64,000 bases of DNA. Source: Fodinibius salsisoli. Its GTDB lineage: Bacteria; Bacteroidota; Rhodothermia; Balneolales; Balneolaceae. A program made the position numbers and the translations under genes. Under the pieces are notes generated by a model. It had not been told where the DNA came from, searched no databases, and saw only the letters and a list, made by a program, of their open reading frames with translations. Location of the stretch: NCBI RefSeq assembly GCF_026229185.1, contig NZ_JAGGJA010000001.1, positions 186,001-250,000 of the forward strand, given 5' to 3'. Below are positions 1-64,000 of the stretch, one piece after another; position 1 is the first letter of the stretch, and the number at the start of each line of letters is the position of its first letter.

Positions 1-1024
1 GTTCGCGCACCGAAATCATTGCCGCTAAAATGTCATTCCAGGTTTGTTGCTTCTTCATAACCTCGTTGGGAAACATGCAGCCGTCCCAGCAGATATGCTT
101 AAATGCTTTGGTCAGCTCACCATCCTCATCCCGGAGCCAATGGCCTGCATCTTTGGCGATGTCAAGCCGTCCGTTGGGATCATCAGGCAAACAGTGCCGA
201 CCCGTTTTGTCGTGCGTTCCGGAGCCGAAGACCGATCCATCGTTCTGGGCCACATGGAAGTCGATGGTCCACGGACGCAGGGCTGCCGTCATTTTTTTCA
301 ATCCCTTCTCAAGCTCATCACGATGATCCCACTCAAAATCTTCCGGCAGGATGCGATCATCGGGCTTGTTATATCCAAGCAGGTACAACAGCGTATGGGC
401 CATATCGGCCTGGAAACCAATATTAGGTCGATCAACGGCTTCCAGGGTATTGACCATCGTCTTCCAACTTTGCATGCCGCCCCAGCAGATTTCACCTTCA
501 GCAGCAAGTTGTTCCCCATAGTCAGCTGCTACATCACAGGCTCGGCGCCATGTTTGAGCAATGCGCTTCGTATTCTCCACCGGATCTTCAGCCCAGCTCG
601 CTGGGTCAGTAGCTGAATCAATTCGGACTACCCCGTGTGGACGAATGCCATGATCGCGCAATGTCTTCCCGATCTTGCACGACTTTTCTACTTGCTTCAC
701 AAAGTTATCCCGATCCTCCTTGCTTCCCATTGCCGATCCGCCACCAATATCCGGCCAAACGGGGGCTACCAAACTTCCCACCTCTAAATTTCTGCCTGCA
801 ATACTGTCGGCCAATTTTTTTATTTCACTTTCCGTACTGTCAATATCTATATGAGGATCGAAAAGAAAGAGGTCGATTCCATCGAACTTTACACCATCGA
901 CTTCTACAGCTGCGGTAAAATCAAGAAGAGTATCGAGCCCAATAGGTGGTTCCGAATCAGGACCTTTGCCTACTACGCCCGGCCATGCTGCATTATGTAG
1001 TTTCGGATAAGTATGTTCTTGCAT
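1..1024 (-). CDS. Sugar phosphate isomerase/epimerase-like TIM-barrel protein (3' end cut off by window)
   Basis: An open frame starts with ATG at 1024 and runs without a stop off the left edge, giving 341 codons. The sequence resembles xylose-isomerase-like TIM-barrel proteins (AP-endonuclease-2 fold): a Glu in AEGEICWGG, Asp and His in IGFQADMAH, and DFHVAQNDG are placed like the metal and substrate residues of that superfamily. It should be a soluble sugar or sugar-acid isomerase/epimerase; the substrate cannot be told. There is no signal peptide. No clear ribosome site precedes the ATG, as is common in this phylum. It lies near a SorC-type sugar regulator (2205-3164), which suggests a sugar-catabolic locus extending to the left. 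The family call is fairly sure, the reaction is not. Confidence 0.75.
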
Positions 1025-1153
1025 AGGTAATAAGTTGAAAGGTTCAAGAGCTTGTTCTTATTCTAATAGAAAAAAGCCTCCCTTTATTAAGAGACCCTAA
1101 TCCCTATTTTCTACTATAACAATTTTCTTAAAATATTTCCCTTTTAAAAAATA

Positions 1154-1195
1154 CCAGGCCCTGACCATGAGAATATCATAGCCCTGGGAGCCTGG
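1154..1195 (-). terminator. Probable terminator downstream of the ECF sigma gene
   Basis: Read on the minus strand, CCAGGC and GCCTGG flank a further inner pairing (ATGA/TCAT). They are followed at once by TATTTTTT at 1153-1146, the layout of an intrinsic terminator. It would end transcripts from the ECF sigma gene before the isomerase start at 1024. Confidence 0.5.
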
Positions 1196-1203
1196 CATAA
1201 TTA

Positions 1204-1239
1204 GCTATAACCCAAAGGGGGATAAGAAAAGGTTATAGC
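1204..1239. repeat. 9-bp perfect inverted repeat (hairpin)
   Basis: GCTATAACC at 1204-1212 and GGTTATAGC at 1231-1239 are perfect inverted copies around an 18-nt loop. It sits between the ECF sigma stop and the probable terminator, so it may protect the 3' end of the sigma mRNA or act as a weak first terminator. Function is unknown. Confidence 0.45.
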
Positions 1240-1277
1240 AAATTTAAATCCTTATTGCAGTTCACTGTAGCTATTAT

Positions 1278-1877
1278 TTATTGCTCTACTACATTCTGCA
1301 TTTTGATAATAGCCTTTGACACATGATTATAAACACTCTGCTTATTAATGCTCATCACCTCGGCAATCTCATTATTTGATAATCCCCTATAATATTTGAG
1401 GTGTATAGCCTGCCGCTGTCGTTTACTTAGTGCCTCAATAGCTATTTTCAGCTGTTCCTTTTGGCTGTTCGAACATTCATGGCTAATGATTGACTGCTCA
1501 ATATTTTTTTCGTCTTCAAGGAAAGACTCCCGATAATCATAATTTCGTTCGGATCGGTTTCTCTGCTTTTCAAGCCTCCTGAAAATTATTCTTCGCAATG
1601 ACGTTATGAGATAAGACCTTACCGACCGAGCCTCATTAATAGTATCCCGTTTATTCCAGATAACTAAGAACAGTTCCTGGATAGCATCTTTTACTAAAGA
1701 CCGCTTGGGAATAATGCGGTATCCATACTTAAATAACCATGAATACGAAGTGTTGAATAACTGGGACAAGGCTAACTTATTTGATCCTCGAATACCAGAC
1801 CACAACTCATCTAGATTCGATCCCCTATTATTCGTTCTTCCCGATAAACCTTGGGCCATCCCTACACTCAAAGACAT
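1278..1877 (-). CDS. ECF RNA polymerase sigma factor (sigma-70 family), orphan
   Basis: The 199-aa protein has a sigma region 2 (about residues 35-100, with KDAIQELFLVIW) and a region 4 helix-turn-helix (about 150-190, NNEIAEVMSINKQSVYNHV). No region 3 separates them, which is the ECF layout. It would direct RNA polymerase to a small promoter set. The style matches Bacteroidota ECF factors, which usually sit beside a FecR-type anti-sigma gene and SusC/SusD genes; neither is present here, so its control and targets are unknown. A second ATG lies six codons in (1859) and is an equally possible start. Two hairpins follow the stop. Confidence 0.85.
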   Translation of the reverse strand: MSLSVGMAQGLSGRTNNRGSNLDELWSGIRGSNKLALSQLFNTSYSWLFKYGYRIIPKRSLVKDAIQELFLVIWNKRDTINEARSVRSYLITSLRRIIFRRLEKQRNRSERNYDYRESFLEDEKNIEQSIISHECSNSQKEQLKIAIEALSKRQRQAIHLKYYRGLSNNEIAEVMSINKQSVYNHVSKAIIKMQNVVEQ

Positions 1878-2204
1878 ATATACAAAAAGTTTATTGCAAA
1901 AAAATTAAAAATAAATATCAATAAATCCCCCTGCTTCATCCGCCAAAATAAATTGCTTATAGCATTTTAATGGCCTTATCACTATGTTTTGAACATATGT
2001 TCAGTCATTGAACTTTTGTTCTGCTAGTAATTTATAAAAATATTTTCCAATATCAACAGAATTTTTTTACCCTGCTTTCAAAACACCTTTATGTTTGCAT
2101 CGGGATATAAAATCGCAACCCTGTATTGAAAGTTTTTCATTACTGAATCATGCCTGTTTGGTATAACAGTGTGTGTTTTGAGTATTTATTAATTTACGTT
2201 GCTT
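1878..2204. other. Intergenic region between divergent ECF sigma and SorC genes
   Basis: This AT-rich stretch must hold the promoters of both divergent genes. The only clear structure is the pair of GAAC-N4-GTTC palindromes at 1990-2022. No open frame in it looks like a gene. Confidence 0.5.
1990..2022. promoter_or_regulatory. Tandem operator-like palindromes
   Basis: TGAACATATGTTCA at 1990-2003 is a perfect 14-bp palindrome. A second site, TGAACTTTTGTTCT at 2009-2022, repeats the GAAC-N4-GTTC core 19 bp further on. TGAAC half-sites with dyad symmetry are typical of SorC/DeoR-type regulators, so autoregulation of the gene at 2205 or control of the divergent ECF gene is a fair guess. It has not been shown. 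Confidence 0.45.
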
Positions 2205-3164
2205 ATGAAATCATCAAACAAAACAATTGACAACAGGCTGTTAGCCAAAGTGAGCTCAATGTATTATGAACAAGATTTTAATCAGCAGGAAATCGCTAAC
2301 CGATTGCACCTTTCGCGTCCAAAAGTCTCTCGCTTGCTCAAAAAGGCCCGGGAGGAAGGAGTCGTACAAATATCTGTTGTAAAACCTGATGGCAATTTTT
2401 TAACTCTCGAGCAATCGATTGAAAAACGATTTGGGCTGACAGAGGTTGTAGTCGTTGAGAATGAATCTCATGTTTCATCTGAATTAACCAAACAACAGAT
2501 AGGTGTTGCAGCGGCTCAGTACTTACATCGGACCATTGCTAATGGAGATACCATAGGCGTTACCTGGGGGACCACTCTTCAGGCCATGGTCGATGCTATG
2601 ACTCCCAAAGCAATCGAGGACTCTCATGTTGTACAGGCCTTGGGAGGGGTCGGGCCACCTGAGGCCAAAGCCCATGCTACGGATATTTCCCGGAGGTTAT
2701 CACAACTTCTTCACAGTCAGCTCACCCTGCTGCCGGCGCCGGGCATTGTGGGAAGCAAAGAGGCTAAAAAAGTGTTACTCGCAGATCGACAGGTCAAGGG
2801 TGCGTTGGATATGTTCTCCGCAATTGACATTCTCTGTGTTGGCCTGGGTGCCTTAAAAACGAACCCTGTGTTAGACCGGAATAGCCAAGAGCTTCCTCCT
2901 CATCTCTATGAAGAAATGATCAATTCCAATGCAGTGGGAGACATTGCGTTACGATTTTTTGACATTCATGGAGAAGAGATTAATTCCAGCCTTAAAGACT
3001 TGATCATTGGCATTTCCATTGAAGAGCTCAAATCAATAGAGAATGTAGTGGGAATTGCGGGTGGGGGTCAAAAAGTTGATGTAATCAAAGGGGCTTTAAA
3101 TGGGAACCTCATCGATGTATTAATTACCGATAGCCAAGTTGCTCAAACGCTTATTGAAGGTTGA
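2205..3164 (+). CDS. SorC/DeoR-family sugar-binding transcriptional regulator
   Basis: The 319-aa protein has an N-terminal winged helix-turn-helix (QQEIANRLHLSRPKVSRLL, about residues 25-43) followed by a SorC-type sugar-binding domain (about 60-317, including TIGVTWGTTL and CVGLGAL). Proteins of this family bind a phosphorylated sugar and repress or activate sugar-use operons. ATG at 2205 is preferred to the in-frame TTG at 2199, which has no ribosome site. Palindromes 180-215 bp upstream are possible operators. Its target may be the sugar isomerase locus at the left edge, but the ECF gene lies between them, so this is only context. Confidence 0.87.
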   Translation: MKSSNKTIDNRLLAKVSSMYYEQDFNQQEIANRLHLSRPKVSRLLKKAREEGVVQISVVKPDGNFLTLEQSIEKRFGLTEVVVVENESHVSSELTKQQIGVAAAQYLHRTIANGDTIGVTWGTTLQAMVDAMTPKAIEDSHVVQALGGVGPPEAKAHATDISRRLSQLLHSQLTLLPAPGIVGSKEAKKVLLADRQVKGALDMFSAIDILCVGLGALKTNPVLDRNSQELPPHLYEEMINSNAVGDIALRFFDIHGEEINSSLKDLIIGISIEELKSIENVVGIAGGGQKVDVIKGALNGNLIDVLITDSQVAQTLIEG

Positions 3165-3227
3165 GTATACGTATGATTACTACGCTATACTTACGCATAA
3201 AAATTAGAAAAACGACGCTCCAAAAGA

Positions 3228-3264
3228 AAAAGTGTAGCACACCAGCGAGATGTACTACACTTTT
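3228..3264. terminator. Bidirectional terminator between convergent genes
   Basis: AAAAGTGTAG (3228-3237) pairs with CTACACTTTT (3255-3264). The stem is flanked by A-rich and T-rich runs on both sides, so it can stop both the SorC transcript and the opposing efflux operon. Confidence 0.75.
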
Positions 3265-3292
3265 ATAGAAATAACGACGCCCTGTTATAATT

Positions 3293-6200
3293 CTAAGAAG
3301 GAGAAACCGGACTTTCCGTGGTATGATACTCCTGCTCCTCTTCGGCCGCCCCATTTCCTCCGGGAGCGGATGCGAGAATCCCCGGATCTCTTTCATCATA
3401 AAAGAAGATATTAACCTTGCGTCTTCCTTTCTCAAAGAGATAATATAGTACAGGTACCAGAATTAAGGTAAGGAAGGTAGCAAAAATAAGTCCATTGATA
3501 ACAGCAATGGCCATGGGTCCCCACCAAGCCGCCTGAACACCTCCCCAGTAGAGATATTCCCCAATATTCATGAAAAACTCAGCCGGATCACTCACCAGTG
3601 TAATAAAATCGAGGTTAAACCCTATGGCAAGCGGCACCAGCCCCAGCGTGGTTGTCAAAGCAGTAAGAATAACAGGGCGAAAACGAACTTTCCCACCTTC
3701 AACCAAAGCCTCAAAAAGTGGCATATTATCACGTGTACGCAAAATATCGATATAGTCGATCAATACAATGGCATTATTCACTACTACCCCCGCCAATGAA
3801 ATTACCCCGATACCGGTCATGATAATGACGAACGGCATCTGGAAAATAACCAATCCAAACAGCACGCCGGCTGTCGACATCACAACTGAAGTCATGACGA
3901 TAAACGGCTTACTTATGGAGTTAAATTGCGATATCAGGATAAATGAAATCAGGAAGAGTGCAATCAAGAAGGCCATAGACAAGAAATCAATTGCTTCTTG
4001 TTGATCCTCCTGCTGGCCAGTCCATCGGGCCGTATATCCTGAGGGTAACTCATTACTGATATAGTCATCCAGTACCGTCTGTACTTCCTGGAGCACAGCA
4101 TTAGCGTTGTAATTGGATCGCACATCCGCCATGACCGTAACAACCCGGTCCTGATCTTTATGCTTAATACTCCCCAAGCCTTCTCCAATCTCCCAGGAGG
4201 CAACGCTGGATAAAGGAATCTGACGTCCCTCATCAACAATAGTAAGATCTTCGAGTGCGCTTAAGTTGTTTCGGAACTGTTCATCCAGGCGCACGGTAAT
4301 ATCATACTCGTCTTTACCGTCACGATATTCAGAAGCTTCAACACCATTAATAGCCTGCCTGACCGTACTTCCGATCTGTTGGGTTGAAAGCCCGTACACG
4401 GCAGCTTTTTCACGATCTACATTAACTTTAATCTCCGGACGTGCTTCCGACACATCCGACTCCAGCCCATCCAATTTGCCATAAACGGCGTTATTTTCGA
4501 GCTGGATGACTACTTCATTGGCTATCGTCTCCAGCCGTTCCATATCTTTCCCGGCAATTTCCAGGTTAATAGGCGGTCCGGATGGAGGTCCACTCTGCTC
4601 TTTTTCTACCGTTATTTCAGCTCCTGCAATTCCTTTGGCAAAATTGCTGCGAGCATATTCTATAGCATCAAAGGTGGTTCCCTGACGCTCCTGATAATCC
4701 TTAAAATTCAAGACAATAGTTCCCAGATGCGAAGAATTCCCTTCACTCGACATGGGGTTAGATGAAATAGCGGAACCCGAGGTGCTGAGAACAGACTCAA
4801 CATCTTCGTTGTTTGGTATATCCGGGACCTTCCGCTCCAGTTCATCAACCACAGACTTGGTAAAATCTACATTAGTGCCTACCGGTGCCTCTACCTGCAC
4901 GTAAGCTCGCGCCGGCGGAATGCTTTCAGGGAAATATTCAACTCCTGAATTAAACAATCCAAACACTACAAAACTTGAAAAAAGAGTCAGTATAGAAATA
5001 CCCAATACCGTTTTCCCATGATTGAGCGACCAGCGCAAAAATTGCTCATATTTCTCCAGGAAGTTGCCGAGTCCCTCTTTTTGCCACCAATCACCCAGTG
5101 GACTAAGAACAAAATGATTCAACAGGTAGAGCAAAATTCCGCTAACCAGCAGCATGGTCCAGGTAAGCACACTGCTTAACAGGCCAAATAATAAAATCAC
5201 ACCGGCTACTATCAACATAAACCTTTTACCTCTTGAGGTCATCGTCGGCCCATCCGCCCCTTCGGCTTGATCCAGGTTCATAAACAAAGCACATAATACC
5301 GGATTAATAATCAGCGCTACAAAAAGAGAACTGCTCAGTGTTATGATTAGCGTCTGGGGCAGAAAACCCATAAACTCTCCGGTTACCCCTGGCCAGAAAA
5401 GCAGCGGAAAGAAAGCCCCGAGCGTGGTCAATGTTCCCGAAATAATAGGAATGGCTACTTCTCCCGTTCCTTTTTTGGCAGCAGTAAAATTATCATATCC
5501 CTCTTCGAGATATCGATAGATATTTTCCACCACCACAATGGCATTATCCACAAGCATCCCAAGGGCCAGAATCAATGAGAAGAGCACAATCATATTCATG
5601 GTTATGCCCATAGCACTGATGATAATGAAAGAAAGAAACATGGACATGGGTATAGCAATGCCCACAAAAGAAGCATTTCGTACGCCCAGAAAGAACAGAA
5701 GTACTCCAACAACCAGCAGCAGACCAGAAATAATATTATTCTCTAAACTGCTAACCATGTTATTAATATTCTTACTCTGGTCAGAGGTAATCTCATACTT
5801 TGTTGTCGGAGGTAGCTGTGGCAGCTCTTCTTCTAAGATGCTCTTGACGGCGGATGAGGTCTCTAAAATATTTTCTCCGCTTCGTTTCACAACACCCAGC
5901 GAAATCACCGGATCGTTATTTAACTCGGCATAGGTCTCCCGATCTTTGAAGCCAAAGGTTACCTTGGCCACATCCCGGATGTAAATCGGCCGATCTTCGG
6001 GGGCATCAATAACGATGTCTTCAATGGGATTCACCGACTCAAACTCGCCCGGCACACGCAGCAAAAACTTTTTAATACCCACATCAATATTACCGCCCGG
6101 TATGGTCACATTTTCCCGCTGGATGGCTGCAATAATATCACCAAAGGTTAGCCCATAATACTTAAGCTTGGGCAAGTTGACATCCACTTTCACTTCGCGC

Positions 6201-6808
6201 TCAAGTCCACCGGCCAAATTCACCTCAAGTACCGAAGGAATCGTTTCTATCTGGTCCTGCAGATCCTCGGCAATTTCTTTAAGCTGTACCACACCATACT
6301 GACCGGAAAGGTTTACCTGCATGATGGGAAACTCAGAGAAATTAATCTCCTGTATAATCGGATCTTCGGACTCCTCGGGTAACTCCGGCTTAGCTAAATC
6401 AACCTTCTCCCGTACCTTCTGGAGGGCATCATCAATATTGACGTCGGAGTTAAACTCCATGTTGATGTTTGAATATCCCTCGGCTGAAGTAGAATTCATC
6501 TCTTTAATATCCGAGATACCGCTTAACTCATCCTCCAGCTTCCGCGTCACCAAACTTTCCATATCCTCTGGCGAAACCCCGGGATAGGTGGTGATGACCA
6601 TTACATTCGGAATAGTAATATCCGGGGAAGCTTCTTTGGGAATTGACAGGTATGACTGAATCCCCATAATCGCAACCAGCAGCACCAGTACAAGTACGCT
6701 GATGCGATTATCAATAGAAAAAGACGACAGCCCAAACTCTTTTTGGCTATCACTTCCCCTGGCTCCGTTCCCGGAAAGGTTCTTATTGTCTATATTTGAA
6801 TTATCCAT
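3293..6808 (-). CDS. RND efflux transporter, inner-membrane pump (AcrB/HAE1-like)
   Basis: The 1171-aa protein has the AcrB-type plan: a first membrane helix (about 35-52), a large periplasmic loop, a helix bundle, a second large loop and a second bundle. It drives proton-coupled export of drugs or other hydrophobic compounds through an adaptor and TolC. The proton-relay motif in helix 4 reads LGMLVDNAIVVVENI; the first Asp (421) is kept and the second is Asn (422), as in many HAE1/CusA-like relatives outside the classical AcrB group. GVVVNNAIVLID in the second half matches the usual helix 10. At 1171 aa it is longer than AcrB (about 1050). Extra hydrophobic sequence at about 530-575 and a tail of about 50 residues account for some of this. 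It is last in the tetR-tolC-adaptor-pump operon, 12 bp after the adaptor gene. Confidence 0.92.
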   Translation of the reverse strand: MDNSNIDNKNLSGNGARGSDSQKEFGLSSFSIDNRISVLVLVLLVAIMGIQSYLSIPKEASPDITIPNVMVITTYPGVSPEDMESLVTRKLEDELSGISDIKEMNSTSAEGYSNINMEFNSDVNIDDALQKVREKVDLAKPELPEESEDPIIQEINFSEFPIMQVNLSGQYGVVQLKEIAEDLQDQIETIPSVLEVNLAGGLEREVKVDVNLPKLKYYGLTFGDIIAAIQRENVTIPGGNIDVGIKKFLLRVPGEFESVNPIEDIVIDAPEDRPIYIRDVAKVTFGFKDRETYAELNNDPVISLGVVKRSGENILETSSAVKSILEEELPQLPPTTKYEITSDQSKNINNMVSSLENNIISGLLLVVGVLLFFLGVRNASFVGIAIPMSMFLSFIIISAMGITMNMIVLFSLILALGMLVDNAIVVVENIYRYLEEGYDNFTAAKKGTGEVAIPIISGTLTTLGAFFPLLFWPGVTGEFMGFLPQTLIITLSSSLFVALIINPVLCALFMNLDQAEGADGPTMTSRGKRFMLIVAGVILLFGLLSSVLTWTMLLVSGILLYLLNHFVLSPLGDWWQKEGLGNFLEKYEQFLRWSLNHGKTVLGISILTLFSSFVVFGLFNSGVEYFPESIPPARAYVQVEAPVGTNVDFTKSVVDELERKVPDIPNNEDVESVLSTSGSAISSNPMSSEGNSSHLGTIVLNFKDYQERQGTTFDAIEYARSNFAKGIAGAEITVEKEQSGPPSGPPINLEIAGKDMERLETIANEVVIQLENNAVYGKLDGLESDVSEARPEIKVNVDREKAAVYGLSTQQIGSTVRQAINGVEASEYRDGKDEYDITVRLDEQFRNNLSALEDLTIVDEGRQIPLSSVASWEIGEGLGSIKHKDQDRVVTVMADVRSNYNANAVLQEVQTVLDDYISNELPSGYTARWTGQQEDQQEAIDFLSMAFLIALFLISFILISQFNSISKPFIVMTSVVMSTAGVLFGLVIFQMPFVIIMTGIGVISLAGVVVNNAIVLIDYIDILRTRDNMPLFEALVEGGKVRFRPVILTALTTTLGLVPLAIGFNLDFITLVSDPAEFFMNIGEYLYWGGVQAAWWGPMAIAVINGLIFATFLTLILVPVLYYLFEKGRRKVNIFFYDERDPGILASAPGGNGAAEEEQEYHTTESPVSPS

Positions 6809-6820
6809 TGATGAAATACT

Positions 6821-7903
6821 TTACGAATTTTCTTGAACAAGATTCTTTTTCTTCTCTTCTACGACTTCTATACGCATCGCATCCTGCAAAAATGAAGAGC
6901 CTATGGTTATCAACTGCTCGCCACTGCCAAGACCATCAGCAATGACCACCTTATTCTGATAAGAGGCGCCCAATTGGACCGGTTTCACTTGTGCAACCGT
7001 ATGTCCACTGCTGTCCTCAGAAACTACATAAACCACATTTTGTTCACCATTCTGATACAGGAACTCCTTACCTATAACAACTGCATTCTCCTGCCGCAGC
7101 GTCTGCACCTTTATATTGCTAACCATATCTACTTTGTAGTCTTCGCCACCAGCCGGCAAATTCACCTCTATTTCAAAAGTACGATCTTCCGGATTAATTG
7201 ACTTGCCTACAAACGAAATAGGCAGCTTCAAGGTATCCGCCTGCTGGTAGTCGAACCATACTTCGGCACTATCTCCTCTGTTAACTACATTTGAATAGTT
7301 AGAGGGTACCCCGGCTGAAACTTTGAGTCGATTATTGCCAATAAGACGGACCAACATAGCACCCGGGCTTGCCATCTCACCTTCCTCCATCATGATATCC
7401 TCAACTGTAGCATCGAAGGGGGCACGAACCGTGGTATTTTGCAAATCAACTTCAACCGACTCAAGAGCCGCCCGACTCTGTTCGTATGCTGTTTTCGCAT
7501 TGATGACATCTATCTCAGAACCAATGCTATCCTGCTCAAAGACTCGACTTAATCGCTCATACTGTTCTTTCGTTTGCTGAGTCTGAGCCTGCAGACGGGC
7601 TTTCTCGCGTTGCAGCTTGCTGTCATCAATTTTCAGCAAGGGGGTTCCCTTACTGACTGCATCACCCTGTTCTACATAATACTGTTCCACTCTTCCGGAA
7701 ACCTCAGCAGAGATACGCACATCATTTTGTGCCTCTACGGAACCCACCAACTTGAGATGCCGTTCGAAGAGCTGCGGCTGCACCTTCTTGGTTTCTACCG
7801 TCACACTTTTGACTGTTTCCTCTTCTGGTGCCTGCTGGGTCTCTGCACACCCAACCAACAGCAACATCATTACGATTCCTAAAACTGTAAATTGTTTATC
7901 CAT
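6821..7903 (-). CDS. RND efflux periplasmic adaptor (membrane fusion lipoprotein)
   Basis: This adaptor links the inner-membrane pump to TolC. The N-terminus MDKQFTVLGIVMMLLLVGC is a lipoprotein signal with a lipobox ending at Cys19, so I place the start at ATG 7903. An in-frame ATG at 7936 overlaps the tolC stop by 8 bp but would add a poor, positively charged leader. After it come a biotinyl-lipoyl-like half (SAEVSGRVEQYYVEQGDAV), a coiled-coil hairpin (about 95-155), the second lipoyl half (VRAPFDATVEDIMMEEGEM) and beta-barrel domains, the normal HlyD/AcrA order. Length (360 aa) is normal for the family. Confidence 0.9.
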   Translation of the reverse strand: MDKQFTVLGIVMMLLLVGCAETQQAPEEETVKSVTVETKKVQPQLFERHLKLVGSVEAQNDVRISAEVSGRVEQYYVEQGDAVSKGTPLLKIDDSKLQREKARLQAQTQQTKEQYERLSRVFEQDSIGSEIDVINAKTAYEQSRAALESVEVDLQNTTVRAPFDATVEDIMMEEGEMASPGAMLVRLIGNNRLKVSAGVPSNYSNVVNRGDSAEVWFDYQQADTLKLPISFVGKSINPEDRTFEIEVNLPAGGEDYKVDMVSNIKVQTLRQENAVVIGKEFLYQNGEQNVVYVVSEDSSGHTVAQVKPVQLGASYQNKVVIADGLGSGEQLITIGSSFLQDAMRIEVVEEKKKNLVQENS

Positions 7904-7928
7904 CCTACTCTTAATATACCTTTTGTAT

Positions 7929-9512
7929 TTAATCATTTAACGTTGGTCGACTTTCATCCACGAAGGGTACTATTCCCACCGCCCGATCGTATTGTGCCTT
8001 TGCAGACAAATAGTTTGATACCATCTGTGCATAATTCGCTTCGGCTTGTCGCAACTGTAATTCTGCATTTGTCACATCCAGTTGCGATCCAAGCCCATTT
8101 TCCAGCCTTGTCCTTGCCCGATCATACCCTTCCTGGGCCAGTTCAAGTGCTTTTTCACGCGCCGGAGCTGTTTCTATAGCCTGATCTAACGACTCTCTGG
8201 CCGATTGGATCTCATTTTTTGCCGATCGGACAGCAGCACGCCTTTGTTCTTCAAGATCCTTTTTCTCAATTTGTGCGATACTTAAATTCGCCGAACGCTC
8301 AAAGCCTTCAAAAATCGGCAAACTTAAGGTGAAGCCAAGCGTCTGAGATCGAGCCCGACTATCCTCGCGCCCAAAGAATACGGGATTTCCTGCCTGAGAA
8401 GCCGTCCAATTCAAATTATAATTGGCAGAAAGCGTGGGTAAAAACCGACTCTTGATTGCCTTAATTTCTCTGTTCTTCAGCGCATTCTGTTTTTCAAGTA
8501 CCCGGATATCGCCCCGCATATCAGTAGCCTGCTCCATCGGCATAGCAGGTCCTGTGTATTGGTAAGGGGTCATACTATCTACTTTCTTAAGTACTTCATT
8601 TACCTTCTCCGAGGCCTGTTGGCTCTTAACATTAAAAGCATTCAAGTTACCCTGGACGTTAAAATCAATTTCTAAGGGAATTCCCAATACCACCGATAAT
8701 TCCCGATAGGCTTGCTCCACCGTATATTTTGCCTGTGTCAATTGCGGCTGTTGGTTCCCCAGCTGTACTTGAACCTGTAGCACATCATATTGATCAATCA
8801 ACCCTGCTTCTTGTCGAGCTTTGTTCTCCTCCAGGTTCTGTTGCAATCGGTCTACCGTTTCTTTTTGGAGGCGATACTGCTCTTCGGCTGCAAGCACATT
8901 GTAATAGGCAATTCGGGTCTGGGTAACAATCTGTTGTGCCGTGGCACGGAGATTTTCTGATTGAACGGCCTTATAAACCTTCGAGCTACCAATACCTACG
9001 ATAGCTTCTCCCCGAAAAAGGGTTTGACTTACGGAAAGACCACCCTGCCAGTTATTGTCAGTACCAAACTGCAGGGGCACCAACTCTCCGGATGGTGCCT
9101 CAGGATCAAAAAACTGCGCCGGCACAAAGTTAACCGGTATCTCCAGGTTCCGGGTGTAGGTAGCCAAAGCAGAAATATCCGGTAGCACCTCACTCCATGC
9201 CAGCCGTACCTGCTCATCTGCGTTTCTCAGGCTCAGCAACGAACGCTTTACCTGCGAATTATTTGCCATTGCTACATGAATGGCTTCTGTTAGTGTCAAT
9301 ATTTTTTCGTTGCCAATCGCATCAGAGACGGAAACCGTGTCAGCTTGCTGACTTACAGCCGGTGTAGCCGTATACGAAAATATTACAGCGATTAAAATAA
9401 TGGCTTTGCCAAGTGCGGTGAAGCTAATTCGAGAATACTTATCCATATCCAGTTTAGAATTCTTGTGCATCAATAATTTTATTTTAGTCAAGAAGATCGT
9501 TGTGTACGTCAT
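7929..9512 (-). CDS. TolC-family outer-membrane efflux channel
   Basis: The 527-aa protein carries two repeated outer-membrane-efflux (OEP) halves rich in long coiled-coil helices (for example AEEQYRLQKETVDRLQQNLE and RLENGLGSQLDVTNAELQLR), the hallmark of TolC. Such trimers form the outer-membrane exit duct of RND pumps. Residues about 34-54 form a signal peptide ending near AVSQQ. The annotated ATG overlaps the tetR stop as ATGA, suggesting translational coupling. Later in-frame Met codons (MHKN at residue 15, MDKY at 23) would give a more usual signal peptide, so the true start may be downstream. The adaptor and pump follow. Confidence 0.9.
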   Translation of the reverse strand: MTYTTIFLTKIKLLMHKNSKLDMDKYSRISFTALGKAIILIAVIFSYTATPAVSQQADTVSVSDAIGNEKILTLTEAIHVAMANNSQVKRSLLSLRNADEQVRLAWSEVLPDISALATYTRNLEIPVNFVPAQFFDPEAPSGELVPLQFGTDNNWQGGLSVSQTLFRGEAIVGIGSSKVYKAVQSENLRATAQQIVTQTRIAYYNVLAAEEQYRLQKETVDRLQQNLEENKARQEAGLIDQYDVLQVQVQLGNQQPQLTQAKYTVEQAYRELSVVLGIPLEIDFNVQGNLNAFNVKSQQASEKVNEVLKKVDSMTPYQYTGPAMPMEQATDMRGDIRVLEKQNALKNREIKAIKSRFLPTLSANYNLNWTASQAGNPVFFGREDSRARSQTLGFTLSLPIFEGFERSANLSIAQIEKKDLEEQRRAAVRSAKNEIQSARESLDQAIETAPAREKALELAQEGYDRARTRLENGLGSQLDVTNAELQLRQAEANYAQMVSNYLSAKAQYDRAVGIVPFVDESRPTLND

Positions 9513-10219
9513 CCATCTACGGATGTTTCATTTTTCTGACCATCAGTCACCCATTCTTTTCGAGCCTCCTCTGTGGCAATACCGACTCCTATAAGCCGTA
9601 AGAAATCTTCATAGAGGCTCTCGACTTTAATTTCCATTTCGTCAAGCATTTTAAAATAATGACCAACTTCTTTCATATGGCTCATCGTTGTAATGCCTCG
9701 TGTGCTTGACCATAAAATAATGGCAAGTTGTTTCGGATCGTAATTATCATCAATGGTACCATCTTGCATTCCTATCTGCAGGGCCCGCACCATATAGTTT
9801 AGCGCTTCCCTTCTATTTGTTTCACACGTCTCGGCAATCTCACTTTTCTGGAGTTCTTTAACATCGTTTATGGACTCGTAGTACTGGAATGCGTGAAAAT
9901 AATCGGGATTTTCGCGTACGAATGACAGGTAGGTTTCTCCTATCATCCGGATCAGCTCAATGCCGGTATGGTCACCCGCAAACACCTTGGAAAACTGGTC
10001 ATTCAAATAATCCGAACCCCGCTTTGCAATCGCAATATACAACTCATTCTTATTCTTAAAATACAGATAGAGCGTGCCCTTACTGAGCTCGGCCTCCTCC
10101 GCAATCTCTTTCATGGTAGCCTGCTCAATACCTTTGGCAAATATTACCTTTTCAGCGGCATCAATGATCACATTTTTCCGATGTTGCCGCTCTCGTTTTT
10201 TTCGTTCTTCAATTCCCAT
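9509..10219 (-). CDS. TetR/AcrR-family transcriptional regulator
   Basis: The 236-aa protein has the TetR DNA-binding domain at residues 10-65 (VIDAAEKVIF, then KEIAEEAELSKGTLYLYFK), followed by an all-helical ligand-binding region. It is the first gene of the efflux operon and overlaps tolC by 4 bp, so it most likely represses its own operon and is released by pump substrates. A palindrome ATGAC-N5-GTCAT lies 18 bp upstream of its start and is the likely operator. Confidence 0.9.
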   Translation of the reverse strand: MGIEERKKRERQHRKNVIIDAAEKVIFAKGIEQATMKEIAEEAELSKGTLYLYFKNKNELYIAIAKRGSDYLNDQFSKVFAGDHTGIELIRMIGETYLSFVRENPDYFHAFQYYESINDVKELQKSEIAETCETNRREALNYMVRALQIGMQDGTIDDNYDPKQLAIILWSSTRGITTMSHMKEVGHYFKMLDEMEIKVESLYEDFLRLIGVGIATEEARKEWVTDGQKNETSVDG

Positions 10220-10236
10220 ATAAATTTCAATATAAA

Positions 10237-10251
10237 ATGACCGTTAGTCAT
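10237..10251. promoter_or_regulatory. Probable TetR operator
   Basis: ATGAC-N5-GTCAT is a 15-bp dyad just upstream of the tetR start at 10219, with a further TGACT half-site next to it. Its size and place suit autorepression of the efflux operon. Confidence 0.5.
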
Positions 10252-10402
10252 AAAGTGACTGAAGTTAAGAATTCAAACCTTCTTATCCAATCATTTTGTG
10301 TTAGAAACATTCTATCAGCAGGTTAAATAATTGTTAACAACCCTTCTCCAAAATTAGCTTTACCTTAGTGGCTGCTGTTTATCTAAAGCCTTTATATTTT
10401 TT

Positions 10403-11341
10403 ATGAATACTTCCAAACGATCACTTGTCGAACTCTCTTTATTTCTGGTTGCATTAATATGGGCTTTGAATTTTACGGTGGTCAAAAGTGCGCTCTCCGA
10501 AATCGATCCTCTCAGCTTTAACGGTCTTCGATTTATTTTTGCTGCAGCTGCTGTATGGGCCGTATTGGTTTACAGAAACCAGTTATTTACGATCCCAAAA
10601 GAGGATTGGCTTCCCTTGCTGGGGATGGGCATTCTTGGCAACCTCATTTACCAGGGACTGTTTATCATTGGCATTGACTATACCTACGCTGCTAATGCTG
10701 CCGTCATGTTAGGTACCATTCCCATCTGGGTGGCCCTGTTTAGCCACTTTTTTAATCTCGAACAGATGAATGTGCTCAAAACGCTGGGCGTTCTCTTCGC
10801 ATTTGGAGGCATCGTTTTCATTGTGTCAGGAGGCGAAAATCCTTTCTCTTTTGCATCAGATACGTTCCTGGGAGATCTTATCATTATCGGTGCAGCCGTT
10901 GTCTGGGGCGGATTTACCATCCTCTCCAAACCTTTCCTGGATCGCTATACTCCGATTCAGTTTTCGACGATTATGGCAACGATTGGGGCTGTTCTTCTTT
11001 TTCTTATTGGACTTCCGAATATACTGATGCTCGAGTGGACCAGTATTTCTCCGGCAGCTTATGGCGGCGTAGTATACAGCGGACTCCTCTCAATAGGGAT
11101 TGCGTATGTAATCTGGAACTATGGGCTTCAAACGGTAGGAGCAGTCCACACGGCTACCTATCAAAATCTCGTTCCCGTATTGGGACTTATCTTTGGAGTG
11201 GTCTTACTGAATGAACAGCTTAGCCTGCTGCAATATGGAGGAGCTAGTTTAGTCATAGCCGGCATTATACTGGCCCGCTGGAAGAAAGGTGACAAGAATC
11301 AAAAGCCTAAAGACCCGCAAAAAGCCGCAGTAGAAGCATAA
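10403..11341 (+). CDS. EamA-family (DMT superfamily) transporter
   Basis: The 312-aa protein is almost wholly hydrophobic and shows two related halves of about five membrane helices each, the EamA layout. The first half has LVALIWALNFTVVKSAL and the second GAAVVWGGFTILSKPFLD. Members export amino acids, metabolites or other small molecules; the substrate cannot be read from sequence. The charged C-terminus (KKGDKNQKPKDPQKAA) is cytoplasmic. It stands alone between the efflux operon and pyrB. Confidence 0.88.
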   Translation: MNTSKRSLVELSLFLVALIWALNFTVVKSALSEIDPLSFNGLRFIFAAAAVWAVLVYRNQLFTIPKEDWLPLLGMGILGNLIYQGLFIIGIDYTYAANAAVMLGTIPIWVALFSHFFNLEQMNVLKTLGVLFAFGGIVFIVSGGENPFSFASDTFLGDLIIIGAAVVWGGFTILSKPFLDRYTPIQFSTIMATIGAVLLFLIGLPNILMLEWTSISPAAYGGVVYSGLLSIGIAYVIWNYGLQTVGAVHTATYQNLVPVLGLIFGVVLLNEQLSLLQYGGASLVIAGIILARWKKGDKNQKPKDPQKAAVEA

Positions 11342-11362
11342 ATCTACGCTGCCTCAAAAAAA

Positions 11363-12325
11363 CTATACTCGGGTACCGCCGCTCAGCAGATAAAGAACGG
11401 CCATCCGTACGGCTACTCCATTGGTTACCTGGCTTAGGATGATGGATCGATCACTATCGGCGACTCTGCTCTCCAGCTCTACTCCACGATTTACCGGGCC
11501 GGGATGCATAATGGTAAAGTCGGGATATTTTTCCAGGTGCTTCATGGTAATTCCAAACAGCTGATGATACTCCCGGATGCTTGGAAAGAGCTCCGTTCCT
11601 TCATCCTGGCGTTCAAGTTGAATACGCAGTGCCATAGCGATATCGCACCATGCAAGGGTTTCATCAATATTGTAAGAGACGTTGGCTCCTAACTCTTCTA
11701 CATAGGCCGGCATCATAGTTTTTGGGCCACAAACAGTGACATCAGCGCCCAGCTTAAGCAATCCTATGATGTTGGACCGAACCACCCGACTATGAGCAAT
11801 ATCCCCGATAATAGCGACATGCTTTCCGCTCAGGTCCGGATATATCTGCTGCATGGAAAACAAATCCAGCAAGGCTTGCGTGGGATGCTCATGAGCACCG
11901 TCTCCGGCATTAATAATGGCAGCATCTACACATCGGGTAAGGAAATGCGGCACACCGGGACTTTCGTGCCGAACCACGACCATATCAATTTTCATAGAAC
12001 TGATATTGCGGATCGTATCCTTCAATGACTCTCCCTTCTTTACACTCGAAGAACTTGCCGAGAAGTTGACTACATCGGCCCCCATCCTCTTTTGTGCAAG
12101 CTCAAAGGAGAGCCGGGTCCGGGTACTGTTTTCATAAAACAGGTTGACGATCGTCTTATCCCGAAGGGTCGGCACCTTGGGTACCGGACGATCTAAAATT
12201 TCACGGAAATTCTGAGCCTGATCCAAGATAAACTGAATGTCGCTGCCGGAATAATCGGTCAACCCAAGTAAATGTTTGTGGGGAAAATCATAATCGTCGT
12301 TTCCTAACTCCAACTCTTTACTCAT
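11363..12325 (-). CDS. pyrB: Aspartate carbamoyltransferase catalytic subunit
   Basis: This enzyme condenses carbamoyl phosphate with aspartate, the committed step of pyrimidine synthesis. At 320 aa it has the family length. The carbamoyl-phosphate site reads FYENSTRTRLSFE (about residues 64-76), HPTQALLDLF is the shared HPTQ motif, and MHPGPVNRGVE near the C-terminus binds aspartate. No pyrI regulatory subunit is present. The start lies 2 bp after the pyrR stop, so the two form an operon, presumably controlled by PyrR and UMP. Confidence 0.96.
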   Translation of the reverse strand: MSKELELGNDDYDFPHKHLLGLTDYSGSDIQFILDQAQNFREILDRPVPKVPTLRDKTIVNLFYENSTRTRLSFELAQKRMGADVVNFSASSSSVKKGESLKDTIRNISSMKIDMVVVRHESPGVPHFLTRCVDAAIINAGDGAHEHPTQALLDLFSMQQIYPDLSGKHVAIIGDIAHSRVVRSNIIGLLKLGADVTVCGPKTMMPAYVEELGANVSYNIDETLAWCDIAMALRIQLERQDEGTELFPSIREYHQLFGITMKHLEKYPDFTIMHPGPVNRGVELESRVADSDRSIILSQVTNGVAVRMAVLYLLSGGTRV

Positions 12326-12327
12326 GA

Positions 12328-12879
12328 TTATTCTTCCTCCTCATCCGAATTTTGTACGACGTACACCGCATCTTCCTCATCCAGCTCTTTAACTTTTACG
12401 CGTACCTCCTCCTGCACATGGGTAGGTAGTGTTGTTCCCACGTAGTCAGCCGCCATGGGGAGCTCGCGATGCCCCCGGTCAACCATACAACAAAACTTGA
12501 TACTTCGTGGGCGTCCATAATCCATGATCGCATCCATAGCAGACCGGAGCGTCCGTCCGGTGTAGAGCACATCATCAATCAGGATGATGTCGCGTTCGTA
12601 TAGATCGAAAGGAATTTCAGTCACCTTTACTTCGGGCATCTTAAGTTTGGATCGAAAGTCATCGCGATAAAAGGTAACATCAAGCACGCCAAAATCCAGC
12701 TTATGCCCAAACTCCTCTTCAACATGCTTTAAAATCCGCTTACCCATATACACACCTCGTGTTTGCATACCGATAAGTGCTGGCAATGTAGAATCATCAT
12801 ACGGCTCTAAAAACTGATGGGCAAACCGCAGGTACGTGCGGTTTAAATCTTCGGCCGACATTATTTTTACTGTATTCAA
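12328..12879 (-). CDS. pyrR: Bifunctional pyrimidine regulator / uracil phosphoribosyltransferase
   Basis: PyrR binds pyr mRNA in response to UMP and often has uracil phosphoribosyltransferase activity. The PRPP loop is clear (DIILIDDVLYTGRTLRSA, about residues 97-114), as is ALIGMQTRGVYMGKRI (about 35-50). I keep the TTG start at 12879: an AGGAG site ends 6 nt before it, and the resulting N-terminus (MNTVKIMSAEDL) lines up with the PyrR family. ATG at 12861 is the alternative. The C-terminal 10-15 residues are very acidic. It is the first gene of pyrR-pyrB. Confidence 0.94.
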   Translation of the reverse strand: MNTVKIMSAEDLNRTYLRFAHQFLEPYDDSTLPALIGMQTRGVYMGKRILKHVEEEFGHKLDFGVLDVTFYRDDFRSKLKMPEVKVTEIPFDLYERDIILIDDVLYTGRTLRSAMDAIMDYGRPRSIKFCCMVDRGHRELPMAADYVGTTLPTHVQEEVRVKVKELDEEDAVYVVQNSDEEEE

Positions 12880-12896
12880 ACGGGACTCCTCGTTTG
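12877..12896 (-). promoter_or_regulatory. Hairpin holding the pyrR ribosome site and start codon
   Basis: On the minus strand CAAACG (12896-12891) and CGTTTG (12882-12877) form a 6-bp stem. The 8-nt loop AGGAGTCC contains the Shine-Dalgarno AGGAG, and the last three bases of the stem are the TTG start of pyrR. A structure of this kind could gate translation. Confidence 0.45.
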
Positions 12897-13074
12897 GTGT
12901 TTTTAGAAAAAGAATGTAGGGAATGATAAGTACGAACTCAATTCTTTTAAAAGAAAAATATCGTTGGTTTTAATCTCTCAAAATTATTCTCATAGCTCCA
13001 AAGGTGGAACAAAAAACGTCAAATCTGCCTATAACCCGTACCCTTTTTATAAAATTGTTACCCTCGATATTTCC

Positions 13075-14778
13075 ATGCTTGCCAAAATTATTGACGCCCC
13101 ATTGCCGAAGCTTACCCACAAGTCGATTCCTGTTGTAATTATTGCTGCTATTTCGATCTGTTTTTGCTCTTTATCCCAAAGCTATGGACAACGACTGAAT
13201 GTTAACGATCCCTATCTCGATTATCTTGACATACTCACAATCGAAGGAAGTTTCTCTCCTCCCCACGGGATATTTTCATTTTCCAATGCCGACCATTCGC
13301 TCTACCAAAGAATCGATACTCTAAAAGGCCATCCCTGGGCAGACCTATCATTGGCTTTGCCTAAACCAATTATAGAAATGGGCAAGCTTCGTGTTACCCC
13401 ACATAACCCAACGTTCCGAATGTACTGGCAATCATTGGAACCAGGTGGACAACATGATGGACCGGTCTGGCAGGGCCGAGGATTTACTAATGATATTTCC
13501 GGCGGGCTATTTATCCGATACGGTATTCTATCAGCGGCATTTCGCCCACACTTGATGTTTAATCAGAATCGGAGCTTCACTCTTTCTCCCTATCAGAATA
13601 TAGCAGAAAAATCAGCATATGCTTATCCCTTAGATCGAATAGATTGGCCGCAACGCTTTGGAGATGGTACGTTCTGGACCGCCGACTGGGGCAACTCTTA
13701 TATCCGGGCAGATTACCGGGGATGGGCGGCTGGTATTTCCAATGAACAAATGCGATGGGGACCTGCAAGGCACAACGCCATATTGATGGATAGTAATGCC
13801 CCGGGATTCCGCCACTTTTTCCTTGGCACTTCCAATCCAAAAGATATTTACATTGGATACCTAAAGGCGAAGATACTATGGGGTAAACTGCATGAATCAA
13901 ATTATTTCGATTCGAACCCAACTAATGATGAACGTTATATAAGCGGACTCACCTTATCCATAAATCCCAAACCGGTACCGGGACTTACTCTCGGTGTTAA
14001 CAGAATCTTTTATAAGTCGATCCCACCTGAAGGCATTCCGCCCGGTGATCTGCTTAAAATTTTTGAGTCGTTTACCAAAATTAATCTTACCAAAGACACT
14101 AATTTGGGCGGGAATGACCTCTCGGATCAGCTGGTATCCCTTTTTGGACGCTGGACATTCCCTAAGAGTGGTTTTGAAATTTATGGAGAGTGGGCTCGAA
14201 CAGACCACAGTTGGAACTGGCGGGACTTCATCGTTGAACCCGGACACAGTCGAGGCTATACAATAGGCTTAGAAAAAACATTTAACTTAGATAATCGACA
14301 AATCTTGTCCGTGAATGCCGAATTAACCCAGCTTGAAACAACCAGGACAGGAGAATTCAGACCTAACCCGCCTTTTTACGTACATAGTTTTGCTAACCAG
14401 GGATATACTAACCGTGGGCAACTACTGGGAGCCGCCATAGGTCCGGGTGGTAACAGTCAATATATTGGAAGCTCTCTATTTTTTGACAAAGGCAAGATTA
14501 AAATATTTGCGCAGCGGGCCACACTGAATAATGACTTTCTGTATGCATCTGATGACATGCTTAACGAAAACCTGCAAAGCCCCGACAATCCGAAATACCT
14601 GTTACACAATACAGAACTACGCTTTGGCGCTTCTCTTCTGTATTTCTACAAACAGTTTGAGACTGATATTGGCTTTGTTTATCGCAGAGAGATGAATGAT
14701 GACTACATCTATAAAAATGATTTAAACCATTTGGGGATCAATCTATCTCTACGCTACCACCTTCCGAAACAAAACTAA
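13075..14778 (+). CDS. Capsule assembly Wzi-family-like outer-membrane beta-barrel protein
   Basis: With the start at ATG 13075 the protein has 567 residues. It begins with a signal peptide (hydrophobic SIPVVIIAAISICFCSLSQS, cleaved near SYGQ), followed by many short alternating beta segments and a C-terminus ending in strand-like NLSLRYHLPKQN, as in an outer-membrane barrel. Features such as EQMRWGPARHNAILMDSNAPGF resemble Wzi-type capsule-assembly proteins, which hold surface polysaccharide at the outer membrane. An in-frame TTG at 12964 would place 37 polar residues before the signal and is unlikely. No other capsule gene is nearby, so the role is uncertain. Confidence 0.7.
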   Translation: MLAKIIDAPLPKLTHKSIPVVIIAAISICFCSLSQSYGQRLNVNDPYLDYLDILTIEGSFSPPHGIFSFSNADHSLYQRIDTLKGHPWADLSLALPKPIIEMGKLRVTPHNPTFRMYWQSLEPGGQHDGPVWQGRGFTNDISGGLFIRYGILSAAFRPHLMFNQNRSFTLSPYQNIAEKSAYAYPLDRIDWPQRFGDGTFWTADWGNSYIRADYRGWAAGISNEQMRWGPARHNAILMDSNAPGFRHFFLGTSNPKDIYIGYLKAKILWGKLHESNYFDSNPTNDERYISGLTLSINPKPVPGLTLGVNRIFYKSIPPEGIPPGDLLKIFESFTKINLTKDTNLGGNDLSDQLVSLFGRWTFPKSGFEIYGEWARTDHSWNWRDFIVEPGHSRGYTIGLEKTFNLDNRQILSVNAELTQLETTRTGEFRPNPPFYVHSFANQGYTNRGQLLGAAIGPGGNSQYIGSSLFFDKGKIKIFAQRATLNNDFLYASDDMLNENLQSPDNPKYLLHNTELRFGASLLYFYKQFETDIGFVYRREMNDDYIYKNDLNHLGINLSLRYHLPKQN

Positions 14779-15344
14779 AAAGAAAGGTATTGAGTGGCTC
14801 AGGTTCCACGCAGAAACTATGAATTTAGGCTTCCTAATGGTCTGTATACCTCCAAATATACTTAGCTAAGGTGTTTTTACGGTTGAAAAGTAATAATGGA
14901 TGATAGATTCAATTATGGCAACTAACACACCCTTCGAATTCTCGGAGCAGGCTCTTAATAAGGCTGTCCCCAAAAGCCCAAACTGGGGAATTGGTGCCAA
15001 AATAATTAAGGTATATAAATCTCCCTAAACCCTCTTCTCCAAAGCCTGCCCCGACCACTGTCGGGGAGGTACTTTAAAGCACCCTGAGCGATATCGTAAT
15101 CTAAGAGTTCCTCCTTGCGTGTCCCGAGCCATTCGGGGGAGAAGGAGGACAGGAGGATTGACCGATCGATTGAACCATAGGCTTTATTTGCTTAGGAATC
15201 TGATATGTTGACTATGACTTTTAGGACAGCCTCAGACGAATTCTCCCCTCCTCGGGAAGGGTGAAGAGGTGGGGGCTATACATGCCAAGAATGCTGTCCA
15301 GAATCGTTTAACCTGACTGGTAAACGGGTTTAGCTAATATAAAA
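14779..15344. repeat. Non-coding palindrome-rich intergenic stretch
   Basis: There is no gene here. The stretch holds a perfect hairpin CCCCGAC-cact-GTCGGGG (15049-15066) and a nested stem (TCCTCCTT 15109-15116 with AAGGAGGA 15142-15149, enclosing CCCGA/TCGGG). A further G/C-rich stretch near 15242-15272 (CTCCCCTCCTCGGGAAGGG) has the same flavour. The pattern is that of dispersed palindromic intergenic elements rather than of a decayed gene. Confidence 0.5.
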
Positions 15345-15378
15345 AAGCCCCAGCTCATTGATACATGAACTGGGGCTT
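15345..15378. terminator. Intrinsic terminator of the DUF4382 gene
   Basis: AAGCCCCAG (15345-15353) pairs with CTGGGGCTT (15370-15378). On the minus strand a run of T follows (complement of 15341-15346), just after the stop of the lipoprotein gene. Confidence 0.85.
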
Positions 15379-15407
15379 ATGCTTTTTATATATGGACCAA
15401 AAATTGC

Positions 15408-16277
15408 TTAGTTATTCTCGCCCAGCATGATTTCACCCACATTCGTTTCCGTGTCATCCTCTACAAGGACTCCATTAACTTCTCCTTCCAAGTACTCATC
15501 ACTCCCAGGCTGGACAGACAAGTCATACAACCCTTCTTCCAGCCCTCGCAATAAAAAGCTTCCTAATGTATCGACTTGGGTTGAAGTTACAGTATCCCCA
15601 TCCATAATGGCAAAAACATAGGACTCCGAATCTGCTGGTAACACCGTACCTGCAACAGAACCAACATCCGACTCTTCACCATCTTCAACAAATGCCTTCA
15701 ATACGGGCTTGAGTATATATTTGCCACTTCTACCAGCTTTATGCACAGAACGCGCAGCATCAAAGTCGACAATCAGGTCCAGCTCTTCGCCCGATTCAAG
15801 ATCCGTTTTAAACTTTATTTTATAGCCAGATTGTTGCCCACTGGGTACTTTCAATGTGTGAGTATTGCCATCAATAACGACCGTATTGTCTTTGCCCAGT
15901 ATCAGCCTTAATTCTTTATAATGGCCAGGGTCCAAGTCCGCAGAAGATAGCAATTCCTCTACTCCATTAGTCAAATCAAGTAAATTTATAACCTTAGGAT
16001 CTACGGGCAGATCAATCCATTTACCGTCCTTTTCATCCGCTTCTACGGTATCGCTGTCGAACGGAGTATAATGGATCCGCAACCCTTGAACGTCAACATT
16101 GACCTCCTCATAGTCTCCCGGCGCATCTGTTAGATACACATTTAGATGACCTTTCGGATTTTGTGGTCCATCCATGTTGATATCATCGCAGGAGATTGCT
16201 AAAAAGCTTATCAGTCCTAATACAAAAAGACTCTGGAAAAATCGTTGAGATATAATTGTTATTTTAGATTTATTCAT
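15408..16277 (-). CDS. DUF4382 domain-containing lipoprotein
   Basis: The 289-aa protein starts with a lipoprotein signal (SLFVLGLISFLAISCDD, lipid-bearing Cys at about 30). A DUF4382 domain follows (about 43-190), recognisable from LNVYLTDAPGDYEEVNVDV at its start. The last 90 residues (SVAGTVLPADSESYVFAIMD onward) resemble a carboxypeptidase-regulatory-like beta-sandwich. It is probably held at the outer membrane; the family has no known activity. It is transcribed alone, ending at a good terminator. Confidence 0.82.
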   Translation of the reverse strand: MNKSKITIISQRFFQSLFVLGLISFLAISCDDINMDGPQNPKGHLNVYLTDAPGDYEEVNVDVQGLRIHYTPFDSDTVEADEKDGKWIDLPVDPKVINLLDLTNGVEELLSSADLDPGHYKELRLILGKDNTVVIDGNTHTLKVPSGQQSGYKIKFKTDLESGEELDLIVDFDAARSVHKAGRSGKYILKPVLKAFVEDGEESDVGSVAGTVLPADSESYVFAIMDGDTVTSTQVDTLGSFLLRGLEEGLYDLSVQPGSDEYLEGEVNGVLVEDDTETNVGEIMLGENN

Positions 16278-16501
16278 AATGCCCTTCCAAAAAATTTAGA
16301 GATAAAATATTATTGTTGTAGCCGCATTATTTTTATACTCGGGATACCTGATTTGTTCCGGGATATATTAGAATTATTTAATGAATGTTAAATTTTGTAG
16401 TACTCCCATCCACCTTCTCAGCATTTAAACCTTATCTTTTTGATACTTAACCCAATGAGCCTTTTGGGGATAGCAAATTATTGAAACAAACTTTTGTAGA
16501 C

Positions 16502-17047
16502 ATGAATAAAGCTTTTTTCTTAGATCGCGACGGTACCATCAATGTGGATTATAATTTTGTTCATACCCCGGAAGAGTGGACGTGGTGCGACGGAGCGATA
16601 GAAGCCTTACAATGGATGCAAGCAGAAAACTTTAAAATTATCGTCGTTACTAATCAATCGGGAATTGCTCGCGGGCGATATACCAAAGATCATGTACAGT
16701 CTTTACACCAATGGGTGGATCAAGAATTACACGCCCATAAGGTGACTATCGATGGCTGGTATTATGCCCCGCACCATCCAGAGCATGACACCGACGGCCT
16801 GTATGCCCCGGAAGACCGCAAGCCCGGCATCGGAATGTTTGAGAAGGCCGCCCAAAAGCACCAAATTGATTTCAGCCAGTCTTATATGGCCGGAGATAAG
16901 ATCACAGACCTAAAACCAGCCATTACCCTGGGCATGCAGCCCTTTTTCATTCGCTCACGGCATGAACCCAAGCAGGATAAATCCTGGCTTCAAGAGCATG
17001 GGCTATCTACTTACGACAATATCAAAGAGGTGGTAGAGACTCTGTGA
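16502..17047 (+). CDS. HAD-IIIA phosphatase, GmhB-like (heptose bisphosphate phosphatase family)
   Basis: The 181-aa protein has the HAD motifs: LDRDGT (nucleophile Asp8, acid Asp10), VVTNQSG (motif II), the Lys of DRKPGIGMFEKA and AGDKITDL (motif IV). It looks like GmhB, which removes the 7-phosphate of D-glycero-D-manno-heptose 1,7-bisphosphate for lipopolysaccharide. The zinc-knuckle cysteines of typical GmhB are missing (YYAPHHPE and LYAPEDRKPG stand where Cys-X-His and Cys-X-Cys are expected), so the substrate may differ. ATG 16502 is chosen over TTG 16481 because it puts the nucleophile at the usual depth. Confidence 0.8.
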   Translation: MNKAFFLDRDGTINVDYNFVHTPEEWTWCDGAIEALQWMQAENFKIIVVTNQSGIARGRYTKDHVQSLHQWVDQELHAHKVTIDGWYYAPHHPEHDTDGLYAPEDRKPGIGMFEKAAQKHQIDFSQSYMAGDKITDLKPAITLGMQPFFIRSRHEPKQDKSWLQEHGLSTYDNIKEVVETL

Positions 17048-17200
17048 ACCACTGCACGGCGAGGACCTAATTCTCATCCAGCTTCTGGGTTGAAGTCGGA
17101 CGAATGAGAGAGGCAGAGAATTTTCAATCACCGAATGACGAATCCAGATGCCCAATGAAGATAGAAGCTGAAATAAAATCAGCTGCCTGTTAAAATAAAA

Positions 17201-17230
17201 AAGCCACGCTACCCAATGGTAGCATGGCTT
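17201..17230. terminator. Terminator of the first flagellin gene
   Basis: AAGCCACGCTACC and GGTAGCATGGCTT form a long stem with one mismatch around a short loop. A T-rich run follows on the minus strand. The same stem design ends the second flagellin gene. Confidence 0.85.
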
Positions 17231-17270
17231 TATAAGCTTTCGGTTTGTAACCGAAATGTCTACGTACCTA

Positions 17271-18221
17271 TTAGCCGATGAATCCGAGCACCGACTGCGG
17301 TCCGTTATTGGCCTGCGCCAGTGCTGAGGTCGCCGTCTGCTGCAAGATCTGCAGTCGTACAGATTCACTTTGTGCCTTCGCAAAGTCCGTGTCCATGATA
17401 CGAGACTTCGCTGATTCATTCGCACTGATCGACTCCGAAAGCGTCTGCTCTCGTACCGACAGTGACGACTGCGTAATACCAATGTCATTTACGTTATTCG
17501 ACATTGTCGTTATTGCATCGTCAACATTACTAATAAAACGACGATATGCTGTAGCGTCGGCAACAGTATTATTAAAGTTCAATGATCCGCCAGCTGTTGA
17601 TGAAGCAGCGCCTACAGTAATTGCCGATGTAGCATTACTATTAGTAATATCTGTTCCAGAACCAAACAATGCATCAACATTCACGGCATTAATCGTGGCC
17701 GTAATGGTATCTTCTGCTCGTTCTCCCACTTGAAACTCAAGACTCAATGAACCAGTTTTTGTGGCAGCAGCTGAAGTATTATGACCTCCATTCAACAGCT
17801 CGTAATCCTGATAGACCGTCTGATCAGCAATCTTATTGATATCATTTCCAAGGGCTTCAATCTGATCTCCGATAAATCCCCGCTCTTCATCGCCCAGTGT
17901 ATCGTTGGCTGCCTGTGTGGCCAAGCCTTTCATTTCTACCAGGTTATCCATCACCGTTCCATAACTGGATTCGGTAATATCGAGCACCGACTTTGCATCA
18001 CCGACGTTCTGCATTGCCTGGTTGAGCCCGCCAACGCGACTGCGCAGCTTCGTTGCAATCGAAAACCCAGCAGAATCGTCTTCGGCACGGTTAATCCGCT
18101 TACCGGTAGACATCTTCATCTGGTTCTCGGCCATCTGCTTGTTTACCTGGTTCAGCGACAGCTGGGAGTCCAGGGACTGTATGTTTGTATTTACTCTGTT
18201 TAAATCTCCAAAACTTGCCAT
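17271..18221 (-). CDS. fliC: Flagellin (copy 1)
   Basis: This is the filament subunit, exported by the flagellar type III system. The 316-aa protein has the conserved N-terminal D0/D1 region (residues 1-140, including LSLNQVNKQMAENQMKMSTG and RINRAEDDSAGFSIATKL) and the C-terminal D1/D0 region (about 240-316, ending QANNGPQSVLGFIG). The middle is short (about 100 residues, Ser/Thr/Ala-rich), so there are no large D2/D3 domains; those Ser/Thr could be glycosylated. It is almost identical to copy 2 at both ends and differs in the middle. A sigma28-type promoter lies 55-80 bp upstream and a terminator follows. Confidence 0.96.
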   Translation of the reverse strand: MASFGDLNRVNTNIQSLDSQLSLNQVNKQMAENQMKMSTGKRINRAEDDSAGFSIATKLRSRVGGLNQAMQNVGDAKSVLDITESSYGTVMDNLVEMKGLATQAANDTLGDEERGFIGDQIEALGNDINKIADQTVYQDYELLNGGHNTSAAATKTGSLSLEFQVGERAEDTITATINAVNVDALFGSGTDITNSNATSAITVGAASSTAGGSLNFNNTVADATAYRRFISNVDDAITTMSNNVNDIGITQSSLSVREQTLSESISANESAKSRIMDTDFAKAQSESVRLQILQQTATSALAQANNGPQSVLGFIG

Positions 18222-18341
18222 AATGTATTCTTTTTTTGTTGCAAATAAATTGTTGACTACCTGCGTCTGTAGTGGTTATCGTTGCCCGGCAGCCGTTCTT
18301 AAATATTTTTTTAATTTTCTTTTGGAGCCAAAGATCTACAC
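17971..18341. repeat. 371-bp direct repeat, copy A (flagellin 1)
   Basis: The first 251 bp of the coding region plus 120 bp of upstream DNA match 19364-19734 base for base as far as I can read, at an offset of 1393. The rest of the two genes carries many silent and amino-acid changes. Confidence 0.88.
18276..18301 (-). promoter_or_regulatory. Sigma28 (FliA)-type promoter of flagellin 1
   Basis: On the minus strand TAAG, 16 nt, then CGATAA. This is close to the sigma28 pattern TAAA-N15-GCCGATAA with a spacer one base shorter. The same spacing recurs at three other flagellar genes in this window. It leaves a leader of roughly 45-50 nt. Confidence 0.75.
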
Positions 18342-18578
18342 TGATTATTACTGACACACATCCCACCTTACCGAAAATACTATTGAACATAATTGAAGGT
18401 GCTGTCAAAATCATCTATCAGAATTGGTTTATAAAAGTAGAGCGAGATTTATCTCACTTACTCAAAATAAATTTCGAGCTACCACCTTGCTGTAGTCTTG
18501 ATACCTAATCATAAACTATTCCGTAAAATTCTGCTCTACCCGTATCATCAGTCTTCTATTATTCCCCTAACATAAAAA

Positions 18579-18608
18579 AGCCACACTACCCTGAAGGTAG
18601 CATGGCTT
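18579..18608. terminator. Terminator of the second flagellin gene
   Basis: AAGCCACACTACC and GGTAGCATGGCTT pair with one mismatch. On the minus strand a T-rich run follows. The stretch between this and copy A of the repeat (18342-18578) shows nothing recognisable. Confidence 0.85.
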
Positions 18609-18654
18609 TGTATTCCTTCTCTGGCTATAGGCCAGAATATCTTGGCTGCTATAA

Positions 18655-19614
18655 TTATCCGCCAATAAATCCGAGTACCGACTGTGGACCGTTATTGGCC
18701 TGTGCCAGTGCCGAGGTCGCCGTCTGCTGCAAGATCTGCAGGCGGACCGACTCACTTTGGGCCTTTGCAAAGTCGGTATCCATAATACGAGACTTCGCCG
18801 ATTCGTTGGCACTTACCGATTCCGAAAGCGTCTGCTCACGTACCGACAGCGATGACTGGGTAATACCAATATCGTTTACGTTATTCGACATTTCCGTGAT
18901 CGCACTGTCTACTGCACCAATAAAGGAACGATAATCTGCAGAAGTAGCATTAGTATTATTAATATTTAATGCCCCCCCATTATCAGTTGCCGCAGTTGCC
19001 GCAGAAATTGCAGTTCCAGAAGCATTTGTAATAGAAAGATTGCCTCCTGCTGTATTAAATAATGCATCAACATTCACGGCATTAATCGTGGCCGTAATGG
19101 TATCTTCTGCTCGTTCTCCCACTTGAAACTCAAGACTCAACGAACCCACTTTTGAATTTGCAGAAGTAGCATTATGATCGCCATTCAACAGCTCATAGTC
19201 TTGGTACACCGTCTGGTCGGCAATATTGTTAATATCTTCGCCCAGGGCTTCCAGCTGATCCCCGATAAATCCCCGCTCTTCATCTCCCAGCGTATCGTTG
19301 GCTGCCTGTGTGGCCAAACCTTTCATTTCCACCAGGTTATCCATAATCGTACCATAGCTGGACTCGGTAATATCGAGCACCGACTTTGCATCACCGACGT
19401 TCTGCATTGCCTGGTTGAGCCCGCCAACGCGACTGCGCAGCTTCGTTGCAATCGAAAACCCAGCAGAATCGTCTTCGGCACGGTTAATCCGCTTACCGGT
19501 AGACATCTTCATCTGGTTCTCGGCCATCTGCTTGTTTACCTGGTTCAGCGACAGCTGGGAGTCCAGGGACTGTATGTTTGTATTTACTCTGTTTAAATCT
19601 CCAAAACTTGCCAT
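18655..19614 (-). CDS. Flagellin (copy 2)
   Basis: The 319-aa filament subunit is a close paralogue of copy 1. The N-terminal 100 residues and the last 75 are nearly identical, and the centre (about residues 150-230, LFNTAGGNLSITNASGTAIS) differs. Both copies keep the hydrophobic ends needed for export and polymerisation. It has its own sigma28-type promoter and terminator, so the two are separate transcription units and could be expressed together or vary in ratio. The large glycosyltransferase-like gene lies just upstream at 20292-24719. Confidence 0.96.
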   Translation of the reverse strand: MASFGDLNRVNTNIQSLDSQLSLNQVNKQMAENQMKMSTGKRINRAEDDSAGFSIATKLRSRVGGLNQAMQNVGDAKSVLDITESSYGTIMDNLVEMKGLATQAANDTLGDEERGFIGDQLEALGEDINNIADQTVYQDYELLNGDHNATSANSKVGSLSLEFQVGERAEDTITATINAVNVDALFNTAGGNLSITNASGTAISAATAATDNGGALNINNTNATSADYRSFIGAVDSAITEMSNNVNDIGITQSSLSVREQTLSESVSANESAKSRIMDTDFAKAQSESVRLQILQQTATSALAQANNGPQSVLGFIGG

Positions 19615-19734
19615 AATGTATTCTTTTTTTGTTGCAAATAAATTGTTGACTACCTGCGTCTGTAGTGGTTATCGTTGCCCGGCAGCCGTTCTTAAATATT
19701 TTTTTAATTTTCTTTTGGAGCCAAAGATCTACAC
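19364..19734. repeat. 371-bp direct repeat, copy B (flagellin 2)
   Basis: Second copy of the block at 17971-18341, covering the 5' coding part and the promoter region of flagellin 2. Sequence on either side diverges abruptly. Confidence 0.88.
19669..19694 (-). promoter_or_regulatory. Sigma28 (FliA)-type promoter of flagellin 2
   Basis: Same TAAG-N16-CGATAA element as before flagellin 1, carried within the shared 371-bp block. Confidence 0.75.
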
Positions 19735-20095
19735 AGATTACAGCTGATAAATAAGCAGTCATTGCTCAGGTAGGAGACTTATCGACCGACGTAATCTCCT
19801 TGACATAGCTCGCAAGTGCACCGAAATGCCACACTTCGCTCAATACATTCGTTCGTTGCAATGACGGGTATTGCCCCCCCCATTAACTCTATAGCAATGC
19901 CCCAGGGCTATTATACTAATTATTCTGAACCAGCTTTTTAAAAAGCGCTACACAACCAAGGTCTCATACTTTTCTACGGCCTCTTCACTAAGGAGCTTAG
20001 ACATCGCGAACAGTGGCTTTGTAATTTTCAAAAGTTAGTACTCAAGTTAACCTGTTTTCTAATTCATAGCTTAGGAATTAATTCCGTACCATCTT
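19735..20095. other. Intergenic stretch with a REP-like element
   Basis: No gene is visible. Within 19769-19871 the minus strand reads like the common bacterial intergenic repeat that starts CGTCATTGC, passes GAGCGAAG and ends near GGAGATTACG. The rest, toward the sulfotransferase remnant, is plain AT-rich sequence with stops in all frames. A short minus-strand frame at about 20009-19953 (starting MSKLLSEEAVEKYETL) may be a relic of a longer gene. Confidence 0.4.
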
Positions 20096-20299
20096 TTAGC
20101 TAATCTTGAAGTTTCGGCCTATGAGTAAAATAGAACTATTAGCTACTCCCAAATGGCTTTTTGACCTGTCTTTACGGCCTTGATAACCGGGATAACGAAA
20201 CCCCTGTCGATCAAGGGCTTCATCATTTGTAAAAAATGTTTCCTGAATAGAGGTTGTGCCGATTTTATAAGAACCGATATGTAAATGCAATTTATTCAC
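20096..20299 (-). pseudogene. Truncated sulfotransferase-like remnant
   Basis: The 67-aa frame starts at 20299, overlapping the end of the large TPR gene by 8 bp. Its N-terminus, LHLHIGSYKIGTTSIQ, is the PAPS-binding P-loop and first strand of sulfotransferase-family proteins, and DRQGFRYPGYQG fits the next segment. These enzymes usually have 250 residues or more; this one stops after 67 and no clear continuation follows. It is therefore probably a broken gene that once followed the glycosyltransferase-like gene in an operon. The P-loop Thr of the usual KTGTTS is Ile here. Confidence 0.6.
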
Positions 20300-23200
20300 T
20301 GAGTAGCTGTTTATTAATATACTTTACTGTTCCTACTCCCCCTAAACCGGGTACTTCGGCATCATAAATGCAAAAGTCATCCAACAACTCATCAATATCA
20401 CGACGATCTTCCTCTGAATGATACTCAAGCATTATTATTTTTGTATCTACTAATAATTCTTCCATCCCCTTAAGAATAGGTATTTCTGCCCCTTCCGTAT
20501 CAATTTTTAGCACATCGATTCCTTTTATTCCTTTCTCTTTCAATGCTTCACTGGCCTTCTTTACTTCAACATTGACTTCATTTGCCCCGGGAACTTTGTG
20601 AGATGTAGTTGTCGCACCCGTATTATATGGATGCTGAAATAATGTGAGTTCACCCTCACTTTCACCTAAAGCACAAAACTCTGTTGTTACCCTCGCTATA
20701 TTTTCAGTATTAGCTTTAAGCATGGATCTAACCAATGGATTCGGCTCAAAACAATATATATCAGCCAATTGGTTCCACTGCCTTGCATAAAGAGCAAAAG
20801 CCCCAATATTCGCTCCGATATCAACAATCACTGCGTTATCTTGCAATCCATAATTTCCCGGCAATGAATATTCATGATCATCAAAAATATTCCGCAACCG
20901 AAACAGCTCTTTCTCAGGAATTCTAAATTTGGTGGTTCTTCCACCACCTAAATAGTCATAATTTAATGATACTTCAATAACTTGAGAAGGCGTATTATCT
21001 TCAGCATTTACTGTTTCTCCTTTGGTAATGCCTTTTTGTTCTTCTGCTATTCTATTCCAAAACCATCCATTTCTTCCTTTCCAATTTATTTTGGAAATTC
21101 CATCTTTTTCACCATTCAATCGTTTTATAAGGAGTATTCTCTTCTCAACTTTATTCAAAATTTCAGGATTATCTTCCAAGGCCTTTAACATTTGCTGCTC
21201 CTCTTTACTACTTTCATGAGTAGTATCATTTTTTAGCATTATCCATGCCTCCACCACCCGCACCGTCAACCAATTTGGAAATGTAGTTTTAACAACGGTT
21301 TGGTCTTGCTCGGGTAGTGGCGGCAAAAATGGAAGTTGTACAGAAATATCTTTTCCTGAATTAACTGTTTCCATCAGCTGCTTCATCATTTCCATAGCCT
21401 GTCTTTGCTTTCCCAGCTGACTCATTACACGTACGTAGGTCAGGGCAGCTGCAATACCAGCCTGTCCACTGTTGAACAACCCAATTAACTTTTGAGCAGC
21501 AGTAAGCATCATCGCTCCTTTGCGTGATCTTGATTTTGAATCCTTTTCTGAAATCTCTATTTGCTCAGCAGTACAAACCAAGTTCAGTGCTTTTATATAT
21601 TCTTCATTAGTGCCAGCCAATACCTTGTCAGCCCATTCATCAATTTTATGTTCAGCCCAAGGCTGGCTTTCCAGCATCTGCTTCCATCTGTGTTGATCAG
21701 TGGCCTCTAAATTTACATCCTCATCAAAAATCCACCCGGCCTCTTTAAACTCTTGCACCCTGTCTTCAGCAATTGCAACCAAATTCATCCGGTAAGGATC
21801 GATGCCCGTTTCGGAGTCGTACTCAGCCAACACACCGGGACCGGGGATATACTCATACAATCTATAGTCCTGTTGTAAAAAATCTTCTTGTAGTTTGTCA
21901 AGACAACCTTCACTGTTCTCGGCAGAAGCAATCACTACAGGCTTAACCCCAGCCAACATTTCTGAAGCCCCTTTCAATACATCAGCCTCCATACCGTTAA
22001 CATCAACCTTAATCATTTCCACTTCTGGTTGACCCGCAAAATTCCACCAGCCATCAAGCGTGGTTACACTAATTTTTTGCTCTCCCTCTTTACTCACCTG
22101 GTTCAGCTCCGGCGACTCTCCTTCCTTAAAAGAAAGGCTCCCTGTCTTAGAAGACACCCCACGACCAATAACCTCCAATTGGCTTAATTTGTTTTCCAGC
22201 TTACTTTTCTCCAGGTAACTCCGACTTCTGGCTGAAGGTTCAAAGGCAGTAATCATACCCTTTTTCCCTACTGCTTTTGCCATGGATAAAGCATAACCAC
22301 CAAAACAGGCCCCTACATCCAAAGCATACATCCCCGGCTGCAAATACGACTGCACAAAATCCAGCTCAGGCTCAAACCATTCCTCTTTTTCCAAAAAGAC
22401 ATACGTTGATAATACCTCCAAGTCTGCTGGTACAATAATTGAGAGGTCGCCTTTTATTTCTATCGTATGCTGTTCCTCCTCTTTATCTGTTTCTGCTGCG
22501 AAAGAATGAACCTTGTTTTCTTCCCCACCACTATCCTGTTCTGGCGTTAAAAGAGGCATTTCTTCTGGCCCATCAGTTAACGCCTTTACTTTCGCTGGGG
22601 TTAGAGGTTCAATATTGATTTTTTGCTGCCAGTTATTAGTATCATTTTTATGCCCTTCAACCCATTGCTTCCACATTTCTCGAAAGGCAACTGACAAATG
22701 AGCTCCAAAACGTTTTCCATCACAAACGGGAGAATTACGTATTTTCTTTCTTAGTTGTTTCCGTTCTTGTGCTAACCTCTTACAATCTTGAGCTAAAGCG
22801 ACCGTTTTTTCAATATATTCATCCCAATTATCTGCGACCCAATTACCTAAGCCAGCATTCATTAAATGAGTTGCGGAATGGCGACCCGCAAAAGTAGGGC
22901 CCGGCATCGTTATGACCGGCACCCCCATATAAAGGGCTTCGCAGGTCGTGAGACCACCTGAGTAGGGCCAGGGATCAAGGGCAATATCAATTTTATTATA
23001 TTCATTTAAGTGATTGGTATGTGAGGTTTGCCCTTCAAATAGTAATCGCTCTTTTTCTATACCCTGATCTGCAAACATGTTGATTACCCTCTCCCGAAAA
23101 GAAGCCGTATCATATTGTTTGCTTTTTAAGTAGAGCTTACTGTTTCCAACTCTTAACATGGCTTTGGCCCACTGTTCAATAATCTTTTCATTCACTTTCG

Positions 23201-24719
23201 TTGGATTATTGAAACAGCCAAAAGTAATGTAGTCATTCTCCAACACAGGTAAATCACCAACCTCAGGAGCATAACCTGGCGGGGTAAAAACAATATAATC
23301 ATCAGGCATACGTACTAACTTTTCAGTATAGTATTGGTCCTCTCCTTCGGGGCTTTCAAACCTATCGGTAATCAGGTAGTCAAAAGCCTCGATACCGGTC
23401 GTATTAAAAAGTCCACCAACCCACTTTACAATAATAGGAGCTGGTTCTCCAGCCATAACATCAAAACTGCTGTGGCTTGCATGCCCAGATAAATCAACCA
23501 GAATATCTATTTCATCATCTCTGATGATCTCTTCCACTACTTTTGAATCATAACCTACAATAGAACGCCACACATCTATATTTTTATGAATACGTCGAGT
23601 TACGAAATCAAATTTATTATCTGCCGTATAACCATAAAGTTCAAACCTCCCAGAGGACAACTGCTCTAAAGCCCCCACTATCATAAAACCAACCGGATGA
23701 CGCTTAAAGCTTCCTGAAACAAACCCGACCTTTAATTTCTTATTCTTAGATTTGTTTGAAGGCACAGACCTTCCATTCTGATTAAACTTTTTAAACCTTT
23801 CTCCTAACCTAACATGTTCTTCAAAAATGTATTCCCTTTCATTTTGGGGATTATAATGTAGTCCCATGAGGTAGTTTGAAATGGGATTCGTATGGTCAGG
23901 CAGCAGTTCAATAGCATGCCTGTAATTTTTTTCCGATTCATCAAACCGCCCCACCTCTTGTAAACAAATGGCATAGTTTACGTATAATAATCCATTCTCC
24001 GCTCCATCCCGGACCAACTCTTCATATATAGAAATAGCCCTATCATAATCTCCTTTTCCTTTACAAATTTCTGCTAATGCTACATCCGCTGCCGTACTAC
24101 TGCCATATTTTTCTTTAGCTTCATTGATTAGCTCTTCTGCCTTCTCAAGCCTTCTTGTATCTTTGTAAACATCTGCCTTTCCCAAAAAAGCCTTGCAATG
24201 ATCCTCATCCACTTCTAAGGCATAGTCAAATAATTTGTGAGCCTGCTTAAAGTCTCCTAAATCCTTATAAATATTTCCGATATGATATGCTACATCCGCA
24301 TTTTTGGGATCTAACTTGTTAACTTTTTTATAACAACGTAATGCCTCCTCAAGTTTTGCTTGTTCCCGATAAACTTTTGCCAGATTTAGCCAAGCCTCTA
24401 AAAAACTGGACTTCATTGATACAGCTTCCTGACCATATTTTTCTGCTTCATTATATTTGCCAAGATTATAATAGTTTACAGAAAGCATATGATACGTCTC
24501 AGGCTGATCCGAATCATAATTTACTGCCTCAGCTAAATGATTGGCTGAACTTTCATGCTCGCCTTTGAGTGACAAAGCAATACCCATCATATGATGGGGC
24601 AACCATGCAAACTCCTTTTGGATTTGGTCACTATCTAAGGTCGGCTTCAATTCAGCAATCGCCTGATCCGGCTTTTGCCACTCTAAATATTTTTGGGCTT
24701 GCTTGATCTTTTTCTGCAA
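20292..24719 (-). CDS. TPR - OGT-like (GT41) - FkbM - FkbM multidomain protein, probable flagellin modification enzyme
   Basis: The 1475-aa protein joins four units. Residues 1-290 are about eight TPR repeats (for example AEKYGQEAVSMKSSFLEAWL). Residues 327-690 match the C-terminal catalytic half of O-linked GlcNAc transferases (GT41): VGFVSGSFKRHPVGF with the candidate His341, DILVDLSGHASHSSFD, ALDPWPYSGGLTTCEAL and AGRHSATHLMNAGL. Residues about 755-985 are an FkbM-type methyltransferase (LDVGACFGGYA, IKVDVNGMEADVLKG). After a helical region of unknown kind (about 990-1240), residues 1245-1475 form a second FkbM unit (VDIGANIGAFAL, LKIDTEGAEIPILKG). It lies just upstream of the flagellins on the same strand, so O-glycosylation of flagellin Ser/Thr and methylation of the sugar is a reasoned guess. 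No signal peptide: cytoplasmic. Confidence 0.85.
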   Translation of the reverse strand: MQKKIKQAQKYLEWQKPDQAIAELKPTLDSDQIQKEFAWLPHHMMGIALSLKGEHESSANHLAEAVNYDSDQPETYHMLSVNYYNLGKYNEAEKYGQEAVSMKSSFLEAWLNLAKVYREQAKLEEALRCYKKVNKLDPKNADVAYHIGNIYKDLGDFKQAHKLFDYALEVDEDHCKAFLGKADVYKDTRRLEKAEELINEAKEKYGSSTAADVALAEICKGKGDYDRAISIYEELVRDGAENGLLYVNYAICLQEVGRFDESEKNYRHAIELLPDHTNPISNYLMGLHYNPQNEREYIFEEHVRLGERFKKFNQNGRSVPSNKSKNKKLKVGFVSGSFKRHPVGFMIVGALEQLSSGRFELYGYTADNKFDFVTRRIHKNIDVWRSIVGYDSKVVEEIIRDDEIDILVDLSGHASHSSFDVMAGEPAPIIVKWVGGLFNTTGIEAFDYLITDRFESPEGEDQYYTEKLVRMPDDYIVFTPPGYAPEVGDLPVLENDYITFGCFNNPTKVNEKIIEQWAKAMLRVGNSKLYLKSKQYDTASFRERVINMFADQGIEKERLLFEGQTSHTNHLNEYNKIDIALDPWPYSGGLTTCEALYMGVPVITMPGPTFAGRHSATHLMNAGLGNWVADNWDEYIEKTVALAQDCKRLAQERKQLRKKIRNSPVCDGKRFGAHLSVAFREMWKQWVEGHKNDTNNWQQKINIEPLTPAKVKALTDGPEEMPLLTPEQDSGGEENKVHSFAAETDKEEEQHTIEIKGDLSIIVPADLEVLSTYVFLEKEEWFEPELDFVQSYLQPGMYALDVGACFGGYALSMAKAVGKKGMITAFEPSARSRSYLEKSKLENKLSQLEVIGRGVSSKTGSLSFKEGESPELNQVSKEGEQKISVTTLDGWWNFAGQPEVEMIKVDVNGMEADVLKGASEMLAGVKPVVIASAENSEGCLDKLQEDFLQQDYRLYEYIPGPGVLAEYDSETGIDPYRMNLVAIAEDRVQEFKEAGWIFDEDVNLEATDQHRWKQMLESQPWAEHKIDEWADKVLAGTNEEYIKALNLVCTAEQIEISEKDSKSRSRKGAMMLTAAQKLIGLFNSGQAGIAAALTYVRVMSQLGKQRQAMEMMKQLMETVNSGKDISVQLPFLPPLPEQDQTVVKTTFPNWLTVRVVEAWIMLKNDTTHESSKEEQQMLKALEDNPEILNKVEKRILLIKRLNGEKDGISKINWKGRNGWFWNRIAEEQKGITKGETVNAEDNTPSQVIEVSLNYDYLGGGRTTKFRIPEKELFRLRNIFDDHEYSLPGNYGLQDNAVIVDIGANIGAFALYARQWNQLADIYCFEPNPLVRSMLKANTENIARVTTEFCALGESEGELTLFQHPYNTGATTTSHKVPGANEVNVEVKKASEALKEKGIKGIDVLKIDTEGAEIPILKGMEELLVDTKIIMLEYHSEEDRRDIDELLDDFCIYDAEVPGLGGVGTVKYINKQLLSE

Positions 24720-25253
24720 GGTTTGTTGCGTTCGTTGACATTTTATTGCTGTCCTGCACTTTTTATCAGAACAAATAAAATGCCACAGGCTGATTCTTAG
24801 GAGATATGCTATTTAAAAAGAGATTGACCGCTTTACCCTCTTTCGATCAACGGAAATTATTTCTTTTGAAGGGAATATTTGGCGGTTGGAAAGCATCTAT
24901 ACCTTTCTTCTATTATTTTTGTCCATCTCCCCTGTGCCTTTGCTCCATTCTATTGCTGGAACGAGTCAAATATGTAACAATATACTGTCAACAGTATGCA
25001 AATTTTTAGCCGACAACAAGTTCGGTATACCTCCGTACCTCCATCATACCAACTCCTACAAATTACGGAGCAGGTACGGAGAAGACACGGAGGAGGTAGG
25101 ACGATGGTATCGATAAAACACGATCCAAAAAGCAGCTTATTGTCATGGAGATCAAAATGCTTATCGCTGGAGAATGATTCATCCAAATTTGGCACATTAT
25201 TTGAATAAATGTGTGATAGGGAGATGATTAGAAAGGTCTAATCTTAGTGTCCT
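24720..25253. other. Intergenic region with several inverted repeats
   Basis: This gap separates the divergent OGT-like and fliS genes. It holds a 16-bp palindrome ATACTGT-CA-ACAGTAT (24982-24997) and 10-bp inverted repeats CTCCGTACCT (25031-25040) and AGGTACGGAG (25072-25081). A third related arm, ACGGAGG (25087-25093), can also pair with CCTCCGT (25030-25036). Short open frames in it have no recognisable content. Confidence 0.45.
24770..24785 (-). promoter_or_regulatory. Weak sigma54-like promoter before the OGT-like gene
   Basis: The minus strand reads TGGCATT-TTAT-TTGTT, matching the -24 TGGCA and the TTG of the -12 element but lacking the usual C. It would start transcription about 40 nt before the ATG at 24719. 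Tentative. Confidence 0.3.
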
Positions 25254-25279
25254 TAAGTAATTTCTGTTTTGGCCGATAA
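25254..25279 (+). promoter_or_regulatory. Sigma28 (FliA)-type promoter of fliS-fliD
   Basis: TAAG, 14 nt, then GCCGATAA, which is a full -10 match to the sigma28 consensus. It shares the 16-nt TAAG-to-CGATAA spacing of the flagellin promoters. The leader would be about 35 nt. Confidence 0.8.
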
Positions 25280-25321
25280 TACCAGATAGGCAAGACTAAA
25301 TTTTATCGAAATAACAAAGCT

Positions 25322-25642
25322 ATGCAGAATCCACAACAGGTTTATCAGCAACAAGCGGTCATGAATGCATCGCCGCTGCAGCTGGTCGTAAAATTATATG
25401 ACCTTCTGCTACAGGCGACCTACCGTAAAGATCAAAACCGAGTACGCGAAGTGTTAAATACACTTACCGAAAGCCTTAATTTTGATCACGAACCTGCCGA
25501 AGAGCTTTTTCAACTTTACCAGTATTGCCAGGATTTAGCCCGCGATGAAAACTATGAGGAGATTCGTGAAGTGCTGGAACCCTTGCGTGATGCCTGGGAA
25601 CAAGCGGCCAAAGGGAAAACCGGAGAGCAGGCAGCCGGCTAA
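25322..25642 (+). CDS. fliS: Flagellin export chaperone FliS
   Basis: FliS binds unfolded flagellin in the cytoplasm and delivers it to the export gate. The 106-aa sequence has the family N-terminus (VYQQQAVMNASPLQLVVKLYDLLL; the ASP-x-QL-V---YD core is diagnostic) and is all-helical. It is somewhat shorter than the usual 125-135 residues. It opens a sigma28-driven operon with fliD and the two small genes behind it. Confidence 0.85.
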   Translation: MQNPQQVYQQQAVMNASPLQLVVKLYDLLLQATYRKDQNRVREVLNTLTESLNFDHEPAEELFQLYQYCQDLARDENYEEIREVLEPLRDAWEQAAKGKTGEQAAG

Positions 25643-25687
25643 TTATAGAATATAGAATACTGACCAAATTATTGATAAGGTAACACT

Positions 25688-27097
25688 ATGAATTCTATTA
25701 GTAACCTAATACAATCATCAAACCCCTATTCACAATTTGTTGATCAGCTGGTACTGCTCGAAAGTCAAAAAAAGTTCCGGCTTGAAGATCAGCAAAGTCA
25801 ACTGAATGATAAGCAATCTGCCCTAAGTAAAGTTAGTTCTGTCATTTCTGATTTTACTTCTCAGGTTGATGAATTAACCAGTAATACATCCGATAGCTTC
25901 AACCCGCTTACCTCTTCTTCCAGTAATGAAGAGGCCATTCGAGTGGATTCCATATCAGGGTTAAAAGATCCCAATACCTATGATATATCGGTAAGCCGCA
26001 AAGCCAGTAAAGATATCATGCTCTCGAATGTGATGGATGGTACGGCTACCAACCTCGCGGGCAGCGGAGATGGATCTGTAGACATTACGATTGGGGATAA
26101 GACAGAAACCATATCCATTTCAGCCACTAATGGGGACGGCACAGACAAAACGAATAAAGAAATTTTAGAATCGTTTTCCACCGCTATCAATGATATGCTG
26201 GGAGAAGAGTCTGACAGCGATGTTTTTGAAATAGATAATGATGGAAATGTTCAACTATCAGTAAAGAGTGCCCAAACCGGTTATGATGAGCGTGTGCAAT
26301 TTGCCAATGCCACTGGAGCTTTGACTGATATCACTAACAACATGGGTCACAAAGTTGTGGATGACGGCGGCACGCTAAATGATCTTGATGCTGAATTTAC
26401 GGTTGATGGCATCACCTTTACTCGCGGGGAAAATACGGTAGATGATGCAATATCAGGGATGACTTTTTCACTTCTGGGCTCTACAACAGAGCAAGAACAG
26501 ATCACTATTGATAAAGATGTTGAAACGGCTGACAGTAATATTGATGATTTCATTAGCAAATTCAATGAAATGAACAAACAGATCCGCCAGCAAACTTTTA
26601 TTAATGGCGAAACGGGGAATAAGGGTCCGTTGCAAGATATGCGTTCTATTCGCAACCTGACCATTAATTTGCGCCAAACGGCACTTACTGATATGGCTTC
26701 TGCCGGAGCTGATGAATTCAACAACCTTTCTGAAATTGGTATTGGGTTTGAAAACAATGGAAATATGAAGGTGGAAGATTCCGAATTACTAAAAGAGGCC
26801 TTGACAGAAAGGCCAAATGAGGTAAAAAACCTGTTTACCAATGATGATTCACCGGTCACCAAGATGTATGAACGAGCTAATACATTTACCGAAACGGGCG
26901 GTACTATTTCATCACTGGAAAGTGGACTGGACCAAAAAATAGATTTTCTTGGTAATCGTATAGAATCAGAGAGTAAATACCTGGAAAAGTATGAAGAACG
27001 CCAGCGCGAAACGTTTGCCGAAATTTATCAAATGCAACAAGAAGGCCAGCGCCAACTTAACGCCGTAATGAGTCAACAATCTTCGTTAGGACTGTAA
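25688..27097 (+). CDS. fliD: Flagellar filament cap protein FliD
   Basis: FliD forms the cap on the filament tip and guides flagellin folding. The 469-aa protein has the FliD N-terminal helix region (about 1-110, including NPYSQFVDQLVLLESQKKFR) and the C-terminal region (about 230-465, with IDDFISKFNEMNKQIRQQT and LEKYEERQRETFAEIYQMQ). The central part carries a flagellin-hook-IN-like segment (about 60-120). Length is typical. It lies 46 bp after fliS in the same operon. Confidence 0.92.
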   Translation: MNSISNLIQSSNPYSQFVDQLVLLESQKKFRLEDQQSQLNDKQSALSKVSSVISDFTSQVDELTSNTSDSFNPLTSSSSNEEAIRVDSISGLKDPNTYDISVSRKASKDIMLSNVMDGTATNLAGSGDGSVDITIGDKTETISISATNGDGTDKTNKEILESFSTAINDMLGEESDSDVFEIDNDGNVQLSVKSAQTGYDERVQFANATGALTDITNNMGHKVVDDGGTLNDLDAEFTVDGITFTRGENTVDDAISGMTFSLLGSTTEQEQITIDKDVETADSNIDDFISKFNEMNKQIRQQTFINGETGNKGPLQDMRSIRNLTINLRQTALTDMASAGADEFNNLSEIGIGFENNGNMKVEDSELLKEALTERPNEVKNLFTNDDSPVTKMYERANTFTETGGTISSLESGLDQKIDFLGNRIESESKYLEKYEERQRETFAEIYQMQQEGQRQLNAVMSQQSSLGL

Positions 27098-27098
27098 T

Positions 27099-27443
27099 AT
27101 GAATGCAATTGCCAATCAGCTTTTGAAGCTGATAAAAGTAAATAGAAAAATCATAAACCAGTTTCATAAAGATGAAGCTGATGTAGCACTGTTACAGAAA
27201 CGGTTCAATGAACGAGGAAGACATGTTACAAAGCTGGCTTCGGTAACGGAAGTTTATGATGCATCTTCGTTATCAAACAGTCAAAAAAAACGCCTGACAT
27301 CACTATTTGAACGATTTGAAGATCAACAACGTAGTATTCAAGAAGCCCTTGATTATATTTTAGAGAAATCAAAAGAGCGACTTGACGATGCCATAAAAAA
27401 GAATAAAGCCGAAAAGAGCTATAAACAAGTTTTAAAACGGTAG
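27099..27443 (+). CDS. Small helical protein in FliT position
   Basis: The 114-aa protein starts 1 bp after the fliD stop and is predicted to be all alpha-helix with coiled-coil pattern (LTSLFERFEDQQRSIQEALD). FliT, the chaperone for FliD, is a small helical protein encoded right after fliD in many bacteria, so this is the likely role. Sequence identity to FliT is not evident by eye, so the call rests on size, helix content and position. Confidence 0.5.
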   Translation: MNAIANQLLKLIKVNRKIINQFHKDEADVALLQKRFNERGRHVTKLASVTEVYDASSLSNSQKKRLTSLFERFEDQQRSIQEALDYILEKSKERLDDAIKKNKAEKSYKQVLKR

Positions 27444-27483
27444 AACAATTTATACTTTTTTATAAAATTCTCACTATAAGACT

Positions 27484-27834
27484 ATGGATATCAATAAACT
27501 AAACAATATAGGTGGTAGTAACGTAAATAGAACCAATGAATCCACGCAGGGTGAAGCTTCTGAAAAAAACTCGAATGCTTCGGTAGATACACCTGTTGAT
27601 AAAGTTTCCTTAAGGGATTACCCCTTTCGAAATAATGATCAACTTTTTGCTAAACTCGAACTGGAAAAGCTCAACCAATCTTCATCACAACAGTTTAAGA
27701 AAATGAAAGGCCAGGTATCTGCCTATCTGGAGGCTTCCGATAATCCAGATGCTGATGTTCAACAAACAGAGTTGGGGCAAAAATTAAATGATCCGTCCGT
27801 CTGGGGCAATATCGCTAATAAAATAATTAAGTAA
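27484..27834 (+). CDS. Possible anti-sigma28 factor FlgM
   Basis: The 116-aa protein has a polar, probably disordered N-terminal half (IGGSNVNRTNESTQGEASEK), then DKVSLRDYPFR and a helical C-terminal half. FlgM proteins share this plan, with an IxxIxG-like start, a central (D)KVxLS motif and a helical sigma28-binding tail. Its place at the end of the sigma28-type fliS-fliD operon also fits, since FlgM is often made from its own late promoter. The C-terminal match is weak, so this is a candidate only. Confidence 0.4.
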   Translation: MDINKLNNIGGSNVNRTNESTQGEASEKNSNASVDTPVDKVSLRDYPFRNNDQLFAKLELEKLNQSSSQQFKKMKGQVSAYLEASDNPDADVQQTELGQKLNDPSVWGNIANKIIK

Positions 27835-28204
27835 TTTATATTTCATCAGACATCCATAGACCTTTTACAAAAATTGCTTCTCAAGATATTGACGAACAAT
27901 TCTATTCTTCGACCTCCTTTTAAGCTGTTACAAAAACCTCTACCGTACAAACAAATCAGGAAATTGACCTTTTCTTAAAGTGTTCAATAGTTCAAAAAAG
28001 TACTTCCCTTCTACAGATCTCATACGTACAGTAATCACCTTGCTTTTAAGCTTTCTGAATTTACGATAACCGCGTAATATTGTTGAAGTTTTCGACAAAA
28101 AAGCTTTTTATATTCGTGTAATATATTGGGTCAAAAAATACCCTTATTAAATCCATTCAAATATATTTACCCCAACGAAGTAAACCATCATCAAAAACAT
28201 ATTT
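27835..28204. other. Intergenic region upstream of the NtrC-type regulator
   Basis: No gene, hairpin or sigma54 site is evident in these 370 bp. The promoter of the regulator at 28205 must lie here. Confidence 0.4.
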
Positions 28205-29632
28205 ATGAAAGAGCGTGTTGTAATAGTTGAAGATGATAAGATGCTGCTCGAATTTTTAGTCGAAAATTTGGGCATGAATGGCTACGAGGTTGAAGCTTTT
28301 GAATCACCAATTAAGTGCATTGACTATCTCAAAGATAATGAAGCTCACGTGGTGCTCACCGATGTTAAAATGGATGATATGACCGGAGATGAGGTATTAG
28401 CTCATGTGAGAAAAAATTATCCTGACACGGGTGTCATCATGATGACCAGTTTCGGCAATATCACGCACGCTGTACACGCTTTGCAAAAGGGAGCTTTTGA
28501 CTATGTTACCAAGCCTTTTAAGGCTAAAGAAATTACGTATCGGATTAATCGGTTTTTTGAAGCAGATAATATCGACTTCAATAGAAAACAAAAAATCCAA
28601 CCCCTTTCAGAGGATCATCAAGGCGAAAGAAAACAGTCTGTTGACTCAAAAAATAGTGGCAACATTGTCCAACCCACTGACAAAAAATTTATTGGACAAG
28701 CTACCGAAATAAAAAAACTGATGGAAATTCTTCCACAAATTGCTGAAAGTACTGCTCCTGTGATGATTCAAGGAGAAAGTGGAACTGGGAAAGAAGTATT
28801 CGCCAACCTGATCCATCAAAACAGCAACCGATCTGATCAACCCTATGTCAAAATAAACTGTGCCAACTTGCCTAAAGAGTTGGTTGAAAGCACCCTTTTT
28901 GGCCATGTTAAAGGAGCATTTACAGGAGCTATCTCAGACAAAATTGGAGCTTTTGAAAAAGCCAACGGTGGTACTATTTTGCTGGATGAGATTACAGAGA
29001 TTAACATCAATATACAGGCCAAACTGCTCCGTGTACTGCAAGAAAATGAGTTTCATCGCGTAGGTAGCCAAGAAGCCATTGAAAGTGATGTCCGCGTACT
29101 GGCTACTTCCAATCGGAATATTGCCGATGCTATTGCCGACGAGGAATTCCGTGAAGATCTCTATTATCGTCTCAATGTCTTTCCGATATCCATTCCTCCA
29201 CTCCGTGAGCGTAAAGAGGATATTCCATTGCTCGTTAATTATTTTGTGAATCGATATACTGAACAGTATGGGATGGAAGCGAAGGAAGTATCCGATAATC
29301 TGATGGAGCACCTGGTCAATAAAAAATGGCAGGGGAACGTTCGTGAGCTGGAAAACAAGATCCACCGAGGCGTCATTTTATCAACGGATAAAGATACTAT
29401 TACTCTTGATCATATTGAGAACAATCTCTTTTCTAAAGTGGACCTTGAAGTGAGTAAAGAAGTTCTCTCCGACCTACCTTTGATGTCAATTGAGGACATG
29501 GAGCTTCAGCTTATCAAAAAAGCCCTGGAGCATACGCAAGGCAATCAAAAAGAGGCTGCTAAAATTTTGGGCATTACAGATCGAACCATCCGTAACAAAA
29601 TTAAAAAAGCCCAGGCCAACGAAGTACAATAA
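28205..29632 (+). CDS. Sigma54-dependent response regulator (NtrC/FlrC-like)
   Basis: The 475-aa protein has a receiver domain (residues 4-115; phosphate-accepting Asp53 in LTDVKM, Lys103 in VTKPF). An AAA+ sigma54-activating domain follows (about 162-395; Walker A GESGTGKE at 190-197, the sigma54-contact loop GAFTGA at 237-242, Walker B GGTILLDE), then a Fis-type DNA-binding helix-turn-helix (about 430-472, QKEAAKILGITDRTIRNKI). It should activate sigma54 promoters such as that before flgB. The histidine kinase that begins at 63413 next to flgB is the best partner candidate. It is the only sigma54 activator in the window and is placed within the flagellar genes, like FlrC or FleR. Confidence 0.92.
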   Translation: MKERVVIVEDDKMLLEFLVENLGMNGYEVEAFESPIKCIDYLKDNEAHVVLTDVKMDDMTGDEVLAHVRKNYPDTGVIMMTSFGNITHAVHALQKGAFDYVTKPFKAKEITYRINRFFEADNIDFNRKQKIQPLSEDHQGERKQSVDSKNSGNIVQPTDKKFIGQATEIKKLMEILPQIAESTAPVMIQGESGTGKEVFANLIHQNSNRSDQPYVKINCANLPKELVESTLFGHVKGAFTGAISDKIGAFEKANGGTILLDEITEININIQAKLLRVLQENEFHRVGSQEAIESDVRVLATSNRNIADAIADEEFREDLYYRLNVFPISIPPLRERKEDIPLLVNYFVNRYTEQYGMEAKEVSDNLMEHLVNKKWQGNVRELENKIHRGVILSTDKDTITLDHIENNLFSKVDLEVSKEVLSDLPLMSIEDMELQLIKKALEHTQGNQKEAAKILGITDRTIRNKIKKAQANEVQ

Positions 29633-29656
29633 TAGATTGGGCAAATAGTGCAACAT

Positions 29657-29697
29657 AAAACAGCTACCTGGGAGTGTCTGTTCCTGACAACTGTTTT
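29657..29697. terminator. Possible terminator between convergent genes
   Basis: AAAACAG (29657-29663) and CTGTTTT (29691-29697) can pair, with T runs outside and a short inner TGTC/GACA stem. It lies between the ends of the response regulator and the TPR gene. The loop is long, so this is tentative. Confidence 0.35.
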
Positions 29698-29732
29698 TAT
29701 CAGAACAATATTTCTCTCCTGAATGCTGAAAT

Positions 29733-31085
29733 CTAAATAATATTTGCGACCATTTTTTTTGCTTGTTCCAACCTGTTCGTTTTGGTGAGCGATACTATAA
29801 GCTTGCGCTTATATACCTGGTCCCCGGGGTGTGCATCATATAGCTTTTTATAAACAGTAGAGACATAACCATACCAATTCTGTGTCATAAAAAGAGTCAT
29901 CACTTCATCAATTTCTTCCCTTATACCTTCCTCCATCTCATTCGGCGGCAACTGGTCTCCAAACATCTGTTCAAACAGATATGTCGACCGCTCAAAATCA
30001 TCTAACTCAATGGAAAGCATCAAGGCTTTTTCCAGCATCGCTCGATCGCTGTTTCCACGTTTAAACGTAAAGAGCTTATCAAAATACTCGTTAGCTTTGG
30101 CACGGCGACCAGCTTTGAGTGCTACATTAGCCAGGTTTACAAAGGTCTTTTCTTCATCAATTTTTCGGTCAAAACTGGCTCCAGAAAATAGCGCCAGTCG
30201 ATCGTAATATTGCTTAAGTACCTCAAAGGCTCGTTGCCACTGTTTACGCAATTCGTGGATACGAAACTGTATCAGATAGGGTAATCGCTGCAATGATTCG
30301 GCTTCGAGCGACTGCGTACATAGTGATAATGCCCTTTCCCACTTATGCTGCTCCGCCAAGCAGCTGGCCAACCCATTTACGGCCGCCAATCGATCAAAGG
30401 GCAAGAGTTTCTCTTGTTTCAGCAACTGACGAAACTGAGCGGAGGCCCGCACATACTTTTTTGCTTTCAGGTATCTATTTCCCTGTACCAGGTATAGCTT
30501 GGGAGCCTGTTTTTTCAACGAAAGTTCTTCTTCGATATCAATATGTGAATATAGACTTGTGTCTCGTTCAATAATAATTGGCTTGCTACTCAAATTGATC
30601 TTGTTAGAACGCACAAACTCCGTAGCATCTGCTAACTGATGGCCTTGGAAAATATGCCCCTCATCCATCGATACGTTTACCAAGCGCATCTGATAGTAAT
30701 GATGCGTGGTACTGTTCCTTTGAATATTGATAATAGCCGGAGCCCACTCTGTTTTATCTAAACTCTGCGCATTCGGAAAACTGCTGAACTGAAGCTGTTC
30801 ATCATCCTCTAAAAAAAGTGCCCAAGAACCAGTAACCTTTTCGGTGATAGTATTCCATACTTTTGAACGACTACTTTCAGCGTCATATTGATACCACCGT
30901 ACCCCCTCCGGCAAGCTTTGAGGAGCTTCTCCCTTTCCCGCAACAATCAACTCAGAAAAATATCCTTGCCACTGCCGAAGCTTCTTGGTGTTATAAAATG
31001 CTGAATCAGAAAGAAAAAGTACGCCTGTTAGCCAATCTGACCTTGTATTCTCTCCATCTGATATTGATGAGATCCCCGATTCCAT
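29733..31085 (-). CDS. Glycosyltransferase-like (degenerate GT2) N-terminus with TPR repeats
   Basis: The 450-aa protein has two parts. Residues about 15-110 follow the outline of GT2 enzymes: a first strand (WLTGVLFLSDSAFYN), a variable stretch, then TEKVTGSWALFLEDDEQLQF, which mirrors the A-x-G-DW-ILFLDADE element of TPR-linked GT2 transferases. Residues about 185-450 are TPR-like helical pairs (KLYLVQGNRYLKAKKYVRAS and others). The N-terminal part is short and lacks a clear nucleotide-sugar signature, so it may be catalytically weak or only a binding module. Being beside flgL and near the OGT-like gene, a role in flagellin handling or glycosylation is possible. A good AGAGG site precedes the ATG. 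Confidence 0.55.
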   Translation of the reverse strand: MESGISSISDGENTRSDWLTGVLFLSDSAFYNTKKLRQWQGYFSELIVAGKGEAPQSLPEGVRWYQYDAESSRSKVWNTITEKVTGSWALFLEDDEQLQFSSFPNAQSLDKTEWAPAIINIQRNSTTHHYYQMRLVNVSMDEGHIFQGHQLADATEFVRSNKINLSSKPIIIERDTSLYSHIDIEEELSLKKQAPKLYLVQGNRYLKAKKYVRASAQFRQLLKQEKLLPFDRLAAVNGLASCLAEQHKWERALSLCTQSLEAESLQRLPYLIQFRIHELRKQWQRAFEVLKQYYDRLALFSGASFDRKIDEEKTFVNLANVALKAGRRAKANEYFDKLFTFKRGNSDRAMLEKALMLSIELDDFERSTYLFEQMFGDQLPPNEMEEGIREEIDEVMTLFMTQNWYGYVSTVYKKLYDAHPGDQVYKRKLIVSLTKTNRLEQAKKMVANII

Positions 31086-31262
31086 AATAACCTCTTTATT
31101 TTGTGCAAAAACTCTGTTTTTATTTGAATATTGTTCTCAATCCCATATTTAATCCTGTAACAGGTTGCCGATGATGTTGAAGATTAATCATTCTAAACGG
31201 AGGCTTTGCCAAACCCTCTAAACGAAACAAACAGCTCTTGGGAAGCCCGAAGAATTCTTTGA

Positions 31263-32147
31263 TTATATGTAGTTCAATAATGTGTTTTCAAACATTTTGC
31301 TGTGTACGGCCATCGCCGATTCGTAGGCCACCTGGGTACGCTGCATATCAGAAAAAGCTTGAGCATAGTCGGTATCTACCAGCTCACTAACATCTGATTC
31401 TTGTGTAATCTTGGTCGATTCGTACTGTTCAAACATGAAATCCATGCGATTGATATTATCCCCCAGCTTGGAGGTTAAATCTGTTGTGTGGTTAATTACA
31501 TCATCAGCATCAGTTAATAAGTTATTCAGCTGGCCATTGTTGTTATCGCGCAGGGCATTTTCTGTATCTTCAAGAAAGGTAAAGATATCTCCTGCGGGAG
31601 TATCAACAATTTCTTGGCCTGTAACACTGATGTCAATTTCTACACCATCACCCGCTACAACATGAGGGGCTTTATCATTACTATTATTGGTAACCCCAGT
31701 GCCCGTTTCATTAAAGGGTTTATTACCACTATTGGTCCCGGCAAACAGATATCGATCTCCATACTTAATATTTAAACTATCGACAATCTGACTGCGAATG
31801 CCTGCCACCTCATCAGCTAAACTTTCGCGTTCCTGGGCTCCTAAGGAATCCGAAGATCCTTTAACCATGGAGTTTTTAATTTTGATGAGATTATCAATCA
31901 CCCCATCCATTGTATCCTGGGCAAGCCGTCCCTGCCGTAATCCACTGCTAATATTACTTTGGAACTGCTCCACTTTACTGAGGTCAGCTTCTAACACCCG
32001 ACTACTTTGGAAATTAACGGGGCCCTGCGATGGAACACGAATTTCCTTTCCACTTGATAAATTTGACTGTATTTCAGCCATTTCGCTGCGGTTCTTATTT
32101 ACATCCCGCATAAAATTATCGAAGATAATCTTTTGTGTAACGCGCAT
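31263..32147 (-). CDS. flgL: Hook-filament junction protein FlgL
   Basis: FlgL (HAP3) forms the junction between hook and filament together with FlgK. The 294-aa protein has flagellin-like ends: an N-terminal helix region with VNKNRSEMAEIQSNLSSGKE and a C-terminal region with DYAQAFSDMQRTQVAYESAM. Length matches the family. It is the last gene of the flg operon, and a GAGG ribosome site lies 7 nt before the ATG at the flgK end. Confidence 0.93.
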   Translation of the reverse strand: MRVTQKIIFDNFMRDVNKNRSEMAEIQSNLSSGKEIRVPSQGPVNFQSSRVLEADLSKVEQFQSNISSGLRQGRLAQDTMDGVIDNLIKIKNSMVKGSSDSLGAQERESLADEVAGIRSQIVDSLNIKYGDRYLFAGTNSGNKPFNETGTGVTNNSNDKAPHVVAGDGVEIDISVTGQEIVDTPAGDIFTFLEDTENALRDNNNGQLNNLLTDADDVINHTTDLTSKLGDNINRMDFMFEQYESTKITQESDVSELVDTDYAQAFSDMQRTQVAYESAMAVHSKMFENTLLNYI

Positions 32148-32150
32148 ATA

Positions 32151-33521
32151 TTACCTCACTATACTAATTAATGTGTCATACATTTCTTGAGCAGAACTCA
32201 TCACTTTGGCGGCTCCCTGGTACGCATTTTGGAACTTCATCATGTTACTGAGCTCCTCATCAATATTAACCCCTGCCGTTTCTTCCTGCTGTGTTTTCAA
32301 CATTTGAATTTCTGAATCTCGTGTACTCATCTTATTGGTAACCGCATCCAGATTTACCCCCGGCTCACTAATAGTACTAATGGTATAATTCGACAAGGTT
32401 TGATTCTGAGATGTTCCTCCAATCACTTTCTGGTTGCGCAAGCTGGCAATCGCTGAAGCAACCTCTCCATTTCCTGCTTCTCCATCAGTGTCAGATGCTG
32501 CAATATGCTTGGGGTTATCGATCAAGTCTTGGTTGATAGTAATACTTTCGGCCGTTGTACCTGCAGAATTGAAGAAATCACGCTGAATATTATCCTCCAG
32601 CCCATACCCACTGTTATGGATGTTATTGACCTCCGAAACAATGGTGGAAGCAATATTATCAAGACGTTTTTTCATTTCAGGGATACCTTCTTCATACATT
32701 TCAATCTCGGCTCCAATTTTACCGCTTTCGGGCTCTATGACGTGCCCATTTTCGAGCCGAAGACGAAACTTTTTATTCGCATCATCAACTTCAGAGGTAA
32801 TGTTGTACGCCTTATTTTCGTCCACCACACTATGCCCATCGATCTGAATCTCCATAGCGCCGGTACTGGTTTTTCGGCTTTCAAAATCAACCAACTCCGA
32901 TAGTTCGTTCATCTTAGCCACTCGCTTATCAAGGCTGGAAAAGTCAGGATTACCCTTCGCCTGGGCCTGCTTAATCGATCCATTGAGCTCATTAATATCG
33001 TTGAGCAGACTATTGATGGAGTCAAGCGTTTTGCCGGCAAAATTCTTAACAAGATCACTATTTTCATCCACATTCAAGCTCGTTGACCGCAACTTGCTCG
33101 TCAACTGTTGCGTTTCGCTAATTAAATTGTTGCGAACGCTTACATCCTGAGGATTACTTGCTAAATCAGCAAAATTATCAAACAGACTGCCTACCTGCGT
33201 ATCCAAATCGTCTCCATAATCGGTAACCATCGATGCCTCTAACTTCTCATATACATCGGCTTTCTTTTGCAGGTAGCCCATGTCATGCTGTTTTTTATTC
33301 AGCAATTTATCATTGATATCATCCCGCAACCGGGTTACCTGCTCAATATTTACTCCCAGTCCTCCATGGTACTGATCCATCTGCATACCATCAGGCGTTT
33401 TCTCAACACGTTGACGGCTATAGCCCGGCGTGTCCGCATTAACAATATTGTTAGAAGTAACCGACATGGATCGCTGAGAGCCACGAAGGCCGCTCTTTGC
33501 TATTTCAAATAATGATTTCAT
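32151..33521 (-). CDS. flgK: Hook-filament junction protein FlgK
   Basis: FlgK (HAP1) joins hook to filament. The 456-aa protein begins with the axial-protein N-terminus (SLFEIAKSGLRGSQRSMSV, then NNIVNADTPGYSRQRVE) and ends with the conserved C-terminal helix (MMKFQNAYQGAAKVMSSAQE). Between them are the usual coiled and beta domains. It is a little shorter than the enteric protein (about 550). It lies 3 bp before flgL and 2 bp after flgN. Confidence 0.95.
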   Translation of the reverse strand: MKSLFEIAKSGLRGSQRSMSVTSNNIVNADTPGYSRQRVEKTPDGMQMDQYHGGLGVNIEQVTRLRDDINDKLLNKKQHDMGYLQKKADVYEKLEASMVTDYGDDLDTQVGSLFDNFADLASNPQDVSVRNNLISETQQLTSKLRSTSLNVDENSDLVKNFAGKTLDSINSLLNDINELNGSIKQAQAKGNPDFSSLDKRVAKMNELSELVDFESRKTSTGAMEIQIDGHSVVDENKAYNITSEVDDANKKFRLRLENGHVIEPESGKIGAEIEMYEEGIPEMKKRLDNIASTIVSEVNNIHNSGYGLEDNIQRDFFNSAGTTAESITINQDLIDNPKHIAASDTDGEAGNGEVASAIASLRNQKVIGGTSQNQTLSNYTISTISEPGVNLDAVTNKMSTRDSEIQMLKTQQEETAGVNIDEELSNMMKFQNAYQGAAKVMSSAQEMYDTLISIVR

Positions 33522-33523
33522 AT

Positions 33524-34027
33524 CTATGCTTCTTTATTAAGTGCTATTCCGGAAGAAATTTCCTCTTTTCTTCCACCGGCACTGTACCGTGTATTTTTAT
33601 TATTGTGCAAACTGTAAATTGAGCGCATCAGCTGCATGTTCTTTTCGACCGCAAATTCCAGCAGGCTATTTAGTTTATCATGTTTCTTCCTAAGCCTTAT
33701 CATCTGTTGCTCAAGATTCATTTGCCAACCAGAAATAGTATCGCCCTTATTGGGGTAGACTTCTTTAAGATTCTCAAGACGAACCTCTACATTACTGATG
33801 CCAGCATTGTTTAACATCATTCGCAGGTGTCCTACAAGCTTATGCTCTTGTTCCTTGAATACCTCTCTTAGCTGGGTGTAATCCTCAACGTTTTGTTCAA
33901 TATCATCTCCATTGGATGAGACAACGGCCTCTACCTGTTTACTAATAACGTCCTGCAGAGCATCAGACAGTTTACTAAGACGATCAACAATTTGCCCCAA
34001 CTCTGTAAAAGCTTCATTTGATTCCAT
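33524..34027 (-). CDS. flgN: FlgN-like export chaperone
   Basis: FlgN keeps FlgK and FlgL unfolded for export. The 167-aa protein is almost entirely helical with coiled-coil pattern (LSDALQDVISKQVEAVVSSN, EQQMIRLRKKHDKLNSLLEF) and lies directly before flgK, the standard position. Family identity is inferred mainly from position, size and structure. Confidence 0.72.
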   Translation of the reverse strand: MESNEAFTELGQIVDRLSKLSDALQDVISKQVEAVVSSNGDDIEQNVEDYTQLREVFKEQEHKLVGHLRMMLNNAGISNVEVRLENLKEVYPNKGDTISGWQMNLEQQMIRLRKKHDKLNSLLEFAVEKNMQLMRSIYSLHNNKNTRYSAGGRKEEISSGIALNKEA

Positions 34028-34069
34028 ACCTACCCTTCCTTACAGCATCTCATTATTAATTGATTGACA

Positions 34070-34354
34070 TCACACTTTATGATATTTCGAGATCATATCA
34101 GCCATTCCTAATTTCCGTTGTTCTGCAATTTCTGTAGCAAGTGTCTCTGTGATATGATGCCGGTACATGCTATTGGCCCGTCCAGCAACACCATTTTTAT
34201 CGCCCATTTTAAAAGAATCTTTAGTCATTTCATTAACCAGCTGCTTAGCAAACATTTTTTCAAACTGCATGGCAACTTCTTCCTTCTTTTCCAGAGCAAT
34301 ATTTTTCTTGTCCAGATCCACTGGCATTGATTCTACTATGCTACTGACATCCAT
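34070..34354 (-). CDS. flgJ: Rod-binding protein FlgJ (N-terminal domain only)
   Basis: The 94-aa protein corresponds to the rod-binding domain of FlgJ: EKKEEVAMQFEKMFAKQLVN and the conserved MYRHHITETLATEIAEQ. It lacks the C-terminal muramidase domain of enteric FlgJ, as in many other phyla, where a separate enzyme cuts the peptidoglycan. No such enzyme is encoded here. Confidence 0.87.
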   Translation of the reverse strand: MDVSSIVESMPVDLDKKNIALEKKEEVAMQFEKMFAKQLVNEMTKDSFKMGDKNGVAGRANSMYRHHITETLATEIAEQRKLGMADMISKYHKV

Positions 34355-34399
34355 AATTATCTTTCTTTATGAGATTATGCTTTTCAAGTTTATTTTATC

Positions 34400-35527
34400 C
34401 TACATCACAATGAGTTCGCCCTGCAAAGCACCAGCACGGTCAAGGGCCTGGAAAATTGAAATAATATCACGGGGACTAAGTCCCAACGAATCCAGTGCAC
34501 CAGCCAGCTGTTGTACATTGGTATTCGGTTCCAAAACAATATTTTGAGCTGACTCCTCGCTAATCCCTACTTCTGGTACCGGCAGAGTCACGGTTTCTCC
34601 CCCACTAAATGCCGGAGGCTGACTTACAAAAGGCGTTACTTGTGTCCGCACCTGCACACTTCCGTGCGAAACCATCGCATCATCAATCGTGACGCCGCCG
34701 CCCGCTACAATGGTTCCAGTACGTTCGTTGATGACAACACGAGCCGGCTTCTCCAGCTCAACCTGTTGATCCATAATCGTGCTAACAAACAAATTCCTCA
34801 TACCAGGCGCTTGGAATGCTTCCGGCCATTCTACCTGTACAATCCCAGGGTTGTATACGGTAGCTAATTCTTCATCAAAACTTTCGTTAATTGCTTCCAC
34901 CACCTGTCGCGCATTTGTATATCCGGGTTGCGTTAAACTTAGCTGTAACGGTTGGTCAGCATTTAATTGAAAGTTATTATCATACTCTACAATACCACCA
35001 CCGGGAATGGTAGCCGTAAGAGAGCTATTGCGAGAAAAGCGGGAACTTCCGATTTCTTCATTGATCCCACCGACCACCAATGGCCCTTGAGCCAATGCAT
35101 AAATTTCTTTTGTTTCAGGATTTAAAAGCGGCGTTTCCAGCAAAACTCCTCCTTCAAGACTACTGGCATCCCCCATTGATGAAATAGTGACATCGATTTC
35201 ACTGCCAGATGCGTGATAAGGTCCAATATCTGCAGTAACAATAACCGCGGCCACGTTCCGGGTTCGAAGACGCTCAGAATCAACATTAATACCAAAATTA
35301 TCCAGCATATTGGCGATAGAGCGGACAGTAAATTGGGCCCCTCGTCTACTAATCGTTCGATCGCCGCTACGATCTAACCCTACAACCAATCCATATCCTA
35401 CTACTTTGGTAGCATTGGCCCCTTTAACTTTTAACAATCGACTCAGTGGCGTTTGAGCTTCACTTTGGGTGGGAAACAGGACGGCCACCACAAACACTGC
35501 TATAAATATGTTTAATTGCTTCTTCAT
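34400..35527 (-). CDS. flgI: Flagellar P-ring protein FlgI
   Basis: FlgI builds the periplasmic P ring around the rod. With the ATG at 35527 it has 375 residues, beginning with a signal peptide (LNIFIAVFVVAVLFPTQSEA). The upstream in-frame codon at 35551 is TTG and would place eight polar residues before it. Conserved FlgI sequence follows (VVGYGLVVGLDRSGDRT, RTRNVAAVIVTADIGP, and the C-terminal NTNVQQLAGALDSLGLSPRD). Its presence with FlgH shows an outer-membrane-spanning flagellum. Confidence 0.95.
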   Translation of the reverse strand: MKKQLNIFIAVFVVAVLFPTQSEAQTPLSRLLKVKGANATKVVGYGLVVGLDRSGDRTISRRGAQFTVRSIANMLDNFGINVDSERLRTRNVAAVIVTADIGPYHASGSEIDVTISSMGDASSLEGGVLLETPLLNPETKEIYALAQGPLVVGGINEEIGSSRFSRNSSLTATIPGGGIVEYDNNFQLNADQPLQLSLTQPGYTNARQVVEAINESFDEELATVYNPGIVQVEWPEAFQAPGMRNLFVSTIMDQQVELEKPARVVINERTGTIVAGGGVTIDDAMVSHGSVQVRTQVTPFVSQPPAFSGGETVTLPVPEVGISEESAQNIVLEPNTNVQQLAGALDSLGLSPRDIISIFQALDRAGALQGELIVM

Positions 35528-35557
35528 TGTTGTAATCTTCTGAAACCTCAATAGGTT

Positions 35558-36181
35558 CTATTTCATTGCTTTTAACACTGCTACCGCACTTAAACCAAGG
35601 CCCGCTACGGTTAATATTGCTCGTTTTAAAAATCCTTCTTTTTTTGTCACACCTTTTATACCTCCCTCCTTCTCATAATTAATCTGGGCATTGGCCAATC
35701 GGAACGAAAAGACTTCGTTCCGACCATTGATATCATTGGGACGAACCGTGCCGCTTAATTCAATTTGATGCTTTTCGCCATTTATTTCGGTCGTTCGTGA
35801 TCCTTCGACAATAAGATTTCCTGAGGGTGATCTATCCGTAACTTCTACGCTCATATATCCCTCCAATAACTGTCCCTGATTCGTAGATACCTGTTCATCA
35901 GACTCATAATTTACTTCCGCGTCTGCTCCAAAAGTGGGCTTAAACGGCATAAAGTTCCCCCCCACTGATCCGCCCGCGCCGCTGCCTGCATTTGAAGAGT
36001 TTTGAGCATCGGCACTGGTACTCCCAGAAATATTTTCCTGTAAGATAACCGTCAAGACATCGCCCACCTGCATTGCTTTATTATCTTTATACAGTGAACG
36101 CTGTGCATAGGTGGTACTTGTGATTCCTGCGACCAATAATAATGCCACAGTGTATGTTCCAATCAAAGTGTATTTTTCCAT
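35558..36181 (-). CDS. flgH: Flagellar L-ring protein FlgH, without lipidation cysteine
   Basis: FlgH forms the outer-membrane L ring. The 207-aa protein shows family motifs (MQVGDVLTVILQENISGSTS, GNLIVEGSRTTEINGEKH, SGTVRPNDINGRNEV). FlgH is normally a lipoprotein, but this one has an ordinary signal peptide (VALLLVAGITSTTYAQ) and no cysteine anywhere. Its C-terminus is extended by a hydrophobic segment (ILTVAGLGLSAVAVLKAMK) absent from enteric FlgH, which might replace the lipid anchor. It overlaps the end of flgA by 19 bp. Confidence 0.9.
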   Translation of the reverse strand: MEKYTLIGTYTVALLLVAGITSTTYAQRSLYKDNKAMQVGDVLTVILQENISGSTSADAQNSSNAGSGAGGSVGGNFMPFKPTFGADAEVNYESDEQVSTNQGQLLEGYMSVEVTDRSPSGNLIVEGSRTTEINGEKHQIELSGTVRPNDINGRNEVFSFRLANAQINYEKEGGIKGVTKKEGFLKRAILTVAGLGLSAVAVLKAMK

Positions 36182-36885
36182 AGAATTACTCCCGGACGAA
36201 TAACTTCGCCCACATATTTTCGGTTGGTTTTGTTACAAAAAATCGTAATTCGATCTCCTTTCGCTCCATCCTCACGTGCTTCTCCAGATACCTGAACCTG
36301 TACCCCATTACGCTTAACAAAAACTTGTACCTCGTCTCCGGCCTTGATAATCAAATCTCTGCTCACATAAGACTTGCGGATGGGCTGTCCTGACAGTAGG
36401 GTCTGACGGAGTGTCTTGCCGATTAGCTCTTTGGTATCGGCATAATATGCGGCCCTATTTTTCAATATTGATACCCATTGCATAGCAAGATCGTCCGCTT
36501 TTAGCTTCGATCCTTTTCGGACCCGGCCAACAACAACAGGCAACTTTTGCTCAACCTTGACTTTAAGCTGAACTTCTACACGCTGACGATTGCCTCGATG
36601 GCTATATGTCACCTCAAAATTGGTGTATCTTCGCAGTTGTCCCAGTATCTGAATGTCAGTAATCTGAGCGGGAGATTGCCGTAAAAGCTGATCAGGAATC
36701 CATCGGGGTTGAATTTCGAACCGAACCTCACCATTTGCCAAACGCTGGGCTAACTTCTTTTGGGCCTGATCAAGAATAAACGATTTCATTTCGTCATCCT
36801 CGCCCCTATCTATGCCTGCCTGCAAAGGCAGCTCACCCAGGCTGACAAAAATAAGCAGAAAAAAAATAGTCGCACGTAATTTCAA
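36163..36885 (-). CDS. flgA: P-ring assembly chaperone FlgA
   Basis: FlgA helps assemble the P ring in the periplasm. The 240-aa protein has an N-terminal signal (ATIFFLLIFVSLGELPLQA) and a C-terminal SAF-type domain of FlgA style: VVVGRVRKGSKLKADDLAMQ, IGKTLRQTLLSGQPI and IIKAGDEVQVFVKRNGVQV. The gene lies between flgG and flgH, consistent with the operon order of many phyla. Confidence 0.9.
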   Translation of the reverse strand: MKLRATIFFLLIFVSLGELPLQAGIDRGEDDEMKSFILDQAQKKLAQRLANGEVRFEIQPRWIPDQLLRQSPAQITDIQILGQLRRYTNFEVTYSHRGNRQRVEVQLKVKVEQKLPVVVGRVRKGSKLKADDLAMQWVSILKNRAAYYADTKELIGKTLRQTLLSGQPIRKSYVSRDLIIKAGDEVQVFVKRNGVQVQVSGEAREDGAKGDRITIFCNKTNRKYVGEVIRPGVILWKNTL

Positions 36886-36897
36886 GATAAGCCGTAT

Positions 36898-37695
36898 TTA
36901 TCGCTTAATAGAATTGGTTACTGACATCATATCTTCGGCTGATTGTACCATCTTCGAATTAGTCTCATATGCCCGCTGTGCTTCAATGAGCTGAACCATC
37001 TCGGTCACTACATCTACATTAGATCCTTCAAGGTATCCTTGCCGTACATTCCCAAACCCTTCGGCGCCGGGACGGTCTATAAAAGGCATTCCCGAAGCTT
37101 GGGTTTCGCTAAATAGGTTCCCACCCTCGGCATCAAGTCCGGCGGGATTAGAAAATCGAGCCAGCTCAATTTGCCCGAGCTCAATCTCACGATTATCACC
37201 GCCCATGAGAGCCGTTACCGTACCATCCTGCGAAACCTCCACGGCTTTTGCCTCCATAGGCACTTCAATCAATTCAGCAAGCGGCAACCCAGAGCTATTC
37301 ACCAACATTCCAGTTGAGTCACGCGTAAAGTTTCCGTCCCGAGTATAACCAATTGAGCCATCCGGCTTTTCAACACGAAAAAATCCATCGCCGCTAATGG
37401 CCATATCCAGTGGATTACCCGTTTCCGAGATAGAGCCCTGGGTAAAATTCCGAATTGTTGAGACCGCCTGAGAACCGTGGCCAATCTGTAGACGTGGACT
37501 GTCATTTGACAACCTATTCGCCGCTCCACCAGACTTTGAAACGGCAATATCCTCATAAAACAGATCTTGGAAGGCGATATTACTCTTCTTAAATCCGGTT
37601 GTACTAACATTCGAGAGATTATTAGCAATATTGTCGACTGATTTCTGCTGAGCGCTCATTCCAAGCGAAGCAGTTGTTAAAGCTCTAAAAGGCAT
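36898..37695 (-). CDS. flgG: Distal rod protein FlgG
   Basis: FlgG forms the distal rod passing through the P and L rings. The 265-aa protein begins RALTTASLGMSAQQKSVDNI and NNLSNVSTTGFKKS (axial-protein motif). It carries GNPLDMAISGDGFFRVEKPD in the middle and ends QGYLEGSNVDVVTEMVQLIE plus QRAYETNSKMVQ. These features and the length match FlgG closely. Confidence 0.95.
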   Translation of the reverse strand: MPFRALTTASLGMSAQQKSVDNIANNLSNVSTTGFKKSNIAFQDLFYEDIAVSKSGGAANRLSNDSPRLQIGHGSQAVSTIRNFTQGSISETGNPLDMAISGDGFFRVEKPDGSIGYTRDGNFTRDSTGMLVNSSGLPLAELIEVPMEAKAVEVSQDGTVTALMGGDNREIELGQIELARFSNPAGLDAEGGNLFSETQASGMPFIDRPGAEGFGNVRQGYLEGSNVDVVTEMVQLIEAQRAYETNSKMVQSAEDMMSVTNSIKR

Positions 37696-37716
37696 AGTGT
37701 TTATCTGTTTGTTAGA

Positions 37717-38454
37717 TTAAAATTTCCCTAATTGCTGTGTAGCTCGGCCCATCATTTGATCAGTTGTTGTCATGGCTCGCTGCTGTGACTCAAACATTTT
37801 AGTCGTTTTCATCATATCCACCATTTCGGTTAGTGGATCAACGTTCGACGATTCATAATACCCCTGCATAACTTTGCTTGACGAATCATCTGCCATCGCC
37901 TCTTCAGGGGCACTTAAATAGTTGTTCCCTCTACGTTCTAACTTCGACGTATCCTCTACTTGAACAATTCGAAGTCGATCAAAAACTTCACCGTCCAAAC
38001 GAATCGTCCCGTCATCGGCAACATCCAACGTTGCCTCATCGCCATCACGGCCCGTTGCCTTCAGATACTCCGGCATATAAATAGGACCAGAATCGCCCAT
38101 TACACGCGATCCATTTTCATCCACCAAGAACCCGTTACTGTTAAAATGCATGCGGCCGTCACGCGATAGGTGAGCTCCCTCCCCATTTTCTACCACAAAA
38201 AAGCCCTTCCCTTTGATACCAAAATCAAGCGGATTTCCTGTAGGTTCAAGCACCCCTTGCTGCATATCAACCTGCTGCTGAGGAACAGCTTGGGTCACCA
38301 TTTTGCCATCAATACGTTTCTGCACCATGTTTTGAAAAGTATTACTGCCCTTAAACCCCGGTGTATTAATATTTGCAAGGTTATTGGCCGTAACATCCTG
38401 CATCTTCATCAGCATCTGCATGGCCTGCATTTGAGCCTGTAATCGATCTATCAT
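37717..38454 (-). CDS. flgF: Rod protein FlgF
   Basis: FlgF is a proximal rod component. With the start at 38454 (MIDRLQAQMQ) the protein has 245 residues, and a strong GGAGG lies 10 nt upstream. The longer frame to 38523 would begin upstream of the likely sigma54 start site, so it is rejected. The sequence has NNLANINTPGFKGSNTFQN, GNPLDFGIKGKGFFVVENG and QGYYESSNVDPLTEMVDMMK. It resembles FlgG, but its place as first gene of the flg operon and its Gln-rich start suit FlgF. Confidence 0.87.
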   Translation of the reverse strand: MIDRLQAQMQAMQMLMKMQDVTANNLANINTPGFKGSNTFQNMVQKRIDGKMVTQAVPQQQVDMQQGVLEPTGNPLDFGIKGKGFFVVENGEGAHLSRDGRMHFNSNGFLVDENGSRVMGDSGPIYMPEYLKATGRDGDEATLDVADDGTIRLDGEVFDRLRIVQVEDTSKLERRGNNYLSAPEEAMADDSSSKVMQGYYESSNVDPLTEMVDMMKTTKMFESQQRAMTTTDQMMGRATQQLGKF

Positions 38455-38518
38455 GTTTTGGGGACCTCCATTTTCCTGTTGACTAAAAATCCGGTTGCTC
38501 CGGCCGAGGTATGAGACG

Positions 38519-38534
38519 TTCAAATTCTATGCCA
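38519..38534 (-). promoter_or_regulatory. Sigma54-like promoter of the flgF-flgL operon
   Basis: The minus strand reads TGGCATA-GAAT-TTGAA, against a consensus of TGGCACG-N4-TTGCW. The -24 element is good; the -12 element has A in place of C. It would give a leader of about 55 nt before flgF, with GGAGG near its end. Confidence 0.5.
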
Positions 38535-38819
38535 CCAATAATTGACCTCACCAAAATTCCAGCTTTCTAAGCCGTGATAATCCACCTGTAAGATCACTCC
38601 TTAATATATAATGATGTATAAATTGCTCTTTTATATAGCCTAAAAACTTATTTAGAAGCCATTTATAGAGGTGTAACTGTAATCCCGAGAAATACTGCAC
38701 AAATGGAAATGTTTTCCGTCATCGTGGATTATTTCTCCCTCACCAGCGCTAATGCCATCCCCAAAACACTTAAATCAATTATTCCGGAAATGGTACCATA
38801 TTTGAATTATCAACACGTT

Positions 38820-39893
38820 ATGGCGGATAACAAATCAGACCAAGAAAAAACAGAAGACCCCACACAGCGGAAGCTTGAGAAAGCACGTGAGGAGGGGCAA
38901 GTGGCCATCAGCACCGAAATTTCATCCGTGATGATTATGGTGGTTTCGGTATTAACTATCGTGGGTATGGGCGGATTTATGTATGGTCGGGTTGAAGCGC
39001 TTTTTGAAACATTTTTTTTAAACGCCCAAATGGCTGTCAATAATCAAAATCACGGGGTGGCTTATGTGGGACTTGCGTTCCGATACGGTATTGAAGCTAT
39101 GACCCCTATTCTGATTGTCCTGATGGCTACCGCCTTGGTCGTTAACCTGATACAAACCAAAGGCGCTTTTTCGCTTAAAGCTATTCAGCCAAAATTCGAG
39201 AAGCTAAATCCCATTACCGGCATTCAAAATATCTTTTCCATGAAGGGGCTTGTAGAGCTCGGGAAGGGATTCTTCAAGTTGTTAATCATAGCTATTGTTG
39301 TTTACGTCACGGTCTTTTTTAATGTAGATCATTTCGTCTCTTTTACCGTAATGCCTTTGGAATACAACATTAGTGAGACTGGCACTTATGTACTCCTTTT
39401 TTTAGGCAGGACGTTAGTTGCTCTTTCTATCCTTGCCATTGTGGATGCCATTTACCAGCAGTATCAGCACAAAGAAGACCTTAAGATGAGTAAAAAAGAA
39501 GTAAAAGACGAACATAAAGAGTCCGAAGGCGACCCCCACATGAAAAATAAGCGAAAGGAGATGGGCCGGTCGCTGGTACAAAAACGCCTCGATCATGCGG
39601 TCATGGATTCGGATGTGGTCGTAACTAATCCAACGCACTATGCTATTGCGCTACAATACGACCCTGAAGAAAATAGCGCGCCGCTGGTTATGGCCAAGGG
39701 ACAGCGACTGCGAGCTCAAAAGATTAAAGAATATGCCAAAGAATTTGATATTCCCATTGTAGAAAACAAACCCGTCGCCCAAGCGCTGTTTGCCTCGGCT
39801 GAGGTTGATCAGCATATCCCCGAAGATCTATATCGGGCAGTGGCCGAAATTCTTGCTTACGTTTATAAGCTTAAAAACAAACACAACATTTAA
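38820..39893 (+). CDS. flhB: Flagellar export protein FlhB
   Basis: FlhB is part of the export gate and switches substrate class after hook completion. From ATG 38820 the protein has 357 residues and starts in the usual way (ADNKSDQEKTEDPTQRKLEK). An upstream frame to 38703 would add 39 unrelated residues. There are four membrane segments (about 30-205) and then the cytoplasmic domain with the self-cleavage motif NPTH (near residue 270, VVVTNPTHYAIALQY). flhA follows 9 bp later. Confidence 0.95.
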   Translation: MADNKSDQEKTEDPTQRKLEKAREEGQVAISTEISSVMIMVVSVLTIVGMGGFMYGRVEALFETFFLNAQMAVNNQNHGVAYVGLAFRYGIEAMTPILIVLMATALVVNLIQTKGAFSLKAIQPKFEKLNPITGIQNIFSMKGLVELGKGFFKLLIIAIVVYVTVFFNVDHFVSFTVMPLEYNISETGTYVLLFLGRTLVALSILAIVDAIYQQYQHKEDLKMSKKEVKDEHKESEGDPHMKNKRKEMGRSLVQKRLDHAVMDSDVVVTNPTHYAIALQYDPEENSAPLVMAKGQRLRAQKIKEYAKEFDIPIVENKPVAQALFASAEVDQHIPEDLYRAVAEILAYVYKLKNKHNI

Positions 39894-39902
39894 CTGTAGG
39901 AA

Positions 39903-42005
39903 ATGGCTTTTACAAATATTTCAACAAGCAAAATAAAGAACAGGTTTCTACAAACTGATGTTCTTATTTCATCAAGCATCATTATCATTTTGCTGATAAT
40001 GATTATCCCATTTCCACCAATGCTGATGGACTTTTTCCTGGCATTAAATGTGTCGCTATCTATTATTGTCATGCTGGTAGCCTTTTACACACTCAAACCG
40101 CTTGAATTTGCCGTTTTCCCGGGCATGTTACTTATTCTAACCTTATTCCGTCTTTCACTAAACATCGCCTCTACACGACTGATCCTGAGTGAAGGGTATG
40201 CCGGATCTATCATTGAATCGTTTGGAGGATTTATTGTACAGGGCAATTATGTTATTGGGATCATTATTTTTGCTGTTCTCATCATTATTAACTTTGTAGT
40301 CATTACAAAAGGTGCCACGCGTATTGCCGAGGTGGGGGCACGTTTCACGTTGGATGCCATGCCGGGAAAACAAATGTCCATCGATGCCGATTTAAGTGCC
40401 GGACTCATTACCGATCAGGAGGCTAAAAAACGTCGTGAAGAAATTGCCCGTGAAGCTGATTTCTATGGCGCCATGGATGGTGCCAGCAAATTTGTTCGTG
40501 GTGATGTTATAGCTGGCCTGCTTATCACCTGCATCAACATTATAGGTGGATTGGTAATTGGCACGGTTCAAAATGGGATGGAACTGGCTGAAGCTGCTAA
40601 ACTGTACACTTTGCTTACTATTGGTGATGGCTTGGTTTCACAAATTCCTGCACTACTTATATCTACCGCTGCCGGTATTATTGTTTCACGTACAGCTTCA
40701 AAAGGAAACCTAAGTAAAGAACTAACGAGCCAACTTTTAGGAGATCCCAAAATTCTTATACTGGGCGCCTGCTTTGTACTTTTTTTAGGCGCTATGCCAG
40801 GCATGCCTTTCATCCCCTTTGCACTAATGGGTGGTCTCTTCATTTTTCTTGCTTATAAACGACACCAAGCTGAAGAAGAAGCGAAGCAAGCCGAGGCTCA
40901 AGAACTACAAGAGTTACCCAAAGGCGAAACTGATACCGTCGAAGATTACTTGCTAATGGATACGCTTGAACTCGAAATTGGCTACAGCCTTATTTCAATG
41001 GTTGAGGAGCAACAAGATGGTGACCTGCTGGACCGTATCACATCGTTGCGCAAGCAGTTGGCTTCAGAGTTGGGCATCATTATTCCATCGGTACGTATCC
41101 GTGATAATGTACAGCTCAATGCCAACCGATATATCATTAAAATGCGCGGCATTGAGCAAGGGGACGGTGAACTGTTGCCTGATTACCACTTGGCCCTTGT
41201 CCCCTCTGATTTTGATGCCAACATCCAAGGCATTGAAACAAAAGATCCAACTTTTGGAATGGATGCCATCTGGGTAAGCGGAAAAAATAAATCAAAAGCG
41301 GAAAAATTTGGTCTTACGGTGATCGAAGCCGGCGCTGTCATTACCACCCACCTTATGGAAGTGCTCAAGAAAAATGCACACAAGCTTATTGATCGACAGA
41401 TGGTAAAGCGATTGGTTGATAACATTGAAGAACAGTCACCTGCTCTTGTTGAAGAGCTTGTTCCTGAGGGCATGCGCATTGGGGAGATACAAAAAGTGCT
41501 TAAGCGCCTGCTGTGTGAGCGTATCCCCATCAACAACCTGGTTACCATTTTAGAAACCCTTGCTGATTACTGTCAACAGACTCAAAACACCGATGTGCTT
41601 ACGGAATACTGCCGTGCATCGCTATCAGAGATTATCACAGAACGCTTTGTTGGGGACGAGAATGAAATTGTAGTTGTAATGATGAATTCCAATCTGGAAT
41701 CGCGACTCATAAAACAAGCTCAACAGGGGGGGCTCAACGCTAATACGCTTGGGCTTGGACCCAATGTGGTAGAGCAACTCTACAAAAGTGCTTCAAGTAC
41801 TTTTGAGAATATGATTCACCAAGGATATGACCCGGTTTTACTAACTTCCCCAGTGTTGCGACATACCCTTTTTGAGTTTTTGGCACCAATTTTGCCTGAA
41901 ATAAATGTGTTGTCGTATAACGATATCAGCCAAAATGTGCAATTCCAAACGTTCGATCGACTGCGCATTGAACAAGCAGAATTAAATGAAGCTGCAACTG
42001 TATGA
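39903..42005 (+). CDS. flhA: Flagellar export protein FlhA
   Basis: FlhA is the central export-gate channel and docking platform. The 700-aa protein has eight membrane segments in the first 330 residues (for example MDFFLALNVSLSIIVMLVAF) and the family signature TKGATRIAEVGARFTLDAMP with GKQMSIDADLSAGLI (the FHIPEP region). A large cytoplasmic domain follows (about 345-690). Length is normal. It overlaps flhF by 4 bp (ATGA). Confidence 0.96.
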   Translation: MAFTNISTSKIKNRFLQTDVLISSSIIIILLIMIIPFPPMLMDFFLALNVSLSIIVMLVAFYTLKPLEFAVFPGMLLILTLFRLSLNIASTRLILSEGYAGSIIESFGGFIVQGNYVIGIIIFAVLIIINFVVITKGATRIAEVGARFTLDAMPGKQMSIDADLSAGLITDQEAKKRREEIAREADFYGAMDGASKFVRGDVIAGLLITCINIIGGLVIGTVQNGMELAEAAKLYTLLTIGDGLVSQIPALLISTAAGIIVSRTASKGNLSKELTSQLLGDPKILILGACFVLFLGAMPGMPFIPFALMGGLFIFLAYKRHQAEEEAKQAEAQELQELPKGETDTVEDYLLMDTLELEIGYSLISMVEEQQDGDLLDRITSLRKQLASELGIIIPSVRIRDNVQLNANRYIIKMRGIEQGDGELLPDYHLALVPSDFDANIQGIETKDPTFGMDAIWVSGKNKSKAEKFGLTVIEAGAVITTHLMEVLKKNAHKLIDRQMVKRLVDNIEEQSPALVEELVPEGMRIGEIQKVLKRLLCERIPINNLVTILETLADYCQQTQNTDVLTEYCRASLSEIITERFVGDENEIVVVMMNSNLESRLIKQAQQGGLNANTLGLGPNVVEQLYKSASSTFENMIHQGYDPVLLTSPVLRHTLFEFLAPILPEINVLSYNDISQNVQFQTFDRLRIEQAELNEAATV

Positions 42006-43495
42006 TACTTAACAAATTCATAGACAAAACATTTAAAGCTGCCAAGCAAAGTGCACTGCAAATCTACAGGGATGACTATTCAATGCTGAAAAGCATCATA
42101 CCCAAAGGGAAAAGCCACAAGGATGGGAAGGACACTTTCTCGCAACAGAAACAGCAAACTAAATCCAGGGATGAAAAAGACACGACAACCAAAAGAGCAA
42201 CGGGGGGCGTTGTGTATGAGCGATCTGGAGAAAAAAAATCGCAAAATGACGACTCATCCGACAAGCAATTAAATAAAAAACTGGAATCTATTCGTAATTA
42301 TGCCGCGCAGCAATCAATGGATGATAATAGCGAATCTATTGATCAGAAAGATACTTCCACTGATGCTGAACCATCCCCAACAAAATCCCAAGAGGAAGCT
42401 ACCTCTCTGCAGTCGACAAATAATGTTTACAGTAGAAAAGATATCCGAAATCAATCGTCAGCAGGGAAGAAAGAGAATACAAAGCAGCAACCTCCGAGAC
42501 AAGATTTTGATATCCTAACATTGAATAGTATGAATCCTTCTTCAGCGACAGAGAAGGTGCCACTGTACAATAAATTTGTCAAAGAGCTGCCAAACGGTGT
42601 GTCGCCAGCTCCTGGCAATAAAGAAGAAAATGGAAAAAACAGTGCTACTGACATTCACAAACGCTTAGACCGGCTGGAATCACTGATGCATTTGGCCCTT
42701 TCCACACCCGATACGGCTTATTCTGAACATCCCCTTTTTCACAGGCTGCTACACAAAGGCGTATCTCAAAAATTGATTCACAAGTGCTTTGAGCGTATCA
42801 CCGAGCAAGGCATTCAACCACATCAGCAGCCTGAGCTGTTTCATTCTAAACTACTGCACCATATTGATGAGTTACTGCGGCAATCAAAAGCAGGAAAGCC
42901 TAAACAAGTTTTGCTATTTGCTGGTCGATCCGGAGCGGGTAAAACCCACTTAATTATGAAACTGGCATCGTTACCTGATTTGGGGACTGATAAAAATATA
43001 GCTATTGCATCTTTTGCACCAACGAATGGCAGCGCAAAAAATAAATATAGCATTTTAGAACCATTTTGCGATGATCAAGGCATCGATTTTTTCTGGACAA
43101 GAAATAAAGAACAGGTCAAAGATTCCATCCCAAAGTGGAAAAAGTACGACCACGTCCTGATCGATACCCCTGCCCTTGAAATGGAAGAACAAACACTGAT
43201 TGGAGACATCATGGTCTTAAAAGAACTTCTAGAAAAAAAGATGGAAATAGAAACGCACTACTTGATTAATACGGCGGTCAATGGTACAGCTTTTAACGAT
43301 CCGCTGGCAAAAGATATTGATACAGATCACATTGCATTTACCCACATTGATCAATCTCTTAAATGGGGAAAAACAGTCCAACTTTTAGCCAACACTGATT
43401 ATAAATTGCGGTACATCAGCAGTGGTCCTACTATTTCGGACAACCTTTTTGTATTTGATCCTGAAAAATTTGCCCATAAACTTTTACAAGCGTAA
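42002..43495 (+). CDS. flhF: FlhF-like SRP-family GTPase
   Basis: FlhF, an SRP-type GTPase, usually sets flagellar place and number. The 497-aa protein has a long polar, Lys/Ser/Gln-rich region (about 30-210), an N domain (about 220-295) and a G domain. Its G motifs depart from the family: G1 is GRSGAGKTHL (usually GPTGVGKTTT, here about residues 306-315), the usual DTAG is DTPA, and TKLD is THID. The fold call rests on position between flhA and fliA and on the P-loop. No flhG (MinD-like) gene follows, where it normally stands. Confidence 0.8.
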   Translation: MILNKFIDKTFKAAKQSALQIYRDDYSMLKSIIPKGKSHKDGKDTFSQQKQQTKSRDEKDTTTKRATGGVVYERSGEKKSQNDDSSDKQLNKKLESIRNYAAQQSMDDNSESIDQKDTSTDAEPSPTKSQEEATSLQSTNNVYSRKDIRNQSSAGKKENTKQQPPRQDFDILTLNSMNPSSATEKVPLYNKFVKELPNGVSPAPGNKEENGKNSATDIHKRLDRLESLMHLALSTPDTAYSEHPLFHRLLHKGVSQKLIHKCFERITEQGIQPHQQPELFHSKLLHHIDELLRQSKAGKPKQVLLFAGRSGAGKTHLIMKLASLPDLGTDKNIAIASFAPTNGSAKNKYSILEPFCDDQGIDFFWTRNKEQVKDSIPKWKKYDHVLIDTPALEMEEQTLIGDIMVLKELLEKKMEIETHYLINTAVNGTAFNDPLAKDIDTDHIAFTHIDQSLKWGKTVQLLANTDYKLRYISSGPTISDNLFVFDPEKFAHKLLQA

Positions 43496-43580
43496 TTATA
43501 ACCGAAATAATAATTACAAGCATGCCTTGCAAATATCGTGCTACACATGAAATTATAAGGAATAATAAAATATTAGGAAT

Positions 43581-43817
43581 ATGTTACTACGAATTATAGC
43601 AGTTATATCTCTTATCCAATTTCTATTGCTCATGGTATCGGGTAAAAGCATGAACATTGCTCTTTACCGTGGTTTAGTGGTATTCCTGATTTTATTTTCC
43701 CTGATATATATCTCGATATTCTTGCTGAATATCGTACAAAATAATACCAACGCAATGTCTAAGGGATCAGCTGCAGCAGAAGGCAGTGATAAATCACAGA
43801 ACGAAAGTGGAAAATGA
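43581..43817 (+). CDS. Small two-helix membrane protein of the flhA-fliA operon
   Basis: The 78-aa protein has two membrane segments (about 2-20 and 29-50, the latter GLVVFLILFSLIYISIFLLN) and a polar tail. It overlaps fliA by 4 bp (ATGA), which argues that it is a real coupled gene. It occupies the place where flhG is usual but is not related to it. I do not recognise the family. Confidence 0.6.
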   Translation: MLLRIIAVISLIQFLLLMVSGKSMNIALYRGLVVFLILFSLIYISIFLLNIVQNNTNAMSKGSAAAEGSDKSQNESGK

Positions 43818-44584
43818 TGATGAGTGACAAATCACTACAAGAGCTTGCCGAGCTTTACTGCGAAGAACCATCCGATGGATTGCGGAATTCGATTATCAGC
43901 AAATCGATGCCGCTTATCCGCAGCATTATTGGCAAGGTTAACATCCCTGACCAACCGTTAACGCAAAAAGAAGATATTGAAAGTGCCGGTATAAGCGGAC
44001 TCATCCAAGCGATGGATTCGTATGATAGCAGTCGCAACATCAAGTTTAATACCTTTGTCTACTATCGAATTCGTGGTAATATCATCGATTACCTCCGTAA
44101 AATAGACCAGCTTCCTCGGCAAAAACGCAAGGATTATGGTATTGTCAAAAGAGTTATCAAAAAACTTTCTCAAAAGCTTGGCCGTAAACCCAGCGACGAA
44201 GAGGTAGCCCGCGAGCTGGATATGGATTTAAAGGATTATCGTCAACTTCTTTCCAACGTACAGACGCGCAATGCCCTTTCGCTCGACAGCAGCTTCAATA
44301 ACGATGACTCGAACTCCTTTTATGAGGTGCACAAAAATGCTGATGCGGAAATACCTGACCAAAACCTTCTGAACAAGGAGCGGAATCAGATCCTTAAAGA
44401 AAAGATTGGTGAGCTTGAAGAGCGTGACCGACTCATTCTCACACTCTACTATTATGAGGATATGACCATGCAAGAAGTTGCTATGCTACTTGAACTTTCA
44501 GAAGCACGCATCTCACAACTTATTGGCAAAATTCTTATTCAACTGAAAGATGATTTGATTAAAGAAAAAGTCACAGTTGGCTAA
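43814..44584 (+). CDS. fliA: Flagellar sigma factor FliA (sigma28)
   Basis: The 256-aa protein has sigma-70 regions 2 (about 25-100, MDSYDSSRNIKFNTFVYYRI and RGNIIDYLRKIDQLPRQKRK), 3 (about 115-165, LGRKPSDEEVARELDMDL) and 4 (about 200-250, ERDRLILTLYYYEDMTMQEV). This is the FliA order and length. It should recognise the TAAG-N16-CGATAA sites before the flagellins, fliS and motA. It is the last clear gene of the flhB-flhA-flhF operon. Three Met codons in a row leave the exact start open by two residues. Confidence 0.94.
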   Translation: MMMSDKSLQELAELYCEEPSDGLRNSIISKSMPLIRSIIGKVNIPDQPLTQKEDIESAGISGLIQAMDSYDSSRNIKFNTFVYYRIRGNIIDYLRKIDQLPRQKRKDYGIVKRVIKKLSQKLGRKPSDEEVARELDMDLKDYRQLLSNVQTRNALSLDSSFNNDDSNSFYEVHKNADAEIPDQNLLNKERNQILKEKIGELEERDRLILTLYYYEDMTMQEVAMLLELSEARISQLIGKILIQLKDDLIKEKVTVG

Positions 44585-44768
44585 CCTCTTCCCCACTGAT
44601 TGGCTATACTTACTGCTTATCCCGCCTATTATATTTTGGTTAGGATCACAACTCTTAGCGCTATGCTCGCCAGATAAGCATTATCTCTTCTCTAAACAGT
44701 ACTTTGAAGCTCGTATTTTAGCCCCCCACATTTTTTCATCTCAACCGTCTTACACATTACGAAACTGA
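44577..44768 (+). CDS. Doubtful small membrane ORF after fliA
   Basis: This 63-aa frame begins with TTG, overlaps the fliA stop by 8 bp and has one hydrophobic helix (WLYLLLIPPIIFWLGSQLLA). It fills the gap before the convergent fliR and has no other gene opposite it. I see no homology or ribosome site, so it may be chance. Confidence 0.22.
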   Translation: MANLFPTDWLYLLLIPPIIFWLGSQLLALCSPDKHYLFSKQYFEARILAPHIFSSQPSYTLRN

Positions 44769-44797
44769 TGGTTGTAAAACAAAACCCATTCATACTA

Positions 44798-45574
44798 TCA
44801 GGCCATGGTACCCAATAAGTTAACCAGATATTGAAACAAACGCTCAAACATTTTTCCGAAAGCGTCTGGCATGTATGGAAGCAACCAAGAAAGCAACGTA
44901 AAGCCCAATAATAGCTTAATAGGAATAGCGATAAAGAGAATATTGGCCTGAGGCATAATACGAGCAAAAATTGCCAGAGAAAGATCTAAAATAAAAAGCA
45001 CAACTAAGAATGGGGCTGCAATCTGTACGGCTATAACAAAGAGGTAGTTGGCCACCTCAAGCATGAAAGGACCTGCCTGCTTCAGGTTTGCCTGATTAAG
45101 TGGTATCACCTCGAAACTCTTAACCAGTCCATTAATAAAAATTTTGTCTCCATCCATCGATAAAAAAACAAAGATGGCCAGCAAGCTAAATAGATTCCCC
45201 ACTACATCAGTCTTTTGCTGGGTCATCGTGTTTACAATTTGGGCAAAACTCAATGTAATCTTAAGACTAATTAATCGCCCTGCCATTTCGATGCCTGCAA
45301 AAATTAATTGCCCAACTAATCCCATTGCAACACCCACAAGTAACTCTAACACAATAGCTGAAGCCACAAAAGGAAGCGTAGGCCTTAATAGCCCCATGAC
45401 ACTTTCTTCGGGAATCACAAAAGACAAAATAAAGGTTAAGATGAGCGATAGAAACAGCTTAACTCGACGTGGAAAAGCGGCCGAATTAAAATAAGGCGCT
45501 GTCATTATTAGGCTACTAATCCGCACGAATATAAGGAATAGTCCCAGTATATACGTTGATGATAACAGCGTCAT
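44798..45574 (-). CDS. fliR: Flagellar export protein FliR
   Basis: FliR is an export-gate membrane protein that assembles with FliP and FliQ. The 258-aa protein has six or so membrane segments, with the family pattern in LVGVAMGLVGQLIFAGIEMA and the C-terminal RIMPQANILFIAIPIKLLLG. Length is standard. It is the last gene of the large minus-strand flagellar cluster. Confidence 0.93.
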   Translation of the reverse strand: MTLLSSTYILGLFLIFVRISSLIMTAPYFNSAAFPRRVKLFLSLILTFILSFVIPEESVMGLLRPTLPFVASAIVLELLVGVAMGLVGQLIFAGIEMAGRLISLKITLSFAQIVNTMTQQKTDVVGNLFSLLAIFVFLSMDGDKIFINGLVKSFEVIPLNQANLKQAGPFMLEVANYLFVIAVQIAAPFLVVLFILDLSLAIFARIMPQANILFIAIPIKLLLGFTLLSWLLPYMPDAFGKMFERLFQYLVNLLGTMA

Positions 45575-45605
45575 TATAACATTATTAGCCTCTTAGTTAT
45601 CTCGG

Positions 45606-45878
45606 TTATGAATTTATCAGTTCGGGAATTATTTCAATGACACGTTCGGTAAAACCGATGGCATATTGTAGCATAAAACCAAAGGAGAAGAATAGGATAA
45701 GAGCCACAACAATCATCTTTGGTACATAGCTAAGCGTAAGCTCCTGAATTGATGTAGCCGCTTGAAAGATAGCAACACCCAAGCCAATAACCACAGCACC
45801 GATCAATGGGGGGGCAGATAGTGTTACAACTGCTGTTAACATTTCCTGTAACCAAAATAAGGCCGTTTCTGTATTCAT
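45606..45878 (-). CDS. fliQ: Flagellar export protein FliQ
   Basis: This is a small two-helix export-gate subunit. From ATG 45878 it has 90 residues, the family length, with LSAPPLIGAVVIGLGVAIFQ and ATSIQELTLSYVPKMIVVAL. An upstream in-frame ATG at 45950 lies within fliP and is not the likely start. Confidence 0.93.
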   Translation of the reverse strand: MNTETALFWLQEMLTAVVTLSAPPLIGAVVIGLGVAIFQAATSIQELTLSYVPKMIVVALILFFSFGFMLQYAIGFTERVIEIIPELINS

Positions 45879-45891
45879 AATTTTCCATCTT

Positions 45892-46686
45892 TTAATTAAA
45901 ACTTTGTACCAGTGATTGTACCAGCAGATACCATCCGTCGGTAAGCACAAATACCAGAATTTTAAACGGCAGAGACACCAATACCGGGGGCAAAAACATG
46001 ATACCCATCGAAAGTAGTACCGCTGATACCACTAAATCAATAACGACAAACGGCAGATAGATCATAAAACCAATCTGAAAAGCTACCCGAAGTTCGCTCA
46101 TTACAAAAGAGGGAACCACAATATAAAAGGGCATTTCTTCTACGCTGTCTACGGATTCTATTTCCACCATATCCATAAAAAAGAGCAGCTCCTTTTCACG
46201 CGTCTGTTTAACCATGAACTCCTTTAAGGGCGTCGAAGCCTCTCCCAGTGCCTCCATCTGCGTGATCTCTTCGTTCAGGTATGGTTGTACGGCATCATCA
46301 TTCACCTGTTGAAAGGTAGGCATCATGATAAAAATGGTGAGAAACAGCGCCAGCCCTATTAATACTTTATTAGGAGGCGACTGTTGGGTGCCAAGACCCA
46401 TCCGTAAAAAGAAAAAGACAATGACAATACGCGTAAAGCTCGTCATCATTGTAATAAAGGCAGATCCGAACGACAAAACGGTAACCAAAATTAATGCTTG
46501 TATAGCTACCGAAAGGTCTTCGCCTTCCATCCCCAAATCGATGGTGGGAGCAGCTTGCAAGAATGCGGGCACACCTAATCCAGTATAGGAGAGAGAACTT
46601 GCCCATCCACTAACAGGTAACAGTAGTACCAACAAGCTGCCGATAATCCCAATTTTTTTCCAAGAAAAAATTCCGGACATGTTCAT
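45892..46686 (-). CDS. fliP: Flagellar export protein FliP
   Basis: FliP is the main pore subunit of the export gate. The 264-aa protein has a signal peptide (IIGSLLVLLLPVSGWASSLS), a helix with MMTSFTRIVIVFFFLRMGLG (family signature), REKELLFFMDM and YIVVPSFVMSELRVAFQIGF. The C-terminal helices follow. It begins 1 bp after fliO. Confidence 0.95.
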   Translation of the reverse strand: MNMSGIFSWKKIGIIGSLLVLLLPVSGWASSLSYTGLGVPAFLQAAPTIDLGMEGEDLSVAIQALILVTVLSFGSAFITMMTSFTRIVIVFFFLRMGLGTQQSPPNKVLIGLALFLTIFIMMPTFQQVNDDAVQPYLNEEITQMEALGEASTPLKEFMVKQTREKELLFFMDMVEIESVDSVEEMPFYIVVPSFVMSELRVAFQIGFMIYLPFVVIDLVVSAVLLSMGIMFLPPVLVSLPFKILVFVLTDGWYLLVQSLVQSFN

Positions 46687-46687
46687 G

Positions 46688-47248
46688 TTATGACATCTGC
46701 CTTTTCAAGAGCTTCCTAAATACATCCTTCTTTTTAGAGTCCTGCTCTTGCGATTTCTCTTTCCATTCTTCCCGGGGATATCGGTGTAGCAAATTCACTG
46801 TGCTGGAAGTCACGCCTACAACCCATACCTCTTGGTTTATTTCGACAATTTTGAGCTTTGCCCCTTCTCCCAACACATGGCTGTCTAATTCTCGCCCCCT
46901 CCGCCCGGAACGTCCTGATTGCTTACGGTCGACCCAAAACCAGACCATCACCAAAACAACCAGCAGCACTAAAAAGGTAATAAGTCCATTGGTAAATACG
47001 CCCGATGGCTGTTTATATGACTGTATATCATCAGCTTTATCCTCAACATTGGAGGAAGAAGAAATAACCTGCTCCGTAGAATCCGTTTCTGCCTTAATAT
47101 ATTCTTTAGCACTGGAGCCTTGACTGTAATCGATGTGTGACAAGGTAAATAGCCACATCAGCAGTAATACGACCGCAAGGCCGAGAACAATTTTTAAAAT
47201 CTTGCTGGGGGGGGCATCCAGCGAAGAAAGCTTATCCCTCAGATCCAT
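46688..47248 (-). CDS. fliO: Flagellar biosynthesis protein FliO
   Basis: FliO helps assemble FliP. The 186-aa protein has an N-terminal membrane helix (ILKIVLGLAVVLLLMWLFTL), a polar loop, a second helix (GLITFLVLLVVLVMVWFWVD) and a soluble domain with GEGAKLKIVEINQEVWVVGV and LLHRYP, as in FliO. Enteric FliO has one helix; the extra N-terminal helix is a variant. It overlaps fliN by 17 bp and precedes fliP. Confidence 0.78.
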   Translation of the reverse strand: MDLRDKLSSLDAPPSKILKIVLGLAVVLLLMWLFTLSHIDYSQGSSAKEYIKAETDSTEQVISSSSNVEDKADDIQSYKQPSGVFTNGLITFLVLLVVLVMVWFWVDRKQSGRSGRRGRELDSHVLGEGAKLKIVEINQEVWVVGVTSSTVNLLHRYPREEWKEKSQEQDSKKKDVFRKLLKRQMS

Positions 47249-48236
47249 CTTTAATTTTAGCCAATCGTTTTTTGGTTGTCACAAGACTTGAAATACGGAC
47301 CCCGAAATGTTCATCAATGACAACAACTTCGCCAAGGGCAATGCGGTTGCCGTTTACTAACACATCTACCGGTTCACCGGCCAATTTTTCAAGCTCAATG
47401 ACTGAGCCCTTTGCCAGCTCCAACACTTTACCCAACGGTAATTCAATACGTCCAAGCTCAACCGAGACATCCAATTCCACATCTTTCAACAGATCCATAC
47501 TGTGTGCTTCGCCATTGCCATTGTCATTTTCATCCGAAAATTCAGCAAATTCAATGTGTCGGGCTGAGATTACTTTTTCTTTCTTTCTTTCTTTAGGCTC
47601 AGCCTTAGCGTCAATTGTTGAAAAATCGTCCTCATCATCACTTTGCTCAAGCGAACTTAATTCGTCGATAGAACTCTTGCTCTTGCTATCGTCTTCTTCT
47701 GCCTCATCAGTACTTTCTTCTTCATCAACCTCGATTTCAGTATCAGGGTCGCCCATTAAAAATTCAGCTCGCACTACATCGTCAGCAATCCCTTCAATAT
47801 CAAGTTTAGACCAACCATATTCTTCGTGTCTTAACTCCTTTTTCAGTTCTTCTTTTGAGAGAACCCGCACCTCTCCAAAATCAAGATCTAACTCATTGGA
47901 GCTGGCTTCCTCTTTAATTGCTGCTGCCAAATCATCTGCAAAATCTTCAAGCAGTCCAATTGTTTGTTCATTCTTTTCTTTTTCTTCAATACCCAACATA
48001 ATGCTCGACAGCAGCCCAAACCATTCTTGATCGAGCACCACGATAACATCAGTACTAACATTTTGTTCACGCGCATAAAGATATACATCCGTATTGTTTA
48101 AGTGCTCCTGAACAAACTCTTGGTCAACATCTTTAAAAGCATCAATACTAATATCGGTCTCCTCAAGTAAAATCGAGGTCAAAAACTCTTCTATTGTCGG
48201 CAGGTACTGCTCTAAAGTTTCTTGTGGAATATCCAT
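47232..48236 (-). CDS. fliN: Motor switch protein FliN/FliY-like, with N-terminal domain and acidic linker
   Basis: The last 80 residues are a FliN/SpoA domain (DLLKDVELDVSVELGRIELP, GEPVDVLVNGNRIALGEVVV, FGVRISSLVT), which forms the lower C ring. The protein has 334 residues, far more than FliN (about 100-140). Residues 1-150 form an extra domain whose TDVIVVLDQEWFGLLSSIML and LLEDFADDLAAAI segments recall the CheC-like part of FliY, but the Glu-x-x-Asn phosphatase motif is not evident. Residues about 165-240 are a highly acidic Glu/Asp/Ser linker. Confidence 0.85.
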   Translation of the reverse strand: MDIPQETLEQYLPTIEEFLTSILLEETDISIDAFKDVDQEFVQEHLNNTDVYLYAREQNVSTDVIVVLDQEWFGLLSSIMLGIEEKEKNEQTIGLLEDFADDLAAAIKEEASSNELDLDFGEVRVLSKEELKKELRHEEYGWSKLDIEGIADDVVRAEFLMGDPDTEIEVDEEESTDEAEEDDSKSKSSIDELSSLEQSDDEDDFSTIDAKAEPKERKKEKVISARHIEFAEFSDENDNGNGEAHSMDLLKDVELDVSVELGRIELPLGKVLELAKGSVIELEKLAGEPVDVLVNGNRIALGEVVVIDEHFGVRISSLVTTKKRLAKIKDGSEG

Positions 48237-48244
48237 AACTGAAT

Positions 48245-49183
48245 TTATATAACTTCCTGTTCGTTAATCTCTTCTATCAAATCGTAAATTTTCACAGCTC
48301 GGCGACCATGTATGACGCCTGGATAGGCTGACATCTTATGTACATTATTTACTTTTACCTTCAGGGGTTGATCGGTCCGCTGTTCAAGTGGTATTACATC
48401 ACCTTCTTTTAGACCAATAATATCTTGTACCGATATTGTGGTTTCTCCCAGCAATGGTTTAATGCTAACAGCGGCATCTGAAAGCGTATATTTGTATGAT
48501 TTCAACTGTTCGTCAGTAAGCTCAACAGTTTCGGTTTTTTTACCCTTTTTCAAGACCGAATTATTCATCGCTTCTTTTAAAAGACTGTACGGATAAGAAA
48601 GGTGGAAATTGGCTTTTTTATCCCCAAATGAAACAGAAATCTGTACCACAATGGTGGGATCAACCGAAGCCATATGAATATTTTCGGGCTTACTCTCAAA
48701 GGTTGATGACTGAATTTCGAATTCCATATAGGGTTCCCAAGCCATCAAAATTTCATCAGTGATATTATTTACAATACGAGAAACAATTTTTTCCTCGATC
48801 GTAGTAAGCGTTCTTCGCTCCGAAATATCGCCTCCATAGCCACCGCTTTGGCGCTCTACCAGATGTATGCAAAACCCTGGCGGCATCACCATAATAATAT
48901 TACCGGATGATGAATCATCAACCGATAACAAATAGATAACACTCGGACTTTTTATTTTGTTGATAAATTTACTTGAAGAGAGCTGATCAATTTTTTCAAG
49001 ACTCACATCAACCTTTTTACGTAGCGCGCTACCAAATATTCGGCTTATGCTTCGAGCAAAAATATCATGCAATGAACGAAGGTTACGCATGATCTCTTTA
49101 CTAAACAGCTTAGGCTGCTTAAAGTCATAGGTCTCTACATATTTAACATTCCCAAGCTGTTGCCCGGGCTCTTGCGATTCCAT
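48245..49183 (-). CDS. fliM: Motor switch protein FliM without the CheY-binding N-terminus
   Basis: FliM forms the middle of the C ring. The 312-aa protein has the family core (SKEIMRNLRSLHDIFARSIS, the GGxG-type SGGYGGDIS near residue 115, RRTLTTIEEKIVSRIVNNIT) and a C-terminal SpoA domain (LLGETTISVQDIIGLKEGDV). Its N-terminus lacks the usual LSQxEIDALL peptide that binds phosphorylated CheY. The frame cannot be extended upstream because an in-frame stop comes 14 codons before. Confidence 0.93.
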   Translation of the reverse strand: MESQEPGQQLGNVKYVETYDFKQPKLFSKEIMRNLRSLHDIFARSISRIFGSALRKKVDVSLEKIDQLSSSKFINKIKSPSVIYLLSVDDSSSGNIIMVMPPGFCIHLVERQSGGYGGDISERRTLTTIEEKIVSRIVNNITDEILMAWEPYMEFEIQSSTFESKPENIHMASVDPTIVVQISVSFGDKKANFHLSYPYSLLKEAMNNSVLKKGKKTETVELTDEQLKSYKYTLSDAAVSIKPLLGETTISVQDIIGLKEGDVIPLEQRTDQPLKVKVNNVHKMSAYPGVIHGRRAVKIYDLIEEINEQEVI

Positions 49184-49214
49184 AAATACTGTTTCGTTCG
49201 GATATTTATTAACA

Positions 49215-49700
49215 TCATTGCATTACGTATTTAGAATAATACAAATTGCGTACCGAACGAGAATTGATGGCCTGGTTAATTAACCGGACCAGTTCAATCC
49301 GTAAATCCTCTTTACCCTGAACACCAATCAAATCAGAGACTGTTTTGGCAGAAAGGTACTTAATGATATTGTTCCGAATCTTTGACCTGTTGTCTTCAAT
49401 TAGCTGTTGATCCTCTATACTATCCAGTTCAAGAGATAATTGAACCAATAAGTAACGCTGGCCGTTAGTCCCGGCCGGATTTACGATAATCTCTTTTAGT
49501 TCAGCCTTTCCTCGTTCTTCGGGCATTAGACTTTTCGTATAGCTATAAATAGCCTCATAATTTTTATTAATGATAGAATATGCAGCAAAAAACTGGCCCA
49601 GAACTAAAGCCAATATTAGGAAATATTTTCCAAATCTTAGAAAAATTGACTGCTTCAATTTCTTCTTATTTTTTATAGGTCCTTTCTTTTTATTCGCCAT
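49215..49700 (-). CDS. fliL: Flagellar basal body protein FliL
   Basis: FliL is a single-pass protein beside the stator that supports torque. The 161-aa protein has a basic start, a membrane helix (YFLILALVLGQFFAAYSIIN) and a periplasmic domain with ELKEIIVNPAGTNGQRYLLV and SLELDSIEDQQLIEDNRSKI as in FliL. It overlaps the motB end by 11 bp. Confidence 0.88.
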   Translation of the reverse strand: MANKKKGPIKNKKKLKQSIFLRFGKYFLILALVLGQFFAAYSIINKNYEAIYSYTKSLMPEERGKAELKEIIVNPAGTNGQRYLLVQLSLELDSIEDQQLIEDNRSKIRNNIIKYLSAKTVSDLIGVQGKEDLRIELVRLINQAINSRSVRNLYYSKYVMQ

Positions 49701-50454
49701 ACCGACCTCTTTTCTTCATTACTTCATGTAGCACAATACCCTCAAGTGAATCAGGATTTATGCCTGAAGCATCAATTTGTATGGTTTCCTTTTCTTGCTC
49801 ATAATTGATATAAATTTCCACCCTTCGATTTCGTCGGCGCCCTTCCGAGTTATTGTTTGATGCTACTGGTCGAAATTCTCCATAACTGCTTGCTTCAAAC
49901 TTCTCTGATGCAAGAGTTGCCTCACGATTTAAAAATAACACCACCGAGACAGCTCGAGCAGCCCCTAAATGCCAGTTGGTACGATATATTGAACTATCTG
50001 AAATCGGCACATTATCAGTATGTCCATGCGTTTTCACTTCACTCACTTCACCATCGATGGCCAGAGCAATACGCTCTAAAACAATTTCTGAGCGTTTTAA
50101 CAATTGTGCAGAACCACTCTCAAACGTAAGAGAATCATTAAGTGTAACCTTAACGCCTTCATCTGTTTTTTCGATATCAACTTCTTGTGAATACCCTTGC
50201 TCTTCCAAAAAACTTTGCACCTGTTGCCACTCCTTGCGTAGTGTTCCATCATCTTTTTGCTCACTGGCGCTATCTTTTGTAAAAACGACACTGCTCGAAT
50301 TTTGGAAATAAGCCATGATATCATTAAAGGTAGATTCGTCAATACCCGGTGTTAACACATACAATAACACAAAGAAAACCAACAACAGCGTAACAAGGTC
50401 GCTGTAAGTTGTCATCCAGTTTCCACTTCCAGATCTTCGTTCAATTTCTCCCAT
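49690..50454 (-). CDS. motB: Stator protein MotB
   Basis: MotB anchors the ion-driven stator to peptidoglycan. The 254-aa protein has a short basic start, one membrane helix with the ion-carrying Asp in WMTTYSDLVTLLLVFFVLLY, a linker and an OmpA-like peptidoglycan-binding domain (VKTHGHTDNVPISDSSIYRT, GEFRPVASNNNSEGRRRNRR). It overlaps the end of motA by 43 bp. Confidence 0.95.
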   Translation of the reverse strand: MGEIERRSGSGNWMTTYSDLVTLLLVFFVLLYVLTPGIDESTFNDIMAYFQNSSSVVFTKDSASEQKDDGTLRKEWQQVQSFLEEQGYSQEVDIEKTDEGVKVTLNDSLTFESGSAQLLKRSEIVLERIALAIDGEVSEVKTHGHTDNVPISDSSIYRTNWHLGAARAVSVVLFLNREATLASEKFEASSYGEFRPVASNNNSEGRRRNRRVEIYINYEQEKETIQIDASGINPDSLEGIVLHEVMKKRGRYGE

Positions 50455-51296
50455 TCTTCACTCTGATATTTAGGCCATTTTTGAAAAAGTCTATCTTCAC
50501 GATCAGTACCATACGGCAATTTCTCATGGAATTTTTTATACTCTGCGCGCTGCTTAGGGGCGAGATAAATCAACATTTTATTTTCCATAATGCGTGGATT
50601 TTCTTCCTCAACCATCGACAGGATACCTACGCGAAACATTTCTTTACGGTTTAAATCCAGCTTGCTCAAATACTCTAATTTTCCGGCCAATGGACCCAAT
50701 ACCATATTTGCCAAAATAGTACCATAAAGCGTTGTGATAAGGGCTACAGCCAATCCAGAACCAAGAGATTCGGGGTCCTGAATATTTTGAAGCATCAGAA
50801 TCATTCCTATCAATGTCCCGATCATCCCAAAAGCTGGTGAATACTCCGACATCGAGTCCAATACTTTAACCGATATCGATAACTGGCGCTCTTGGCTTTG
50901 AATTTCATCATCTAAAATATTGCTTAAACTTTCTTTGTTATATCCATCAACAGCCAACTGCAAACCATTCTGTAAAAAATCATTATCAATATTACCGATC
51001 TCATCATCGATAACCAGCAATCCTTTGGTACGTACTTTCTTAGCAAACATCCGCATTAATTCCATATCGGTTCGTAGGTCTACCGATTTAGCTCCCATCA
51101 TCCTACCAATTGTCAAGAAGCTGTATTTGATATTTTCATAGCTATAGTTCACCAAAGTTGCTGCTAAGACACCACCGGCAACAATTAAAAATGCTGACAA
51201 ACTCGCAAATACTATTAAGCTACCTTGCAGCACAATAGCCATTAAAATCAAGGTAAACCCAGAAACAAATCCTATTATTGTTGATCTATCTAACAT
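50412..51296 (-). CDS. motA: Stator protein MotA
   Basis: MotA forms the ion channel around MotB and pushes on FliG. From ATG 51296 (MLDRSTIIGFVSGF) it has 294 residues and four membrane helices. The conserved prolines are in MSEYSPAFGMIGTLIGMILM and ALITTLYGTILANMVLGPLA. The longer frame to 51374 would run through the likely sigma28 promoter and is rejected. The promoter puts the start of transcription only a few bases before the ATG. Confidence 0.94.
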   Translation of the reverse strand: MLDRSTIIGFVSGFTLILMAIVLQGSLIVFASLSAFLIVAGGVLAATLVNYSYENIKYSFLTIGRMMGAKSVDLRTDMELMRMFAKKVRTKGLLVIDDEIGNIDNDFLQNGLQLAVDGYNKESLSNILDDEIQSQERQLSISVKVLDSMSEYSPAFGMIGTLIGMILMLQNIQDPESLGSGLAVALITTLYGTILANMVLGPLAGKLEYLSKLDLNRKEMFRVGILSMVEEENPRIMENKMLIYLAPKQRAEYKKFHEKLPYGTDREDRLFQKWPKYQSEEWEKLNEDLEVETG

Positions 51297-51304
51297 AGAT
51301 ATGG

Positions 51305-51330
51305 TTATCGTCAACTGAGCTAATTTCTTA
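51305..51330 (-). promoter_or_regulatory. Sigma28 (FliA)-type promoter of motA-motB-fliL...fliR
   Basis: The minus strand reads TAAG-N16-CGATAA, the same design as at the flagellins and fliS. The element ends only 8 bp before the motA ATG, so the mRNA would be nearly leaderless. Confidence 0.7.
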
Positions 51331-51384
51331 ACATCAAATTTGCAATAAATGACAGGATCAATACGGCTTATCAACTAAATAAAA

Positions 51385-51426
51385 AACGCCCCAATCTTGT
51401 ACCTACTAATACAAGACCAGAGCGTT
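51385..51426 (-). terminator. Terminator between flgE and motA
   Basis: TCTTGTA (51395-51401) and TACAAGA (51410-51416) form the inner stem and AACGC/GCGTT the outer one. On the minus strand TTTTTTATTT follows. It separates the hook operon from the motor/export operon. Confidence 0.75.
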
Positions 51427-51466
51427 AACCTACCCTGCTAATTATAAAATCAGCTTGTCAGACTCA

Positions 51467-53101
51467 TTATCGTTTTAAATTTACAGCCTCGGTAAGCATT
51501 TCATCAGAAGTACTGATTACTCGTGCACTTGATTGATAAGCCCGCTGTGAGGTAATCATTTCCGTAAACTGTTGAGCCAAATCAACATTGGATCCCTCAA
51601 GAGCTCCAGATCGGATATTGCTGTTGGCAACATTATCGGCACCATCTACAAAAACTTCACCAGCCGCTGAGGTTGCCCGGAATAATCCGCCGCCAACCAT
51701 TTCAAGACCGTCTTCGTTTTGTACATCGCCCAGGGCCAATTGTGCCAGGTCTTGGTTTTCACCATTGTCATAGACACCCTGTACTCGTCCATCTCCGTTA
51801 ATACGTACATCAACTAAAGATCCCTGCGTATAACCATCCTGGTTCAATACCTTAGCAGTATTTGCACCAGAGTATTGGGTAAAGTCGGTGCCCTCAGATC
51901 CACCAAGACTTACATTAAAATTAACGTTACTGCCTCCATTACTGGGATCAAACTCGATGTTAAAATTACTGTTTCCATCAATCTGTCCAGCTTCATCAAA
52001 GTTTATAGTCCCCGTTGCTGAACCTCCCGTGATACTCTCACCATCAGCGAACTTAGCCTCATAATCCCACTGACCTTCGCCCGTTTGAGTAAAATCAACT
52101 AAGAGGGAATGCTCATTACCAAGCCCGTCATACACGGTCGTACTCATCGTTTGGGTCCCTGTATCTCCTTCTTGAGATACTTTAAAGCCAGGGAAGTTAA
52201 CTGAATCAGTTCCATCTCCACTACCATCAGTTATAGCAACAGAATCAACATTAAGTTCGCTATCACCGACGGTATCAGACTTTAGCCTCAACATCCCGTC
52301 AACCAAGGCAAATTCTCCTTCTCCACTAATATCACTATTAAGGGCACTAACCATGTCATTAAGAGTTGTACCATCAGTACCGTACTCAAAATCTGCCGTT
52401 GCTGCCGTGCCATCATTTTGTGTATATGAGACCTCAATAACATCCGTTGCTTCAAGGTCTTCCGCAGTCTGACTCAAATCATTGATATCGGTACTACCGC
52501 CGGCCAGATTACCACTGTCATCGGTAAATGCACTTTGAGAAGAAACAATTTGCCGTGAACTTGTGCTGGCATCCAAGTTTCCACCCAGATTCACTTCGCT
52601 TGTTTGCTTAGGTTCAAGGACATTTTCAAAATCTACGCGTACATTGTCGGTTGCACCGCCGCCCAGAATATTTCCTGAGTCGTTAGCATTATATCCCTGC
52701 ACGAAATTCCCGGCCTGATCAACAAGCTGACCATTTTTATTGAACGTAAAATTGCCTGCACGGGTCATCAGATCCTGCGAGCCGTTGTTGACTACAAAAT
52801 ATCCATCGCCTTCGATAGCCAAGTCCGTAGTTTTACCTGTATTCTCGATCGTACCAGAACTAAAATCACGATCGACCGAGGCTACGCGCACTCCCAAACC
52901 AACCTGATTACTTTGTGAGGGGGCCGATTCACCGCCTCCGGCACCACCAATGTTTTCATTCATCAATTCCGAAAAGGTTACCCGCGAAGATTTAAATCCG
53001 TTGGTATCCACATTCGCAATATTGTTTCCAATGGTATCCATCTTCGTTTGGAAACTCTTTAATCCACTTACTCCTGAATTTAACGACTTAATTAACGACA
53101 T
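51467..53101 (-). CDS. flgE: Flagellar hook protein FlgE
   Basis: FlgE builds the hook. The 544-aa protein starts with the axial motif (NSGVSGLKSFQTKMDTIGNN, NVDTNGFKSSRVTFSELM) and ends QQFTEMITSQRAYQSSARVI. TDLAIEGDGYFVVNNGSQDL is the conserved hook-basal core. The middle, about residues 150-400, is an enlarged Asp/Gly/Ser-rich surface region, so it is longer than the enteric hook protein (about 400). A GGAG site lies 7 nt before the ATG. Confidence 0.95.
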   Translation of the reverse strand: MSLIKSLNSGVSGLKSFQTKMDTIGNNIANVDTNGFKSSRVTFSELMNENIGGAGGGESAPSQSNQVGLGVRVASVDRDFSSGTIENTGKTTDLAIEGDGYFVVNNGSQDLMTRAGNFTFNKNGQLVDQAGNFVQGYNANDSGNILGGGATDNVRVDFENVLEPKQTSEVNLGGNLDASTSSRQIVSSQSAFTDDSGNLAGGSTDINDLSQTAEDLEATDVIEVSYTQNDGTAATADFEYGTDGTTLNDMVSALNSDISGEGEFALVDGMLRLKSDTVGDSELNVDSVAITDGSGDGTDSVNFPGFKVSQEGDTGTQTMSTTVYDGLGNEHSLLVDFTQTGEGQWDYEAKFADGESITGGSATGTINFDEAGQIDGNSNFNIEFDPSNGGSNVNFNVSLGGSEGTDFTQYSGANTAKVLNQDGYTQGSLVDVRINGDGRVQGVYDNGENQDLAQLALGDVQNEDGLEMVGGGLFRATSAAGEVFVDGADNVANSNIRSGALEGSNVDLAQQFTEMITSQRAYQSSARVISTSDEMLTEAVNLKR

Positions 53102-53185
53102 AACTTACTCCTTTTTTTATGAGTACAGCTTTCGATTGCTACTGCTTACTGTATTATTGTTAAACTGATTATTTATGAGTTAAAA

Positions 53186-53869
53186 CTACTCTTCACTTTC
53201 TGCTACGGTTTCGATATCGCCGATGGGTACTTCTACCCCATCAATTGATATTTTAACGCCTTCTCCGGTAAACCGAACCTTATTGGCCGTTCCTTCAATG
53301 AAGGTACGTGCCTTTACGTTTTCATCGCCATTCGTGGCATTAATTTCTACACGATATTCTCCATCAGGCACATCAATTCCATCATTGCTTTTGCCATCCC
53401 AACTCCAGTTATTTTCTCCTTTTGAAGCGCCTTCAATGGTTTCGCGGCGAACTTCGTTACCAGAAGCATCACGAATAACAATCTCTACTTCACTGGCAGC
53501 ATTATTGAGATCATAACTTACATTAGCATCCTTGCCGCTCTCTAATTGTACCTTATCACTCAAGGCCCGGATATTCTTACCTGTTAGTGAAGAAGCCATA
53601 GAATTCGTCAATTCGGTACGCATCAACTGCTGACTTTGCGACAGTTGCTCCAGCCCATTATTAACACCAATCAACTGTTCAACAGAGTTAAATTGAGCCA
53701 ACTGTGAAGCCATCTGTTTACCATCCATGGGATTAAGCGGATCCTGATTCTGCATTTGTGTTACCAGGAGCTGCAAAAACTGCTCTTGCCCAAGTTTACT
53801 ATTCCCGGTTAGCGATTGACTGTTCTGAGATGTTGCCTGCGATTGTGCACTTACTTGTCCTATATCCAT
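53186..53869 (-). CDS. flgD: Hook cap protein FlgD
   Basis: FlgD caps the growing hook. The 227-aa protein has the N-terminal signature LGQEQFLQLLVTQMQNQDPL with NPMDGKQMASQLAQFNSVEQ, followed by the FlgD Ig-like and Tudor-like domains (NNWSWDGKSNDGIDVPDGEY). It lies between fliK and flgE, the common order. Confidence 0.94.
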   Translation of the reverse strand: MDIGQVSAQSQATSQNSQSLTGNSKLGQEQFLQLLVTQMQNQDPLNPMDGKQMASQLAQFNSVEQLIGVNNGLEQLSQSQQLMRTELTNSMASSLTGKNIRALSDKVQLESGKDANVSYDLNNAASEVEIVIRDASGNEVRRETIEGASKGENNWSWDGKSNDGIDVPDGEYRVEINATNGDENVKARTFIEGTANKVRFTGEGVKISIDGVEVPIGDIETVAESEE

Positions 53870-53890
53870 AACACTGTCATTTTCATTAAT

Positions 53891-56041
53891 TTATGCGGTC
53901 CATTCCATTTGGTTGTATCCAAAATTACGGACGGTTTTTGTACGTACTTCTTCTGCGTGTTCTGCTGCCAAGCTCTCACCGGCAAAGTTATTGCGATAGT
54001 TTCTTTTCTGATTCGAACGGTCGGTATTTTCTGAAAGCTCTGACTCCTCACCCTGCTGCTGATTTTCAAACTGCAGATCAATTTCAGAGTCAAATTCTTG
54101 CCTCAAATGCTCACGAATCTGCTGCAAATTCTGCTGCAAAAATTTACTCAAATCAAGATTCATCGATCCCATTTTAATCTGCACCACGCCCTTCGATTCA
54201 CGTACCGAAAGCTGAATATTTTTTCCATCATCCAGCGTAAACGTGTGTTTTTGCCAATTTCCTGCATTTTCTTTCGCTGATGAGGCCGCCTTTTGAACAC
54301 GCTGTGTTAAACCTGGCATAATCTTCTTGCGGAGCGATACATTTGTTACTGGCATCTGTCCAAGCCGCATAGAACTGGCGCTCGAACTTGCATTAGATTC
54401 TTTATTGCAGGACGAATCCATAGCCTTTGTCATTTGCTCTTCCCAGTTTATCTTCTGCTCACTCAAACTCCCATTTGAGTCTCCAACCGAAACTCCCGTA
54501 AAGTTCTGTAGCTTTAACGGTTTCGCCTGTTTTTGTGCATTTGATCCAGTGATCCCCAAGCGACTCAAAAATTTATTTCTATCCTCTAAGGATTGTTTAC
54601 CAAATCCTCTGAGGCTGTTTTCCGTCTCAGTCTTTTCGTTGCTACTCTTCTTTACTTTTTGATTTTGTACGGCCTTCATCGAAATATTGGTCGTACCCTT
54701 TTTCTGGAAGAATGAATTCATCATATTCTTCTGCTGCTCAGTCGATTCGGTCTTTGCCGACTGCCCAGCTTGTAATGGTTCTGACACCTGATTATTTCCA
54801 GATGATACCTTCGGATTGTCAGGCCTTTTCCGCACTTTGTCGTGCTGCTTCATTGAATCCCTTAGTACTTGGCGACTGCCATTATTTTGACGCTTTTCAA
54901 ATGATAAACCTTCACGGTTCGACAATGGAGACTGCTTGTCACTACCTTGGCTTACAGAAGCATTTTCTTTTATTTCTGGGGCCTTTTGTAGAGGCACGTT
55001 CTCATTTTTCGGTTTTATAACCGAATCACTTTGCCCCGCTCCCTTTTTACCTCCAGCACCGCCCTTCGTTTCATTTGACGATTCTGGATTCCGCAATACG
55101 GATTTCTTTTGCTTGTTGCTCGTAGAAGTCGATGCTATATTATTCCTTTCATTTGGCAACTCATTCTGAATATTGGTAGCTGAAACCTTTTGACCGTCTA
55201 TCTTATTATTCCTTATCTGATTTTTACCACTCGTTTCATCTACATTTTTAGCTGCTTTATTTACTTCCTCATCAATATTTTTTTGATCTGCAACTGCCTT
55301 ATTGTTTTGGACATCTACTAATTTTTCAGCATTCTGCTTTAGACGATGCTTCTTTTGGGTTCTATCTCCCTTATTATTACGCGCAGATACTTTTTCTGAA
55401 TCACCTTTTTGGGATTCTCCATTTTTCTGTCTTTTATCTTGTGGAGTAATACTAACCTTATCCGCTATCTTTTGGACAGCCTGAGTTTCTGCAGAATTAG
55501 ATTCCTTCTGTTTTTCACCCTCAACTTTTGATTCCCCATTTAGTTGCGTGTCATCTGATTCAGCATCAACATTTTTGTCCGAAACAGTTTCTTTATTACC
55601 CTCAGCACTTTTCGCTGATACCTCTTCTATCAATTGCTCTGTATTTACTTTCGGGTCACTATTTAAAGATTCAGTACTCTTACCCCCTGTAAGTTCACTT
55701 TTAGTATTCTGAAATTCTTTCTTTAGCTCTTTCAGGATACCCTTTTTAGCCTTTAGCAAATTCTTATCATCATTTCCCGACGTTGCTATAAACGATCCAC
55801 CTAATATATTATGGGTCGCTTTGTCACCTGCTGCTTCTTTTTGTTTTGAGGATTCCCCTGCCAGCGTTAACAAATGCTGTTTAGCCTTATTGGAAACACC
55901 CTCACTTTTTAATGAATACAATAGTGACTTAAAATCATGCTCAGAAGAGCTTATTCCATCCTTATTGCCACTACCATTTCCAGTGTCTTCAACAGAAGCT
56001 GAGCTTCCCGACCTAATATTTGATAATAGCTTGCTTAACAT
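53891..56041 (-). CDS. fliK: Flagellar hook-length control protein FliK
   Basis: FliK measures hook length and triggers the switch to late export. The 716-aa protein is mainly a long polar, Lys/Asn/Ser/Gln-rich, low-complexity ruler (about 1-560). It is followed by a C-terminal Flg_hook domain (about 590-690: KHTFTLDDGKNIQLSVRESK, VVQIKMGSMNLDLSKFLQQN). It is much longer than enteric FliK (about 405). Position before flgD confirms the call. Confidence 0.85.
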   Translation of the reverse strand: MLSKLLSNIRSGSSASVEDTGNGSGNKDGISSSEHDFKSLLYSLKSEGVSNKAKQHLLTLAGESSKQKEAAGDKATHNILGGSFIATSGNDDKNLLKAKKGILKELKKEFQNTKSELTGGKSTESLNSDPKVNTEQLIEEVSAKSAEGNKETVSDKNVDAESDDTQLNGESKVEGEKQKESNSAETQAVQKIADKVSITPQDKRQKNGESQKGDSEKVSARNNKGDRTQKKHRLKQNAEKLVDVQNNKAVADQKNIDEEVNKAAKNVDETSGKNQIRNNKIDGQKVSATNIQNELPNERNNIASTSTSNKQKKSVLRNPESSNETKGGAGGKKGAGQSDSVIKPKNENVPLQKAPEIKENASVSQGSDKQSPLSNREGLSFEKRQNNGSRQVLRDSMKQHDKVRKRPDNPKVSSGNNQVSEPLQAGQSAKTESTEQQKNMMNSFFQKKGTTNISMKAVQNQKVKKSSNEKTETENSLRGFGKQSLEDRNKFLSRLGITGSNAQKQAKPLKLQNFTGVSVGDSNGSLSEQKINWEEQMTKAMDSSCNKESNASSSASSMRLGQMPVTNVSLRKKIMPGLTQRVQKAASSAKENAGNWQKHTFTLDDGKNIQLSVRESKGVVQIKMGSMNLDLSKFLQQNLQQIREHLRQEFDSEIDLQFENQQQGEESELSENTDRSNQKRNYRNNFAGESLAAEHAEEVRTKTVRNFGYNQMEWTA

Positions 56042-56643
56042 TATAGTACCTCAGTCATCAATTTTGCTGCCCGATCTGCCGTCAGTGATCGCAAAAGTTT
56101 TTTCTGCTGCAACCCTGATCCCGCCTTGAACATCCGTACCAGCTGTTCATTGCTCATCTTACTGAGAATAGGAGTCAAATTTTCGACATCAAGATCAAGG
56201 AGACTTTTAATGTTTTTCGAAAATTGTTCCTGGGATATTACCGTATCTTTTCCCTGTGTCTCGCCTTCATATTCAGTACTACCCTTGAGCTTTTCCTTAA
56301 GTGAATCCTTAGCTGTTGTCAATGAATCAATTTCTTTCTGCAGGCTGTCAATATCTTGTTGATAAGATTGTGATTTTTCTTTCAAGCGAGCTAGACTCTC
56401 ACCAATATCCTTTACATTTCCAGCCCTTCCGGTTGCTTCCCTATCCCCCTCTATCGTTGGTGAAAAGAAGGAAGTCGTCATATTCGTCGTATCCCCAACT
56501 ACAAAATCATCACTATACTTTTTGGCCACTTGTTGATGTTTCTCTTCATTGAGGTACGGAAATAAAAAGTAGATCGCTATCGTCAATATCAGGATTGGCG
56601 CAAAAATATATCCCAGAATTTTTATAATTCTCTTTACTGACAT
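56041..56643 (-). CDS. MotE-like single-pass protein between fliJ and fliK
   Basis: The 200-aa protein has one N-terminal membrane helix (IIKILGYIFAPILILTIAIY), a coiled coil (about 85-120, KEKSQSYQQDIDSLQKEIDS) and a C-terminal helical domain like the MgtE-N/FliG-middle fold (LDVENLTPILSKMSNEQLVR). This is the plan of MotE, a periplasmic chaperone for the motility system found at this place in other phyla. Its stop and the fliK start overlap by one base. Confidence 0.6.
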   Translation of the reverse strand: MSVKRIIKILGYIFAPILILTIAIYFLFPYLNEEKHQQVAKKYSDDFVVGDTTNMTTSFFSPTIEGDREATGRAGNVKDIGESLARLKEKSQSYQQDIDSLQKEIDSLTTAKDSLKEKLKGSTEYEGETQGKDTVISQEQFSKNIKSLLDLDVENLTPILSKMSNEQLVRMFKAGSGLQQKKLLRSLTADRAAKLMTEVL

Positions 56644-56648
56644 AACCC

Positions 56649-57077
56649 TTATTTACTAAACGTTTGCGTTGCAACTTCATCCATAACTTTGCGTTGCTGC
56701 TTGTTCATTTCTTCCAAAAACAACTCCCGCTCGCCTTCTTTTACTTTTTCCATGATATGTCGCTTTTTATGAACTTCGGCTAATTTATCACGCTGCTGCT
56801 CTACAGCAGCCTTTATACTGTCAAGACTATTATTCACTTTCTTGACTTTTTCATGCAGTTCGTTGATATATTGTTGTTGCCGTTGCAGGTCGTGCAGATT
56901 AACAAATTTAATGCTATCGGCGCCACTAATGTGATTTTCCAATTTTTTTGCTAATCGTTCTTTAAGCTCATTTAGATCCTTTTTCTTATTTAGCTTTTCA
57001 GCAAGCTTCTGCTTCTGGACCTTTTCTTCATGCTTTCGAACTTTTAATACCGATTCTAACGAAAATTCAAAGGTCAT
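56649..57077 (-). CDS. fliJ: Flagellar export protein FliJ
   Basis: FliJ is the coiled-coil stalk that couples the FliI ATPase to the export gate. The 142-aa protein starts FEFSLESVLKVRKHEEKVQK, the family pattern, and is one long antiparallel coiled coil. It lies directly after fliI. Confidence 0.87.
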   Translation of the reverse strand: MTFEFSLESVLKVRKHEEKVQKQKLAEKLNKKKDLNELKERLAKKLENHISGADSIKFVNLHDLQRQQQYINELHEKVKKVNNSLDSIKAAVEQQRDKLAEVHKKRHIMEKVKEGERELFLEEMNKQQRKVMDEVATQTFSK

Positions 57078-57093
57078 AATGTTTCAATATCTT

Positions 57094-58422
57094 CTATTGA
57101 ATTATCTTCCGTAACGAATCCCACAAACTATCATCAAAATCCGCTTCATTCATATCTTGTATCAAAAATGATTCCAAATCCTCACGTTTTTCTATCGCTT
57201 TATCAATTTTAGGGTTTGATCCTTCCACATAAGCCCCAATATTAATCAAGTTTTCGGCCTCTCGATATGTGGTTATCATATCCCGAACCCGGCCTGCCAA
57301 TTCCCGCTGTTCAGCCGTCACCAGGTTTGGCATAACTCGAGAAATACTTCCGGGGACATCAATAGCCGGATAGTGGTTTTTATGTGCTAGTCGTCTTGAA
57401 AGTACGATATGACCATCTAAAATAGATCGCACGGCATCCGCAATTGGCTCATTCATATCGTCACTGTCAACCAGTACAGTATAAATCCCAGTAATGCTTC
57501 CTTTCGATGTTTTACCTACACGCTCAAGAAATTTCGGCAACATCGAAAAGACACTTGGGGTATATCCTTTCGTAGTTGGAGGTTCGCCCGTTGCCAATCC
57601 TACCTCGCGCTGAGCCATAGCCACACGTGTGACCGAATCCATCATCAAAAGGACATTTTTTCCTCTATCACGGAAATATTCTGCTATAGATGTAGCAGTG
57701 TACGCTGCCTTAATTCTACTCATGGCCGATTTATCTGAAGTTTCAGCTACAACAATTGACCGTTCAAGCAGATCATCATCAAGCGTATCATCAATAAATT
57801 CCTGCACCTCTCGCCCTCGTTCTCCAATAAGAGCGATCACATTGATATCAGCATCCGAATGGCGGGCAACCATCCCCAACAGCACACTTTTACCAACCCC
57901 TGAACCTGCAAAAAGCCCAATACGTTGCCCCTTGCCAATGGTATTTAAAGCATCAATAGCTCGGATTCCTGTATTCATAGGATCATCAATTGGCTCACGC
58001 TCAACTGGTGAGGGAGGATCGTTATGAACAGGGGCCTGATGTCCACACAAAATGGGGCCCTTTTTGTCGATGGGGTCGCCATTGGCATCAACAACGCGCC
58101 CCAGCATTTCCACACCTACTGAAACCGTCAGTGACTGTCCCATATACTCAACCTTGCATCCCGATCGCATTCCCTTGATACTTTCATAGGGCATCAGCAG
58201 TGCGTAAATATCCTCAAGTCCTACCACCTCGGCAGGAATCACAGTATCCATAATCGTTTCAATGCCATACACTTCACCAACACTGGCTTGCAAGCCCGTA
58301 CATTTAATAATAGTACCCACGATTGATGATACCTTCCCGTATCGCTTACTACCACCAGAATAATCATCAAGATGGTTCCGAATCTGGTCGATATGTGTAC
58401 GCAAATCAGTAGTTTCAGTCAT
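57094..58422 (-). CDS. fliI: Flagellum-specific ATPase FliI
   Basis: FliI powers early steps of flagellar export. The 442-aa protein has the ATPase Walker A (GLFAGSGVGKSVLL, near residue 168), Walker B (VLLMMDSVTRVA) and export-ATPase features (GERGREVQEFIDDTL, GYTPSVFSMLPKFLERVG). It overlaps fliH by 4 bp (ATGA). Length is normal. Confidence 0.96.
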   Translation of the reverse strand: MTETTDLRTHIDQIRNHLDDYSGGSKRYGKVSSIVGTIIKCTGLQASVGEVYGIETIMDTVIPAEVVGLEDIYALLMPYESIKGMRSGCKVEYMGQSLTVSVGVEMLGRVVDANGDPIDKKGPILCGHQAPVHNDPPSPVEREPIDDPMNTGIRAIDALNTIGKGQRIGLFAGSGVGKSVLLGMVARHSDADINVIALIGERGREVQEFIDDTLDDDLLERSIVVAETSDKSAMSRIKAAYTATSIAEYFRDRGKNVLLMMDSVTRVAMAQREVGLATGEPPTTKGYTPSVFSMLPKFLERVGKTSKGSITGIYTVLVDSDDMNEPIADAVRSILDGHIVLSRRLAHKNHYPAIDVPGSISRVMPNLVTAEQRELAGRVRDMITTYREAENLINIGAYVEGSNPKIDKAIEKREDLESFLIQDMNEADFDDSLWDSLRKIIQ

Positions 58423-59120
58423 TTCCAGGAAGGTAATGTCATACTATCCTTCAGATCAGCAAGCTTTTCTCTAAACCGGTGGACGACCGTCTCATTTTGG
58501 GTCTCAAACTCAAACTCACCGGTATTACAATCGACACTTACACGTATAGAAAGCGAAAGCTCGGGAGCATACCTTTCAACCAACTCTTCCACAAAATGAT
58601 AATCTTGTTCACTGACCCAAAGCTGAGGCTTAATTTCATCGTCAGTTTCATGCAACAGTACCGATAATTTCTCTTCTAACTGCTTTCGTATTTCGGGATT
58701 TTCAACGGGTAGGCCAACAATATTTTCTACAATATCAAACACTAAATCTAGCAGTCCCGGATTTAATAACTGGTGGCGGTAATTCCAATCCTCATGGGCC
58801 TTTTCCACCAACTCCTCCAACCGAGATATCTTCTCATCAACCTGTTGTTCAGCTTTTTCAAAACCTTCTTTATATCCACATTGCCATCCTTTCTCAAATG
58901 CTTCCTCACGGGCTCTCTCCAATCGCTGTTTCCATTTCCCATCTCGCTTCTCGATAAGCTTTTTTATATCTACCTTAGGTTCTGAGTAAACCTGTGGTGA
59001 ATTATTTTTCTGCGTTTTTTTATACCCATCATCACCAAACGCTACTTCATAATCAAGACGATTTTCTTCCTCATTGTACCAGTTAATTTCTTCGGTATGT
59101 AAAATCTTTTGATCTTCCAT
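58419..59120 (-). CDS. fliH: Flagellar assembly protein FliH
   Basis: FliH binds and restrains FliI. The 233-aa protein is charged, with a coiled coil rich in regular Glu/Lys spacing (EEAFEKGWQCGYKEGFEKAE, an A/G-rich repeat typical of FliH) and a C-terminal domain (EIRKQLEEKLSVLLHETDDE onward) resembling the V-ATPase E subunit. It lies between fliG and fliI. Confidence 0.87.
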   Translation of the reverse strand: MEDQKILHTEEINWYNEEENRLDYEVAFGDDGYKKTQKNNSPQVYSEPKVDIKKLIEKRDGKWKQRLERAREEAFEKGWQCGYKEGFEKAEQQVDEKISRLEELVEKAHEDWNYRHQLLNPGLLDLVFDIVENIVGLPVENPEIRKQLEEKLSVLLHETDDEIKPQLWVSEQDYHFVEELVERYAPELSLSIRVSVDCNTGEFEFETQNETVVHRFREKLADLKDSMTLPSWK

Positions 59121-59126
59121 AGAGGT

Positions 59127-60164
59127 CTACTCAACAATTTCTTCTTCGTCCATCTTACGGGTTGTAATTTGTCCCTCTTCTTCAAGCTGCTTTATTTTCC
59201 GGATGATTCGAGACTGTGCTTCTTTCACATCCTTAAGCGGTACCGGTCCGAGGGCATCCATATCTTCTTGAAGCATAGCTCCAGCTCGATCCGACATGTT
59301 GTTCAAGAAGGTTTTCTTAACCTGTTCATCTACGCCCTTTAAACCCATTACAAGATCCGTTTTTTCCATCTCATTGATGATGGTTTGAACCGTGCGATCG
59401 TTAAAGTGGATGATATCTTCGAAAAGGAACATTTGTTGTTTGATATCATCAGCCATTTGTGCATCGCGCTCTTCAATCTGAGCCAAGATGTGTCGCTCAA
59501 CAGCGATTTCAGCTTCATTGAGAATTTGAGCCACGGCATCCGTACCGCTTTTGATCCGATCACCAACCGTATACATACCCCCCATTTGCTCTTCGATGAC
59601 TTCCTCAATTTCTTCAATGACCTCAGTCGATATTTTTTCCATCGTGGTAAGACGATAGATTACCTCAGCTTGTAAATCACCATCCAAATGAGCCAATATC
59701 TCAGCAGTGCGTTTCTCATTAAGCTGAGAAAAAATGAGCGCAATAACCTGTGGATGTTCATTTTTAAGAAAATTCGTAATCTGTGTAATTTTACTCTCTT
59801 GAAAGTCATCAAATGCTGTACTTTCCGAATTGGCCTTGAGCTTCTGGCGCACCTTATCAGAATTGATCGAATCCCCCAGCTCATCTAATAACTGATTGGC
59901 ATAATCCTCCCCGCCTTCCAGAAGCAACTCATCGTTCGACATCATTCGGTAGTACTCACCCATCACTGCATCCACTACACCGGGCTTAATATTATCCATC
60001 CCGGCAATAGCAAGGGTTATAGCTTCAATCTCATCTTCTTTCATATAATTAAAAAGCGGAGTGGCATATTTAGTACCAATATTGGTAATAAAAACAGCTG
60101 CTTTTTCAGCTCCTTTTAATTGCGACACATCACTGATTACGCGCTTTTTATTCTGCTTTGCCAT
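59127..60164 (-). CDS. fliG: Motor switch protein FliG
   Basis: FliG links the MS ring to the C ring and contacts MotA. The 345-aa protein has the N-terminal domain (LKGAEKAAVFITNIGTKYAT), the middle domain (NEHPQVIALIFSQLNEKRTA) and the C-terminal torque domain with charged helix (NMSDRAGAMLQEDMDALGPV). Length and domains are standard. Confidence 0.96.
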   Translation of the reverse strand: MAKQNKKRVISDVSQLKGAEKAAVFITNIGTKYATPLFNYMKEDEIEAITLAIAGMDNIKPGVVDAVMGEYYRMMSNDELLLEGGEDYANQLLDELGDSINSDKVRQKLKANSESTAFDDFQESKITQITNFLKNEHPQVIALIFSQLNEKRTAEILAHLDGDLQAEVIYRLTTMEKISTEVIEEIEEVIEEQMGGMYTVGDRIKSGTDAVAQILNEAEIAVERHILAQIEERDAQMADDIKQQMFLFEDIIHFNDRTVQTIINEMEKTDLVMGLKGVDEQVKKTFLNNMSDRAGAMLQEDMDALGPVPLKDVKEAQSRIIRKIKQLEEEGQITTRKMDEEEIVE

Positions 60165-60170
60165 ACTGTT

Positions 60171-61817
60171 TTATTCGTCATCATCTGTTGAAATTAACAT
60201 TGAACGTATGATTTTAGCTGCTTTATCAGGTTTCATATCGACCATATTTATAATCTCTTCCATATCGTAACTCTTCCCTTTTAATGCTTTGACTCCTTCT
60301 TCGTCTTGATCACCCATAAGATTTTCCATCTCCTCTTTATTCTTACTTTCTAATCCGAAATCCATCTGCCCTTCAGAAAAGACTTGCTGCTGATCTCCAA
60401 ATGCAGACTGCAGTGCAAGCCCAGGCTGGCCTCCACGCATCTGTCGGCGAATACCAAACAGCAACCAGATAATTAACCCAAGTGTCATTATCATAACGAC
60501 CCCCCGTATAACACGGGACCAAGGCCAATACCCATCAACAATTTGTCCGGCCGGGGGTTGCTGCTCTGGACTCCAAAACTCAACTTGCCGGATTGTAATA
60601 TCATCACCGCGTTCATCCCTAACCCCCAAGGCAGAAGCAATCACGTCACGAAACTCTTGTAGTTCTTCTTCAGTATAAGGTTCGGTTTCATATACCGTTT
60701 CCCCTTGATCATTTACGGTTTCAATCTTCTTGTGATTTACCAATATCGAAGCAGTAATATTCGTTATTTCGCCCTGTGCTTTTTTATATACCTCTTTTAT
60801 TTCGCTTACATCATAGTTTCGCGTTCGTGATGTACTCTCATTCTCATTTGTGGTTATGACAGATGTTTCACCGCGGTTTTCCACCGGTGTAAACTCATCA
60901 ACGGGTACCATTTCTGATCCTTCTTCCGTTTCTACCTGCTCATCACGCTGCTCCGAAATTAATGTTCTGCTCTCCGGATCTATATTATTCGACTCTCGAA
61001 CCAGGCTGTCAAAATTTTGATCAACAGAAACCCGAACGATACTATTGCCGGGGCCCAATACGCGGTCCAACATCGTTTGTCCACGCCGGGCCAAGTAGTT
61101 TTCCGTCTTCTTTTCCGACTTCAACCATCCATTTTCGGATGCGAAGCCCCCCTCATTTTGATGGTCATCGGTTAATCGATTCCCTGCATGATCAACAATA
61201 GTTACATTTTTGGCTTCCAACCCTTCAACACTACCACTTATTAAAGACGTAATACCATCCACACGTGATTTTTCCAGTTTTTCACCCCGCTTAAGCGTTA
61301 ACAACACAGAGGCAGAGGCTTTAACCATTGACTCTTGAAACGGAGAACGCTCAGGCAACACCAAATGCACGCGTGAAGATTCGACCTGCTGCAAGCTATT
61401 CACTGAACGCGAAAGTTCTCCTTCCAACGCCCGCTTGTTATTTAACTGCTGCATATAATCTGTCATCCCCAGCGAGTTATTATCAAAAAGCTCATAGCCT
61501 TTCATATCAGATTTGGGTGCTCCCATTGGTGCCAACTCCAACCGAAGCTGATCTACCTGTTCATTGGATACATAAATAGAGCTACCTCCATTATCCAGCT
61601 CATAATTAATGCCCCGTTCATCCAGTTCGGTAACAATCTGCTGGGCCGCCTCTTGCTCAAGTGATCCAAATAACAGCGTATAGCTGGGACTCAACCCCCA
61701 ATAGAATACTGTTCCAGTAAAAATCAGGATAGCCCCAATTAATCCAAAAAATAGCGTTTGTTGAGCAGTCGATAACGGATCGAGAAATTCTTTAACTTTT
61801 TCTACAAATGAACTCAT
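60171..61817 (-). CDS. fliF: Flagellar MS-ring protein FliF
   Basis: FliF forms the membrane MS ring. The 548-aa protein has membrane helices at about 20-45 and 435-455, the ring-building motif domain (LELAPMGAPKSDMKGYELFD, SRVHLVLPERSPFQESMVKA) and a cytoplasmic FliG-binding tail (DMKPDKAAKIIRSML). Confidence 0.96.
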   Translation of the reverse strand: MSSFVEKVKEFLDPLSTAQQTLFFGLIGAILIFTGTVFYWGLSPSYTLLFGSLEQEAAQQIVTELDERGINYELDNGGSSIYVSNEQVDQLRLELAPMGAPKSDMKGYELFDNNSLGMTDYMQQLNNKRALEGELSRSVNSLQQVESSRVHLVLPERSPFQESMVKASASVLLTLKRGEKLEKSRVDGITSLISGSVEGLEAKNVTIVDHAGNRLTDDHQNEGGFASENGWLKSEKKTENYLARRGQTMLDRVLGPGNSIVRVSVDQNFDSLVRESNNIDPESRTLISEQRDEQVETEEGSEMVPVDEFTPVENRGETSVITTNENESTSRTRNYDVSEIKEVYKKAQGEITNITASILVNHKKIETVNDQGETVYETEPYTEEELQEFRDVIASALGVRDERGDDITIRQVEFWSPEQQPPAGQIVDGYWPWSRVIRGVVMIMTLGLIIWLLFGIRRQMRGGQPGLALQSAFGDQQQVFSEGQMDFGLESKNKEEMENLMGDQDEEGVKALKGKSYDMEEIINMVDMKPDKAAKIIRSMLISTDDDE

Positions 61818-61828
61818 TTAATCAGCTT

Positions 61829-62146
61829 CTATATTTGCATGCGGCTTATTTCTTGATACGTCTCCACTACCTTATTTCGTACTTCTACCATTAAATCAAA
61901 ACTTAATTTGGCACGCTGCATTGATATCATCGTGTCGTGCACATTGTCCGTATTGCCAGCTATAAAATCTCGAACTTTGGCATCCGAAGTTTTCATCGTC
62001 TGATCTACTCCATTGATAGCGTCAGAAAGCACCTCCGAAAATGATTGCTCATTTTCTTTTTCAGTGACTATTTCACGCTCGGGTGAAGCCTGCTCAATGT
62101 CATTCACCTGTTCTAATAGGCCGCTTGCTTCAATTCCTTCAATCAT
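61829..62146 (-). CDS. fliE: Hook-basal body protein FliE
   Basis: FliE joins the MS ring to the rod. The 105-aa protein ends with the family signature (VHDTMISMQRAKLSFDLMVE, VRNKVVETYQEISRMQI). It lies between flgC and fliF, as in most flgBC-fliE operons. Confidence 0.93.
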   Translation of the reverse strand: MIEGIEASGLLEQVNDIEQASPEREIVTEKENEQSFSEVLSDAINGVDQTMKTSDAKVRDFIAGNTDNVHDTMISMQRAKLSFDLMVEVRNKVVETYQEISRMQI

Positions 62147-62211
62147 AATGTGGTGAGTCTTTTAGCTTTCTAATTCCTTACTGCTTTGTTGAATCGAAAT
62201 TTGATGTTGGA

Positions 62212-62712
62212 TTAAATTTTCAGTGCTTGCTTTATAATCTGTTTTTCAGCTTCAATGCTGCTTAGATTAGCTTCATACATTTGATTGGCACTTACCATGC
62301 GAGTCATCTCCTCAACCATATCGATATCGGGATACCGGACCATACCTTCTTCATTGGCATCAGGATGGTTGGGCTCATATTCATAGCGGAAGCTATCTTC
62401 TTCAGCAATCGTATGGTTGGGCCCCAGTGATTGGCTGCCCAAAGCCCTGCCATTACCAAGCACCTTGGGAGACATATGTTGCTCACGTGTCTTTTTCAAA
62501 CCTCCCAAGCTTTGGCTTAACATCTCTTTAAAGTCAGTGGGCTGGGGAGCAGATGAACGTACGGACTGTGGCCGGTATCCGTTACCACTGCCCTCAGTAG
62601 AACTTGTATTAACATTTGCAATATTTCGGGAGGCTACATTAATACGTTCTCGCTGTACGGCCAAGCCCTTAGCTGCCGTCTGAAAAGCTGTAGAAAGTCT
62701 GTCAGGTATCAT
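62212..62712 (-). CDS. flgC: Rod protein FlgC
   Basis: FlgC is a proximal rod subunit. The 166-aa protein has LAVQRERINVASRNIANVNT and STEGSGNGYRPQSV at the N-terminus and VRYPDIDMVEEMTRMVSANQ with YEANLSSIEAEKQIIKQ at the C-terminus. It is a little longer than the enteric protein (134). Confidence 0.94.
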   Translation of the reverse strand: MIPDRLSTAFQTAAKGLAVQRERINVASRNIANVNTSSTEGSGNGYRPQSVRSSAPQPTDFKEMLSQSLGGLKKTREQHMSPKVLGNGRALGSQSLGPNHTIAEEDSFRYEYEPNHPDANEEGMVRYPDIDMVEEMTRMVSANQMYEANLSSIEAEKQIIKQALKI

Positions 62713-62728
62713 TATATATGTTCTTTAA

Positions 62729-63067
62729 TTATCGTGTAGTACTTGTAATACCAGTTTGTAGAGTATCAAAATGATGGCGTAGCGACCGGGTTACCAGCTG
62801 TACTCTCATTTGGGTATCTGCCATCTCAAGAAGTTCATTTTCTAACACCACCTTATCCCCTGTTTCTTGAATATGGGGATTAACCTGATGCATAGTTTTA
62901 CCTGATTTTTGCGCTTCCTGCAATGCTTTTTCAAACTCAACGTTATGCCGGCTATAACCCGGCGTATCAATATTGGCAATATTTGAAGCGGTAATTTCCT
63001 GCCGCAATGAATAACTATCCATCGCTTTTGCCAATAACTGACTGTGTCCACTATCGATTATCTGCAT
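62729..63067 (-). CDS. flgB: Rod protein FlgB
   Basis: FlgB is a proximal rod subunit. The 112-aa protein contains LRQEITASNIANIDTPGYSR, the axial-protein motif, and ends with a helix LEMADTQMRVQLVTRSLRHH. It is the first gene of the flgB-to-flgE operon and has a strong sigma54 site upstream. Confidence 0.94.
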   Translation of the reverse strand: MQIIDSGHSQLLAKAMDSYSLRQEITASNIANIDTPGYSRHNVEFEKALQEAQKSGKTMHQVNPHIQETGDKVVLENELLEMADTQMRVQLVTRSLRHHFDTLQTGITSTTR

Positions 63068-63412
63068 AGCAATTAAAAATTATTTTAGATTCTCACATTT
63101 TATTCGGAACAAAACATTTTTACCTAAGTATAAGCCTGCGTAAATACTACAGGCAATTGCTGTGCCAGATATCAATATTCTTAACACGGCGGTACAAATA
63201 CATTATAATTTTCTTTCTTAGACAGGGAACTGCATAAATAACCGCTCCGAAGGTAATTTTTTCCTGACTAATATTAATATGTTGGCGGTGAAACCATCCA
63301 ATGCTTAAGTATCCATAATCACAGCTGATAACTTGATCAGTTCAAGGATAAAAGTAGACGTATATAGATGGTTGCATAGTAGATTCTTTTTATTCTTACA
63401 AGACAATATACT
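63068..63412. other. Intergenic region between flgB and the histidine kinase
   Basis: The divergent promoters of both genes must lie here. The sigma54 site of flgB at 63152-63167 is the one clear element; I do not recognise the kinase promoter or an activator binding site. Confidence 0.5.
63152..63167 (-). promoter_or_regulatory. Sigma54 promoter of the flgB operon
   Basis: The minus strand reads TGGCACA-GCAA-TTGCC, matching the consensus TGGCACG-N4-TTGCW in both the -24 and -12 elements. Transcription would begin near 63140, about 75 nt before flgB. Confidence 0.82.
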
Positions 63413-64000
63413 ATGATTATTCAAAATCAACAGGGAAGCGGGGGTACAGCTGAGATGACACTTTTCGATAGTATAGAACCCACCTTCATTGTTAAGATGG
63501 GTAGCAAAATAATATGTAAAGCTAACGATGCAGCTATTACTAGGCTCGGAAAACTTAATCCCGTTGGGAAAGAACTTAAAAAGATTGTTCATACTATACC
63601 CAGTGCCGGACCAAATATTACTCCAGCTTATTTTGATGGAGGATGGTATGAATTAAAACAAGAAACATTCCTTTGGGAAGGAAGCCAACATTTAAAAATA
63701 CAACTCAAACAGCGTGATGGCGTGCCCGGCTTTGATGTTATGCAATCCCTGAAAAAAATGATTGGCTTTTTACTTCACCGGGTTCGATCTCCTTTAACAG
63801 GTATTCAGGGTTATGCTGAGCTGGTGAAGTCAAACACCGATATTGTACAGTCCTCTAAATATCTCAATAAAATTAATGAAGGGATTGAGGAGCTCTTTGA
63901 TTTACTTGACGAGTTGGATACTCTACAGAAAATTTCGTTAACCCATGTGGACCTTAATAACTTCTCTGCAGATCCCAAAGAAATTGTAGCAGATATTCTT
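63413..64000 (+). CDS. Sensor histidine kinase (3' end cut off by window), FlrB/NtrB-like
   Basis: An open frame from ATG 63413 reaches the window end, 196 codons. Residues about 15-100 look like a small PAS-like sensor part, and there is no membrane segment. A HisKA dimerisation helix follows, with the H-box LLHRVRSPLTGIQGYAELVK; the His is the likely phosphorylation site. The ATP-binding domain lies beyond the edge. Lying next to flgB, it is the natural partner for the NtrC-type regulator at 28205, as FlrB is for FlrC. Confidence 0.82.
   Translation, partial: MIIQNQQGSGGTAEMTLFDSIEPTFIVKMGSKIICKANDAAITRLGKLNPVGKELKKIVHTIPSAGPNITPAYFDGGWYELKQETFLWEGSQHLKIQLKQRDGVPGFDVMQSLKKMIGFLLHRVRSPLTGIQGYAELVKSNTDIVQSSKYLNKINEGIEELFDLLDELDTLQKISLTHVDLNNFSADPKEIVADIL

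Follow-up and report, generated by a model that had tools for sequence, protein, structure and literature searches.

A flagellin-locus TPR-GT41-FkbM protein of Fodinibius salsisoli with a C-terminal module exchanged among its relatives

What does a glycosyltransferase joined to two methyltransferase units do beside the flagellin genes of Fodinibius salsisoli? The window analysed here comprises 64,000 nucleotides (NZ_JAGGJA010000001.1, positions 186,001–250,000 of the forward strand), and all feature positions are numbered within it. The gene occupies 20292–24719 on the reverse strand, starts with TTG, and encodes 1475 amino acids. On the same strand, TPR repeats (residues ~40–290; 23850–24602), the proposed flagellin-recognition part, match Pfam TPR_2, TPR_8, and many other TPR families. 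The GT41 catalytic domain (residues 291–700; 22620–23849) is defined by Pfam PF13844, by alignment to AtSPY, TtOGT, and hOGT, and by conservation, and contains H341, K508, K532, Y586, and E594. The first FkbM methyltransferase unit (FkbM1, residues 761–965; 21825–22439) is identified by TIGR01444, a structural model, and a fold match to 2py6, and the second (FkbM2, residues 1240–1475; 20295–21002) by TIGR01444 and by its exchange among relatives. The motifs quoted in the initial annotation, HPVGF with H341, DPWPYSGG (582–589), RHSATHLMNAGL, LDVGACFGG, and VDIGANIGA, are all present in the chain. The domain search agrees with them: Glyco_transf_41 scores 136.7 bits (cut-off 25), Methyltransf_21 scores 110.7 bits over two stretches, and each FkbM unit alone exceeds the TIGR01444 cut-off of 37.7 (72.9 bits for FkbM1 and 102 bits for FkbM2).

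The nearest genome has a colinear orthologue with 81% identity over residues 1–1475. In comparison with this orthologue, pN/pS is 0.12–0.27 in all five folded modules, and omega is 0.055–0.118 in the four modules with estimable dS, these being rough values with dS near or above 1. The colinear orthologue and the low pN/pS show that the domains are maintained and that the chain is not a chance frame. The TTG start is plausible, since the first start codon lies at the same place in several orthologues (e.g., L035, L041, L042, and L043). The GT41 part has no second match in its own genome.

The region between the FkbM units (990–1240) had been described as having no recognised fold. Structure prediction replaces this description with an all-helical, TPR-like arrangement at ~1010–1204, followed by a low-confidence linker. 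Modelled alone with AlphaFold2, the hinge (residues 992–1206; 21102–21746, reverse strand), which ends the constant part of the protein, has a mean pLDDT of 88.7. Foldseek gave no match for it at E ≤ 0.001, and the best VIA-align Z score, 10.2, is below the value advised by the tool for helical repeats (~13), so that "TPR-like" denotes an arrangement rather than a family assignment. The region ~990–1205 is predicted to be a TPR-like helical domain.

The gene sits at a flagellin locus, as glycosyltransferase genes do in flagellin glycosylation islands. Two flagellins of 319 and 316 amino acids (18655–19614 and 17271–18221, both on the reverse strand; Pfam Flagellin_N and Flagellin_C) lie on one side. 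The divergent neighbour on the other side encodes the flagellin chaperone FliS (25322–25642, forward strand; Pfam FliS, 50.3 bits), followed by the filament cap FliD (25688–27097, forward strand; Pfam FliD_N and FliD_C). Flagellin_N matches (E ≤ 1e-12) were found in all 34 genomes with an orthologue and in 21 of 82 without one (Fisher p 3.5e-15, relatedness ignored). Since this family also catches FlgL (5.6e-15 for that of the window), the count was repeated at a best E < 1e-20, giving 30/34 versus 17/82 (p 1.0e-11, relatedness again ignored). A distant 652-aa GT41 protein (G016), whose genome gave no Flagellin_N match, was excluded from the orthologues.

The position of the gene relative to flagellin in other bacteria should be noted. 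Fifty-five homologues from outside the order were chosen by sequence alone (the Balneolia-like L090 being excluded), and genes scoring >30 bits to the flagellins of the window were counted as flagellin-like. Such a gene is in the locus of 54 of the 55, and within 350 bp in 52 (the same count at 500 bp); the sole miss, L138, begins 180 bases from a contig end. The initial annotation had named a consistent separation of homologues from flagellin genes as evidence against its proposal; this is not what is observed. Within the lineage, the gene lies divergently beside fliS in 30 of 32 loci; fliD is also a neighbour, as are flgL and flgK in stretches long enough to include them. Flagellin itself lies inside the retrieved stretch at only 17 of the 32 loci. 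In G006 flagellin lies beyond that stretch, downstream; in G010, whose single Flagellin_N match is of FlgL strength, the first 5 kb of the contig contain no flagellin. These lineage neighbours could suggest FliD, FlgK, or FlgL as the acceptor, or, as for OGT in eukaryotes, a regulator inside the cell. However, the constant neighbour outside the order is flagellin (52/55); only 18 of the 55 loci yielded a FliD or FliS match, and we consider such an acceptor improbable. Conserved gene order and co-occurrence both give flagellin good support as the target. The MptE-like family PF01973, which we take to be the domain of Maf-type flagellin glycosyltransferases, has no match in the F. salsisoli genome, and is not among the best 25 of the 39 Pfam families for the 1475-aa protein.

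In the GT41 domain, H341, K508, K532, Y586, and E594 are kept in all 33 lineage proteins, and in 56, 55, 51, 55, and 56, respectively, of 56 GT41 domains from other bacteria. The columns of hOGT L866, R904, and C917 carry K, E, and Y, so that the label "OGT" given initially to this part does not fit its donor site. AtSPY is the best-scoring solved GT41 protein (350 bits, compared with 247 for TtOGT and 215 for hOGT, TPR parts included). H341 and K508 align with the active-site His (H495) and the phosphate-binding Lys (K665) of SPINDLY, both conserved, and K532 and Y586 match its signature residues K689 and Y744. By sequence, the donor site is partly SPINDLY-like and not OGT-like.

Arabidopsis SPINDLY, a protein O-fucosyltransferase according to excerpts of PMC10027727 and PMC9715652, shares the TPR-GT41 layout and equivalents of H495, K665, K689, Y744, and E752 with the window protein, and differs by S496P, T747G, T748L, and A731E and by lacking the long C-terminal additions of the latter. 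The A731 column (E573 in the window) carries A in 15 of 32 orthologues; all 33 lineage proteins have P, G, and L where SPINDLY has S496, T747, and T748. The score of AtSPY and the conserved equivalents of K665, K689, Y744, and E752 would suit a SPINDLY-type enzyme that draws on GDP-fucose and whose methyltransferases modify the fucose. Against this stand the three invariant replacements. In addition, gmd gave no match at E ≤ 1e-60 in the F. salsisoli genome (98% complete; scores were obtained for 16 of 20 candidates) and was found in just 14 of 34 orthologue genomes; a search of the F. salsisoli genome for PF07959, a family of fucose salvage, also found nothing. On the donor-site residues and the gmd and PF07959 searches, GDP-fucose was rejected as the leading donor candidate, and O-fucosylation by this protein is considered very unlikely. 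The residues K532, PYSGGLT, and E594 point to a GT41 clade in the flagellin loci of Balneolales and Proteobacteria. No characterised member was found in the literature among the matches listed, and O-GlcNAc transferase should not be the default annotation for this clade.

The two FkbM units differ in one motif: FkbM1 has DVNGME where FkbM2 has DTEGAE, and therefore one of the methyltransferases may differ in activity or have none. It is conceivable, though rather doubtful, that FkbM1 and the hinge form a structural scaffold and that only GT41 and the tail module are active. The invariance of the variant motif D-x-NG-x-E in FkbM1 would agree with this, as would the layout of L053 and L057–L059, where FkbM1 is absent and FkbM2 directly follows GT41. 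On the other hand, the SAM-loop positions D57, G59, and G63 (numbering of tail alignment A3) are invariant in 23/23 rows, and an omega of 0.118 indicates purifying selection on FkbM1. The proteobacterial domain that follows GT41 gives only a weak profile match to FkbM1 (74 columns, probability 27.9).

In the lineage, TPR, GT41, FkbM1, and hinge are mostly constant, whereas beyond residue ~1220 closely related species have swapped tails. The observed tails are FkbM, GT2-like, GT1/4-like, GT56, GT2 plus methyltransferase, and kinase-like, and the double FkbM is just one of ~10 types. Among named relatives, Fodinibius roseus DSM 21986 and Fodinibius halophilus 2W32 have a tail of GT2 plus GT1/4-like enzymes, Aliifodinibius salipaludis WN023 has the double FkbM, and Gracilimonas mengyeensis DSM 21985 has GT56. 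On the core tree the tail state changes 15 times (30 labelled rows, ten states), a count compared only with the least possible, 9. In all four chosen pairs with unlike tails, collinear identity of 70–75% stops at the hinge end, whereas in the one chosen pair with like tails collinear high identity runs on past it. In the homologue collection scan, an alignment query succeeded and a single-protein query retrieved nothing.

We consider it likely that the protein is a cytoplasmic flagellin-modifying enzyme that combines TPR binding, GT41 glycosylation, and FkbM O-methylation, with a cassette tail finishing the glycan. By analogy with Caulobacter FlmG, the N-terminal TPR superhelix would bind flagellin before export. 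GT41 would then put the first sugar on Ser/Thr of flagellin, and the FkbM modules, on the TPR-like helical hinge, may O-methylate this sugar or its extension. The cassette position after ~1220 would set how the glycan is finished. The initial proposal that one protein both glycosylates and methylates flagellin is thus well supported for the target, by gene order and co-occurrence, while the two activities in one chain are suggested by its domains. A more specific reading, to which we give slightly less than even weight, is a single-chain assembly line for the flagellin glycan, in which the GT41 donor is neither UDP-GlcNAc nor GDP-fucose, methylation follows, and the tail cassette is recombined at the hinge end. 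If so, species of one genus would rewrite the filament surface by swapping one module, comparably to O-antigen switching or modular megasynthases. Flagellin glycans are usually the product of multiple enzymes encoded separately in variable islands. In this lineage, much of the variation would arise within one protein, at a defined junction, so that glycan diversification becomes directly testable by tail swaps. As a soluble single chain, it could also become a tool for O-glycosylating and methylating proteins.

Related systems are known. Proteins of GT41 (SPINDLY/COG3914) and methyltransferase domains occur in enterobacterial flagellin loci (De Maayer and Cowan 2016, PMC4875605), and the Spy protein of Erwinia flag-3a, published in 2020, is a GT41/Spy-methyltransferase protein of 1127 aa in a flagellin locus (PMC7526173). 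In the excerpts of these papers, as here, GT41 and methyltransferase share one chain in a flagellin locus, with predicted flagellin glycosylation and methylation. Their methyltransferase domains are cd02440 or pfam13649, whereas the window protein has two FkbM units and a TPR-like hinge, comes from a different phylum, and belongs to a group in which C-terminal module exchange has been mapped. FlmG of Caulobacter crescentus, likened by its description in parts of PMC7591256, shares the N-terminal TPR for flagellin recognition, a C-terminal GT-B glycosyltransferase, and a cytoplasmic location; it differs in its length (596 aa) and pseudaminic acid donor, and the word methyltransferase is absent from that main text, in contrast to the two FkbM units here. 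In C. difficile, type B flagellin GT2 adds two rhamnoses, whose methylation its authors attribute to GT2 (PMC5207246). It likewise joins a glycosyltransferase to a methyltransferase domain (Pfam 08241), but the glycosyltransferase is Pfam 00535, not GT41, and the excerpt mentions no TPR. Two FkbM units on one GT41, of which the initial annotation knew no described case, were indeed found nowhere in the literature among the matches listed; the broader GT41-methyltransferase fusion had been described, in the excerpts of PMC4875605 and PMC7526173. The tail exchange is the main new finding.

Several other features of the neighbourhood were considered. A sigma-28-like box common to flagellin and the gene was rejected: the exact GGTCGATAAG, from a consensus that we assume, occurs once in the window (19778–19787, before flagellin); with ≤1 mismatch there are 5 matches versus 2.5 expected, and none lies before the gene. 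Ser/Thr contents were compared between 36 flagellins taken from 16 gene-bearing loci and 17 from genomes without the gene, the other loci giving no usable flagellin. Enrichment at the flagellin centre as a sign of modification was discarded (0.227 with the gene versus 0.220 without, p 0.68; 16 and 17 genomes), and the difference at the flagellin ends (0.179 versus 0.162, p 0.0005) is probably lineage composition. At 20186–20299 (reverse strand) lies a remnant of a downstream gene, which is a 332-aa open frame in the closest relative; 30 of 38 residues are identical to the L034 frame, and the remnant has no Pfam match. The motif of this gene is one that we take to be a sulfotransferase-like P-loop. 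The name sulfotransferase was not adopted for the downstream frames of L034 and L052, which have no Pfam sulfotransferase match, that of L034 also being without a solved relative. No sugar-pathway gene lies between the gene and the flagellins in the window, and a GmhB-like gene is present beyond the flagellins. Sugar-pathway genes adjoin the gene in some relatives, namely rmlA in L035 and a DegT aminotransferase in L041 and L045.

The ORF at positions 24719..20292 of the window (minus strand) is translated into a 1475-residue protein, in which all motifs quoted in the initial annotation were found. A Pfam scan detected TPR repeats, Glyco_transf_41 (136.7 bits; GT41, residues 291–700), and Methyltransf_21 in two stretches, and the NCBIfam model TIGR01444 (cut-off 37.7 bits) passed separately for FkbM1 (residues 761–965, 72.9 bits) and FkbM2 (residues 1240–1475, 102 bits). 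In FkbM1, DTEGAE is replaced, and the motif reads DVNGME. A colinear orthologue with 81% identity is present in the closest genome; against it, the pN/pS values are 0.12 (TPR), 0.12 (GT41), 0.21 (FkbM1), 0.27 (the hinge, residues 992–1206), and 0.14 (FkbM2). Because of this colinear orthologue and these low ratios (0.12–0.27), the multi-domain chain is real and its modules are maintained.

Residues 990–1240 had been described as lacking a recognized fold. AlphaFold2 modelling of residues 745–1475 with 23 aligned homologues gave a mean pLDDT of 86.5, and the top Foldseek match for the whole tail is the FkbM methyltransferase 2py6 (E = 3.5e-7). The hinge modelled alone is entirely helical (pLDDT 88.7), and the description as a foldless region is thus not sustained; residues ~1206–1240 form a linker of lower confidence in the model. 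Foldseek gave nothing at E ≤ 0.001 for the hinge alone. VIA-align returned TPR and other helical-repeat proteins (IFIT1, the Ski3 complex, BamD, and TTC0263; Z ≤ 10.2), a likeness of the modelled hinge that is suggestive only.

Two flagellin genes (17271–18221 and 18655–19614) are located beside the gene on one side, and a divergent fliS–fliD pair flanks the opposite side. Among 116 related genomes searched, 35 gave a match at E ≤ 1e-30, and 34 remained as orthologue genomes after G016 (34% identity, 652 residues, no Flagellin_N match) was left out. Flagellin_N is matched (E ≤ 1e-12) in all 34, versus 21 of the 82 others (Fisher p = 3.5e-15, phylogeny ignored). Since FlgL also matches Flagellin_N, the genomes were recounted at a best E < 1e-20, which gave 30/34 versus 17/82 (p = 1.0e-11, phylogeny again ignored). 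The divergent neighbour is fliS in 30 of the 32 fetched orthologous loci; a 2.2-kb gap separates the gene from fliS in L039, fliS is instead found ~3.4 kb downstream in L052, and the contig of L064 starts inside the gene. Flagellin lies inside the fetched stretch in 17/32 loci. In genome G006 (locus L171) it is located farther downstream of the stretch, and in G010 the first 5 kb of the contig showed no flagellin. The stretches fetched for two distant GT41 loci, L066 and L067 (the latter just 3.8 kb), contain no flagellar genes, so not every GT41 protein is flagellar.

Two side observations concern this neighbourhood. Judged by eye, the tandem flagellins (17271–19740) are nearly identical at their ends and alike in their upstream stretches, which suggests a recent duplication or gene conversion. 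A 450-residue protein with weak TPR matches (29733–31085, minus strand), whose N-terminal part appears glycosyltransferase-like by eye only, is also found in 22/32 orthologue loci, between a sigma-54 regulator gene and flgL.

Named genomes were also scanned with the TPR-GT41 alignment, and the best 80 of 117 loci were examined (24 from Balneolia, many in genomes shared with the lineage set, and 56 others). Within these best 80, each of the 24 Balneolia loci has flagellin, FliD, or FliS (11 have flagellin itself), and a flagellin-like gene occurs in 55 of the 56 others, or in 54/55 after L090, whose gene order is that of Balneolia, was moved. It is at most 350 bp away in 52 of these 55. Flagellin-like here means a score above 30 bits against the flagellins of the window, and three of the 54 score below 42 bits (L105, L130, and L136). 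The lone exception, L138, starts 180 bases from a contig end. The non-Balneolia homologues are, by record titles, mostly Halomonas-like, Pseudomonas, Azotobacter, Achromobacter/Bordetella, Microbulbifer, and enterobacterial. The proposal that flagellin is the target, which homologues consistently away from flagellin genes would contradict, gains good support from the 54/55 outside loci among the best 80 of 117, together with the 34/34 orthologue genomes. In many non-Balneolia homologues (L089–L147), GT41 is followed by a conserved domain of ~300 residues that Pfam does not name and that may be a degenerate FkbM.

The most likely function predicted from the sequence is O-glycosylation of flagellin before export, with built-in methylation. 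Earlier reports provide precedents: FlmG for TPR-guided cytoplasmic flagellin glycosylation (PMC7591256), Clostridioides difficile GT2 for a bifunctional flagellin glycosyl/methyltransferase (PMC5207246), and, as reported by De Maayer and Cowan (PMC4875605), enterobacterial flagellin islands with GT41 proteins nearly all bearing methyltransferase domains. In Erwinia, a Spy protein that carries a methyltransferase domain is encoded next to fliC (PMC7526173). The gene is real and flagellin-linked, and its product is a predicted enzyme of the already known GT41-methyltransferase flagellin-island type. In the literature searched, mostly outside subscription journals, neither a GT41 protein with two FkbM domains nor an exchange of tails at a fixed junction is described, and no account of such a system in Balneolales was found.

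The tails of 33 proteins, including that of the window, were typed by Pfam scans of 20 tails and module searches. FkbM1-hinge-FkbM2 is found in six, FkbM1-hinge-GT1/4-like in four (L051 being below the cut-off and cut by a contig end), GT2 plus methyltransferase in three, GT56 in three (FkbM1 weak in L047 and L048), GT2 plus GT1/4-like in four, APH-kinase-like plus methyltransferase in one, methyltransferase plus kinase-like in two, FkbM2 without FkbM1 in four, and APH-like only in one; the tail is absent in two and cut by contig ends in three. Visual inspection or sister likeness, rather than Pfam, was the basis for the methyltransferase in L036, L038, and L056, for the GT2 in L036 (0.2 bits below the cut-off), and for the second GT of L039. 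The genus of the window alone has four types among 10 proteins. On a core tree of 33 rows (quick method), ten states assigned to 30 labelled rows require 15 changes, of which at least nine are unavoidable; this count has no shuffled control. Five chosen pairs were compared directly. The four with unlike tails share 70.3% identity up to residue 1225 (L042/L043), 74.0% up to 1247 (L040/L043), 72.2% up to 1206 (L037/L036), and 74.6% up to 1226 (L035/L041). Past the junction, a collinear match is absent in three, and the fourth has a 31% match in the last GT module. The like-tailed pair L042/L040 shares 77.6% identity through to the end. Among 54 tails from other bacteria, Pfam found Sulfotransfer_3 (nine), GT2 (nine), Methyltransf_21 (six), and GT56 (five).

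Separate proteins also occur beside the main gene. A second, stand-alone FkbM-hinge protein (914 residues) without TPR-GT41 is encoded downstream in L045 (1277–4021) and L046 (1308–4052), and that of L045 carries Glyco_trans_1_2. In L053, L057, L058, and L059, a gene for a TPR protein of ~560 residues adjoins a short TPR-GT41-FkbM protein; GT56 is matched by Pfam in L053 and inferred by position in L057–L059. These four loci have the module in unfused form.

Donor-site residues were taken from an alignment with Arabidopsis SPINDLY (SPY) and from residue functions in PMC10027727 and PMC9715652. His495, Lys665, Lys689, Tyr744, and Glu752 of SPY correspond to His341, Lys508, Lys532, Tyr586, and Glu594, which are kept in the window and 32/32 orthologues. 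Ser496, Thr747, and Thr748 of SPY are Pro, Gly, and Leu in all 33, and Ala731 is Glu573 in the window and varies among the orthologues. The distant L066 and L067 proteins have His and Asp at the positions of Tyr586 and Glu594. The five residues are kept in 56, 55, 51, 55, and 56, respectively, of the 56 domains aligned from other bacteria. From this pattern, the predicted donor site differs from that of human OGT (Leu, Arg, Cys) and resembles SPY only in part.

In the own genome, no gmd match was found at E ≤ 1e-60, nor was a fucose salvage family; gmd is present in 14/34 orthologue genomes. The own genome has rmlD above its cut-off; a mannose-1-phosphate guanylyltransferase-like gene is also present, and its score of 353.6 bits falls short of the bifunctional model's cut-off (372.95 bits). 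Beyond the flagellins, a GmhB-like heptose-bisphosphatase gene (16481–17047, plus strand) falls narrowly below two NCBIfam cut-offs (163.1 versus 178 bits and 147.8 versus 149.6 bits), and it has no counterpart in the 32 orthologue stretches; it possibly hints at a heptose nucleotide donor. Based on these genes, we infer that dTDP-rhamnose, GDP-mannose, or a heptose nucleotide is a better donor candidate than GDP-fucose.

Directly after the gene, L034, the closest relative's locus, has a 332-residue frame, and L052 has one of 341 residues. The window keeps just the start of this frame as a remnant (20186–20320, minus strand), identified by likeness to L034, with ~38 recognizable codons and 30/38 residues identical. 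We take its motif to recall sulfotransferases; neither Pfam nor, for the L034 frame, a solved-structure search supported this identity. The ORF downstream of the gene in L042 is Pfam Sulfotransfer_2.
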